NCBI GenBank assembly: GCA_947588755.1
Contig: CANPZB010000011.1
Location: 1-44,144 of the forward strand
Direction of reading: 5' to 3'
Source of the DNA: Candidatus Gastranaerophilales bacterium
GTDB taxonomy: Bacteria > Cyanobacteriota > Vampirovibrionia > Gastranaerophilales > Gastranaerophilaceae
DNA: 44,144 bases
Below, in pieces: positions 1 to 44,144 of the stretch. Below the pieces are notes generated by a model, which did no database searches, was not told where the DNA came from, and was given only the letters and a program-made list of their open reading frames with translations. A program made the position numbers and the translations under genes. Every line of letters starts with the position of its first letter. Positions within the stretch are counted from its first letter, which is position 1.

Positions 1-195
1 AAGTGGGGAACAGATATGTTTGAATTTGATGTAGAATCCGGTAAAATTGTTCCTTGCGGTATAGGAAAGGATATTAAAGAATGTTTAGATGAAGGCTATT
101 TTTGTACGGCTTGGGTAATTGCAAATGAAAACATGGATTATTTGCATTGTCCTGAAAAACTAAGCTGGGAAGGGAAACATAGATGTTCTGACTAA
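1..195 (+). CDS. Type IV pilin-like protein, C-terminal fragment (cut by window edge)
   Basis: The reading frame is open from the first base and ends at TAA 193-195, giving the last 64 residues of a protein whose start lies outside the window. The end reads CTAWVIANENMDYLHC, then LSWEGKHRCSD. This matches the C-termini of the full pilin-like proteins at 32811-33752 and 42880-43623, including three cysteines that could form disulfides in the pilin head. The upstream motif GTDMFEF corresponds to the GKDxFxF segment of those paralogues. By analogy it should carry a prepilin N-terminal helix and be exported and assembled by a type IV pilus or type II secretion-like machine. Its regulator gene is not visible. 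Confidence 0.8.
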   Translation, partial: KWGTDMFEFDVESGKIVPCGIGKDIKECLDEGYFCTAWVIANENMDYLHCPEKLSWEGKHRCSD

Positions 196-199
196 AACG

Positions 200-396
200 G
201 TGTGAAAGGTGAAATGTGAAAAGTGAGAGGTGAGAGCGGATTGCGAGCTGAGGGCGAGGTTTGACGGCGAAATGACGAAGTTATTGCAGACGTCAACCGC
301 AGACCCGTTAAACGCGAGCAACCAAGCAGGTTCTTTTCGGCACTTCGTGCAAGATAATTGGCTAAATTGCTTCGCATTCGCTCGCAATGACGGGAC
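200..396 (+). repeat. Dispersed repeat, copy A (downstream of a pilin gene)
   Basis: The block starts with degenerate GTGAAAAG-type units (about 200-236) and continues with about 160 bp of unique-looking sequence ending in CGCAATGACGGGAC. The same block recurs in the same orientation at 33773-33963, also just behind a pilin stop codon; by eye I count nine substitutions and no gaps across the last 160 bp. It contains a small hairpin GCAC-TTC-GTGC at 340-350. An open frame on the minus strand (192-404) is conserved in the other copy only because the DNA is repeated, so I do not call it a gene. Confidence 0.85.
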
Positions 397-469
397 AAAT
401 CCAAGACGTTTCAGGGTCTTTTATGAATCGGTTCTGTGCAATTAAGATACTGAACCAATGCCACGAAAT

Positions 470-640
470 AAGATGCTGAAACAAGTTCAGCATGACATGT
501 TATTGTTCAGGATGACATGGTGGGAGTACAGGATGACATGTGGTGTTACTTTCCCCTGCCCCAACGTCCGCAAATCCGCAAGTTCAGGATGACATGGGGT
601 GGTTCAGTGTGACATGGAGAGAGTTCAGGATAACATAGTG
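470..640. repeat. Cluster of TTCAGGATGACATG-type repeat monomers
   Basis: The unit TTCAGGATGACATG or a close variant occurs at least six times here (around 486-499, 507-520, 526-539, 582-595, 603-617, 621-636). The first unit forms a hairpin, ATGCTGAA 473-480 pairing with TTCAGCAT 486-493 across a 5-nt loop. Around 565-580 lies GTCCGCAAATCCGCA, which recurs in the leader-coding part of the pilin at 32811 and in the island near 34270. Nothing else coding is visible between 196 and 752. Confidence 0.75.
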
Positions 641-674
641 TAGTGTATATGTTCCGATAAATAATTTTAATGAA

Positions 675-710
675 AAAGACTTATCTTCGCTGATAAGTCT
701 TTCTTTTCCT
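675..710. terminator. Bidirectional Rho-independent terminator
   Basis: A perfect 11-bp stem (AAAGACTTATC 675-685 with GATAAGTCTTT 692-702) closes a TTCGCT loop. The plus strand continues into CTTTTCC and the minus strand into a T-rich tract. It lies just beyond the stop of the minus-strand EF-hand gene and is its likely terminator; it may also stop plus-strand readthrough from the repeat island. Confidence 0.8.
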
Positions 711-752
711 ATTGTACTTTTTCTTTTCAATAAATGAAAAAAGTTAACGTTA

Positions 753-1304
753 CTAAGAATTGTAATTTTTATATTTATAACTCAAAATACTGTAGCTGTC
801 CGAAGCAGACGATGAATCGTCGCCGTAGAATACCGAAATATCCGTTGCACGACGGTTATTAAATTCGTCCTCTTTTTCCATTCTGGCAGCGTTTATGTCA
901 TAGGCGGAAATTTCTTCGCTTGTTATTCTGCCGTCGTGGTTTGCATCCATATCATCAAAATGTTCAAGAATTTTGTTCATGGTTTCCTGAGAAAGCCCGC
1001 TTGAACCCGTTGCAAAAAGCTGGGTGAGTTCCGATTTTGTAAGTCCTTGTCTTGAAATAAGATTTGTTAAGTTACTCATTTCTTCTGCAGATATAATTCC
1101 GTCGCCGTCTTTATCAATATTTTTAAAGTTCGTTTGCAAATACGATGCAAAAGACTGGTTAACCAAATTTGCGGTAGTTGTTTTTGTTCTTGCTTCGTTA
1201 ATGTTTTCAAGCGTTAAGCCTTCGGGATATAAAGATGCAAGTTGAGAATAAGTTCCGCTTAAACCTGCGTATATTCCGGATAATAATCCGTTACCTTTAC
1301 TCAT
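753..1304 (-). CDS. EF-hand calcium-binding protein
   Basis: This 183-residue protein has two canonical 12-residue EF-hand loops, DKDGDGIISAEE (residues 64-75) and DANHDGRITSEE (120-131). Each has acidic residues at positions 1, 3, 5 and 12 and Gly at 6. They are separated by about 45 residues of helix-prone sequence, a calmodulin-like pair. There is no signal peptide or membrane segment; the N-terminus is Gly/Ser-rich and the tail Ser/Tyr-rich. The start is supported by AGAGG about 7 nt upstream. A terminator follows at 675-710, so it is probably monocistronic. Calcium binding is a confident inference from the loops; the cellular role is unknown. Confidence 0.85.
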   Translation of the reverse strand: MSKGNGLLSGIYAGLSGTYSQLASLYPEGLTLENINEARTKTTTANLVNQSFASYLQTNFKNIDKDGDGIISAEEMSNLTNLISRQGLTKSELTQLFATGSSGLSQETMNKILEHFDDMDANHDGRITSEEISAYDINAARMEKEDEFNNRRATDISVFYGDDSSSASDSYSILSYKYKNYNS

Positions 1305-1379
1305 AAATTAACCTCTTATTGTAAATCATTTTTATTTTAATTATTTTTTACAACAAGTCAAACATTCATTCGTAGGATA

Positions 1380-2936
1380 TTATGCAGTTTTTTTAATTTT
1401 TTTCATGAAAAACAGTAAAGGTATAACCCCGAAGCATAAAAGTCCGAAAATTCTGAATGAGTCTATAAATGCCCATAAAGTGGACTGCTGTATAAGTTGT
1501 CTGTAGAGTGAATATTGTGCCATATATTGAGCAACGGCGGTTTGTGTGTATTGCATCAAAGCACCTGCGGTAGACTGCATTCTTTCTATAAAAGCAGGAT
1601 TTAAGTCATTCATAACTCCCACCATCATATACTGGTGAACCTGTGCATACCGCGTTAACATCGTTGCAACAAGTGATGTTCCGATAGCACTGCCAATGTT
1701 TTTCAGCAGGTTTTGGATACCCGTTGCGTTGGTCATTTGATCGTTTCTTAAAGTATCAACCGATAAATTCATTATCGGTATCATCGAAAGTCCCATACCC
1801 ATTCCCATAATAAAATTTGGTATAACGATATTCATATTGGCTATTTGCAAATTTAAAGCCCCGAAAGCGAGACTTGAAGCCCCGATTAACGAAAGCCCCA
1901 GAATAACAAGAAGTCTGTTATCAACTTTGTTGGATATCGTTCCGACAAGCACCATTGAAATCATACTGCCAAAACCTCTCGGCATCATTGCGGCACCGCT
2001 TAAAAAAGCGGTATAACCCATCATATTCTGCAAAAACTGAGGTAAAATTGCCAGTGAAGCATACAAAACGGCTTGTATGACAACCTGAATAAAAGTTCCG
2101 GCGGAAAAGTTTCTGTCTTTAAAAATTGATAAATCAATGAGTGAATTCTTATTTCTTATCTGCGAGCGGAAGAATAACACACATGCGACAAGCGAAACCC
2201 CGAAAGTCCAGCGAATCCATGTCGCATTAAACCAGTCCGCATTATTACCTTTATCCAGTACGACCTGTAATGATATCAGCCAAACAGTTAAATAAAAGAA
2301 ACCTAATGCGTCAATTTTAACATTTTTTTGCCGTTTGGCATAAGGCGGGTCCTCAATAAGTTTTTTGGAAAGAATTGCAGCTATACACCCCAGAGGTATG
2401 TTTATGTAAAAAATCCACGGCCATGTCCAGTTGTCGGTTATCCAACCGCCCATTACGGGCCCTAAAATCGGGGCAATAATTATTCCCATACCAAAAACAG
2501 CCATTGCCAGAGCTCTTTTTTCCTTAGGAAAACTTTCCAGCATTACAGCCTGTGAAATCGGTAATATTCCGCCGCCGCCAAAACCCTGAAGTATTCTTGC
2601 AAAAATCATAAATTCAATATTCTTTGCCAGACCGCAAAGCATTGAAGATATCGTAAACATTAAAATACTTATTATAAAAAAGTTTTTACGCCCGAATAGT
2701 TTACTGAAAAAATCTACGGCGGGAATAACAATACCCGCAGCAATAAGATAACTTGTTAAAATCCACATTGACTCATCACGTGTTGCGGAAAAACTTCCCG
2801 CCATGTGAGGCAAAGCTACGTTCCCTATAGTGCCGTCCAAAACATATATAAAAACGGCAAGCATAACGGGTATTACCATTATCCATGGATTTATTGAAGG
2901 CTGCCATTCTTGTTGAGAAATTTGGTTTTCACTCAT
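1380..2936 (-). CDS. emrB: MFS multidrug exporter, DHA2 (EmrB/QacA) family, copy 1
   Basis: This 518-residue protein has the roughly 14 hydrophobic segments expected of the DHA2 drug:H+ antiporter family. The loop after the second segment has a degenerate motif A with FGRKNFF, and segment five carries motif C, GPVMGGWITDNW. It is the last gene of a minus-strand operon, starting one base after the preceding paralogue stops, so the two are probably translationally coupled. Together with the adaptor at 4509-5519 and the outer-membrane channel at 6100-7497 it should form a tripartite pump expelling hydrophobic compounds to the exterior. Substrates cannot be read from the sequence. Confidence 0.93.
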   Translation of the reverse strand: MSENQISQQEWQPSINPWIMVIPVMLAVFIYVLDGTIGNVALPHMAGSFSATRDESMWILTSYLIAAGIVIPAVDFFSKLFGRKNFFIISILMFTISSMLCGLAKNIEFMIFARILQGFGGGGILPISQAVMLESFPKEKRALAMAVFGMGIIIAPILGPVMGGWITDNWTWPWIFYINIPLGCIAAILSKKLIEDPPYAKRQKNVKIDALGFFYLTVWLISLQVVLDKGNNADWFNATWIRWTFGVSLVACVLFFRSQIRNKNSLIDLSIFKDRNFSAGTFIQVVIQAVLYASLAILPQFLQNMMGYTAFLSGAAMMPRGFGSMISMVLVGTISNKVDNRLLVILGLSLIGASSLAFGALNLQIANMNIVIPNFIMGMGMGLSMIPIMNLSVDTLRNDQMTNATGIQNLLKNIGSAIGTSLVATMLTRYAQVHQYMMVGVMNDLNPAFIERMQSTAGALMQYTQTAVAQYMAQYSLYRQLIQQSTLWAFIDSFRIFGLLCFGVIPLLFFMKKIKKTA

Positions 2937-2937
2937 A

Positions 2938-4509
2938 TTATACCTGTCCGGTTTTCTTCTCTCCTTTTAATAGAAGCATAAAAGGAACTAAAATAAAACA
3001 AGCTATGGCAAATATCTTAAAAGTTGTCATATATGCACAAAATGCAGATTGCTGTATAAGCTGATTATATAACATTTTTGCAGCCATATAAGTTGAATTT
3101 AACATATCGCCAGCCTGATTAATAAATGCCCCCGCATACATACTTAATCTGTCAGCGTAAGAGGTATTTAATTCGGTCATATTTTTCACTAATCCGTTTT
3201 GATGAACCTGTGAAAATCTTGATATCATTGTCGCAACAAGCGACGTTCCGATAGCACCGCCTATCGTTTTTAATAAATTCTGCAAACCCGATGCATTGGT
3301 CATTTGTTCGTTTCTCAAAGTTATACACGAAAGTGTCGTTATAGGCATAAACGAAAGAACAAGCCCGATACCGAATATAAAATTAGGAATGGCAATGTTC
3401 ATGGGGTTAATATCCAAATTTAAAAGTCCGAGCATCCATCCGCCGATACTCAAACAGCTTAAACCGATAATACCGTACATTTTATAGGTAATTTTTCCGC
3501 CCACAACCGCAAAAAATGCCAGAGCAAGAAGTGAGCCTAAACCTCTCGGCATTATTGCAACACCGCTTAAAAATGCATCGTAACCAAGCATTATTTGAAG
3601 CATTTGAGGTAAAATAGCCACAGAAGCAAGCATTACGGCGTTAATCAGGATTAACATAACAGTTCCCGTAAGGTAATTAAAATCCTTAAATACGTCCAGC
3701 TTAACCAGCGGATTTTTACCTTTAATCTGCGTATAGAAAAACAACACACAGCCCAGTAATGCTACTGCCGTAAACCAGCAAATCCATGGTGCATTAAACC
3801 AGTCCGCATCGTTACCTTTATCAAATACAATCTGTAACGGCACAAGCCATACGCATAACCACAAAAAACCAAATTTATCCAGATGTATATTTTTCTGTTT
3901 TTGAACGTAAGGCGGGTCTTGAAGAAATTTTTTCGCAAGTGCTATACAGAAAAACCCTATCGGCACATTTATAAAGAAAATATATGGCCATGACCAGTTT
4001 TCCGTAATCCAACCGCCCATTACAGGCCCTAAAATCGGGGCAAAAATTACTACAAGTCCGAATAATGCCATTGCTTTATTGCGTTCTTCGCCTTTAAAGC
4101 TTTCCATTGTAATCGCCTGTGCCATAGGCATTAAACATCCGCCCCCGACACCCTGCAAAGCTCTTGAAATTACAATCATACCGATAGAAGTTGATATTCC
4201 GCAAAGAAACGATGCAATAGTAAAAATAAATACCCCGAGCATAAAAAAATTCTTTCTTCCGAAAAATTTGCAGAAAAAGTCTATCATCGGGATTACAATA
4301 CTGCTTGCCATCAAGTAACTTGTCAAAACCCAAATCGATTCTTGCGAACTCACGGAATATGAACCCGCAATGTGGGGCAGTGCCACGTTTGCTACCGTTT
4401 CATCAAGAGCATACATAAACGTAGCCGTTATGACAGGAAGCAGCATCAGCCAAGGATTAACGTCAGGTTTCCATTCTTGTTCTGTTGTAATATTTGTTTC
4501 TTCCGGCAT
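2938..4509 (-). CDS. emrB: MFS multidrug exporter, DHA2 (EmrB/QacA) family, copy 2
   Basis: This 523-residue, 14-segment transporter is strongly similar along its whole length to its downstream neighbour: the same FGRKNFF loop, the same GPVMGGWITENW motif C, and the same PWLMLLPVI-type first segment. It arose by tandem duplication or ancient pairing. Its ATG overlaps the stop codon of the adaptor gene by one base (TAATG), a classic coupled junction. Two EmrB-type proteins with one adaptor is unusual; EmrB usually works alone or as a dimer with EmrA. The two could form a heterodimer or handle different drugs. Family assignment is secure; the pairing is inference. Confidence 0.93.
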   Translation of the reverse strand: MPEETNITTEQEWKPDVNPWLMLLPVITATFMYALDETVANVALPHIAGSYSVSSQESIWVLTSYLMASSIVIPMIDFFCKFFGRKNFFMLGVFIFTIASFLCGISTSIGMIVISRALQGVGGGCLMPMAQAITMESFKGEERNKAMALFGLVVIFAPILGPVMGGWITENWSWPYIFFINVPIGFFCIALAKKFLQDPPYVQKQKNIHLDKFGFLWLCVWLVPLQIVFDKGNDADWFNAPWICWFTAVALLGCVLFFYTQIKGKNPLVKLDVFKDFNYLTGTVMLILINAVMLASVAILPQMLQIMLGYDAFLSGVAIMPRGLGSLLALAFFAVVGGKITYKMYGIIGLSCLSIGGWMLGLLNLDINPMNIAIPNFIFGIGLVLSFMPITTLSCITLRNEQMTNASGLQNLLKTIGGAIGTSLVATMISRFSQVHQNGLVKNMTELNTSYADRLSMYAGAFINQAGDMLNSTYMAAKMLYNQLIQQSAFCAYMTTFKIFAIACFILVPFMLLLKGEKKTGQV

Positions 4510-5519
4510 TATTTAACTCTAACTTTTGGTACAACGGACATTCCGGGGACAATATTATATTTGTCCGTATCAATATGTTCTGTAAATACGATTTTTACGG
4601 GTATTCTTTGAACGATTTTTACAAATGAACCTACGGCATTTTCAGGCGGGAATAAGCTTGATTTTGCACCTGATGCCCTTTGAATACTGTCGACTTTACC
4701 TTTAAAAATCTTATTGGGATAAGTATCTATCTTAATTGATACTTCCTGACCGGGTTTCATTTTGCGAAGCTGATTTTCTTTATAATTCGCCACAATCCAG
4801 ACATTTTCGGGAACAATTACAAACAAAGGCGTTCCCACATTGACGTACATACCTTTTTCAACACGTCTTGAAGCCACCGTACCGGATTGAGGTGCATAAA
4901 TGTTCGTATAATCCAAATCCAATTTGGCTTTATCTCTGAGTGCTTTGATTTCTTTTAAGTCTGCATCTGCAACTTTATTTCCGCCCTGTGATAACAATGC
5001 TTCTTCGGATTGTGTTAAGTTAGCCTGAGCAGAATCGTATTTTGCCTGAGCGGCGTCAAGAGTTTGTTTTGAAACAGCACCCTGCTCAAAAAGATTTTGA
5101 TATCTTTCCAAATCTTTTTTCGCAACATCTATATTTGACTGTGAAGCTTTAAAATTAGCCTTTGCATTTTTTTGATTTAACAAAGTTCTTTCATATCTTG
5201 CTTGTGCTTGAGCAAGTTTAACTTCGTAATCCGCAGGATCTATTTTTGCAACCAAATCACCTTCATTAACCTTTTGGTTATCGGTGATATATACATCGGT
5301 AATTTGACCGCTCACACGCGGAGCAACTTGCACCGTTGTAGTTTCCACATAAGCATCGTCCGTTGTTTGATATACCAATGCATCATGTACAAAATACAGT
5401 ACCGCACAAGCAATTATTATACCTACACCTATAACAAAAAATCTTTTAAACGGTTTGTGTTTTTTTTCCTGCGTATTTTCTTCCTGTGTACTTTGTTCAA
5501 TTTCTTTTTGTTCTTCCAT
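4509..5519 (-). CDS. emrA: EmrA/HlyD-family membrane fusion (periplasmic adaptor) protein
   Basis: This 336-residue adaptor has a charged cytoplasmic N-terminus and one membrane anchor (about residues 27-46). A beta-barrel/lipoyl half-motif follows (APRVSGQITDVYI), then a long coiled-coil hairpin (about 85-180), the second lipoyl half (APQSGTVASRRV) and a C-terminal beta domain. This is the layout of EmrA, which bridges an inner-membrane MFS pump to a TolC-type channel. I chose ATG 5519 because GAGG lies 5 nt before it; an in-frame GTG at 5525 falls inside that Shine-Dalgarno sequence. The gene follows marR closely and overlaps the first emrB by one base. Confidence 0.93.
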   Translation of the reverse strand: MEEQKEIEQSTQEENTQEKKHKPFKRFFVIGVGIIIACAVLYFVHDALVYQTTDDAYVETTTVQVAPRVSGQITDVYITDNQKVNEGDLVAKIDPADYEVKLAQAQARYERTLLNQKNAKANFKASQSNIDVAKKDLERYQNLFEQGAVSKQTLDAAQAKYDSAQANLTQSEEALLSQGGNKVADADLKEIKALRDKAKLDLDYTNIYAPQSGTVASRRVEKGMYVNVGTPLFVIVPENVWIVANYKENQLRKMKPGQEVSIKIDTYPNKIFKGKVDSIQRASGAKSSLFPPENAVGSFVKIVQRIPVKIVFTEHIDTDKYNIVPGMSVVPKVRVK

Positions 5520-5526
5520 TTTCACC

Positions 5527-5976
5527 TCATATATTAATTTTTACGGATTTTCCCAAATTTATTCTAAACTTTTTTATAACATTTTTAACTTTTTCAACTT
5601 CATCTGAAGATATTTTCCTTACGGTGCCGTTAATATAAGTTTTCAAAGTATTATTAACATTTTCAAGTTTTTCAATACCTTTTTCGGTAATACGGGTTTT
5701 CTTAACGAGTCTGTTATTTTTAGTATCAATATATCTTTCAATAAATTCTTTCATCTCAAGGCTGTCAAGAATTCTTCCCGTATTTGCCCTGTCTTTCAGA
5801 ATAAGTTTTGCCAAATCTCTCTGACAAATTCCGTCATTTATTGAAATAGTATCGAGAGTCACGTACTCATCGGGTGATATATCCGTTCCCAACTTGCGAA
5901 AAAGCTGTTGGGATAACTTTTTCAATAATCTTCCGGTTTGTTCTAATTCATAATTTATGCTGTCTGTATAATGCAT
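5527..5976 (-). CDS. MarR-family transcriptional regulator
   Basis: This 149-residue protein has the MarR winged-helix layout. An N-terminal dimerisation helix is followed by a recognition region (ICQRDLAKLILKDRANTGRI, residues about 51-70), a wing with conserved arginines (NNRLVKKTRITEKG), and a long C-terminal helix. It is first in the efflux operon and divergent from the outer-membrane channel gene. It therefore probably represses both directions through the inverted repeat at 6007-6040 and releases DNA on binding a drug-like ligand. A TATAAT box at 5990-5995 lies only 13 nt before the ATG and no Shine-Dalgarno is visible, so the mRNA leader is very short. Confidence 0.92.
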   Translation of the reverse strand: MHYTDSINYELEQTGRLLKKLSQQLFRKLGTDISPDEYVTLDTISINDGICQRDLAKLILKDRANTGRILDSLEMKEFIERYIDTKNNRLVKKTRITEKGIEKLENVNNTLKTYINGTVRKISSDEVEKVKNVIKKFRINLGKSVKINI

Positions 5977-6006
5977 TATTCTGTTTTTTATTATAATTTG
6001 AACACT

Positions 6007-6040
6007 TTGTTGTAAAAAAAACTTGTTGCATTTACAACAA
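6007..6040. promoter_or_regulatory. Inverted-repeat operator between marR and the efflux channel gene
   Basis: Three related half-sites lie in the divergent promoter region: TTGTTGTAAA (6007-6016), TTGTTG (6023-6028) and TTTACAACAA (6031-6040). The first and last are a perfect 10-bp inverted repeat; the second and last form the near-palindrome TTGTTG-N6-CAACAA. The site is adjacent to the marR -10 box at 5990-5995. MarR proteins typically bind such dyads of 16-20 bp, so this is the natural candidate operator. It is visible in sequence only; binding is inferred. Confidence 0.65.
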
Positions 6041-6099
6041 TATTATGCTAACATTTAATTATAGAAAAAGCAAGTATTTTACATAAGGTTTAAAAAGAA

Positions 6100-7497
6100 G
6101 TGAAAAAGATAATAACTATTGCATTATTAACAAGTATTATGAGTTTGAACGTAATGCCGGCATTTACCGCCGAAAACGAAACTCAAACACCAAAACAATT
6201 CAAAAGCATGATAAAGAAAAACAAAAAAACATCCGATGATTACAAATTTGCTTATGTGAATATGAATTGGTGGGAAAATTTTAACGATGATATTCTTACG
6301 GGATATATAGAAAAAGCAATTATCAATAACTACGATTTGAAAATGGCAACACTAAACGTTGATGAATATTATCAAAACGTAAAAGCACAGCTTGCCAATG
6401 AATTACCTTCCGTATCGGCGGGTTTCGGGCCGGGATTAATAAAAATGCCGGGTGCAACAAACACAGCAATGAATTTTGGCTTGCCGATGGTTGTTCAGTA
6501 TGAAGCCGATATATTTTTGAAAAATCATGACAAAACAAAGTCAGCAAAAAAACTTTACGAAGGTTCAAAACTTGATGAACGTGCCGCATATATCGCAATA
6601 GCATCAGCCGTAGGAACTACTTACATTAATATTACAAATTTGGACAAAATAATTGCCTTGCAGGAAGAAATTGTTAATATAAGGGAAGAAATTTATAAAC
6701 TCATGCTTGCCAGCAACCATGAAGGATTAACATCTTCCGCGGATACGGTAAAAGCCAACAAGGCTCTTGTTAACGGGCAAACTGATTTAATAGAATTGAA
6801 AAAACAAAGGGAACAATTACTTCACCGGCTTTGTGTTCTGGTAGGGGAAAGTCCCGAAAATTCCGACTCTATTGAAAGAACTTCTCTGGACAGTATAAAT
6901 TATCAATTTAATATTCCCGATAACATTCCGTCGGAAATAATAACTCAGCGTCCTGATTATATGAAAGCCGAATTAATGGTTGAAAAAGCAGGTATAGATG
7001 TAAAAATTGCAAAAAAAGAGTTTTTACCCTCAATAAATATCCTCGGCGGCGGCTTGTTTAATTCAAAAGATATCGGCAGTTTATTTACTACAAAAAATAT
7101 GCTTCTCGGTGTAGCCGGCGGTTTGATGACACCCATATTTACGGGCGGTTCTCTTGTCGCTAATTTGAGGTTGAAAAAAGCAACTTATGAAAGAGTTTTG
7201 CAAAATTATTATAAAACTAACCTGACCTCCATTCAGGAAATAAATGATGCTCTTGTAGCTTCACGGCTTGACAGAGACAAAATGCTCCAAACTGAAAAGC
7301 AGTATAATCTTGAAAAATCTGACTACAAATACAATGAACATAAATATAATCAGGGAACTATTTCCAAACTTGATTTAATTCAACACAAGGAAAATTTATT
7401 AACTATAGAAAAACTTGTATCACAGCAAAAAATTGAATGCATGGTTGATGCAATAAGTTTATATAAGGCAACGGGCAGTAAACCCTATGCATTATAA
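6100..7497 (+). CDS. Outer-membrane efflux channel (TolC/NodT type)
   Basis: This 465-residue protein starts with GTG and a classic signal peptide (KKIITIALLTSIMSL, cleavage near residues 23-24, no lipobox cysteine). Two long alpha-helical repeats follow, each of the OEP family: NYDLKMATLNVDEYYQNVKA near residue 80 and IDVKIAKKEFLPSINILGG near 305. The ITQRPDYMKAELMVEKA motif is typical of NodT/OprM-like channels. It is divergent from marR-emrA-emrB-emrB and completes a tripartite pump crossing both membranes, which implies a diderm envelope. A Shine-Dalgarno-like AAGG lies about 11 nt upstream. It ends at the terminator 7516-7558. Confidence 0.9.
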   Translation: MKKIITIALLTSIMSLNVMPAFTAENETQTPKQFKSMIKKNKKTSDDYKFAYVNMNWWENFNDDILTGYIEKAIINNYDLKMATLNVDEYYQNVKAQLANELPSVSAGFGPGLIKMPGATNTAMNFGLPMVVQYEADIFLKNHDKTKSAKKLYEGSKLDERAAYIAIASAVGTTYINITNLDKIIALQEEIVNIREEIYKLMLASNHEGLTSSADTVKANKALVNGQTDLIELKKQREQLLHRLCVLVGESPENSDSIERTSLDSINYQFNIPDNIPSEIITQRPDYMKAELMVEKAGIDVKIAKKEFLPSINILGGGLFNSKDIGSLFTTKNMLLGVAGGLMTPIFTGGSLVANLRLKKATYERVLQNYYKTNLTSIQEINDALVASRLDRDKMLQTEKQYNLEKSDYKYNEHKYNQGTISKLDLIQHKENLLTIEKLVSQQKIECMVDAISLYKATGSKPYAL

Positions 7498-7515
7498 AGT
7501 TTAATTAAAATTTCT

Positions 7516-7558
7516 ACCGGCAAAACAGTAAAACCTCCTTTCATTGCCGGTTTTTTTT
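7516..7558 (+). terminator. Rho-independent terminator of the efflux channel gene
   Basis: ACCGGCAA (7516-7523) pairs perfectly with TTGCCGGT (7544-7551), followed by a run of eight T. The convergent prmC gene ends at 7557, so its last codons overlap the T-run. Confidence 0.85.
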
Positions 7559-8384
7559 ATGCTCTTGCACATATAACTCTGTCAATTCCCGCCAAATCTT
7601 TTGTTATACTCAAATCTTTAAATCCGCAGGAGTTAAGTATTTCGGCAACAAATTTTGACTGATTTTGTCCCAGTTCAAATATTATATACCCGTTTTTATT
7701 CAAAAATTTATGAGCATTTTCGGTTATTTTTTTATAAAATTCAATACCTTTTTCATCGCTTGCATACAAAGCAATATCGGGTTCAAATCGAACTTCCTTT
7801 TGAATATCATTTTTTAAAGCAGCGGGAATATACGGCGGATTGGAAACAATAATATCGAATTTTTCATCATCTTTTACGTTAGAAAATATATCAGACTTAC
7901 GAAATATGGCTTTGTTAAACAAATTAAGACGGGAAGCATTATCCAGAGCAGTGTTTAAGGCTTCTTTGGAAATATCAAGACCTATAACCCGACATTCGGT
8001 ATGTTTTGCTATCATACATGCAATACATCCCGAACCCGTTCCTATATCCAATGCGGTTTTTAAATTGTTTTCCTTAATAATGTCAACGGCTTTTCTTACA
8101 AGGATTTCCGTTTCATCACGCGGAATAAGAACGGAAGGATTAACAATAAATTTTTCTCCCATAAAATCCGCAAAACCTGTAATATGTTGTATCGGCATAC
8201 GTGTTTTGGCTCTTTGAACAGCTTTTTCCCGAACTGTTTTCATTTTTTCCGTATCCGGCTTGTTACCGAGAAGAATATCTTTTACGCCATATTGTGCAAA
8301 ATGCTCTAAAAGCATTTTAACTTCAATTTCCGCTTCATTTGGTTCTATACCGCTGTCGGTCAAAATTTTTACAATATCTCTCAT
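7557..8384 (-). CDS. prmC: Peptide chain release factor N5-glutamine methyltransferase PrmC
   Basis: PrmC methylates the glutamine of the GGQ motif in release factors RF1 and RF2, using S-adenosylmethionine. The protein shows the helical N-terminal release-factor-binding domain, SAM motif I (LDIGTGSGCIACMIA, near residue 115) and the signature NPPY (VSNPPYIPA, near residue 185). I chose ATG 8384 (275 residues); an upstream in-frame TTG at 8393 would add three residues but leaves no room for a ribosome-binding site. In many bacteria prmC sits behind prfA; here prfA is not adjacent. Confidence 0.93.
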   Translation of the reverse strand: MRDIVKILTDSGIEPNEAEIEVKMLLEHFAQYGVKDILLGNKPDTEKMKTVREKAVQRAKTRMPIQHITGFADFMGEKFIVNPSVLIPRDETEILVRKAVDIIKENNLKTALDIGTGSGCIACMIAKHTECRVIGLDISKEALNTALDNASRLNLFNKAIFRKSDIFSNVKDDEKFDIIVSNPPYIPAALKNDIQKEVRFEPDIALYASDEKGIEFYKKITENAHKFLNKNGYIIFELGQNQSKFVAEILNSCGFKDLSITKDLAGIDRVICARA

Positions 8385-8504
8385 ATAAAACAACTACCCG
8401 CAACTTAACACGAAATAAAAATAACGAGATATAACTTTTAGGATTTCACAAACCGACAAATCATTATGTTATCGTGCAGTCCTCATAAAACTGTGTGCAT
8501 ATCC

Positions 8505-8687
8505 CTAACGTCTAAACAAATCTATGACCGAAAATTTGTGTGTGGATTCGGACTTGCCAAATTGCAACAACTTTCTAACAATAGGATTTGTCTGGCGAGA
8601 AAAACGGTGTTGTTCTAAAACTTCATTTTCTCTCATCTCTTGAGATTTCTCAATTACTCTTAAGTTTTGTTTGTTTCTCTCATCCAT
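8505..8687 (-). CDS. Small charged protein of unknown function
   Basis: The frame encodes 60 residues, rich in Arg, Glu, Gln and Ser, with no membrane segment and no recognised domain. Support for a real gene comes from its promoter: TTGTTT at 8717-8722, a 17-bp spacer, and TATAAT at 8694-8699, exactly 6 nt before the ATG. That fits a leaderless transcript, an arrangement shared with many genes in this window. Against it: short length and no family recognition. The 8394-8504 stretch downstream holds nothing I can identify. Confidence 0.45.
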   Translation of the reverse strand: MDERNKQNLRVIEKSQEMRENEVLEQHRFSRQTNPIVRKLLQFGKSESTHKFSVIDLFRR

Positions 8688-8850
8688 AACGTAATTATAC
8701 CTCGTTATATTTTAATAAACAATTTTGTAATAAAAAAATTGCTTTAATAGTATATAAACTTTATATATTGTTACAATTATATTCTCTAAAAAATTTACAC
8801 AAGGTTAATCTAGTAGACTTATTAAAGAAAATCAGTATAATATATTTGAT

Positions 8851-9963
8851 ATGAGTGACATAAATTTAGGCAGTTTAATATCAAAATTTGTGAATTACGG
8901 TACCGTTAATTCAAACAAACCCGCACCGCCTTCAAATAATCAAACAACATTTAACGTTTCACAAACACCCCCTTCATCGTCAGCTGACGTAACTTCCGCT
9001 CAGGCATCGGAGGTTCAAAATATGAGCGGTTCGGCACAAGCATCTTACGTGAAAGATATGATGAAACTTCCGCAAAATATGAATGAATTTGTGTATATTT
9101 ATCAAAGAAACATGACTTTGACGGAGTTTAACAGGCAATTTGCGGCTAAAATGAATATGCAGCGTAATGAACTTTCGCAAACTCAGGCACAAATTCTTGC
9201 ACAATTACAGGGACTTTCAACCGCGGAAGCACAAAACATGCTTTTACAGGGGCATAATGCACTCTTGAAACAATTTCAAACAACATTAAAGAATTTGCCT
9301 TTATCGGCACAGGGACTTATAAATTTAAGTGATATCGCGGCATTAATTCAGGCTAACGGCAAAGATGCAATAGCAAAATTAATAACTACAATGGCAAATT
9401 CCGCCAAACTGGGCATAAATGACCTGTCCGTATTAAAAGAAAGTGCAAAATTAATAAACGCAAGTGTAGCTGCGGCTTCCAAAAACGATTCCGCACAAAC
9501 AATGAAAATGCTTTTACTGCTATACCTTCCATGGCTTCCTTTGCAGGAGGGAACGGGATTTGATTTGGAAATTCAAGCTTCCGAAGCCGGATTAGACAGC
9601 GACAGCATGCTTATAATTACAATTACCACGGTAAACTATGGAACGGTCAGGGCGGTATTAATTCTTGAAAGCTCCAATTCGGTTCATGTAAATATTGAGT
9701 GTCAGGACTCGTTCCCGAAAGACGAATTAATGCTGAGAATTGAAGGTGATGAAAAACATTATTCAATGCAATCGGTTGTATCTTTCGAGACAAAAAACAC
9801 ATCAGATAAAATCCGACCGAATGAAAAACCTCGAGCCGGAATTGACATGTCTAATACCAATGAAATTAACCCCTATCTGCTTTTGATGGCACATACGATA
9901 ATCCGTCATGTTTTGGAAATAGATAAAAATAAATCGGAAGGCGTTACATCACATTTTGATTAA
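8851..9963 (+). CDS. Uncharacterised protein with Gln/Ala-rich helical middle and FliK-like C-terminal part
   Basis: This 370-residue protein has a Pro/Ser/Thr-rich disordered N-terminus (to about residue 55) and a Gln/Ala-rich helical middle (about 85-215). After residue 220 comes a beta-rich section beginning LLLLYLPWLPLQEG and continuing ITITTVNYGTVRAVLIL. That pattern of an aromatic LPWLP segment followed by beta strands recalls C-terminal domains of flagellar hook-length control proteins (FliK). The resemblance is weak, and no flagellar gene lies nearby. There is no signal peptide. TATAAT at 8836-8841 lies 9 nt before the ATG with no Shine-Dalgarno. Function is not assigned. Confidence 0.75.
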   Translation: MSDINLGSLISKFVNYGTVNSNKPAPPSNNQTTFNVSQTPPSSSADVTSAQASEVQNMSGSAQASYVKDMMKLPQNMNEFVYIYQRNMTLTEFNRQFAAKMNMQRNELSQTQAQILAQLQGLSTAEAQNMLLQGHNALLKQFQTTLKNLPLSAQGLINLSDIAALIQANGKDAIAKLITTMANSAKLGINDLSVLKESAKLINASVAAASKNDSAQTMKMLLLLYLPWLPLQEGTGFDLEIQASEAGLDSDSMLIITITTVNYGTVRAVLILESSNSVHVNIECQDSFPKDELMLRIEGDEKHYSMQSVVSFETKNTSDKIRPNEKPRAGIDMSNTNEINPYLLLMAHTIIRHVLEIDKNKSEGVTSHFD

Positions 9964-9971
9964 ATAAACAA

Positions 9972-10196
9972 CTAATCAAATTTTTCTTCCAGTAAAACAG
10001 AAGCTTTTACTTCCAAAGCTGATGAGATTTTGTTTAAAGTTTTTAAAGTAACATTTTGTTTTCCTGTTTCAATTTTACAAATATGTTTTTCGTGTACACC
10101 GAGTTCTTCGGCAAATTCTGCCTGAGTTAAACCCTTACGCATACGCAAAATTTTAACATTAAAACCAAATATTTTTAGCAGTTTATCATCATCCAC
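9972..10196 (-). CDS. XRE-family HTH regulator, cassette 1
   Basis: This 74-residue single-domain protein has a Cro/CI-type helix-turn-helix: MRKGLTQAEFAEELGVHEKH (about residues 19-38), followed by the typical ICKIETGKQNVTLKTL. The start is GTG at 10196; TATTAT at 10203-10208 sits exactly 6 nt upstream, suggesting a leaderless mRNA. It faces the pilin remnant at 10346 across 149 bp, the same arrangement as three other XRE/pilin pairs in this window. By position it should control the pilin promoter and its own. The pilin partner here is broken, so this regulator may be an orphan. Confidence 0.9.
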   Translation of the reverse strand: MDDDKLLKIFGFNVKILRMRKGLTQAEFAEELGVHEKHICKIETGKQNVTLKTLNKISSALEVKASVLLEEKFD

Positions 10197-10259
10197 ATCC
10201 CTATAATATAGTATTAAAACATGTAATAAACATTATTAAAATCATTAGAAAGTAGTATT

Positions 10260-10297
10260 ATAATATTGACAAAGAACATTAAAAACGTTAATATTAT
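10260..10297 (+). promoter_or_regulatory. Pilin-directed promoter of cassette 1 with flanking inverted repeat
   Basis: TTGACA (10266-10271), a 17-bp spacer and TAATAT (10289-10294) point toward the pilin remnant. Arms ATAATATT (10260-10267) and AATATTAT (10290-10297) form an 8-bp inverted repeat overlapping both hexamers. The arms are AT-only, so chance is possible, but placement matches the stronger dyad in cassette 4. Confidence 0.6.
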
Positions 10298-10345
10298 TTA
10301 AGAAATATAAATTTATTAAAAACAACTAAAAGAAAGGAAGAAAAC

Positions 10346-10695
10346 ATGAAAGAAGGAATTAAAAACGTGAAGATTTTGAAAAAAGACTGTGGAACCCGAA
10401 AATGGTAAGACCGTACCCGCATTGGGACATTTTTATAACTTTAGGAGGATATGGTCCTAATGTATATATAAAAATGGGAATAGATACTTTTAATTTTACA
10501 TTAACAAAACAAGGGATAAAACCTTATGGTGATAATGAATACTTATTTGAAACATTTTGCAACAAAAACGGTAAAAATGCTCCTGAGGATAAGCAAGGTA
10601 GAGGCTGTACCGCTTGGATAATTGCAAATGACAATATGGACTATTTGCATTGTCCTGATGAATTGGACTTTAACGGGAAAACAAAATGTAAGTAA
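10346..10695 (+). pseudogene. Broken type IV pilin-like gene of cassette 1
   Basis: The 5' end (AAAGGA Shine-Dalgarno, then ATG 10346 encoding MKEGIKN) closely matches the start of the intact pilin at 32811. The frame shifts in an A-run and stops at 10406-10408. A second frame from 10402 to 10695 encodes only the pilin C-terminal half: GPNVYIKMGIDTFNF aligns with the DxNGxxxPNxxGKDxFxF motif of the paralogues, and the end reads CTAWIIANDNMDYLHC. The prepilin helix FTLAEVLITLG and the first half of the head are missing. I read this as an internal deletion plus frameshift. A short protein from the ATG at 10402 could still be made but would lack export and assembly signals. Confidence 0.8.
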
Positions 10696-10785
10696 ATTTA
10701 TCCGTAAAGGTACGCTTAATAAATCTTCATAAAATTAAGTTAATACAAAAAAAATGATAGACTAATTTTGCACAGGAGATTTTTT

Positions 10786-11163
10786 ATGAGATTTGTACAT
10801 GTAATGTTAAGGGTAAAAGACATTGATGCATCAATGAATTTTTACACCGAACTTTTTGACTTAAATCGGACGGGAAAAGTTGAACTTGATGACTGCACTC
10901 TTTACTATTTAAGCGACGAGGACGGGCAAACTCAACTGGAATTAACGTATAACAAAGAAACTCCCGCAAACGGTTACACAAACGGAAATGCATTCGGACA
11001 TTTGGCATTTGAAACAAAATCAATTGTCGAATTCAGCCAAAAAATGGAAAAATTTGGTTTTAAATATTTATATCAGCCTTACTTTATGCCCGAAGTAAAC
11101 ATGTATGTTGCGTTTTTAAAAGACCCTGACGGCAACGATATTGAAGTTATGGCAAAAGAATAG
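10786..11163 (+). CDS. gloA: Lactoylglutathione lyase / glyoxalase I-family protein
   Basis: This 125-residue single vicinal-oxygen-chelate domain resembles bacterial glyoxalase I, which converts the methylglyoxal-glutathione hemithioacetal to S-lactoylglutathione. The start of the fold (RFVHVMLRVKDIDASMNFYT) and the end (FLKDPDGNDIEVM) are typical. Candidate metal ligands by comparison with the E. coli enzyme are His5, Glu52 (QLELTYN), His72 (GHLAFE) and Glu120. I chose ATG 10786 because AGGAGA lies 6 nt before it; an in-frame ATG at 10768 precedes that site. Some close relatives act on other thiols, so substrate is less sure than fold. Confidence 0.88.
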   Translation: MRFVHVMLRVKDIDASMNFYTELFDLNRTGKVELDDCTLYYLSDEDGQTQLELTYNKETPANGYTNGNAFGHLAFETKSIVEFSQKMEKFGFKYLYQPYFMPEVNMYVAFLKDPDGNDIEVMAKE

Positions 11164-11164
11164 C

Positions 11165-12670
11165 TCAAAGTAAAGCAGACAATTTTGAGTTAATTTCGTT
11201 CATAAGGTTCACATCATCCGTTTGTCTTGCAAAATTTTGTGCTTTTTGCAGAAGGCTTTTTGTTTTGGAAATGTTACCGTAATTTTGCATAATTTCGGCT
11301 GCTTTATAATAATTTTGTGCAACTTTAAGCGGTGCTTCCGCCTCGGTGTAATTTTTAACCGCGTCAGAGTAGGATTTTAATGCTTCCTGAGGTTCACCGA
11401 ATTTTTCGTAAGCACCCGCAAGACCCGAACAAACAAAACCTTTGACACGATAATTATCAATTTGATTTGCAAGTTCGTTTGCAGTCTGGTAATATTTTAA
11501 ACCTTCCTGTTCGTACATATCGGTGTAAATATTCCCCATTTTTGTAAGCGAAGTTGACTGTGCGGCTAAATTGTCCGTTTCTCCAGCAAACGCAACCGAA
11601 CTGAAATAATGGTCTAATGCAGGCTGAATTTGGTTTACGTCATCATAAATTTGTGCCATTGAGTAATGTGCTTTGACTTTAACATTATTATCTTTAGTAT
11701 TTTGTAAGGCATTGTTGTAACTTGTTAACGCCTGAGCAAGGTAATCATGGTCATCATAAATTACGCCGACTTCATAGTAAATTTTGGCTTTTGTTTCGGT
11801 ATCGCCGACTTCATCGGCACGTTCAAGTGCAGTTTTAAAAGTTTCTATAGCTTTTTGCGGATTATTTGTGTAGGCTAATTTTTTAGATTTTATAAATAAC
11901 GATTTTAACTCTTTGTCCTTCGGGATTATTGACTGAACTTTATTTTCATTAGCCAATTGCTGTTCAATCGGTTCTTTGGAATTGTCTTTCACAGCGGTTT
12001 TAATTTCGGCATTTTCTTCATTCTGCGTTGAACCTTCGGGGAATTTAACAAGAAATTGCGGGTTAATATCACTTTCATTGTATTTAAAATCAATTTGCTG
12101 CAAAAACAGTGCATCAACCCAATTTTCAACTACTTTGGATTCTTTGTTGAGTGTTTGGGAAATAAAATTATCCAAAATTGAAGATGCATTTTTAAGGTTT
12201 GATTTAATCAACCTGATGTTGGGATTATCTTTTTTAACCTGAGTTTCTATCAAAGACAGATAGCCGTTAACTTCTTCTTTCAAATCCGCGGGAGTGCCGA
12301 TAGCGGCAGCGGTATTTTTAAAATCTTTAAGAATTTGTGCAATGTTAATGGTGGAATTTTTGATGAAATTTTCGGAAGGTTTTTGTAAGGTGGCGTTTTC
12401 GGCATAAGCGGATTTATTCGCCTGTGCTTGAATTTGTATTTGCGAACGCATTTGACGCCAGTCAACCTGCTGTTCCTGATTTAATTCAGGGTATTTTGAT
12501 TTATAGACGGAGTTATTTTGCTGTGTGTATTGAAGTCCTTTGCTTTTTGAGTTTTCGTCGGTTTGCCGTTCTTTTTGAGCCGAACGGGTTTGTTCGTCAT
12601 CCTGTTTTTTCTTTACGGGATTACGTTCGTCCTTAATCGTATATGGTCTTTGAAATACTCCGTTAAGCAA
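11165..12670 (-). CDS. Tetratricopeptide-repeat protein
   Basis: This 501-residue protein starts with a Lys/Gln/Asn-rich, probably disordered region (1-100), then a helical linker. From about residue 255 to the end it has six or more TPR units (for example NNPQKAIETFKTALERADEV and DYLAQALTSYNNALQNTKD), each with the alternating small and aromatic residues of the repeat. TPR arrays scaffold protein complexes. No signal peptide or membrane segment is visible. The start is TTG at 12670 with GAAGGT about 11 nt upstream. It is convergent with gloA, one base between stops. The partner is unknown. Confidence 0.85.
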   Translation of the reverse strand: MLNGVFQRPYTIKDERNPVKKKQDDEQTRSAQKERQTDENSKSKGLQYTQQNNSVYKSKYPELNQEQQVDWRQMRSQIQIQAQANKSAYAENATLQKPSENFIKNSTINIAQILKDFKNTAAAIGTPADLKEEVNGYLSLIETQVKKDNPNIRLIKSNLKNASSILDNFISQTLNKESKVVENWVDALFLQQIDFKYNESDINPQFLVKFPEGSTQNEENAEIKTAVKDNSKEPIEQQLANENKVQSIIPKDKELKSLFIKSKKLAYTNNPQKAIETFKTALERADEVGDTETKAKIYYEVGVIYDDHDYLAQALTSYNNALQNTKDNNVKVKAHYSMAQIYDDVNQIQPALDHYFSSVAFAGETDNLAAQSTSLTKMGNIYTDMYEQEGLKYYQTANELANQIDNYRVKGFVCSGLAGAYEKFGEPQEALKSYSDAVKNYTEAEAPLKVAQNYYKAAEIMQNYGNISKTKSLLQKAQNFARQTDDVNLMNEINSKLSALL

Positions 12671-12748
12671 TTTTTAGTTTACCTTCAATATCTGCCCAAG
12701 CACAATTATTTGGTATTTTAAATATATATTAATTTGCACTTACTTTGG

Positions 12749-12764
12749 TCATACTTTTGTATGA
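12749..12764. repeat. Short perfect inverted repeat upstream of the TPR gene
   Basis: TCATAC (12749-12754) and GTATGA (12759-12764) flank TTTT. It lies about 80 bp upstream of the TPR gene start and could be an operator or small hairpin. The surrounding 12671-12817 holds no gene. Confidence 0.4.
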
Positions 12765-12817
12765 ATTCTACAGTTTTTATTTAAGGTTTTTAGGGAAAAA
12801 GTCAAAAAAAATACAAA

Positions 12818-12846
12818 AAAAACTCTCTTATAAAAAGAGAGTTTTT
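12818..12846 (-). terminator. Terminator of tpiA
   Basis: An 11-bp perfect stem (AAAAACTCTCT 12818-12828 with AGAGAGTTTTT 12836-12846) is followed on the minus strand by a T-rich tract, directly downstream of the tpiA stop. Confidence 0.8.
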
Positions 12847-12877
12847 CTTTAAAATTAATCTTGTATATCGTTAAAAA

Positions 12878-13678
12878 TTAAACAAGACTTGCCACCTTCA
12901 TGGTTTTTTCTATTATTTCGTTAAGGCTTTCGGCTTTCAAAGAAGCACCGCCGATTAAAGCACCGTCAATATCCGATTTGGACATTTGTTCTTCAATAGT
13001 GGAAGGTTTAACCGAACCGCCGTACAAAATTCTTATGGAGTCAGCGGCATTTGACCCTGCAATTTCCTTAACTACACTTCTAATCATTGCAATAACTCTG
13101 TTAGCTTCATCCGCATCACAGGTTTTACCCGTTCCGATAGCCCAAATAGGTTCGTAAGCGATAACGGATTTAGCGACATCATCACTTGAAATTCCGTTTA
13201 AAGCCGCCTTAATCTGGTTTGAAATCCATGAATCCGTAATTCCCGCTTCTCTTTGTTCAAGAGTTTCACCGCAGCAAATAATCGGGATTAAGCCGCCTGC
13301 AAGAATTGCTTTTGCTTTTTTATTAATCATCTCGTCAGTTTCCGAAAAATACTGTCTTCTTTCGGAGTGTCCGATAATTACGTAATCACATCCCGCATCT
13401 TTAAGCATTTCAACGGAAATTTCACCGGTATAAGCCCCGGAAGCTTCCCAGTGGCAATTTTGACCCGCAATAGATATTTTTGTACCGCCGCAGCCGCAGT
13501 CACATTTAACCGCTTCAACAGCAGATATAGACGTAAATACGGGGGCAATAATGATTACGGGTAATTGCGTTGCGGAATAATCTTTTACAAAATTTTTAAC
13601 ACCTTCAAAAACGCTTTTTGCTTCCGATTTTAAAAGGTTCATTTTCCAGTTTCCCGCAATAATAGGTTTTCTTGACAT
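12878..13678 (-). CDS. tpiA: Triosephosphate isomerase
   Basis: TpiA interconverts dihydroxyacetone phosphate and glyceraldehyde 3-phosphate in glycolysis and gluconeogenesis. The 266-residue protein, slightly longer than the usual 250, has all signatures: catalytic Lys in AGNWKMN (residue 12), the histidine motif VIIGHSERRQYF (about residues 99-110), the catalytic Glu loop AYEPIWAIGTGKTC, and the phosphate-binding YGGSVKP. A short Cys/Gly-rich insert (CDCGCGG, near residue 60) is unusual and explains the extra length. AGGAG lies 8 nt before the ATG. Promoter 13716-13743 and terminator 12818-12846 make it a single-gene unit. Confidence 0.98.
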   Translation of the reverse strand: MSRKPIIAGNWKMNLLKSEAKSVFEGVKNFVKDYSATQLPVIIIAPVFTSISAVEAVKCDCGCGGTKISIAGQNCHWEASGAYTGEISVEMLKDAGCDYVIIGHSERRQYFSETDEMINKKAKAILAGGLIPIICCGETLEQREAGITDSWISNQIKAALNGISSDDVAKSVIAYEPIWAIGTGKTCDADEANRVIAMIRSVVKEIAGSNAADSIRILYGGSVKPSTIEEQMSKSDIDGALIGGASLKAESLNEIIEKTMKVASLV

Positions 13679-13715
13679 AATATTCTCCTTTTTTTAACAC
13701 ATTATTTACAAAAAT

Positions 13716-13743
13716 ATTATATGAAGAAAAAATTTTATTTCAA
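13716..13743 (-). promoter_or_regulatory. Promoter of tpiA
   Basis: On the minus strand TTGAAA (13738-13743), a 16-bp spacer and TATAAT (13716-13721) lie upstream of tpiA, leaving a leader of about 30 nt that contains the ribosome-binding site. The rest of 13744-13883 contains only a weak AGAGA/TCTCT hairpin near 13815-13840, possibly the terminator of the next minus-strand gene. Confidence 0.6.
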
Positions 13744-13883
13744 GAAAACAAACCCGTTTTATTTTATCAGTTCAGGCATTCTTTGAACACGTTAATAATT
13801 TACAAAAAAAATAAAGAGACTGAACATTATCCAATCTCTCTTAATATACTTGTGAGTAAACGTATTATTTATAAGCTTTTTTA

Positions 13884-14294
13884 TTAAATTCCGAATTGTT
13901 TGTTTAAACGATTAAAAGTTTCGGAGTTAAAAAATCTTTCCGCATTGTTTTCGGTGGAAATTTTTTCAATATTTCCCGCGAAAGTTTTTGCGGCACCCGC
14001 AATTGAAGCATATTGAACTTCTGAAGGCATTTTCCCCATGCCTGCAAGTTCAAACAGTTTTTTCAAATCTTGAGCGTCATCTTCGTTAACGGGTTTAGTT
14101 TGTCTGATAAACCCTAATGCGTTAGCATAAAGACGCATGTCAAGTAAACTGTCACCCAATTCTTTTGTTTCGGGTTTAACCGTTTCCGGTTCCGTTTTAA
14201 TTTCCCTTGTTTCTTCCGATTTTGCCGCTTCTTTTCTTGCGTACAAATCAGCATTTACTTTTCCGTTAAATTTTCCGTTAATTCCTTCGAACAT
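13884..14294 (-). CDS. Small protein of unknown function
   Basis: The 136 residues comprise a Lys/Glu/Thr-rich, probably disordered stretch (about 18-48) and a helical part (about 49-136) ending NNAERFFNSETFNRLNKQFG. There is no signal peptide, membrane segment or family I recognise. GGAGA lies 8 nt before the ATG, good support for translation. Its C-terminal pattern (FFNSETFNRLNK) resembles that of the next minus-strand gene (FLSSPFIDILNK), so the two may be distant paralogues. Confidence 0.7.
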   Translation of the reverse strand: MFEGINGKFNGKVNADLYARKEAAKSEETREIKTEPETVKPETKELGDSLLDMRLYANALGFIRQTKPVNEDDAQDLKKLFELAGMGKMPSEVQYASIAGAAKTFAGNIEKISTENNAERFFNSETFNRLNKQFGI

Positions 14295-14398
14295 ATTTTT
14301 TTCTCCGTTATTTACTCACAGAATATCTATCGGAATATTTTTAATAATCTTTAATAAAAAAGCATATTTTTCATACATTTGTTACATTTGTTTACAAA

Positions 14399-14431
14399 AA
14401 AAAAGGATTGACATAATGCCAACCCTTTTTT
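14399..14431 (-). terminator. Terminator of the 14448-14861 gene
   Basis: AAAAAAGG-A-TTG (14399-14410) pairs with CAA-C-CCTTTTTT (14420-14431), one internal mismatch, loop ACATAATGC. The T-rich flank continues on the minus strand, just beyond the stop codon. Confidence 0.7.
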
Positions 14432-14447
14432 AAATAATTTTTATCAT

Positions 14448-14861
14448 TTAAGTAATATTCACATTACATACTTTGTTAAGAATATCAATAAAAGGTGATG
14501 AAAGAAATGTCTTCATATGACTTTCCGTAGTGAAATTATTATACCGCAGAGCAAAGTCATTTGTAGAAACTTCAATTCTCTTCTGAGATTCGCCGTTTAC
14601 ATATTTTGTAACAGGAACACCTGACAATTGGGTCAATGTCGTAATATCTTCCAAATCCTTAATTTTTTGAGCGGTAATTTCAAGACCCGGATAAATATTT
14701 GAATTTAAAAGTTTTTCATCCATTCCCTTATTTTCAGACACCGATGTAGTTTTTGACATTTCAACAATTGGTATTTGTTCAGGTTTTTGCTGAACTTTAT
14801 TTTGTTGATTTGAATTTGGCAGATAAGGAATAAATCCTCCGTTTCCGTTTACTTTTGTCAT
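14448..14861 (-). CDS. Small protein of unknown function
   Basis: The 137-residue protein has an Asn/Gln/Pro-rich N-terminus (GFIPYLPNSNQQNK) and a compact second half with mixed helix and strand ending FLSSPFIDILNKVC. It has no signal peptide or transmembrane helix and matches no family I know. GGAGAA lies about 6 nt before the ATG. It ends at its own terminator (14399-14431). The last 25 residues resemble the end of the adjacent 13884-14294 product in spacing of aromatic and hydrophobic positions. Confidence 0.7.
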   Translation of the reverse strand: MTKVNGNGGFIPYLPNSNQQNKVQQKPEQIPIVEMSKTTSVSENKGMDEKLLNSNIYPGLEITAQKIKDLEDITTLTQLSGVPVTKYVNGESQKRIEVSTNDFALRYNNFTTESHMKTFLSSPFIDILNKVCNVNIT

Positions 14862-15171
14862 AATGGTTCTCCGTTTCCTTATGATTGTTACATTTTCTTA
14901 TATAACAATATATTCCTATACTCTTTTTTAATCCTCTCTTAGATTAAATGATTTTCCATATTTATATAAAGTAATTTACGAATTAAAAATTGCGTTTTGT
15001 GGTATATATTTTTTACATAATTTAACAAATCTTAATATATAACAAATACCTAATCATTATATAGCTTAAGCTTGGTATTCATTTCAAAAAAAAAACCAGA
15101 CATTTGGCTAATATTCTTGTTATCGGGTTTTGTTACCATAAAAATGTGAAATAATCCCGAGAGGAATTGAG
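14862..15171. other. 310-bp intergenic region with divergent control sequences
   Basis: No open frame or RNA gene is recognisable. It is very AT-rich and must hold the promoters of the divergent genes at 14861 and 15172. Visible structures are the palindrome AGCTTAAGCT (15063-15072), an A-run with CCAGACATTTGG (about 15088-15107), and TCGGG (15123-15127) complementary to CCCGA (15156-15160). The last pair would fold the short leader of the 15172 gene just before its GAGAGG ribosome-binding site. Confidence 0.4.
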
Positions 15172-15402
15172 ATGGCAGGTTACAGTAAGACATTCGGTAT
15201 TAACAAAAACAAGGAACTGACGGAAAGAGAATTAGAGGTTTTAATTGAAGTTGTATGCGGTTTAACTAACAAAGAAATTGCCAAAAAACTTTTTATTACG
15301 GATCATACCGTAAAAGCCCATGTAAGTGCTATTTTTAAAAAACTGAATGCCAATAACAGAACCGAAGCCGCAATGAAAGCACGCGATTTAAAGTTGATAT
15401 AA
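15172..15402 (+). CDS. Single-domain LuxR/GerE-type HTH regulator
   Basis: The 76 residues are almost entirely a GerE helix-turn-helix: LTERELEVLIEVVCGLTNKE, IAKKLFITDHTVKAHVSAIF, then KKLNANNRTEAA. These are the conserved residues of the NarL/FixJ output domain, including the recognition helix. No receiver or ligand domain is attached. Such stand-alone GerE proteins bind DNA as dimers but need another way of being controlled, for example by abundance or partner binding. The start has GAGAGG 8 nt upstream. It stands alone, convergent with lepA three bases away. Targets are unknown. Confidence 0.9.
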   Translation: MAGYSKTFGINKNKELTERELEVLIEVVCGLTNKEIAKKLFITDHTVKAHVSAIFKKLNANNRTEAAMKARDLKLI

Positions 15403-15405
15403 AAT

Positions 15406-17208
15406 TTATTCCCCGTCAAGACTCAATACTGCCATAAAAGCTTCCTGAGGAACTTCGACACGACCGACGGATTTCATACGTTTTTTACCCTTTTTCTGTT
15501 TTTCCAGCAGTTTTCGTTTTCTTGAAATATCGCCCCCGTAACATTTGTCAAGTACATTTTTCCTCAAAGCCTTGATATTTGTCCTTGCAATAACTCTGCC
15601 GCCTATTGCCGCCTGTATGGGAACTTCAAAAAGCTGACGCGGTATTATGTCTTTCAATTTTGACGTTAACTTTTGACCGATATAAAAAGCACTGTCTTCA
15701 TGACAAATTACAGACAAAGCATCAACAACTTCTCCCGCAAGCATAATATCTAATTTTACAAGTTTTGAACGTTTATAATCTTTAAATTCATAATCCATGC
15801 TTGCATAACCTTTTGAACGTGATTTTAGTTGGTCATAAAAGTCGGTAATTACTTCACTTAGGGGTATTTCGTATTCCAAATTTGCACGGACTTTATCTAT
15901 ATAAGACATGTTTATAAATATACCTCTTTTTGTTTGTGCAAGCTCCATTAAAGTACCAACATAATCGTTGGGGGCAATTATTTGAACTTTTACGTAAGGT
16001 TCTTCAATATATTCTCTGTACTGTGCCGCCGGAAGATTTGCGGGATTATCAATTTCCACCATTTCGCCGTTTGTTTTGTAAACTTTATAAACAACCGACG
16101 GTGCTGTCGTTACAAGCGAAAGATTATATTCTCTTTCCAGTCTTTCCTGTGCAATTTCCATGTGAAGCATGCCCAAAAAACCGCACCTGAAACCAAAACC
16201 CAGTGCGGAAGATGTTTCGGGTTCAAAAGTTATACTGCTGTCGTTTAACTTTAATTTTTCCAAAGCTTCTTTCAAATCCTGATATTCATCATTATCAACG
16301 GGGTACATACCCGAAAATACCATAGGTAAAGCTTCTTTATACCCCGGTAAAGGTTCGTCCGCGGGTGCTTGAGCAAGAGTAATAGTATCACCCACAAATC
16401 GCGTAAGTTCCTTTATTGAACCCGCAAAATAGCCTACATCTCCGCAAACCAATTCATTTACCTGCACTCTTGAAGGTGTTTGATAACCGAGTTCGACAAT
16501 ATCATATTCTTTGCCCGAAGCCATAAATTTAACCCTGTCACCGAGCCGCATTTTTCCGTCAACTATTTTAAAAAAGCATAAAGTCCCCAAATATTGGTCA
16601 TAGGCACTGTCAAAAACAAGAGCTCTTAACGGTTTATCAACGGTATCTTCGGGCGGAGGAATTAAATCAACAACGGCTTCCAAAACTTCTTCAATGCCCT
16701 CACCCGTCTTTGCACTTACGGGAATTGCAAGAGATGCATCAATTCCCAATATATCTTCAATTTCCTGTTTAACCCGCTCTACATCCGCAGAAGGTAAATC
16801 TATTTTATTAATAACGGGTATAATTTCAAGATTTTGTTCAATTGCGAGATAAACATTGGCAAGTGTTTGTGCTTCAACACCCTGAGTGGCATCAACAACC
16901 AATAAAGCACCTTCACAGGCTGCCAGCGAACGTGAAACTTCGTATGAAAAATCCACATGCCCCGGAGTATCAATAAGATTAAGTATAAAGTCTTTGCCTG
17001 ATTTTGATTTATAATTCATTCTTGCAGCGTTAAGTTTAATCGTAATTCCTCTTTCACGCTCGATATCCATTGAATCTAAAATTTGATTTTGCATATCCCT
17101 TTGTGAAACCGTTCCCGTTGCTTCAAGTAAACGGTCGGCAAGTGTAGATTTGCCGTGGTCTATGTGGGCTATAATACAAAAATTCCTTACGCTGTCTCTG
17201 TACTTCAT
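15406..17208 (-). CDS. lepA: Translation elongation factor 4 (LepA)
   Basis: This 600-residue ribosome-dependent GTPase acts on stalled or mis-translocated ribosomes. It has the G1 motif AHIDHGKST (about residues 14-22), switch-associated ERERGITI, G3 DTPGHVDF and G4 NKIDLP. The EF-G-like domains follow, with the LepA-specific C-terminal domain ending in the basic [20 protein letters not shown] region. I chose ATG 17208 ([11 protein letters not shown]): the open frame extends upstream to 17313, but the promoter at 17215-17243 is placed so that transcription begins at this ATG, implying a leaderless message. Confidence 0.97.
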
Positions 17209-17214
17209 ATTTCG

Positions 17215-17243
17215 ATTATATTGTAAAGATATTAGGTTATCAA
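17215..17243 (-). promoter_or_regulatory. Promoter of lepA placed for a leaderless transcript
   Basis: On the minus strand TTGATA (17238-17243), a 17-bp spacer and TATAAT (17215-17220) are followed by only 6 nt before ATG 17208. The usual start point, 6-7 nt after the -10 box, is the A of the ATG. No Shine-Dalgarno can fit. This decides the lepA start. Confidence 0.75.
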
Positions 17244-17260
17244 TATTTTTGTCGGTGAAT

Positions 17261-17980
17261 TTATTTTTGGAGTTTTGCAATTTTAATTTGGAAAATACCT
17301 TCCAAATCAACACCGTTTAAAATATTTTCAATTAAATCATTAGGGTTAACGGCTTTGGGATTTTCGCACTCGGGCAAAATACCCATAACTTTTGTGTTTG
17401 AATATTCTTCTATTAATCCCGGCATAAGTTTAATATTCAAATCCGAATTGTCAGAAGGATAATCGTTAATAATTACACCCCGCAGGTTTAATCCCGCAGC
17501 TTCGGCATAATTTATTGTCAAAATAATGTTATTTATTGACGAAATTTTGGGAGAAACAACAATTAAAAGCGGTATATTAAAATATTTGCTCAAATCTTCT
17601 TCCAAAAAATCCTTACCGTAAGGAATTGCCAGACCGTCAGAACCGCAAGTTATCAAACAGTCGTTCAAATCCGAAAGGTTCTGGTAATCTTTTAATATTA
17701 TTTCTTTGTCTATTACACTATTTTCCTTTGCTGCGGCAACAACCGGACTGCCTTTTGATTTCAACAGGTAAGAAAAATAAGTCTTTACGTTGGAATCAAT
17801 AAATTTTACATAAGACAAATCAACGGACTGAATAAATCCGTTTTTTTCGGCAACACCGCACTCAACAGGTTTATAAACTCCCGTAGAATATCCGAGACTT
17901 TGCATTGTAGCGGCAAGTCCCGCCGTAACATAATTTTTGCCCGAATTTCGCTCGGATGATGTAATAAACAGTTCCAACAT
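17261..17980 (-). CDS. bioD: Dethiobiotin synthetase-like P-loop protein
   Basis: The 239-residue protein is laid out like BioD, the ATP-dependent enzyme closing the ureido ring of dethiobiotin. It has an N-terminal P-loop region followed by [15 protein letters not shown], the PVECG substrate segment, the [10 protein letters not shown] loop, and [11 protein letters not shown] with LPECENP near the end. Oddly, the Walker A stretch reads SSERNSGKN where BioD usually has GTDTxVGKT: the first Gly and the final Thr are both replaced. No other biotin gene is nearby. It follows xerD by 18 bp with AGGA 7 nt before the ATG. It could be a diverged BioD or another AAA_26 enzyme. Confidence 0.75.
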
Positions 17981-17998
17981 AATTAAATCCTAACACGC

Positions 17999-18865
17999 TC
18001 AACCGTTAATTGCAAAATAAACCTCTTTTAATCTTTTTTTGGAAATATGTGTGTACAATTGAGTCGTCGAAACATCACTATGTCCCAAAAGTTCTTGAAC
18101 CACTCTTAAATCCGCACCGTTTTCCAGTAAATGCGTAGCAAAACTATGTCTTAAAACGTGAGGCGAAATGGATTTATGAATTTTTTTGCCCTGTTCTCTG
18201 ATAAATGTGTATACGTCCTGACGGGTTAAATTCCTTCCTTTTTCATCTATAAGTAGATTTTTTGTGTCTATTCCGAGATTTTTCAAAGTATAATCCCGCT
18301 GCGGAAGGTATTTTCTTATTGCTTCAACCGCTTTTGTTCCGACAGGTATAATTCTTTCCTTGGAACCTTTACCGAAACATTGTAAATATTTTGCATTCAA
18401 ATCTATATTATTAATCTTTAGATTAACCAATTCCGAAACTCTTAAACCGCATCCGTATAAAAGTTCAACTATAACCGTTTGCACGTTATTCAAATCACGG
18501 TTAAGTATTTCGTTAATTTCCTGAACAGTCATTACTTTGGGAAGTTTTTGGGGCATTTTAGGAAGTTCAAGCGTTTGTGCGGGATTTTTTTCACAAATTT
18601 CGTTTGCACAAAGCCATTTAAAAAAACCCCTGAATGAAGCTATCTTTCTGTTTACGCTGGACGGCATATAATCGTTTTCCCGAAGATTTCTTATATAACC
18701 GTTAATATCACTTCTTTGTATCCCGTTCGGGCCGGATATATTTTTTTCGTCACAATAGTTAAGAAAATCATTCAAATCTCTCCTGTATGCTTCAAGAGTA
18801 TTATTTGATAAGCCTTTTTCTATTTCCAAAAAATCAAGATATTCCGATAAAAACTGCATACTCAT
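17999..18865 (-). CDS. xerD: Xer-type tyrosine recombinase
   Basis: The 288-residue protein has the SAM-like N-terminal core-binding domain (1-95) and the catalytic domain with all active residues: Arg142 (GCGLRVSELVNL), Lys166 (FGKGSKERIIP), His236 and Arg239 (HVLRHSFATHL), His262 (LLGHSDVSTTQ) and nucleophile Tyr271. Length and motifs fit housekeeping XerC/XerD, which resolve chromosome dimers at dif, rather than a phage or integron integrase. TATAAT at 18874-18879 lies 8 nt before the ATG without a Shine-Dalgarno, so the leader is almost absent. It is first in a pair with the bioD-like gene. C versus D cannot be settled. Confidence 0.9.
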   Translation of the reverse strand: MSMQFLSEYLDFLEIEKGLSNNTLEAYRRDLNDFLNYCDEKNISGPNGIQRSDINGYIRNLRENDYMPSSVNRKIASFRGFFKWLCANEICEKNPAQTLELPKMPQKLPKVMTVQEINEILNRDLNNVQTVIVELLYGCGLRVSELVNLKINNIDLNAKYLQCFGKGSKERIIPVGTKAVEAIRKYLPQRDYTLKNLGIDTKNLLIDEKGRNLTRQDVYTFIREQGKKIHKSISPHVLRHSFATHLLENGADLRVVQELLGHSDVSTTQLYTHISKKRLKEVYFAING

Positions 18866-18973
18866 AATCTTTTATTATAATACATATTAAGTTTAATGAA
18901 AATCTTTCATTTGTATGATATATTATGAACAAAACTAATTTAAAATCGTTTAAAACATAAAAAGGAGAAAAAA

Positions 18974-19459
18974 ATGAAAAAATTTTTGTCATTAATGATA
19001 ATTTCGACAATGTTTGTTTTTGGTTCTTTGAAGGCATTCGCTGATGATTCGCAGGAAGCATTGCAATTTTTTAACAGCTATGTAACAGCTGCAAATACAT
19101 ACAGCCAAAGTTTGCCCGGATTTTATTCACCGTCGGCAAAAATAATAAGACAGGTTGTAAAACCCAACGGTGAACTGGTAAATGTTTATACAAACACTTC
19201 AACATACATTAAACAAATGAAGTTAAGTCAAACTGTTGCCAAAACAAGACATTACACAAATTCTTATTCCAATGTAACGGTTACGCCCGTCGCAAACGGC
19301 GGTTATAAAGTAAGTTCTTTGCGTCAACCCAAAGGCGAAACTTATAAATTAAAAACTTACATGATAGTAAAAAAACAACCAAACGGAAAATGGCTTATAA
19401 CGGAAGAATTAATGCAAACAAAAGAACAAATTTTTCTTAAATACGCCAACAAAAAATAA
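18974..19459 (+). CDS. Secreted protein with NTF2-like features
   Basis: The 161-residue protein starts with a clear signal peptide (KKFLSLMIISTMFVFGSLKA, cleavage near AFA-DD, about residue 23). The mature part begins with a helix containing aromatic residues (ALQFFNSYVTAANTYSQSLPGFYS) and continues with alternating strands (YKVSSLRQPKGETYKLKTYM, then KQPNGKWLITEE). That order resembles periplasmic NTF2-like or DUF4440-like folds, but I do not recognise a precise family. AAAGGAG lies 7 nt before the ATG. It precedes aroC by 31 bp on the same strand, though no functional link is apparent. Confidence 0.8.
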   Translation: MKKFLSLMIISTMFVFGSLKAFADDSQEALQFFNSYVTAANTYSQSLPGFYSPSAKIIRQVVKPNGELVNVYTNTSTYIKQMKLSQTVAKTRHYTNSYSNVTVTPVANGGYKVSSLRQPKGETYKLKTYMIVKKQPNGKWLITEELMQTKEQIFLKYANKK

Positions 19460-19490
19460 TTACGTATTTTTTTAACAACAGGACAAAAAA

Positions 19491-20552
19491 TTGGATAAAT
19501 TCAGATTTTTAACAGCAGGAGAAAGTCACGGAAAATGTCTTACGGCAATAATTGACGGTATACCGTCGGGATTTGACATAGACCTTGATTTTATTAATTC
19601 CGAATTAAAACGGCGTCAGCAAGGTTACGGACGCGGCGAAAGAATGAATATTGAATGCGACACCGCAGAAATTACGTCAGGTGTCAGATTTGGAAAAACT
19701 TTAGGTTCACCTGTCACTCTCGTAATACAAAATAAAGATTACGAAAAATGGCAAAAAATCATGAGTATTTATCCTGAAGATTTTACGGAAGAAAAATCTT
19801 TTACACAATGCCGTCCTGGACATGCGGATTATGCGGGAAGCATAAAATATAAAAGAAAAGACTTAAGAGATATTCTTGAACGCTCCAGTGCAAGAAAAAC
19901 CGCAATAGAAACGGCTGTGGGTGCCGTTGCAAAACAAATTCTTTTGCAGTTCGGGATAAAATGTCATTCAAATATACTTCAAATCGGAAATTCTCAAGAT
20001 AAAACGGAATTTCCTTCCTTGATAGACGATGCCAAAAATAACGGTGACACTTTAGGCGGAAAATTTGAAATTATATATGAAAATCTGCCAGTCGGACTCG
20101 GTTCTTACGTACAATGGGACAGGGGGCTTGACGGACTTATTGCACAGGCGGTAATGAGTATTCCCGCAGTAAAATCCGTGAATATTGGGGCGGAAAATGC
20201 TTGCGGCTTTAAAGGCAGTGAATATCATGATGAAATTTTTCCGCAGAACGATAAAATTATTCGCAAAACAAATAATGCGGGAGGAATTGAAGGCGGCATG
20301 ACCAACGGAGAAAACCTTGTTGTTATTGCCGTTATGAAACCTATTCCCACATTAAAAAAACCGTTAAATACAGTGGATTTAAAAGACATGTCGTCAAAAC
20401 AGGCACATTTTGAACGCTCGGATACATGTGCTGTTGAAGCTTGCAGTGTTGTCGCAGAAGCAAGAATAGCTTGCGTTCTCGCTGATGAAATTCTTAAAAA
20501 GTTCGGCTCTGACAGTTTTGAGGAAATTAAACATAATTATCATAAAATTTAG
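19491..20552 (+). CDS. aroC: Chorismate synthase
   Basis: AroC uses reduced FMN to remove phosphate from EPSP, forming chorismate, the last step of the shikimate pathway. The 353-residue protein opens with FRFLTAGESHGKCLTAIIDG and carries RRQQGYGRGERM, RPGHADYAG and RSSARKTAIE, then GGIEGGMTNGE near residue 265. These are the chorismate synthase signatures. The start is TTG, supported by AGGA 7 nt upstream and by alignment of the N-terminus with the family. It leads the aroC-aroK-aroB cluster, 63 bp before aroK. Confidence 0.97.
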   Translation: MDKFRFLTAGESHGKCLTAIIDGIPSGFDIDLDFINSELKRRQQGYGRGERMNIECDTAEITSGVRFGKTLGSPVTLVIQNKDYEKWQKIMSIYPEDFTEEKSFTQCRPGHADYAGSIKYKRKDLRDILERSSARKTAIETAVGAVAKQILLQFGIKCHSNILQIGNSQDKTEFPSLIDDAKNNGDTLGGKFEIIYENLPVGLGSYVQWDRGLDGLIAQAVMSIPAVKSVNIGAENACGFKGSEYHDEIFPQNDKIIRKTNNAGGIEGGMTNGENLVVIAVMKPIPTLKKPLNTVDLKDMSSKQAHFERSDTCAVEACSVVAEARIACVLADEILKKFGSDSFEEIKHNYHKI

Positions 20553-20615
20553 AAATAATTATTCTAAATTCTTGATTTAATCCTAAAGATTTTTTGTTTA
20601 TTGTAAAATTTATTT

Positions 20616-21131
20616 ATGAAAAACAACATCAACATTTTTTTAACGGGAATGATGGGTTCGGGCAAAACAACCGTCGGAAAAGAGTTAAAAAAATTTCTGC
20701 CTGATTTTGATTTTACTGATGTAGATGAAGCTATTGAACTTGATACGGGCGAAAAAATTACACAAATTTTTTCAAAATACGGAGAAAGTTATTTCAGAAA
20801 ACTTGAGCAGGAAAAAATAACGGAAATTTTAAAAAAAACAAAACAAATAATTGCCGGAGGCGGAGGATGTTTTGAAAATGAGTTAAACAGAGATATTATT
20901 TTGAAAAACTCCTTTGTAATATATCTGAAAACAGAACCCGAAACTATATATAATCGTATAAAAAACGAAATTCACAGACCGCTGCTGCAGGGTAATTTTG
21001 ATGTTAACGAAATTGAAAAAATAATTAAAAAACGTGAAACAAATTACGAAAAAGCACATTATATAATTGACACGACAGCGGAAACTCCATATAATGTCGT
21101 TAAAAAAATTCTCGGAGTTTTAAATGATTAG
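20616..21131 (+). CDS. aroK: Shikimate kinase
   Basis: AroK phosphorylates shikimate with ATP. The 171-residue P-loop protein has Walker A GMMGSGKTTVG (residues 11-21), the shikimate-binding FTDVDEAIE with the DxD pair, the GESYFRKLE motif and the GGGG loop (IIAGGGGCF), then the lid arginine in HRPLL. Length is typical. A TAAAAT box (20604-20609) is exactly 6 nt before the ATG and no Shine-Dalgarno is visible, so it may be transcribed leaderless as well as from aroC. It overlaps aroB by 8 nt. Confidence 0.96.
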   Translation: MKNNINIFLTGMMGSGKTTVGKELKKFLPDFDFTDVDEAIELDTGEKITQIFSKYGESYFRKLEQEKITEILKKTKQIIAGGGGCFENELNRDIILKNSFVIYLKTEPETIYNRIKNEIHRPLLQGNFDVNEIEKIIKKRETNYEKAHYIIDTTAETPYNVVKKILGVLND

Positions 21132-22200
21132 TCTTGATGTAAACATTAAAGAATTAAAAAAAACGTATCCCGTAATCATTGAGTGGGATGAAATCCGATT
21201 AACACGCCAAAAAATTAACAATTATCTTAACGGCGGGAAATTTCTCGTCGTAATTTCGCAGAAAATTGATAAACTTTACGGAAAAGAATTAGGTTTTACA
21301 AAAGAAGAAAAATTTGTATTAAAAGACGGCGAACACGAAAAAAACTTTGAAAATTACCGTAAAATTTTAAATTTTGCACAAAAATTAAAACTTACCCGAA
21401 AAGATGCAATTGTGGCGATTGGCGGGGGTGTTGTCGGTGATATAGCGGGATTTGCGGCATCAACTTATATGAGAGGAATTGATTTTATAAATATTCCGAC
21501 AACTCTGCTTGCCTGTGTTGACAGTTCGGTCGGCGGAAAAACGGCTATTGACACGAGTTTAGGCAAAAACATTATCGGCTCGTTTTATCAGCCCAAAGCT
21601 GTTTTGATTAATACCAACTTTCTTAAATCTCTTAATGACAGGGATTTTAAGACGGGTTTGGGTGAAGTAATTAAATATGCGTTTATTGAAAAAAACTGTA
21701 AGGCGGAAGAAGATTTTAATCTGTCTAACTTTTTAAGCAGCAACATTCAAAAAATATTTGAAAAAGACAATTTAACCATGAGTAATCTTATTCAAATATG
21801 TGTTAAACTTAAAATTTCCGTAGTGGAAAAAGACGAAAAAGAAGCCGGTTTAAGAAAAATTCTTAATTTCGGTCATACATACGGACATGCGATAGAAAAA
21901 ATTACACGTTATAAAAAATATACCCACGGAGAAGCGGTTATTGAAGGTATTAAATTTGCGTTTAAGCTTGCAATGAAAAAAAATATTATTGATAAAAACT
22001 ATAAATTTTTTGCCGATGATTTTATAAAAAATTTCCGATTTAATGAAATTTCTGCGTTTAATATGAAAAAAATGTCAGAAATTATGTTAACGGATAAAAA
22101 ATCTAACGGCAAAACAATAACTTTCATTTTGCCGATAAATTATTTTTCTGTCGAAGAATTTGAAATTTCACCCGAATATTTGCTTTCCGTAACCGAATAA
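21124..22200 (+). CDS. aroB: 3-dehydroquinate synthase
   Basis: AroB converts DAHP to 3-dehydroquinate with NAD+ and a divalent metal. In its 358 residues are the NAD-binding GGGVVGDIAGFAASTYMRG (near residue 100), PTTLLACVDSSVGGKTAID, the KYAFIEK segment and the metal ligands in NFGHTYGHAIEK and YTHGEAV. The ATG overlaps the aroK stop, implying translational coupling. Together with aroC and aroK it supplies three of the seven shikimate steps; the others are outside the window. Confidence 0.97.
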   Translation: MISLDVNIKELKKTYPVIIEWDEIRLTRQKINNYLNGGKFLVVISQKIDKLYGKELGFTKEEKFVLKDGEHEKNFENYRKILNFAQKLKLTRKDAIVAIGGGVVGDIAGFAASTYMRGIDFINIPTTLLACVDSSVGGKTAIDTSLGKNIIGSFYQPKAVLINTNFLKSLNDRDFKTGLGEVIKYAFIEKNCKAEEDFNLSNFLSSNIQKIFEKDNLTMSNLIQICVKLKISVVEKDEKEAGLRKILNFGHTYGHAIEKITRYKKYTHGEAVIEGIKFAFKLAMKKNIIDKNYKFFADDFIKNFRFNEISAFNMKKMSEIMLTDKKSNGKTITFILPINYFSVEEFEISPEYLLSVTE

Positions 22201-22223
22201 ATTTCCCGTGGGCTTTTTAATGG

Positions 22224-22640
22224 TTATTTTTTCTTTTTGAAAACATTGACTATCTTTGTCCAAATATTCTTAAAAAATTCAATGACTTTATCACATTTTG
22301 AAGATAAATATTTTTTTAAATTTGATGTTTTTGCTTTTTTAAAAACATTAGCTATCTTATTTCTGCACAAAACTATACCCGCTATGGCAATAGCCGCAAA
22401 GAGAATTTTTTTCCAGGCGGGGTTTTTAACATAATTTTTATCGTTTGACGGGGTAAATTTATCCGTTTGCGGTTGTGATTTATTCATCACGGGCATATCC
22501 GCAATAGGTTGAACCGGAGTCGTAATCGAGGGACTGCCCGTATATCTTGGCGGTTGACCGAGAACAAAGGCGGGTGCATCGTAATTTAAAACACCTTCTT
22601 TGGCAAGCATATCCAAACTATTTACCCAGTTTAAAGACAT
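22224..22640 (-). CDS. Small single-span membrane protein of unknown function
   Basis: The 138-residue protein has a Pro/Gln/Thr-rich N-terminal half (to about residue 70), one hydrophobic helix (ILFAAIAIAGIVL, about 79-91), and a strongly basic C-terminus with repeated Lys-rich motifs ending VNVFKKKK. No signal peptide is present at the true N-terminus. The basic tail would be cytoplasmic by the positive-inside rule. AAGGT lies about 7 nt before the ATG. No family is recognised. It is convergent with aroB. Confidence 0.7.
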   Translation of the reverse strand: MSLNWVNSLDMLAKEGVLNYDAPAFVLGQPPRYTGSPSITTPVQPIADMPVMNKSQPQTDKFTPSNDKNYVKNPAWKKILFAAIAIAGIVLCRNKIANVFKKAKTSNLKKYLSSKCDKVIEFFKNIWTKIVNVFKKKK

Positions 22641-22715
22641 ATTTCTACCTTGTAAAACTACCTTATATAGTTATAAAATAATTTTTTTCTCATTAATTGC
22701 TTTTTTGAGGTTTAT

Positions 22716-24386
22716 TTGTTAAATTTTATTAATATGAAAAAGTTTTTAAAAGAAAATCTTTGTTTAATTATTCTTTTACTTTTAAGTATCACATTAATAA
22801 CTTTATTTTTAGGTCATTACAAAAACATAATTTTAGATGTCGGCAGGGAAGTTTATTATCCGCAAAGAATACTTGAAGGAAAAGTATTATATAAAGATTT
22901 ATTTGTAATATACGGGCCTTTTGCCTACTTATTTAATGCTTTTTTATATAAAATTTTCGGAATAAAACTGAGTACGTTATATTTTTCGGGAATATGTACG
23001 AGTCTATTGCTGGTAACAGGATTTTATCTGGTTGCAAAAAAATTTTTATCGGAATTTTTGAGTATTTCCGTAGGTATTTTTGCTGCGGTAATTGGAATTT
23101 CGGGTGTTTCGTTGTTTAATTATACTTTTCCGTATTCATGGGACATACTTTACGGAATGACCGCTTTTACTTATTCCGTGTTATTTTTGTTAAAATTTTT
23201 GAAAGAACAAAAAAATTCATTTCTTTATTTGAGTGCATTACTCTGCGGAACGGCTTTTATTTGTAAGTATGAATTTCTTTTATACTCATTATTGTTTATG
23301 GGATATTCGGTTTATTTATCTTTCAAAGCCCCAAAAACGGGAATAAAAGCAGTTTGTTCTTTTTTATCAATTCCTGCTATTGCATTCGGATTTTTATTCT
23401 TACAGGGATTAAGATTTGAGCATCTTGTCAATAGTATAAAAATTGTTGATTTAATGAGTAAATCACAAACTTTAAAATACTTTTACGGCTCGATTGGTTT
23501 TTATTTTCATCCCAAAATTTTAATTTTGCTTTGTGTATTTTTTTTAAAAAGTTTTATTTGTCTGTCTATGATTATATCGGGGTTTTTTGTAAAAGAAAAA
23601 AGACCTTTTGCGGGTACAGCTTTGATATTTGTTTCCTTACCGGTGATAATTTTTTTACTTTCCAAGGATGTTGTTTTTGTTCTGAGTTTTGTTCCGCTTC
23701 TTCTTTTTATTTTATGCTTAGTTTTTTATAAAAGCCTTATTAAAAACAAATATTTGACTGTTATTGTTCTTTGTTCCCTTTTAGTCAGTTTAAAGACTTT
23801 TTGGGGAATGACTATTGGCGTTTATTCAACATTTTATGCGGCATTCGTTTTAATTGGTCTTTGGGCTTTTTTATTCAAGTTCATTGATAAAAAATACATG
23901 CCTGCGGCAGGAATTTATATGTTATGTATATCCGTGTTATTACTTTTGTTCAATTTTAAGAATTATGAATATTTAACCGAAAAAATTGAAACTCAAAGAG
24001 GAAAAATTTATACGTACACAGATACCGCAAAATCTTCTAATGAACTTATTTCTTATATAAATTCTCAAACAAAAAATACCGATAAAATTGTCATTTTGCC
24101 TGAAGGAATGATTATAAATTTTCTTACAAACAGAAAAAGTGATGATTGGTATAACTCATTTTTACCGTTGTATTTTGAAACATTCGGGGAAGAAAAAATT
24201 ATTGAGCATTTTAAAAACAACAAACCGGAATATTTTGTTTTAAACAATACGACAATGGTTGACTATGGTTTTAACAACATTTGTAATGATTACGGGTTCG
24301 GACTATGTTCGTTTATTGCAGAAAACTACACTCATGTAAAAACTTTTGATAACGGTTTCAGATATCTGGTATATAAACGAAAATAA
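22716..24386 (+). CDS. Polytopic membrane glycosyltransferase (ArnT/PMT, GT39-like)
   Basis: The 556-residue protein has a dozen or so hydrophobic segments and ends in a soluble C-terminal domain. After the first segment comes DVGREVYYPQRILEGKVLYK and then LFVIYGPFAYLFNAF. An acidic residue in this first outer loop and the YxDLxxxYGP pattern are typical of GT-C enzymes of the ArnT/PMT group. These transfer a sugar from a polyprenyl-phosphate donor on the outer face of the inner membrane. Acceptor and sugar are unknown. I kept TTG 22716 because GAGG lies 5 nt before it; ATG 22734 is the alternative. Confidence 0.8.
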   Translation: MLNFINMKKFLKENLCLIILLLLSITLITLFLGHYKNIILDVGREVYYPQRILEGKVLYKDLFVIYGPFAYLFNAFLYKIFGIKLSTLYFSGICTSLLLVTGFYLVAKKFLSEFLSISVGIFAAVIGISGVSLFNYTFPYSWDILYGMTAFTYSVLFLLKFLKEQKNSFLYLSALLCGTAFICKYEFLLYSLLFMGYSVYLSFKAPKTGIKAVCSFLSIPAIAFGFLFLQGLRFEHLVNSIKIVDLMSKSQTLKYFYGSIGFYFHPKILILLCVFFLKSFICLSMIISGFFVKEKRPFAGTALIFVSLPVIIFLLSKDVVFVLSFVPLLLFILCLVFYKSLIKNKYLTVIVLCSLLVSLKTFWGMTIGVYSTFYAAFVLIGLWAFLFKFIDKKYMPAAGIYMLCISVLLLLFNFKNYEYLTEKIETQRGKIYTYTDTAKSSNELISYINSQTKNTDKIVILPEGMIINFLTNRKSDDWYNSFLPLYFETFGEEKIIEHFKNNKPEYFVLNNTTMVDYGFNNICNDYGFGLCSFIAENYTHVKTFDNGFRYLVYKRK

Positions 24387-24427
24387 TTATTTTTGTGTTA
24401 AAATAAAACCTGTCAAAAGAGGTAGAA

Positions 24428-26014
24428 ATGGAAAAATATTATTTAACAACAGCAATAGATTACGTAAACGGAGCTCCCCACATAGGACACGCTTACGAAA
24501 AAATATTAACCGATATAATAGCAAGACATTATTCACAAAGATGTGATGACGTATATTTCTTGACAGGAACCGATGAACACGGTATAAAAATTCAAAAAAC
24601 CGCCGCTGAAAGAGGGATAACCCCGAAAGAACTTTGCGACGAAAATTCACGTAAGTTTATCGATGCCTGGAAAGCTCTTGATATTGATTACAACCGTTTT
24701 ATAAGAACAACAGATGACGACCATGTTAATACCGTTCAAAAAATCTTCAAAAAAATGGTTGAAAAGGGAGATATATATAAAAATTCTTATCAGGGGCTTT
24801 ATTGTGCGGGCTGTGAAAGTTTTTTAAGTGAAAAAGATTTGACCGAGGACGGTTTATGCCCTCACCATTTGAAAAAACCCGAATTGGTTAGCGAAGAAAA
24901 TTATTTTTTCAGACTGACAAAATACAAAGATGCTATAATTAAGCACATTAAAGAAAATCCTGATTTTATAGTTCCTTCATTCAGAGCAAACGAAGTTTTA
25001 AATCAACTGGAAGACATTCAGGATATATCGGTTTCCCGTTCAAAATCAAATGTACAGTGGGGAATTGATGTTCTTGACGACAAAGAACAATCAATATATG
25101 TTTGGATTGATGCTCTTTCAAACTATATTACCGCAATTGGTTACGACACGGAAAACCCTTCCGAAAAGTTCAAAAAACTTTGGCCTGCTGATGTACAGGT
25201 AATCGGAAAAGATATATTAAAATTTCACAGTATTTACTGGCCCGCAATACTTTTGTCACTTGACTTACCGCTGCCTAAACATATTTTTGCCCACGGCTGG
25301 ATTACAATAGATGAGTCAAAAATGTCTAAATCCATAGGCAATGTAATTGCTCCGGTTGATGTTTTGAAAAATTTCAACATGGAAAACGCTGACGCATTCA
25401 GATTTTATATGGCGGCATCAGCTCCTTGCGGAAAAGACGGAAATTATTCGGATGATGATTTTAAAGAAAAAGTTAATGCACATTTGGCTAACAGTATGGG
25501 AAATCTTTTAAACAGAACTCTGTCCATGCTTGTTAAATACTTTGACGGTGAAATAAAAGAAGATTTCAAAGTATCAGCATCAAACGAACTTGTAGAAGGC
25601 TCCATGAGTCTTTTAAAAACAGCCGTCGGAAAAATTAATATCGTCAAAAATAATTTTGATAACTTTGAAATAGCGGAAGCCGCACAGGAAATAATTGATT
25701 TAACGGATATAACAAACAAATACGTAACCGATAATGCTCCGTGGACTCTTGCAAAAGAAAATAAAATGACGGAATGCGGACAGGTATTAACCACTGTTTT
25801 GGACGTTATGTGCATAATCAGTTCTCTTATTTATCCTTTCTGTCCGAATATTGCAAAGGATATGGCAAATCAACTTTCATTTGACCACAAAACAAAACTT
25901 GATAATCTAACCTTTGACAACATAAAGACAGGGAAAATAATTGAGAAAAATGATATTCATCCCGTATTTTTGAGATTAGACAGTGAGTTTGCGGACAAGT
26001 CCGCCAAAAAGTAG
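24428..26014 (+). CDS. metG: Methionyl-tRNA synthetase
   Basis: MetG charges tRNA-Met. The 528-residue class Ia enzyme has the HIGH motif in APHIGHAYEKI (about residues 17-27), the GTDEHG motif and the KMSKS loop (DESKMSKSIGN, near residue 300). The zinc-knuckle region has only one CxxC pair (YCAGCESF) with CPHH following. It lacks the C-terminal EMAPII/OB-fold tRNA-binding extension found in longer MetG proteins, so it is the short form. AGAGGT lies 6 nt before the ATG. It stands alone between a glycosyltransferase and a convergent unknown gene. Confidence 0.97.
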   Translation: MEKYYLTTAIDYVNGAPHIGHAYEKILTDIIARHYSQRCDDVYFLTGTDEHGIKIQKTAAERGITPKELCDENSRKFIDAWKALDIDYNRFIRTTDDDHVNTVQKIFKKMVEKGDIYKNSYQGLYCAGCESFLSEKDLTEDGLCPHHLKKPELVSEENYFFRLTKYKDAIIKHIKENPDFIVPSFRANEVLNQLEDIQDISVSRSKSNVQWGIDVLDDKEQSIYVWIDALSNYITAIGYDTENPSEKFKKLWPADVQVIGKDILKFHSIYWPAILLSLDLPLPKHIFAHGWITIDESKMSKSIGNVIAPVDVLKNFNMENADAFRFYMAASAPCGKDGNYSDDDFKEKVNAHLANSMGNLLNRTLSMLVKYFDGEIKEDFKVSASNELVEGSMSLLKTAVGKINIVKNNFDNFEIAEAAQEIIDLTDITNKYVTDNAPWTLAKENKMTECGQVLTTVLDVMCIISSLIYPFCPNIAKDMANQLSFDHKTKLDNLTFDNIKTGKIIEKNDIHPVFLRLDSEFADKSAKK

Positions 26015-26016
26015 TT

Positions 26017-26364
26017 TTATATTGAATTGCACACAATTTCGGCTAATTCATTAAACATATTATTCAGCGGTTGTGTAATATCCGAGATTGTTTGCCGTTG
26101 AATGATTTCCATATTTTTGTCCAAGTTTTCAATAGGCAATGACTTTTGGGGTTTGTAAACCAAATTAAAAAGTTCTGTCGAATAACCTTTCATTTCATTT
26201 AAAATAATAAGATTTTTGTTATCTATGCTGAACAATTCTTCACTGTTCAAAGAAAAATATTCTTCCGGGGTTGTTTCAATTGCATCAAGATTTAATTCTT
26301 CCAGCAGGGCATTGTTTAACTTTTCAATGTCAGTCGGTGTTTCCGTAATTTTTTTTGTGTACAT
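26017..26364 (-). CDS. Small acidic protein of unknown function
   Basis: The 115-residue acidic protein is mostly helical by composition (EKLNNALLEELNLDAIETTP, and a C-terminal helix NNMFNELAEIVCNSI). It has no signal peptide or membrane segment and no family I recognise. AGGA lies 8 nt before the ATG. A minus-strand promoter at 26525-26553 is followed by a terminator-like hairpin and then, about 100 nt later, this gene. It may therefore be controlled by attenuation. Confidence 0.65.
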   Translation of the reverse strand: MYTKKITETPTDIEKLNNALLEELNLDAIETTPEEYFSLNSEELFSIDNKNLIILNEMKGYSTELFNLVYKPQKSLPIENLDKNMEIIQRQTISDITQPLNNMFNELAEIVCNSI

Positions 26365-26462
26365 ATAAAATCCTCACTTTTTTATTACAGGATTTATATC
26401 GGATTTTTTCTTTCCAAAATTCAATTTTTTACATGACTTTTTACATAATGTTACAAATCTTT

Positions 26463-26553
26463 TTTAACAAAAAGAAAGTCTCGTCGAAAGACAAGACTTA
26501 TAAATATACATTTACCCCACATATTTTATAACACAAAAATTTTAGTTTGTCAA
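26463..26553 (-). ncRNA. Promoter followed at once by a terminator: short RNA or attenuator
   Basis: On the minus strand TTGACA (26548-26553), a 17-bp spacer and TATAAA (26525-26530) form a near-consensus promoter with a start expected near 26518. Only about 20 nt later comes a hairpin, AAGTCT-T-GTC pairing with GAC-G-AGACTT around a 4-nt loop (26476-26499), then TCTTTTTGTT. The product would be a transcript of about 55 nt. It either ends as a tiny RNA beside the candidate origin or reads through into the gene at 26017-26364. No known RNA family is recognised. Confidence 0.45.
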
Positions 26554-26573
26554 GTGTTTTAATTTTTTTATTT

Positions 26574-26880
26574 TGTAGAAAACTTTGTATTTTTTTGTAG
26601 AAAACTCATGAGTTTTCTACAATGAATTTTTAATTTATTTTGTTTTATACTTTTTCTTATATTTTTTCTTCATACTTTTTTACAGCAAAAATACGGTCAT
26701 AGTAAGCTTTTCAAGTATTTTTCTACAAATAATTCGATGTTATTATTACTGTTATTTTTTTATTTATTATTATTTATTATTTTGTATATAATAAATAAAC
26801 TTAAAGAGACACGTCACATAGTAAATTTTTGTGATAATTTTATTATTTTTTGTTAAAAAATACTTTTTTAAATGTATAAT
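26574..26880. other. Candidate chromosomal replication origin (oriC) upstream of dnaN
   Basis: Four identical 9-mers TTTTCTACA lie in this gene-free stretch: minus strand at 26574-26582 and 26596-26604, plus strand at 26613-26621 and 26719-26727. They differ by one base from the TTTTCCACA DnaA box I recall from cyanobacteria. The second and third form a perfect 28-bp palindrome (26595-26622). About 20 bp after the last box begins an almost pure A/T tract (26737-26800), a plausible unwinding element, and dnaN follows at 26906. Origins beside dnaN rather than dnaA are known in cyanobacteria. No dnaA gene is in view; strand skew could not be computed. Confidence 0.6.
26595..26622. repeat. Perfect 28-bp palindrome carrying two DnaA-box-like sites
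   Basis: The left half TTGTAGAAAACTCA is the exact reverse complement of the right half. It is built from two inverted TTTTCTACA 9-mers joined by a 10-bp centre. It would bind two protein monomers in opposite orientation, and as DNA could extrude as a cruciform. Confidence 0.85.
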
Positions 26881-26905
26881 TTTTAGTAAGAAAGGGAGTG
26901 TGAAA

Positions 26906-28027
26906 ATGAAATTTTTAGTAAAAAAAGAAGATTTATATAACGGCATAAAAATAGTTGAAAGAGCAACTTCAATGAAGGCTTTACAGCCTGTTCTTTTGAA
27001 TATTTTAATTGAAACGGTAAATAAAAGCACAATAAGACTTGTTGCTACAGACCTTGACTATACCGTGATAACGGATGTTGATGCACAGGTCGAAGAAGAA
27101 GGCAAAATTACACTTCCTTCCAAAACATTAAATGAAATAGTTTCCAAACTAGGTGATAAACTGATAACTTTTGATATGGCAGACGGAACATCCGTTGTAA
27201 ATATAACCTGCCAGAATTCAAAATTTGATATTATAGGGATTTCGGCATCTGAATTTCCGCCTGAATTTATGAATATTCAATTGAATGAAGAAAACGGGTT
27301 TGAAATTTCGTTAAGACCGTTTGTAAAAGCGGTTCGTCAAGCCGGTTTTGCGGCAGCAAGCTTTGAAACCAGTAATCTTCTTTCCGGTATTGTTTGCGAT
27401 ATAAATGAAAATATTTTGGAAATTGCTTCAACGGACGGAAACAGGCTCGCACGTATCAGAGAAAATATGGATAATAAAGACAGTAAAAATAAACAACTTA
27501 TAATTCCTTCCAAAACTCTGAATGAATTTATAAAAATGAGCAGTTTTATCGATGATGAAAGTGTAAAAATTTATACCGAAAAATCGAAAATAATAATAAA
27601 AAGTGAAAAAACAACCACGATTTCAAGGCTTTTGGAAGGACAGTTTCCAAAATATAATCAGCTTATTCCTCAACAGAGTCCGAAAGAAGCGATTGTTAAT
27701 GTAGCTTTTCTTACATCTGCTCTTGAACGTGTTTCAATTATGGTAAATGAAAAAACAAGCATAGTTAAATTTGAGTTTAGCGAAAACAGTTTGAAATTAT
27801 CGGGTGATACACCGGATTCAGGTAAGTCCGAGGAATTTATCGACATAAATTATAAAGGTGAGGACCTTACAATAGCATTTAATTACAGGTATGTTCTTGA
27901 AGCATTAAAAAATATAGACAGCGACGAGGTAAAAATCGGGTTAAACACAAGTCTTTCCGCAACAATGTTCAAACCGAACAGTGATGAGGATTTTGTATGT
28001 CTTATAATGCCTGTCCAAATTAAATAA
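26906..28027 (+). CDS. dnaN: DNA polymerase III sliding clamp (beta subunit)
   Basis: DnaN is the ring-shaped processivity clamp of the replicase. The 373-residue protein has the three-fold repeated clamp domain: it begins MKFLVKKEDLYNGIKIVERA, has SKTLNEIVSKLGD in domain 1, ASTDGNRLARI at the domain 2 boundary and the typical end FVCLIMPVQIK. I chose ATG 26906 because GGGAG lies upstream of it at proper distance; the open frame runs back to 26831 through origin-like sequence. A TATAAT box at 26875-26880 probably drives it. dnaA and recF are not adjacent. The XRE gene of cassette 2 abuts its stop codon. Confidence 0.97.
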   Translation: MKFLVKKEDLYNGIKIVERATSMKALQPVLLNILIETVNKSTIRLVATDLDYTVITDVDAQVEEEGKITLPSKTLNEIVSKLGDKLITFDMADGTSVVNITCQNSKFDIIGISASEFPPEFMNIQLNEENGFEISLRPFVKAVRQAGFAAASFETSNLLSGIVCDINENILEIASTDGNRLARIRENMDNKDSKNKQLIIPSKTLNEFIKMSSFIDDESVKIYTEKSKIIIKSEKTTTISRLLEGQFPKYNQLIPQQSPKEAIVNVAFLTSALERVSIMVNEKTSIVKFEFSENSLKLSGDTPDSGKSEEFIDINYKGEDLTIAFNYRYVLEALKNIDSDEVKIGLNTSLSATMFKPNSDEDFVCLIMPVQIK

Positions 28028-28243
28028 TCAAACGGATTTAATAAGGTCATTAATATTTACGTTCAAAGCTTTTGCAATATCAATAACTTTCAATATTGTA
28101 GGGTTTTGGCGTGCCGTTTCAATGAAACTGATTGTTGTTCTTGAGGTATCGGTCATTTCCGCCAATTCTTCCTGTGATATGCCTTTTTTAATTCTTGCGA
28201 ATTTAATATTGAGTCCGAGTGTTTTTAAGCGTTGTTTTGTCAT
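28028..28243 (-). CDS. XRE-family HTH regulator, cassette 2
   Basis: The 71-residue protein is a single Cro/CI-type domain: IKKGISQEELAEMTDTSRTT, then ISFIETARQNPTILKVIDIA. Its stop codon directly abuts the end of dnaN. It is divergent from the pilin gene at 28393 with a 149-bp gap, identical in length to that of cassette 1. TAAAAT at 28250-28255 sits exactly 6 nt before the ATG and there is no Shine-Dalgarno, so its mRNA is probably leaderless. Likely role: repressor of its own gene and of the pilin promoter at 28261-28289. Confidence 0.92.
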   Translation of the reverse strand: MTKQRLKTLGLNIKFARIKKGISQEELAEMTDTSRTTISFIETARQNPTILKVIDIAKALNVNINDLIKSV

Positions 28244-28260
28244 GGTTCTATTTTATTGAC

Positions 28261-28289
28261 TTGACAAGAACAAATCTATAAAATATAAT
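28261..28289 (+). promoter_or_regulatory. Consensus promoter of the cassette 2 pilin gene
   Basis: TTGACA (28261-28266), a 17-bp spacer and TATAAT (28284-28289) form a perfect sigma-70 consensus. The expected start near 28296 leaves a leader of about 97 nt before the pilin ATG. An 8-bp AT-rich inverted repeat (TATTTTAT 28249-28256, ATAAAATA 28278-28285) is a weak operator candidate. So strong a promoter is normally kept under a repressor, which fits the adjacent XRE gene. Confidence 0.8.
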
Positions 28290-28392
28290 AAATTTATGAT
28301 AGATATATTAAATAAATATAAGATAAATAATACACTCAATACTTCTTTTTTAGTGAAACAAAAATAAAATAAATCGGAGGCACAAGAATAAT

Positions 28393-29205
28393 ATGGAAAA
28401 CGAAATTTTTTACGGAAAAAGAGCAGGGCATGAAAATGATGACATGTTTGTTCAGGGTGACATGGAGGTGTCTCGTCATTGTGAGCGAATGCGAAGCACT
28501 CCAGCCAATTATCTTGCATGCTGTGCGTTCACCCTTGCCGAAGTCTTAATCACCCTCGGAATAATCGGTGTTGTTGCGGCTTTGACATTACCTAATTTGG
28601 TGGCAAAATATCAGAAAAAAGCCGTAGTAACACAGTTAAAAAAAAGCTATACAGTAATGCAGCAGGCATTAAAGCTTTCTCAAATTGATAACGGCGACAT
28701 TGACAACTGGGATACAAATTTAGACGGTCACAATTTTTTTATAAAATATATTTCGCCTTATGTAAAAACAATAAAAGAATACAGTACAAGTGAACTTAAA
28801 AGTGCCGCTCCCAGAAAATTATTAAATGGCGGTACATATTCAGGTACAACCTACAATAACGAAACCGCTTCTCATTTTATTTTAGCCGACGGCTCAATGG
28901 TAACAGTTAATTTACATAACGCAGCAGAAAAAGGGTTATGGGTAGGTTTTGACGTAAACGGTTTGACAAAACCAAATCAAATAGGGAAAGATACTTTTTT
29001 GTTTTATTTTTCTTCTAAATACGGTCTTGTGGCATTAGGTGACAGAGTACCCGCAGGGTGGACATATAATACAAATACAGATGATTTAAGAAAGGAACTT
29101 TTAACGGGTGGCGGTAATAGTTGTTCATTAAGCGGATTGGGTTATTGGTGCAGTGCGTTGATTGTAACTGACGGCTGGGAAATTAGGGATGATTACCCAT
29201 GGTAG
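28393..29205 (+). CDS. Type IV pilin-like protein with repeat-derived leader, cassette 2
   Basis: The 270-residue protein has the prepilin helix FTLAEVLITLGIIGVVAALT starting at residue 46, with Glu at mature position 5 as required for assembly. The residue before the cleavage site is Ala, not Gly. The mature head contains DVNGLTKPNQIGKDTFLFYF, matching its paralogues, but its C-terminus (WCSALIVTDGWEIRDDYPW) differs from their MDYLHC ending. The leader is long (45 residues); residues about 20-43 are encoded by a piece of the dispersed repeat. A shorter leader from the internal ATG at codon 33 is possible. GGAGG lies 12 nt before the annotated ATG, rather far. Confidence 0.88.
   Translation: MENEIFYGKRAGHENDDMFVQGDMEVSRHCERMRSTPANYLACCAFTLAEVLITLGIIGVVAALTLPNLVAKYQKKAVVTQLKKSYTVMQQALKLSQIDNGDIDNWDTNLDGHNFFIKYISPYVKTIKEYSTSELKSAAPRKLLNGGTYSGTTYNNETASHFILADGSMVTVNLHNAAEKGLWVGFDVNGLTKPNQIGKDTFLFYFSSKYGLVALGDRVPAGWTYNTNTDDLRKELLTGGGNSCSLSGLGYWCSALIVTDGWEIRDDYPW
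28450..28523 (-). repeat. Dispersed-repeat fragment inside a pilin leader
   Basis: These 74 bp match the reverse complement of 33913-33985, including the TTCAGG-TGACATGGAG junction, the CGTCATTG core and the AATTATCTTGCA end, with scattered substitutions. The segment is in frame and encodes most of the pilin leader, ending just before the prepilin helix codons. Confidence 0.8.
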
Positions 29206-29294
29206 ATGTTAAGTGTATTAAAAACAAAAATTTTCCGGCCGTCGCAGAAATCAGTTTGCATAAAGTCACACAAAAATCGTCATAGAGTCAAGGG

Positions 29295-29339
29295 CCGGAC
29301 TTCGTCCGGTGGGAAATAAAAGACGATTATTTGTGGTAG
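29295..29339 (+). pseudogene. Pilin 3'-end remnant behind a hairpin
   Basis: A perfect hairpin CCGGAC-TTC-GTCCGG (29295-29309) is followed at 29313-29339 by nine codons reading EIKDDYLW-stop. The intact pilin just upstream ends EIRDDYPW-stop, so this is a second, diverged copy of a pilin C-terminus about 110 bp behind the first. No other pilin sequence accompanies it. The interval 29206-29390 contains nothing else recognisable. Confidence 0.65.
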
Positions 29340-29390
29340 AAATTGTGATTTAACTTTAACAAAAAAAAGATTTTTTGTTAAAATATATTT

Positions 29391-29780
29391 ATGAAGAAAA
29401 ATGCATTGAATTATTTTTACAACGGTTATTTTTGCTCGGAAGCCGTTATAAAATCCGCGGCAGACAAAAATATTTGCAATGAGGATTTATTGTCGTGTGC
29501 AACTGCATTTGCGGGCGGAATGTCCTCCGGATGTCTTTGCGGTGCGGTGGCTGCTGCACAAATGATTATCGGACAACATTTCGGTTCGGAAAATAATGCA
29601 GCTGTTTGTGTAAGAAAAAAAGCGGAAGAACTTGTACAACGGTTTAAGGAAAGAAATAAAGTTACCTGTTGTAAAATACTCAGCGGCGGACTTCAAGGTA
29701 TACAGAGGAAAGAGCGTTGTTCAAAGTATGTTTCGGATGTTTGTGAAATATTGGAAGATTTATTAAAAGTAAGGGTTTAA
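29391..29780 (+). CDS. C_GCAxxG_C_C-family (probable redox) protein
   Basis: The 129-residue protein has the family pattern: YFCSEAVIKSA, then AFAGGMSSGCLCGAVAAAQM (a GC-x-CGAV form of the GCAxxG motif), and a later cysteine cluster KVTCCKILSGG with CSKYVSDVC. Such proteins are small, cytoplasmic and thought to bind metal or do thiol redox chemistry; the function is not established. Promoter TTAACA (29356-29361), 17-bp spacer and TAAAAT (29379-29384) sits exactly 6 nt before the ATG, so the message is probably leaderless. The next gene follows 3 bp later. Confidence 0.85.
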   Translation: MKKNALNYFYNGYFCSEAVIKSAADKNICNEDLLSCATAFAGGMSSGCLCGAVAAAQMIIGQHFGSENNAAVCVRKKAEELVQRFKERNKVTCCKILSGGLQGIQRKERCSKYVSDVCEILEDLLKVRV

Positions 29781-29783
29781 AAA

Positions 29784-30626
29784 TTGTTGTTAAAATTTAA
29801 AAAACTAAATTTTATAACTGCGGGAATGCCGCTTCGAACTTTAAAAGGCGGTTATCCTCAAGCTTTGGAAATTCTTGAACAAATGGATTTGGACGGAATG
29901 GAAATAGAATTTGTTCACGGCGTAAGAATGAATGAGGAGTCGGCAAAGTTCCTTAAAAAAGCATCAAAAGAGAAAAATATGGTCTTAACCGCTCACGGCC
30001 CGTTTTACATCAACTTAAATTCCAAAGAAAAAGAAAAAACTGACGCAAGTGTTCAAAGAATTATTGATACCGCATCAGCCGCAAACAAAGCAGGAGCATT
30101 CAGTATTACTTACCATGCGGCTTTCTATATGGGTAAGGGAAAAGAAGAAGTTTATCAATGCGTTAAAAAAGAAAATGAAAAAATACTTAAAATTCTTGAA
30201 AAAGAAAAAATAAACATCTGGGTTCGTCCCGAAACAACGGGAAAAGCGACACAATGGGGAGATTTGGATGAAATTATAAGATTATCAAACGAATTTGAAA
30301 AAGTGCTTCCCTGTGTAGATTTTTCACATTTACATGCAAGAACAAACGGTGAATATAATACTTATGACGAATTTTGCAGAATTTTTGAACGTATGGGCAA
30401 CGAAATCGGGCAATATGCTCTGGATAATTTTCACGGACATCTTGCGGGAATTGATTACGGCGAAAAGGGCGAAAAGAAACACTTGATTATTGAAGAAAGC
30501 GACATGAATTATAAAGACTTGTTGAAAGCTTTCAAAAGTTTTAATGTAAAAGGTGCTATTGTATGCGAAAGCCCGAATATTGAAGATGACTGCAAACTTT
30601 TTAAAGATTATTACAGTTCTTTATAA
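29784..30626 (+). CDS. TIM-barrel protein of the endonuclease IV / xylose isomerase-like superfamily
   Basis: The 280-residue protein resembles endonuclease IV and related AP-endonuclease-2 family barrels. Candidate metal ligands lie at the ends of successive strands: His in LTAHGPFYINL, His in ITYHAAFYMG, Glu in VRPETTGK, Asp and His in PCVDFSHLHAR, His in DNFHGHLAG, and Glu in IVCESPN. Length and ligand order fit Nfo-like deoxyribonucleases, but sugar-phosphate isomerases share the fold. The start is TTG (29784 or 29787) with AAGGG about 8 nt upstream. It is probably cotranscribed with the preceding cysteine-rich protein. Confidence 0.82.
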   Translation: MLLKFKKLNFITAGMPLRTLKGGYPQALEILEQMDLDGMEIEFVHGVRMNEESAKFLKKASKEKNMVLTAHGPFYINLNSKEKEKTDASVQRIIDTASAANKAGAFSITYHAAFYMGKGKEEVYQCVKKENEKILKILEKEKINIWVRPETTGKATQWGDLDEIIRLSNEFEKVLPCVDFSHLHARTNGEYNTYDEFCRIFERMGNEIGQYALDNFHGHLAGIDYGEKGEKKHLIIEESDMNYKDLLKAFKSFNVKGAIVCESPNIEDDCKLFKDYYSSL

Positions 30627-30632
30627 AAAATA

Positions 30633-30998
30633 TTACTTTAATAAACTTTCCGTTTCGTTATACATAATCATATAAAAATCGGAACTGGTTATATTGGGGT
30701 TATTTTTCATAAATTTTTTTACGTCAAAGTTTTTTAAGTATTTATCGAGTTTTTCAACAACTTTTTCCCTGTCTGCATTTTCTTCTTTAAGTTTATTTAT
30801 GTAGCTGTTAGTAAGGTAAATAATTTCATCTTCGGTTAAAATCGGTAATCCGCCAATTCTGACTTCATCCTGTTCTTCTTCTTCAAGATATTTTTTCAAT
30901 TCTTTTTTAGGTTCTTCTTTTTGCCTTCTTTCCTTTCCGTCGGAAGATGTTGAAGAAGAAACGGCTCTGTTAAAAGGATTATTTACCGAATTAAACAT
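30633..30998 (-). CDS. Small charged protein of unknown function
   Basis: The 121 residues divide into a Ser/Glu/Lys-rich disordered N-terminus (to about 45) and a helical C-terminal domain (ILTEDEIIYLTNSYINKL to the end). There is no signal peptide or membrane segment and no family I recognise. GAGG lies 7 nt before the ATG. The gene is convergent with the TIM-barrel gene and upstream of der's 3' end, with no obvious partner. Confidence 0.65.
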   Translation of the reverse strand: MFNSVNNPFNRAVSSSTSSDGKERRQKEEPKKELKKYLEEEEQDEVRIGGLPILTEDEIIYLTNSYINKLKEENADREKVVEKLDKYLKNFDVKKFMKNNPNITSSDFYMIMYNETESLLK

Positions 30999-31084
30999 AA
31001 GATGCCTCGCAATAGTACGTACTTAATTACGGAAGGATAACAAAAAAACTTTAATAAAATCCTTCAAATGAATGATAAAAAAAA

Positions 31085-32401
31085 TTATTTTCGCTCTCTG
31101 ACCGAAATTTTTAAAGGTGTTCCAAAGAACCCGAAAGCTTCTCTCAGTTTGTTTTCCAAATATCTTTTGTAACTGTCTTTAAGCAAGTCGGAGTTGTTTG
31201 CAAAAATAACAATATTCGGAGGCTGTATACCCGTTTGAGTCACATACATAATTTTAAGTCTTTTTCCTTTTTGTGAAACAGGCGGATTTAACATGTACGC
31301 TTCTTTGATAATTTTATTTAAAAACCCCGTAGAAATTCTTTTGGTGCATTCCGCATAAACTTTTTCCGCTTCTTCAAAAATGTTGTTTAATCTTTGTTTT
31401 GTTAAAGCACTGATAAAAATTTTCGGTGCAAACTCCAAAAACGGAATATCATTAGAAAGCTTTTTGCTGAATTTATTCACGGTATCCGATTTTTTATTTT
31501 CTATCAAATCCCATTTGTTTACGGCGATAATAATACCTTTACCGGCTTCCGTAATAATAGATGCAATTTTTTTGTCCTGATCCGAAATTCCTTCCGTTGC
31601 ATCAATAACAAGAAGTGCAACGTCACAACTTCTTATTGAACGAATTGCCCTGTCTACCGCAAATTTTTCCACACCCCAGTCAACTTTTGATTTTTTTCTT
31701 ATTCCCGCCGTATCAACAATTACAAAATCTTTGTCTTTGTACGTTACAAAACTGTCAATACTGTCACGGGTTGTACCCGAAACATCCGAGACAATAACAC
31801 GTTTTTCGTTAAGTAAAGAATTTACAACAGAAGATTTTCCCGCATTCGGACGCCCGACTATCGCTATCTTAATCCGATTTTCTTTTTCTTCTTCAATATC
31901 CTGCGAAAAATCTTCAGTTACCGTATCCAGCAAGTCACCAACCCCGCCGCTTCCGTGAAGTGCCGATATTGCCATGGGATTACCTATTCCGAGTGAATAA
32001 AAGTCGTTTGCAAGCAGAAAAGACGCAGGATTATCGATTTTATTAACGGCCAGATAAACAGGTTTTCCCGATTGCCTTAAAATGTTTGCTATATCATAAT
32101 CAATAGGGTTAACCCCTTCTTTTCCGTCGGTCAGAAAGATTATTTTGTCAGCTTCTTCGCAGGCTATTTTGGCTTGATTAAAGACAGAAACCATAATATC
32201 GTCATTTTCTCCGGGGATAATTCCGCCCGTATCAATTACGGTAAATATTTTGCTTTGCCATTCCGCATCAAAATAAATCCTGTCTCTGGTAACACCGGGC
32301 AAGTCATCGACTATCGATTTTCTGTTTCCGACAAGCCTGTTTACCAGAGTTGATTTACCGACATTCGGTCTTCCTACTATTGCAACAACAGGTTTTTTCA
32401 T
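31085..32401 (-). CDS. der: Ribosome-assembly GTPase Der (EngA)
   Basis: Der is a tandem GTPase needed for 50S subunit maturation. The 438-residue protein has two G domains: first GRPNVGKST (residues 9-17), DTGG and NKID; second GRPNAGKSS (near residue 180), DTAGIRKKSK and NKWDL. These are followed by the KH-like C-terminal domain ending SVRERK. Length is typical. TAATAT at 32408-32413 lies exactly 6 nt before the ATG, with only T between and no Shine-Dalgarno, another leaderless candidate. Confidence 0.97.
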   Translation of the reverse strand: MKKPVVAIVGRPNVGKSTLVNRLVGNRKSIVDDLPGVTRDRIYFDAEWQSKIFTVIDTGGIIPGENDDIMVSVFNQAKIACEEADKIIFLTDGKEGVNPIDYDIANILRQSGKPVYLAVNKIDNPASFLLANDFYSLGIGNPMAISALHGSGGVGDLLDTVTEDFSQDIEEEKENRIKIAIVGRPNAGKSSVVNSLLNEKRVIVSDVSGTTRDSIDSFVTYKDKDFVIVDTAGIRKKSKVDWGVEKFAVDRAIRSIRSCDVALLVIDATEGISDQDKKIASIITEAGKGIIIAVNKWDLIENKKSDTVNKFSKKLSNDIPFLEFAPKIFISALTKQRLNNIFEEAEKVYAECTKRISTGFLNKIIKEAYMLNPPVSQKGKRLKIMYVTQTGIQPPNIVIFANNSDLLKDSYKRYLENKLREAFGFFGTPLKISVRERK

Positions 32402-32450
32402 AAAAAAATATTATCATAAAAAAATAAAAACTGCTTTTATAAATAATTCC

Positions 32451-32666
32451 CTATAAATTGAAATCCAGAAGCTCGCATGTTCTCAGGTTAAACGCATTAG
32501 CTATCTGGATTAAATTTGTATATCTGATGTCGGTTTTACCTGTTTCAATGTTGCTTAATCCGTGAACGGATAAGTTTGCAAGCTCCGCAAGTTCTTCCTG
32601 ACTAAGTTTTCGTTTTACTCTTTCAAATTTAATCTTTTGCCCTAATTTGATTAAATCAATATTCAT
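32451..32666 (-). CDS. XRE-family HTH regulator, cassette 3
   Basis: The 71-residue Cro/CI-type protein has VKRKLSQEELAELANLSVHG followed by LSNIETGKTDIRYTNLIQIA. It is divergent from the pilin at 32811 with a 144-bp gap. TAGAAT (32673-32678) lies exactly 6 nt before its ATG. A 24-bp perfect palindrome at 32696-32719 covers the pilin -10 box and is the natural binding site for a dimer of this protein. Sequence shows the parts; repression is inferred. Confidence 0.92.
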   Translation of the reverse strand: MNIDLIKLGQKIKFERVKRKLSQEELAELANLSVHGLSNIETGKTDIRYTNLIQIANAFNLRTCELLDFNL

Positions 32667-32682
32667 ATAAATATTCTATCAG

Positions 32683-32719
32683 TTGACATGGGTAATTAAA
32701 TTCATTATAATGAATTTAA
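32683..32719 (+). promoter_or_regulatory. Pilin promoter of cassette 3 with a 24-bp palindrome over the -10 box
   Basis: TTGACA (32683-32688), a 17-bp spacer and TATAAT (32706-32711) are perfect consensus. The -10 box lies in the centre of a perfect palindrome, half-site TTAAATTCATTA, at 32696-32719. A dimer bound there would block the pilin promoter and sits within 20 bp of the regulator's own -10 box (32673-32678). Confidence 0.85.
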
Positions 32720-32810
32720 AATAAATATAGTGAAATATTCTGTAATATAAAGCAAAGAATTGAAAAAAAATGAATAACAAATAAAAAAACAATAAAAGAA
32801 AGGAAAAAAA

Positions 32811-33752
32811 ATGAAAGAAGAAATTAAAAAATTAACAAATTTGGAAAAGACCGTGAGACCCGACAAGGCTAAGATCCTGAAACCGTCTTGGATTTGCTCC
32901 ACGCTCACAGAGTTTCGCATTTGTGGCTTTGCCACAGTATGCTCAATCTGTTCGCTATCCGGACTCGTTACCACTCCGTCCGTCCGCAAATCCGCAGTTC
33001 AGGATGACAGACACGCATTCACTTTGGCAGAGGTCTTAATCACCCTCGGAATAATCGGGGTTGTTGCGGCGATGACCATGCCGTCATTAATTCAAAAATA
33101 TCAGGAAAAAGAAACGGTTACAAAGTTGAAAAAAGCTAACAGTGTACTTAATCAGGCTTATCAGCGGGCAATGGCTGAATACGGTCCTGCATCAGACTGG
33201 TTCTCTGTTGCTTCATCCGCTTCAAAGGACGAAAACGGAGAATGGCCGGCAGATGTAATGGATAATTCAAAATTGCTTTGGGAAAGACTTTCTAAATATA
33301 TGAAAACAGTATCGGTTTGTTACGGTGCGGATAAAAGTTGTGAAAGACCTGACATAGCACTTTTACACGAACAAAGTAAAGGAAATACTACTGTTTCAGA
33401 TGCAGCAATAGTTAAATTAGCAGATGGTACCAGTTTTTATGGCGGTTGGATAGGTAATCCTAATTGCACACCCAATACACATTGTGGTGACTTTCAAGTA
33501 GACATAAACGGGGATAAAAAGCCTAATATTCGCGGAAAAGATGTATTTAATTTTTTAATAACACCGAAGGGAATTTTTCCTAACGGTACACAAACACTGA
33601 GCAGTACACAATTCCCACAATATTGCAGCCGAAAATCAACTATTGATAGAAATGGTTATGCTTGTGGGGCTTGGGTAATTTACAACGAAAACATGGATTA
33701 CCTGCATTGTGATGATTTAAGCTGGAATGGTAAACATAAGTGTTCTGATTAA
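32811..33752 (+). CDS. Type IV pilin-like protein with an unusually long leader, cassette 3
   Basis: The 313-residue protein has the prepilin helix FTLAEVLITLGIIGVVAAMT starting at residue 70, again with Ala before the cleavage site. The head contains VDINGDKKPNIRGKDVFNFL and ends CGAWVIYNENMDYLHC, then LSWNGKHKCSD. The leader is 69 residues; normal leaders have about 5-25. DNA for residues about 12-67 is shared in part with the intergenic repeats (KTVRPDKAKILK and SVRKSAVQDD segments). No ATG, GTG or TTG lies in frame between those repeats and the helix. AAAGGA lies 7 nt before the ATG, a solid start. Confidence 0.9.
   Translation: MKEEIKKLTNLEKTVRPDKAKILKPSWICSTLTEFRICGFATVCSICSLSGLVTTPSVRKSAVQDDRHAFTLAEVLITLGIIGVVAAMTMPSLIQKYQEKETVTKLKKANSVLNQAYQRAMAEYGPASDWFSVASSASKDENGEWPADVMDNSKLLWERLSKYMKTVSVCYGADKSCERPDIALLHEQSKGNTTVSDAAIVKLADGTSFYGGWIGNPNCTPNTHCGDFQVDINGDKKPNIRGKDVFNFLITPKGIFPNGTQTLSSTQFPQYCSRKSTIDRNGYACGAWVIYNENMDYLHCDDLSWNGKHKCSD
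32838..33008 (+). repeat. Repeat-derived insertion encoding most of the cassette 3 pilin leader
   Basis: The left part (AAAAGACCGTGAGACCCGA and AAGATCCTGAAAC) matches 33991-34030 on the minus strand and 10370-10415 in the cassette 1 remnant. The right part (CCGTCCGTCCGCAAATCCGC then TTCAGGATGACA) matches about 34255-34293 and 565-595. A hairpin GTGGC-TTT-GCCAC lies between. The whole remains in frame with the pilin. Confidence 0.7.
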
Positions 33753-33772
33753 AACCATATGAGTGTACGATG

Positions 33773-33963
33773 TTGTGAGAAGTGAAAGGTGAGAAGTGAA
33801 AGCGGATTGCGAGCTGAGGGCGAGGTTTGACGGCGAAATGACGAAGTCATTGCAGACGTCAACCGCAGACCCGTTAAACGCGAGCAACCAAGCAGGTTCT
33901 TATCGGCACTACGTGCAAGATAATTAGCCGGATTGCTTCGCATACGTTCGCAATGACGGGACA
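33773..33963 (+). repeat. Dispersed repeat, copy B (downstream of a pilin gene)
   Basis: This is the second copy of the block at 200-396, in the same orientation and again starting about 20 bp behind a pilin stop codon with TGTTGTGAGAAGTGAAAGG. The hairpin GCAC-TAC-GTGC replaces GCAC-TTC-GTGC of copy A, loop changed and stem kept. Read on the minus strand and continued to 34035, it resembles a pilin 5' leader region without the pilin. Confidence 0.85.
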
Positions 33964-34345
33964 TCTCCATGTCATCCTGAACTTGTTTCAGGATCTTACC
34001 ATTTTCGCGTCTCACTGTCTTTTCCAAAATTGTTGTGTTTTTAATTTTTTTCTTTTTTTTTATTTATTAGTGTTTATTACTTTTTTATTCGTCATTCAAA
34101 ATACATCATTGTCACCCTGAATTCATTTCAGGGTCTTGTTATTCACCATAATTGGGGATAATGACTTTGGTTTAGTATCTATTCTATTAAAAGACTTGAT
34201 AAGGCTAAGATCCTGAAACAAGTTCAGGATGACATGGGGCGGATTTAGTCTTTCCACTCCGTCCGTCCACAAATCCGCAAATTCAGGATGACATGATATT
34301 GTTCAGGATGACATGTGTAGTTTCACTTTTTCACTTTTCACCTTA
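33964..34345. repeat. Hairpin-rich repeat island behind the cassette 3 pilin
   Basis: Three hairpins of one family lie here: ATCCTGAA/TTCAGGAT at 33974-33994 and 34210-34230, and ACCCTGAA/TTCAGGGT at 34114-34134, all with 5-nt loops. Further TTCAGGATGACATG units occur near 34284 and 34305. The island ends with TTTCACTTTTTCACTTTTCA (about 34323-34342), the inverse of the GTGAAAAG-type units that open copy B. No gene is present up to the terminator at 34411. Confidence 0.8.
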
Positions 34346-34410
34346 AAAATCCCCTCAACATTACTATGCTACAATAAAATTTTGTCGGTGTGTTGTTAAA
34401 AAATCGTTTT

Positions 34411-34441
34411 AAAAAAGGAACCGGTATTATATACCGGTTCC
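34411..34441 (-). terminator. Terminator of the SLH-protein gene
   Basis: A perfect 11-bp GC-rich stem (GGAACCGGTAT 34417-34427 with ATACCGGTTCC 34431-34441) has a 3-nt loop and, on the minus strand, is followed by six T. It lies 50 bp beyond the SLH gene stop. Confidence 0.88.
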
Positions 34442-34489
34442 CCAAGGCAAACGAACAATAATGTTTACTGTTTGGCTGATTAATTATTA

Positions 34490-36532
34490 CTATTCTGCAC
34501 AACCAAATGCGATAGTAACGTGTTCTCTCGGGTTAACAGCAGATATTTTATATCCGCGAGGGTCAACAAGGTAAGCAAATTCGTCGCCTGTAGTTTGGAA
34601 TAAGCCCATTGTACCTGCTAATGCTGTTCTTGTTACGTCAATCGGAGCTTTAACTGTTTCCCAGATACCGTCTCCTAAATTACGTGCCGCAGCACCAAAT
34701 TGACCTTGGAATACGTGTCCGAGCATATAACCTGCATCGTTTGATACATTTTCTACTGCGTTACCTACGTTTGCTATAGCACCGCCAACGGTTCTGCCTG
34801 TTACACCTACCAGTGAACCTGCAAGTGTGAACGGCATTTCAACTAATCTCGCTACAGGGTTAACTTGTTTTGATTTGTTAACTTGTGCCTGCAAAATTTG
34901 TTTAGGCAAGTTAGTTTTGCAATCACCGTTTTTAATTGAAGTGAATGACAATTTTAATGCACCCTTATCACAGCCGGAAGGTCTGATAACTTCTACAACC
35001 TGACCTGTTACGGTTGAACCGCAAGGATAAGTTACACCGTTGATAGTAACGTCTTCAAGAGTGTTAGCTCTGAAATATTGTCCTACATGTGATGATTTTG
35101 CAGTTAACTGGTCTATCATTTTTACTTTCAATGTAGGGATTTTAACAACTTCATCCTGTTCTATGAAAGCGTTTTTGTTAACAGGGCATGCGGGACAAAT
35201 GTCATTAGCTGTTTTCGGGTTTGTATCGTAACCCAAAGCAACACGAACCGTCTGCATCATGGATGCAACATCAGCACGGCTTGCAGCTCTGTTCGGCATA
35301 ATCATATTCGGGTTCGGGCTGTCTTTTAAAGCACCGTTTTCCAAAGATTTTGCTACGGGTATTCTTGCCCAGTTAGGAACTTGCGAACCGTCTGCATATC
35401 TGCTTAATATTTCATCAGCTTTGCATTGGTCGATATCACAGGTCATACCTTTTGCAATTGTAGATAATGCTTCTACTCTTGTTACGTGGTTATTGGGTTC
35501 AAATTTACCGTTGGGATATCCCGCAAGCAAATCTTCGTCAACAGCCTTTGCGATAGCAGGGTTTGCCCAGTTAGATGTCGGAACATCTCTGAATAAGTTT
35601 TCGCGGGGCATACCGTTGCAGTCAAGGTTGAAGCCTTTTACAAGAATTGTTGCAAATTCGGCACGGGTAATATTTCTGTTTGGTTTGAAATAACCGTCAG
35701 GATAACCTACAACAACATTATTGATAGCTAATTTGTCGATGTCGCAGGCTGCCCAAAAATTTTGCGGAACATCGGGAAACGAACATCCGCCGAAGTTTGC
35801 CGCCGCACCTGTTACATTGGAAGGTGTATTCGGTATTTCATAAGGAACAAAAGATTTTCTTAATGCATCAATAGAGTTTGATGATTGAAAGTCTATCGGG
35901 CAGTTATTACCGTCCATTATTCTTTCGTTTCTGTCAATGGGAATACCGTTGTGGCGGGTAGGTGCTTCATTTAGGCAGGGAAGCTGTGATGCCGCACCTG
36001 TTATTTGTCCGTCACTTGAAACGGTAACACCGTTTAAGTTTGATTGAAGTACGTTAGGTGTGCCTAAAAAAGCCGAATCCGTTGAAAAGATAGAGCTTGC
36101 AGGATGACCTACATAGTTGTTGGCACCGTAAATAGCGTTCGGATACCCGTAAACCTGTTTCATATCTTGTCTGTCAGGTTTACCTGTTCCGGGACATAAA
36201 GCTGTTGCGGGAACAGCCGGTTTGTCACAGCTTACTTCGTCAGGACAACCGCAGTCTGATTTTTGTTCTTCACACGGGTCACATGGTTTTTCACACGGGT
36301 CTGCTTTTTTACAGTCGCAATCAGGCATAGCTTTTTTACATTTTGAACATGTATTCGGTTTTGCCGTTTCGCAGGGGCATGCATGTCCTGTTACAACCGG
36401 CATGGGTTCTGCACATGGTGCCGGTTGAACCGGTTCTTGTGCACAAGGACATGCAGCCATTGCCTGATTCAAGGAACACGTTGCTATTCCGACGGCAATA
36501 GCAGCTGCCACAGTAAGTTTTTTAATAGTCAT
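34490..36532 (-). CDS. S-layer-homology domain envelope protein with cysteine-rich N-terminus
   Basis: The 680-residue protein has a signal peptide (KKLTVAAAIAVGIATCSLNQ, cleavage after AMA, residue 26). A mature N-terminus follows with 16 cysteines between residues 28 and 113, many as CxC or CxxC. Three SLH domains come next (about 250-305, 312-365, 375-435; for example VVGYPDGYFKPNRNITRAEF), then a C-terminal region with a beta part and Gly/Ala-rich stretches (470-680). SLH domains anchor proteins to cell-wall polymers; in cyanobacteria they link the outer membrane to peptidoglycan. I chose ATG 36532 (GGAGG 6 nt upstream) over the longer frame from 36577. Confidence 0.9.
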   Translation of the reverse strand: MTIKKLTVAAAIAVGIATCSLNQAMAACPCAQEPVQPAPCAEPMPVVTGHACPCETAKPNTCSKCKKAMPDCDCKKADPCEKPCDPCEEQKSDCGCPDEVSCDKPAVPATALCPGTGKPDRQDMKQVYGYPNAIYGANNYVGHPASSIFSTDSAFLGTPNVLQSNLNGVTVSSDGQITGAASQLPCLNEAPTRHNGIPIDRNERIMDGNNCPIDFQSSNSIDALRKSFVPYEIPNTPSNVTGAAANFGGCSFPDVPQNFWAACDIDKLAINNVVVGYPDGYFKPNRNITRAEFATILVKGFNLDCNGMPRENLFRDVPTSNWANPAIAKAVDEDLLAGYPNGKFEPNNHVTRVEALSTIAKGMTCDIDQCKADEILSRYADGSQVPNWARIPVAKSLENGALKDSPNPNMIMPNRAASRADVASMMQTVRVALGYDTNPKTANDICPACPVNKNAFIEQDEVVKIPTLKVKMIDQLTAKSSHVGQYFRANTLEDVTINGVTYPCGSTVTGQVVEVIRPSGCDKGALKLSFTSIKNGDCKTNLPKQILQAQVNKSKQVNPVARLVEMPFTLAGSLVGVTGRTVGGAIANVGNAVENVSNDAGYMLGHVFQGQFGAAARNLGDGIWETVKAPIDVTRTALAGTMGLFQTTGDEFAYLVDPRGYKISAVNPREHVTIAFGCAE

Positions 36533-36675
36533 TTTTACCTCCTTGTGTTGCGGACTTTTTTTATCTAAAAAATCCAAAAAATAATGTTAAAAAACAAACT
36601 TAATACTAAATTATGTACTTCAACCTAAATAAGAAACATTGCCAAAAGAGGTTATTCAGGCGGGTAGTTTTCAAA

Positions 36676-36704
36676 TTGACTTTAAAAAGTTATTCGGGTA
36701 TTAT
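36676..36704 (+). promoter_or_regulatory. Promoter of the solute-binding lipoprotein gene
   Basis: TTGACT (36676-36681), a 17-bp spacer and TATTAT (36699-36704) lie 7 nt before ATG 36712, placing the expected transcript start at or next to the start codon. It argues against the longer open frame beginning at 36613. Confidence 0.7.
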
Positions 36705-36711
36705 TTCTGTT

Positions 36712-37503
36712 ATGAGATTTTTTTCGATGTTAAGAAGTATTTTATGTGTTTTGCTGCTAACTTGTTTTTTATTTACGGGCTGCGGAAAGAAAGAAAAAGT
36801 TAATGATGATTTATCTGCAATTTTACAGCGTGATAAGCTTATTGTCGGGGTAAAAGATGATACTGTTCCTTTCGGTTTCAGAGATGAAAATAACGATATA
36901 ATCGGTTATGACATTGATTTGGCAAGAGTAATTGCTTATTCCTTGCTCGGGAATGATGCAAAAATTGAATTAATTCCCGTAACTCCATCGAACAGGATAA
37001 TGAAGTTAAATTCAGGTGAAGTCGATATGCTTATATCAACAATGTCCATAACTAATCAACGACTTGAAGTGGTGGATTTTTCAACGCCTTATTATATTGC
37101 CGGTCAGGCTATTATGGTAAATAAATCAAATGATGCAACCACTATAAGGGACTTTTCGGGTAAAAAAATGATAATAGTTTTCGGCTCTACGAGTGAAAAA
37201 AATTTGCGTATGAATGTTCCTGATGTTAAAGTTATAGGTTATAAAACTTATCCCGAGGCATATAAAGCTTTAAAAGAAAATAAAGCCGAAGCAATGATTG
37301 CCGATGATACGATTTTATTGGGATTTTTACGTAAAGACAGTTCATTAAAGCTTTTGCCAAAAAGATATTCAAGAGAACCTTATGCGGTTGCTTTCCGAAA
37401 AAGCGACAAGTCTTTGAGCCTTGAAAAAGAGGTTAATTATATAATTGAAAATTTGCAAAAAACCGGAAAACTTAAAAAAATGCAGCAAAAATGGGGAATT
37501 TAG
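36712..37503 (+). CDS. Amino-acid-type ABC transporter solute-binding lipoprotein (family 3)
   Basis: The 263-residue protein has a lipoprotein signal peptide with lipobox LFTGC (cysteine about residue 23). The mature domain is a family 3 periplasmic binding fold: DKLIVGVKDDTVPFGFRDE, IIGYDIDLARVIAYSLLG, MLISTMSITNQRLEVVDFST and MIADDTILLGFL are the usual conserved blocks. It should capture an amino acid or similar small solute. No ABC permease or ATPase is adjacent, so it is an orphan here, or a sensor partner. Its stop overlaps the convergent gene at 37500 by four bases. Confidence 0.92.
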   Translation: MRFFSMLRSILCVLLLTCFLFTGCGKKEKVNDDLSAILQRDKLIVGVKDDTVPFGFRDENNDIIGYDIDLARVIAYSLLGNDAKIELIPVTPSNRIMKLNSGEVDMLISTMSITNQRLEVVDFSTPYYIAGQAIMVNKSNDATTIRDFSGKKMIIVFGSTSEKNLRMNVPDVKVIGYKTYPEAYKALKENKAEAMIADDTILLGFLRKDSSLKLLPKRYSREPYAVAFRKSDKSLSLEKEVNYIIENLQKTGKLKKMQQKWGI

Positions 37504-38003
37504 AATTCCGGTACGGAATTTTCTTCACTGTGAGCGTTAATTATATTTTCAATTTCGTTTTTGGCTTCCAGTTTGGAAGAAAGTTCTTTTTTGTCTAAAT
37601 TATATTTTTTGCAAAGTTTTTCATAATAGTACAGTTGTTTTTTGGTCGGTAATTCTTTGGACATTTTTACTTCACGCAAAAATAACCTTTTTTTCTTTTC
37701 ATATTCTTTTTGTGCAAGGATTATCGGTTCTTGTGTTTTCTTGTAATCGTAGTATTTTCTGCATTCATGGATATACAGCTTTGTATCGGATAAAAATTGT
37801 TCGTCGTCAAGATATTCCGATAAAAATGCAAAATGCGGGTTATTTATTTCAAAATAGTACTTTTCATCGTCCAGAAATTTTGTATAAATATCAATTTCAC
37901 TTAAGTCTTGCGATTTTTTAACAAGTGCACGCAAAAAATTACACAAAGCTGATTTTTGTGTTTTTGACATCGTTAAATAGATTTGACTTTTAATAAGGTA
38001 CAT
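37500..38003 (-). CDS. Uncharacterised Lys/Tyr-rich protein
   Basis: The 167-residue, strongly charged and helical protein has many Lys, Glu and Tyr residues and no signal peptide or membrane span. Near the C-terminus is LPTKKQLYYYEKLCKKYNLD, a pattern (TxKQxxYxxKLxxKY) also seen in DNA- or RNA-associated proteins of varied types; I would not assign a role from it. A TATAAT-like box lies about 9 nt before the first ATG. A later ATG at 37970 is the alternative start. Confidence 0.65.
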   Translation of the reverse strand: MYLIKSQIYLTMSKTQKSALCNFLRALVKKSQDLSEIDIYTKFLDDEKYYFEINNPHFAFLSEYLDDEQFLSDTKLYIHECRKYYDYKKTQEPIILAQKEYEKKKRLFLREVKMSKELPTKKQLYYYEKLCKKYNLDKKELSSKLEAKNEIENIINAHSEENSVPEF

Positions 38004-38054
38004 ACAAAATAAATTATAACAATTTATATAAATAATAAAAGTATGTAAAGAAAT

Positions 38055-39464
38055 TTACTTTGGCAAAGTAAAAGAAATTTTTGTATAATCTTCAATTTTG
38101 CTTTCGGCATGAATGGTTCCGTTGTGTGCCTCGATAATTTTTTTGCAAATATATAGTCCCAAACCCGTACCTGCTTTTTTGTCGTTTTGTGCAACGGACA
38201 TAAATTTTTCAAAAACATCGTCGGGGTTTGAAAGCGGAATTCCATGCCCGCAATTTTTTACCGAAAATATATATTCATGCGGATTTTCCGAAAGTTCTAT
38301 ATAAACATTTGAATTTTTATAGCCGTATTCGCAGGCATTAATCAGCAAATTGTTGATAACTCTTTTTATTTCTACAATATCTATAAATAAATTTGTATCT
38401 TGTGCATTGCAATTCAAAATTAACTTTTGTTTTTTGTCCTCAAAAAAATATTTCGCTTCTTCAATACATTCGCTGACAAGAATTTTCAGAGAATACGGTT
38501 CTTTATTGAGAACTATTGATTTGTAATCGCATTTATATTTTTGTGTAATGTTGTCTATCAAATTTTTCATGTATTTTGCGGCACCGAGAATATCTTTTAT
38601 AATCTCATTTTTATTATCATCAAAAATTTCGTTGTGATTTTTTAAAAGCATTTCCAAAGCACATATTTCGGCATTTACGGGAGATTTTAAATCATGTGTT
38701 ACCATTGCCAGAAAAGTTTCTTTTTTATCACTCAAAGCTTCCTGTAATTTCTTTGTTTTAAGTAAGTTGTAAATTTGTGACCTGACTACTTGAACATTAA
38801 ACGGTTTTTCTATATAAGCACATGAACCCGCATTATAGCCCCTGATTTTATTTTCGGGGTCCGAAAGTGCCGAAATAAATACTATCGGTGTATCCGAGTT
38901 AAGTTTTGTTGTTTTGATAATATTTGCAAGGTCAAAGCCCGACATTTCAGGCATCATTATATCCAGCAGGAACAAATCAAATTTTTTATTATCAACAATT
39001 TTACTTGCCTCCGCGGGTTTTATAAAAGTAGTTATTTCAAGCCCCATAGCCGAAAGTGTTTCGGTAAGTAAATCTATGTTCATTTGATTGTCATCGACAA
39101 TCATTATTTTCAAACCTTTAAGGTTGTAGTACTCCTGATTGTTGAAATTGGTATTTTCTTCCGAATTCTCTTTGTCTTTGAAAAAATCCTGTATAATTTT
39201 TACCGGAATAGGGTACGGAACAACATTTTTTACTCCGCAGGCATTTGCGGATAAGACGTTTTTTCTTGAAACATCCTCTGAAGCAAGCCAAACTTCAAGT
39301 GCCGGATAAGTTTTGCAAAACTTTTTTATGCTGTTAATATTCTTAAAATCCGTTTTTATAATACATAATTTTTTATTCGAAAGATTTTTTATATTTTTTA
39401 ATTCCTTGAAATCTTCCACAAAAACAATTTTTTCGTTTTCTGCCTTTTTAACCAGTTCCTGCAT
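38055..39464 (-). CDS. Soluble hybrid response regulator / sensor histidine kinase
   Basis: The 469-residue protein has no membrane segment. Residues 1-100 look like a degenerate receiver or sensory fold. Residues 117-235 are a true receiver (Asp124, Asp125, phospho-acceptor Asp168 in LLDIMMPEMSG, Lys220). HisKA has phospho-acceptor His257 in MVTHDLKSPVN. The HATPase domain has its N box at NNLLINACEYG (371-381) and G box GTGLGLYI (432-439). Receiver before kinase in a cytoplasmic protein suggests a phosphorelay node controlled by an upstream kinase. No partner regulator is adjacent. TATTAT at 39471-39476 is exactly 6 nt before the ATG. Confidence 0.93.
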   Translation of the reverse strand: MQELVKKAENEKIVFVEDFKELKNIKNLSNKKLCIIKTDFKNINSIKKFCKTYPALEVWLASEDVSRKNVLSANACGVKNVVPYPIPVKIIQDFFKDKENSEENTNFNNQEYYNLKGLKIMIVDDNQMNIDLLTETLSAMGLEITTFIKPAEASKIVDNKKFDLFLLDIMMPEMSGFDLANIIKTTKLNSDTPIVFISALSDPENKIRGYNAGSCAYIEKPFNVQVVRSQIYNLLKTKKLQEALSDKKETFLAMVTHDLKSPVNAEICALEMLLKNHNEIFDDNKNEIIKDILGAAKYMKNLIDNITQKYKCDYKSIVLNKEPYSLKILVSECIEEAKYFFEDKKQKLILNCNAQDTNLFIDIVEIKRVINNLLINACEYGYKNSNVYIELSENPHEYIFSVKNCGHGIPLSNPDDVFEKFMSVAQNDKKAGTGLGLYICKKIIEAHNGTIHAESKIEDYTKISFTLPK

Positions 39465-39570
39465 AGTCTAATAATACTTATTAAGGTGATACGGGCAATT
39501 CCCCGATTGGGTAATTGAGAATGAAAACAAAAATTTTTGAATAAATAATTTTTTGGTGTAATATGATATT

Positions 39571-41454
39571 ATGGCTGAAACAATGGAAGAATTAATATCA
39601 CAAATAAAAGACCGGCTTGACATAGTTGATGTCGTATCCGAAAAAGTGATATTGAAAAAAAGCGGAAGCCATTATTGGGGATTATGTCCTTTTCATAAAG
39701 AAAAAACACCGTCATTTTCGGTTAATGCCAATTTGGGTATTTTTAAATGTTTTGGCTGCGGAGCGGGCGGCGATGCACTTACATTTATTATGAAAAGCGA
39801 AAACAAAGACTTTATAACCGTCATAAGAGAATTGGCAGATAAATTCGGTCTTGAAATGCCTAAGAGTTTTCAAAGCACCAACAAGGGCTTGAAAGATGAA
39901 ATGATTAAGGCTTGTACAAAAGCCGCCGAGTTTTATCATCTAAGGCTTATGAGAGATAAAAGTGCCCATACAATGAATGTCTTGAAATATCTTGAAGAAA
40001 GAGGAATTAATAAAGATATTATTCAAAAATTTACTCTCGGACTGGCTCCTGATGCTTACGAAACTTTTTACAATAAGTTTAAAAATGAATTTAGCGAAGA
40101 AATATTGGAAAAAGCGGGATTAATCACACTTTCCAGAGAAAATGAATATATGGATCGTTTTCGTAACCGAATAATTATCCCTATTCAGAATGAACAGGGC
40201 GAATATATAGCCTTTGGAGCCCGTGCTATTGAAAAAGACCAAATGCCAAAATATTTGAATTCACCCGACTCCATTATATATAACAAGAGTAAATTGCTTT
40301 TCGGGCTATACACGGCAAAGGATTTTATCAGACAAGAGGACAGCGTTATACTTATGGAAGGCTACTTTGATGTTATTTCAACGCAGGCTCACGGGATAGG
40401 TAATGCTGTCGGAACTTGCGGTACGGCACTGACAGCAGACCATATCAGAATGCTTTCAAGATATACGCCGTCAAGAAAAATATATTTGTCTTTTGATACC
40501 GACAATGCGGGTCAAAAAGCGACAAAAAGGAATGCGGAACTGATTAAAGAAGCTTTTAGCGGTTTGGGTAACATAAAACAGTTTGACGAAAGCTATGTTT
40601 CGGCTTCGGATGACAAATACTCTTGTGAAATAAGAGTAATTGCACCGCCGGAAGGCAAAGACCCCGATGAATTTATACGCTCCTCGGGTGCGGAAAGCTA
40701 TCGCAAATATATAAGTCATGCTCCTCTGCTTTTGGATTTTCAAATAAATTCACTATTGAAAAAAAGAAACAGTATGGAAACAACACTCGATAAAACAAGA
40801 CTTATAAAGCAAATAATACCGCTTTTGGCTGAAATTCAAAATAAAATTACACAGTATGAATATGTCAAAACAGTTGCCGACACTCTCGGAGTAAACGAAG
40901 AAGCACTTATCTCGGAATTAAGAAAGAATGTGCATCATGAGGACTTAAATCAAATAAATGTTAACAATATTGTAACAAAAAATTTAACAATTTCACAAAG
41001 AGCGCAAAAAAATTTATTGAGCGTTTTTCTGGTAAACGACAATAAACTTTCTTTTGATAAAATAAAAGAAATTATTGGTGACACTGCGTTTACGGACGAA
41101 ACGTTAATAAATGTAAAATCTACAATTGACAAATTAACATGTACCGTAAATAATGTGAAAGAATTGATTGAACAATTATATACAAAGTTCATTCAAGAAC
41201 CTGAAATACAAAGTCTTATCACTGATTTGATAAGTATTTCGGAAACCTTTGAAAGTCTTGACGACAGAGATTTTATCAATATAATTCATGAAAATATAAA
41301 CAAAATAAATCAATGCCAAAAAGATGAAGAAAAGGAAAAGCTGCAAAAACTATATAAAAATGCAAATAACAATGACACAGAAGCCCTGAAAATTCAAATG
41401 CAGCTTAGAGATAAAATTAACAGCAGATTAAAATTGGAGAAAATGCATGAGTAA
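39571..41454 (+). CDS. dnaG: DNA primase
   Basis: DnaG makes RNA primers for replication. In 627 residues: the CHC2-type zinc ribbon ([18 protein letters not shown] and then [11 protein letters not shown], residues 36-67), the catalytic core with YLNSPDS, the TOPRIM motifs [11 protein letters not shown] and [13 protein letters not shown], and a helicase-interacting C-terminal helical region. TAATAT at 39559-39564 lies exactly 6 nt before the ATG without a Shine-Dalgarno. It overlaps rpoD by 8 nt, forming a dnaG-rpoD macromolecular-synthesis pair as in many bacteria, here without rpsU. Confidence 0.97.
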
Positions 41455-42547
41455 AAAAAGACAACCAAACTCCTCCGTTGTTAGCATCATGGAAGACGAA
41501 AATCTTGATTTACAAGATATTGATAACGATCCTTCACTTACTCCCGAAGCCGACAGCGTAAATTTTATGAACATGGATATCAGTACCGACAATATTGAGG
41601 ATATTGTTACCGAAAAAATCGACAGTAAAATGGCTCTGGAAGACATTTACATGATAAATCCTGCCGAACCTGAAGAAGAAACGGATTTTGATGTCCCTAA
41701 AGGTGTTGCGGTGGATGACCCCGTAAGACTTTATTTACGCGAAATCGGCAGAATAAAATTGCTTTCTGCGAAGGAAGAAATTGAACTGGCAAGAAAAATT
41801 CTTGAAGGCGGCACTCCCGGTGCTATCGCCAAACGAAAACTTGTACAGGCAAACCTCCGTTTGGTTGTAAGTATTGCAAAAAAATATGTAGGACGCGGAA
41901 TGTTATTTTTAGACCTTATTCAGGAAGGTAATCTGGGTTTAATCCGTGCAGCCGAAAAATTTGACCATGAAAGAGGTTTTAAATTCTCAACTTACGCAAC
42001 ATGGTGGATTAGACAGGCAATTACAAGAGCCATAGCCGATCAGGCAAGAACTATCAGAATTCCGGTTCACATGGTTGAAACGATTAATAAATTGAAAAAA
42101 GTTACAAGACGTTTGGCACAAGAACTTTCAAGAAAACCAACTGAAGATGAATTGGCTATAGAAATGAATGTTTCCATTGCAAAGCTTCGTGAAATTATTA
42201 AAATAGCACAAGAACCTTTGTCTTTGGAAACGCCTATAGGTAAAGAAGAAGATTCACGTTTGGGTGACTTTATAGAAGATAAAGAAGCTGATGCCCCGAT
42301 TAAAACCGTTGCTTCCGAACTTCTGAGAGAGGATTTGGCAGAAGTTCTTTGTACGCTTTCACCGCGTGAACGTGATGTTTTGAGACTTCGTTTCGGTATG
42401 GACGACGGACGCCAGAGAACTTTGGAAGAAGTCGGTCAGTTATTCGGAGTTACCCGCGAACGTATCAGACAAATTGAAGCAAAAGCTTTAAGGAAACTCC
42501 GTCATCCCAACAGAAGTAAACGTCTAAGAGAATATGTAGAACTATAA
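41447..42547 (+). CDS. rpoD: Primary sigma factor RpoD (sigma-70)
   Basis: RpoD directs RNA polymerase to TTGACA/TATAAT promoters like those seen throughout this window. The 366-residue protein has a short acidic N-terminal region, region 1.2 ([19 protein letters not shown]), region 2 ([20 protein letters not shown] and [20 protein letters not shown]), region 3 ([13 protein letters not shown]), and region 4 ([10 protein letters not shown], then [20 protein letters not shown]). That is a group 1 sigma factor. GGAG lies inside the end of dnaG, 7 nt before the ATG. A terminator follows at 42551-42581. Confidence 0.97.
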
Positions 42548-42550
42548 GTT

Positions 42551-42581
42551 AAAAAAAGTCCCTTTAAAAAGGGGCTTTTTT
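42551..42581 (+). terminator. Terminator of the dnaG-rpoD operon
   Basis: AAAAGTCCCTT pairs with AAGGGGCTTTT (one G-T wobble) around 42553-42579 and runs into a T tract. It separates rpoD from the convergent XRE gene at 42590. Confidence 0.85.
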
Positions 42582-42589
42582 ATTGAGAT

Positions 42590-42808
42590 TTAGATTTTAA
42601 TAATGTTTTCAAGCGGTATATTTAAAGAATTGGTCAGATTAACAATTTTCTTAACGGTCAAATTTTGTTCACCGCGTTCAACTTTACCGATATAATTCGT
42701 ATGCACATTAGCAAGTTCCGCAAATTTTTCCTGTGAAAGTTGTTGTTTTGTTCGTTCAATTCTGAATTTTAAACCAATTTGTTTTAAAACCTTTTTGTAG
42801 TCATCCAT
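42590..42808 (-). CDS. XRE-family HTH regulator, cassette 4
   Basis: The 72-residue Cro/CI-type protein has TKQQLSQEKFAELANVHTNY followed by IGKVERGEQNLTVKKIVNLT. It is divergent from the intact pilin at 42880, with the shortest gap of the four cassettes (71 bp). TAAAAT at 42816-42821 is 7 nt before the ATG, so its transcript would be leaderless. That -10 box overlaps the left arm of the operator-like inverted repeat at 42817-42865, so binding there would silence both genes. Confidence 0.92.
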   Translation of the reverse strand: MDDYKKVLKQIGLKFRIERTKQQLSQEKFAELANVHTNYIGKVERGEQNLTVKKIVNLTNSLNIPLENIIKI

Positions 42809-42816
42809 AAGGGGAA

Positions 42817-42865
42817 TTTTACACTATTGACAATGTGTATTCTATACTATTATAATAGTGTAAAA
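42817..42865. promoter_or_regulatory. Divergent control region of cassette 4: promoter inside a perfect 12-bp inverted repeat
   Basis: Toward the pilin, TTGACA (42827-42832) and TATAAT (42851-42856) are separated by 18 bp. Arms TTTTACACTATT (42817-42828) and AATAGTGTAAAA (42854-42865) are perfect inverted repeats that overlap the edge of the -35 and the -10 box. The centre also contains the palindrome ACTATTATAATAGT (42846-42859). Two dimers, or one looped pair, could lock the promoter. Confidence 0.85.
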
Positions 42866-42879
42866 AGGAGAGATTTATT

Positions 42880-43623
42880 ATGAAAACTATACAATTAAAA
42901 ACTACAAATCGTGTTCTGCATGACAAATTAGGTTTTACATTGGCAGAAGTTTTAATCACCCTCGGAATCATCGGCATTGTTGCGGCAATGACCATGCCGT
43001 CATTAATTCAGAAACATCAGGAAAAAGTTACTGTTGCGAAATTAAAAAAAGTTTATTCGGTGCTTTCACAAGCGTTATTGCAGGCTTGTAACGAATACGG
43101 AACTCCTGATAGTTGGGAATTAGCAAAACTGGGTGAACCTTCCGTTAATGCTGCACCAAAAATAAAACAGTTTCTCAAAGTCGCTGATGACTGCGGAGTA
43201 AATGACTGTGAAAATTACAGTATCAGTGTCGGACATTTTTATACACTAAACGGTAAACTTTATGATTCTGAAAATTACAACAATGCTTATAATTTGAAAC
43301 TTACCGACGGAACGGAATTATCATTCAGAGAAAATATTAAAGACCAAATTATTTGTATATTGACGGACATAAACGGTCAACAAGGTCCTAATACTATTGG
43401 AAAAGATATATTTAACTTCGCTGTCTATAATAATAACAAATTTGAAGCAGATGGCATAGGTGTTGACCCGAGTGATACATCATCATCTTATTCTTATAAA
43501 GCTTGCAATCCTAAACAGGAAGGCTGGAACTGTGCGGCATGGGTAATTTACAATGAAAACATGGACTACCTCAGATGTGCGGATGAACTAAGCTGGAATG
43601 GTAAACACAAATGTTCTGACTAA
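42880..43623 (+). CDS. Type IV pilin-like protein, cassette 4
   Basis: The 247-residue protein has a normal 18-residue leader ending in Gly, then the prepilin helix FTLAEVLITLGIIGIVAAMT with Glu at mature position 5. The head includes DINGQQGPNTIGKDIFNFAV and ends CAAWVIYNENMDYLRC, then LSWNGKHKCSD. This is the most orthodox member of the family here: cleavage by prepilin peptidase after Gly18, N-methylation and assembly are expected. AAGGAG lies about 10 nt before the ATG. No assembly ATPase, prepilin peptidase or secretin gene is in the window, so it must use machinery encoded elsewhere. Confidence 0.92.
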   Translation: MKTIQLKTTNRVLHDKLGFTLAEVLITLGIIGIVAAMTMPSLIQKHQEKVTVAKLKKVYSVLSQALLQACNEYGTPDSWELAKLGEPSVNAAPKIKQFLKVADDCGVNDCENYSISVGHFYTLNGKLYDSENYNNAYNLKLTDGTELSFRENIKDQIICILTDINGQQGPNTIGKDIFNFAVYNNNKFEADGIGVDPSDTSSSYSYKACNPKQEGWNCAAWVIYNENMDYLRCADELSWNGKHKCSD

Positions 43624-43630
43624 GCCTGTC

Positions 43631-43683
43631 CCAGCGGGCTACGTGCGTAGTACTGGAACGGGAAACATAAGTGTTCAGACTAA
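43631..43683 (+). pseudogene. Pilin 3'-end remnant in tandem
   Basis: Thirty bases behind the pilin stop, codons at 43654-43683 read WNGKHKCSD-stop, the same residues that end the intact pilin, with silent differences. It is preceded by a hairpin (CTACG-TG-CGTAG, 43639-43650, with flanking CCAG/CTGG) and followed by the same TAAGCCTGT that follows the real stop. This is a partial tandem copy of a pilin 3' end, parallel to the remnant at 29295-29339. Confidence 0.75.
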
Positions 43684-43730
43684 GCCTGTGTAAAAGCACA
43701 ATGTTGTGAAAAGTGAAAAGTCCGTAGCAC

Positions 43731-43755
43731 GGGTGGAACAATTATCATTCCACCC
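43731..43755. terminator. Hairpin behind cassette 4, possible terminator
   Basis: GGGTGGAA (43731-43738) pairs perfectly with TTCCACCC (43748-43755). No strong T-run follows on the plus strand, so termination is uncertain. The preceding TTGTGAAAAGTGAAAAG (about 43704-43720) is the 3' flank motif seen behind the other pilin genes. From 43756 to 43927 nothing recognisable is present. Confidence 0.5.
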
Positions 43756-43927
43756 ATCAATAATTTATTCAATATTTAATTCATTTATTTTGTTTTTATC
43801 ATCAAAATTATAACGATGTATTTTAAAGTGTGTTTTGAGTCGGAAGTTTTTTGTCGCCATTTTTATTTGCCTTTATGACGCAAAATGACGTAGGTATAGT
43901 GCATAATAAAATTAAAAGGATAAAATC

Positions 43928-44144
43928 ATGCATGATAAAACAAAAAAAGATGTCAAAAGACTTATAAAAACAAAATGGCTTAATTTAAATTACGCAAAAC
44001 CAATACATTCATTAGTTATTCTCATGAAAATGACAAAACATGTCAGTTTAGAAATATTGGTATCGCTTTATTGCCCGTCCTTTTATTACGGCTATTTATC
44101 ATTAGGCTTTGATTTTAACTACAGATTTAAAAATATCGACCACA
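43928..44144 (+). CDS. Unknown protein, N-terminal part (cut by window edge)
   Basis: An open frame begins at ATG 43928 and runs without a stop to the end of the window (72 codons). AAAAGGA lies about 8 nt upstream. The visible part starts MHDKTKKDVKRLIKTKWLNL and continues with a moderately hydrophobic, aromatic segment (EILVSLYCPSFYYGYLSLGF) that does not look like a clear membrane helix. I do not recognise the family. It is separated from the pilin cassette by about 240 bp. Confidence 0.6.
   Translation, partial: MHDKTKKDVKRLIKTKWLNLNYAKPIHSLVILMKMTKHVSLEILVSLYCPSFYYGYLSLGFDFNYRFKNIDH

Follow-up and report, generated by a model that had tools for sequence, protein, structure and literature searches.

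What does a perfect 24-bp palindrome do in the gap between a gene for a small XRE-family regulator and a prepilin-like gene, and which protein would recognize it? To address this question, we analyzed the 44,144-nucleotide stretch of Gastranaerophilales DNA that carries the locus (hereafter, the window) together with related loci in other genomes. The dyad lies between a 71-aa XRE gene on the minus strand and a prepilin-like gene on the plus strand, which diverge from a gap of 144 bp (83% AT; Table 1). A preliminary description had reported a perfect palindrome at this position, and direct reading and a repeat search confirmed it: the arms at 32696-32707 and 32708-32719 (TTAAATTCATTA and TAATGAATTTAA) are 100% complementary, with no loop between them. 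The 24-bp sequence has a single occurrence in the 1.83-Mb genome, allowing up to 3 mismatches. The window contains only one longer gapless dyad, at 26595-26622; this one is also perfect (TTGTAGAAAACTCATGAGTTTTCTACAA) and is found upstream of a beta-clamp-like gene.

The dyad had also been described as centered on the -10 box of a consensus promoter. The promoter is indeed a consensus one, as TTGACA and TATAAT, separated by 17 bp, match at 12 of 12 positions, but TATAAT lies 1 bp away from the true center of the dyad (32707.5), so the centering holds only to within 1 bp. Because the dyad is a palindrome, TATAAT is present on the minus strand as well. In addition, the consensus promoter that the dyad covers drives the prepilin gene (predicted transcription start, ~32718), and the XRE gene has a putative promoter of its own nearer to its ATG.

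Table 1. Coordinates of the features of the XRE-prepilin gap and its flanking genes within the window.
Feature	Coordinates	Strand	Basis
71-aa XRE/HTH_3 regulator with recognition helix VHGLSNIE (residues 34-41)	32451..32666	-	ORF; Pfam HTH_3 4e-13; AlphaFold model
Putative -10 of XRE promoter (TAGAAT), 6 nt before ATG	32673..32678	-	Kept in orthologues
-35 box (TTGACA) of prepilin promoter	32683..32688	+	Sequence; TGTCAA on XRE strand in most orthologues
24-bp dyad, XRE-proximal putative operator site; core about 32700-32715 (ATTCATTATAATGAAT)	32696..32719	.	Repeat search, shuffles, orthologues
-10 box (TATAAT) of prepilin promoter, within dyad	32706..32711	+	Sequence; spacer 17
Degenerate second putative operator site (TTTCACTATATTTATT on - strand), offset exactly 20 bp	32720..32735	.	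Orthologues have ATTCATTATAATTATT here
Prepilin-like gene, putative regulated partner	32811..33752	+	ORF; Pfam N_methyl 2.4e-5; NCBIfam TIGR02532

The 71-aa protein belongs to the XRE/HTH_3 family, scoring 49.6 bits against HTH_3 (PF01381; curated cut-off 23). It has no sensor domain and ends after the HTH domain. An AlphaFold model of the protein (pLDDT 95.7) contains helices at residues 23-29 and 34-41 and puts the recognition helix at the latter. The solved folds nearest to this model are those of the controller (C) proteins C.BclI and C.AhdI (for C.AhdI, TM 0.90, rmsd 0.5 Å), and the XRE matches C proteins in sequence as well (E 1.4e-6). A search of IMG/VR found no close relatives, arguing against recent acquisition from a phage.

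To determine whether the dyad is kept where the genes are, we compared the orthologous gaps of 11 other species-level Gastranaerophilales genomes, whose XRE orthologues are 77-87% identical to that of the window. These gaps align readily. The preliminary description had asked if the dyad is lost from gaps that retain the genes; on the contrary, the core and the -35/-10 geometry were kept in the 11 orthologous gaps. The core, WTTCATTATAATGAAW, occupies the same location in these gaps and is clearly decayed in only one, L035, where the half of the dyad nearer the XRE gene is gone. Conservation covers a core of 14-16 bp but not the outermost bases of the 24. Most of these gaps also keep TGTCAA, the pilin -35 box as seen from the XRE side, and TAnAAT is found 6-9 nt before the XRE ATG. 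The XRE-proximal copy of the site is the symmetric one, with single changes on one side in four orthologues (ATTCAGTATAATGAAT in three and ATTCATTATACTGAAT in one). The exact 16-bp core occurs once in the genome of the window and once or not at all in each of the other genomes, always at the XRE gap, and a search for a regulon of extra sites yielded none above the reversed-pattern control.

The half-site of the dyad varies with the recognition helix of the XRE. With at most 1 mismatch, TTCAYT-N2-ARTGAA (TTCAYTNNARTGAA) was found upstream of 14 of 14 XRE genes encoding an SVHG helix, compared to 1 of 95 others; as the pattern was written after inspecting the sequences, this evidence is strong but not blind, and partial independence applies only to the cases from other phyla. 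Two such cases are among the 14, HipB-type regulators from a member of the Planctomycetota (L076) and of the PVC group (L102), which are ~50% identical over the matched part, contain the same helix (SVHGLSNIE) and have TTCACT-N2-AGTG(A/c)A upstream. By eye, the ORF list places HipA-type genes downstream of L076. Other helices are accompanied by other sites: XREs with the helix SIRTISDIE have a different dyad in the same location (perfect over up to 36 bp in L036 and L037), those with SRRTISEIE have GAACATTATAATGTTC-like sites, and those with SRHSISLIE have AACATNATGTT-like sites. None of the plasmid-borne HipB-like relatives inspected contains SVHGLSN, and in these proteins other helices likewise pair with other sites, such as AGTGTATTATAATGCACT in Flammeovirga.

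The comparison also revised the view of the dyad as the operator of the XRE. While the dyad itself is supported as a site, it is one of two: the orthologues contain two copies of ATTCATTATAATKAWT exactly 20 bp apart, the second of which is weaker, and in the window this second copy has decayed. Cooperative tandem binding may thus be weakened at this locus. Of 53 unrelated cassettes, 20.5 had their best self-match at a tandem offset of 20-21 bp, compared to 4.3 in shuffles.

The XRE side of the gap has a recurrent geometry of its own. Among 56 related XRE genes, 29 have TANNAT exactly 6 nt from the ATG and only 5 have an SD-like motif. Conservation of TANNAT so close to the XRE start codon, with 6 nt as the commonest distance, suggests that the XRE message is leaderless. 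The putative XRE promoter combines a good -10 with a poor -35. On the pilin side, the -10 matches best at a distance of exactly 17 bp from the -35, where 25 of 36 related gaps agree with the -10 consensus at five or six of its six positions; both this spacing and an XRE -10 at 6 nt recur across clades. As the center of the dyad is 41.5 bp from the XRE ATG, the putative operator would be centered at -41.5 if transcription of the XRE gene has the leaderless start predicted here, while also lying over the pilin -10.

The gene on the other side of the dyad encodes a protein with a prepilin cleavage/methylation motif (PF07963, 24.1 bits against a threshold of 21.2; TIGR02532, 21.3 against 16.3). 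The N-methylation motif FTLAEVLITLGIIGVVAA is at about residue 69, so the leader is unusually long. A near-palindromic 28-bp repeat (AAGATCCTGAAACAAGTTCAGGATGACA) is dispersed over ~128 places in the genome, among them 32871-32883, 33970-33997 and 34207-34234 of the window. Related sequence is read in frame within prepilin leaders (KILKQVQDD), giving leaders of up to 135 aa that resemble repeat mosaics. Where a partner prepilin was recognized in orthologous cassettes, it was only 27-33% identical to that of the window. When the body of the window prepilin was searched in 7 relatives, the best match was elsewhere, not beside the orthologous XRE gene, and the der GTPase gene is not an orthologous neighbor in the other genomes. 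The closest paralogue in the same genome (84%, contig C25) has neither an XRE gene nor this dyad in the upstream stretch up to the contig edge. In L035 and L070, the conserved XRE gene and operator are opposite a divergent ORF without a recognized prepilin motif, so some partners are not evidently prepilins. In L071 (around 3001), an XRE orthologue lacks its start and operator, and a prepilin body in inverted orientation directly adjoins its 5' end, an arrangement that is either a rearrangement or a misassembly. As the XRE gene and the dyad stay linked while the pilin and the neighbors change, the regulator-operator pair is the conserved unit, and the pilin an exchangeable or fast-diverging partner.

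We considered whether the symmetry could have arisen without any regulator, simply because two divergent -10 boxes overlap or because the DNA is AT-rich. TATAAT is on both strands of a very AT-rich gap, and dyad-like matches are common in such DNA. However, gapless arms of 12 bp were obtained in only 1 of 20,000 dinucleotide shuffles of the 144-bp gap (and a dyad of this length in 2 of 200 shuffles of the whole window), the TTCA/TGAA arms lie outside any -10 box and are kept in orthologues, and another conserved -10 lies beside the XRE ATG, so we regard this explanation as very improbable. Even less credence can be given to a role for the dyad as an RNA or terminator hairpin in the 5' region of the pilin gene. 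Although the dyad folds as RNA (-6.5 kcal/mol, z -3.6), the orthologues keep its sequence as well as its symmetry. We rejected this reading, as the surrounding region contains no terminator-like site and no Rfam match, and the predicted start at ~32718 leaves most of the dyad out of the transcript of the prepilin promoter.

The remaining alternative is that the dyad serves not the neighboring XRE but a different HTH_3 regulator, of which the genome encodes roughly 40, or a global regulator. Small XRE proteins can act in trans, and 41 HTH_3 genes of this genome score above the curated cut-off. This is nevertheless improbable, given that the dyad co-varies with the recognition helix of the adjacent XRE across clades and phyla, that the motif is private to the XRE gap in each genome, and that XRE and dyad remain together when the genes around them do not.

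Comparison of loci thus supports the earlier proposal that the dyad is an operator for the neighboring XRE, since it is kept with the XRE gene and its half-site follows the recognition helix. We consider it highly likely that the dyad serves as the main operator for the 71-aa XRE encoded beside it, which, with a second dimer 20 bp away, would repress the prepilin promoter. In the mechanism we propose, an XRE dimer on the dyad would repress this promoter by covering both its -10 box and its start site, aided by a further dimer bound at a distance of 20 bp along the same helical face. XRE binding, cooperativity, the leaderless start and repression of the pilin gene are all inferred, the last of these firmly. 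Bound at -41.5 of its predicted leaderless start, the XRE would probably also control its own synthesis, like lambda CI at OR2/PRM or controller proteins, because the operator has this position and the promoter a good -10 but poor -35. Positive autoregulation of the XRE gene is speculative, and an operator at -41.5 would be compatible with it.

The locus is one of many in this genome, which contains 103 prepilin-like genes with a nearly identical N-terminus (FTLAEVLITLGIIGVVAA; examples in the window at 28393, 32811 and 42934). Many of these genes are located at contig ends, suggesting that assemblies probably break in them. We found that 22 of the HTH_3 genes are divergent to a prepilin gene within 900 bp, compared to 1.0 expected by chance. 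Strong dyads of their own were present in cassettes C60, C23, C58, C4 and C11_32k of this genome, and each cassette examined closely had a different putative operator. The dyads of C9, C24, C12, C13 and C44 were no better than those of shuffles, so not every cassette visibly follows this plan. No description of a divergent XRE-prepilin series was present in the open-access literature searched, which excludes most subscription journals. One could imagine that gut Gastranaerophilales contain dozens of XRE switches that resemble C proteins, are insulated from one another and have a private operator and an exchangeable pilin-like gene each, which would allow a bistable, combinatorial choice of surface pilins without DNA inversion, the regulator-operator pair being a portable module re-partnered with pilins; we offer this only tentatively and consider it rather unlikely as a whole. 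The cassettes suggest how a bacterium with ~100 pilin-like genes might express them selectively. Furthermore, a series of cassettes with recognizable private dyads, a common promoter geometry, and swapped or diverged pilins makes an XRE recognition code testable from sequence.

Among known systems, the predicted arrangement resembles a miniature lambda OR or controller-protein switch dedicated to one pilin. The best match in sequence and fold is to C.AhdI, C.BclI and C.Esp1396I, which, like the XRE, are single HTH domains of 71-79 aa. C proteins also have a pair of dyad sites separated by about two turns of the helix, as do the XRE orthologues (20 bp, with the second site degenerate in the window). 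C.Esp1396I binds as two dimers to a 35-bp OL+OR operator, each centered on TATA (PMC4041747), and the axis of the window dyad is likewise in a central TATA. A leaderless regulator transcript is reported to be common for C proteins (PMC4824078), and for the XRE transcript a leaderless start is predicted from the TANNAT 6 nt before the ATG and the lack of an SD. Unlike C proteins, the XRE has no adjacent restriction or methyltransferase gene, its neighbors being the der GTPase gene and the divergent prepilin gene, its half-site is TTCATTA and not GACT, and both of its sites are upstream of the XRE -10.

The divergent, overlapping promoters are shared with lambda CI/Cro at OR (PRM/PR) and with lambdoid PaaR2/YdaS. 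So is a layout in which operators overlap the -10 of the promoter that is repressed and one site falls near -42 of the promoter for the regulator. The regulator messages of lambda cI and paaR2 are known to be leaderless (PMC8630535). Unlike lambda CI, the XRE has no C-terminal dimerization/cleavage domain, and in contrast to both lambda and PaaR2, its locus has no opposing Cro-like gene, two sites instead of three or four, and no recognizable prophage. HipB antitoxins (Y4mF/HipBST type) belong to the same HTH family, and L076 and L102 combine the same helix with a TTCACT-type putative operator, but the XRE locus, flanked by der and the prepilin gene, does not contain a HipA, HipS or HipT toxin. 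SinR (3zkc) has the same DNA-binding domain fold and controls surface or matrix genes; unlike SinR, the XRE has no C-terminal oligomerization domain, and a SinI partner was not found. An operator as such is of a known kind, and its dedication to pilins in a many-copy arrangement is the unusual part.
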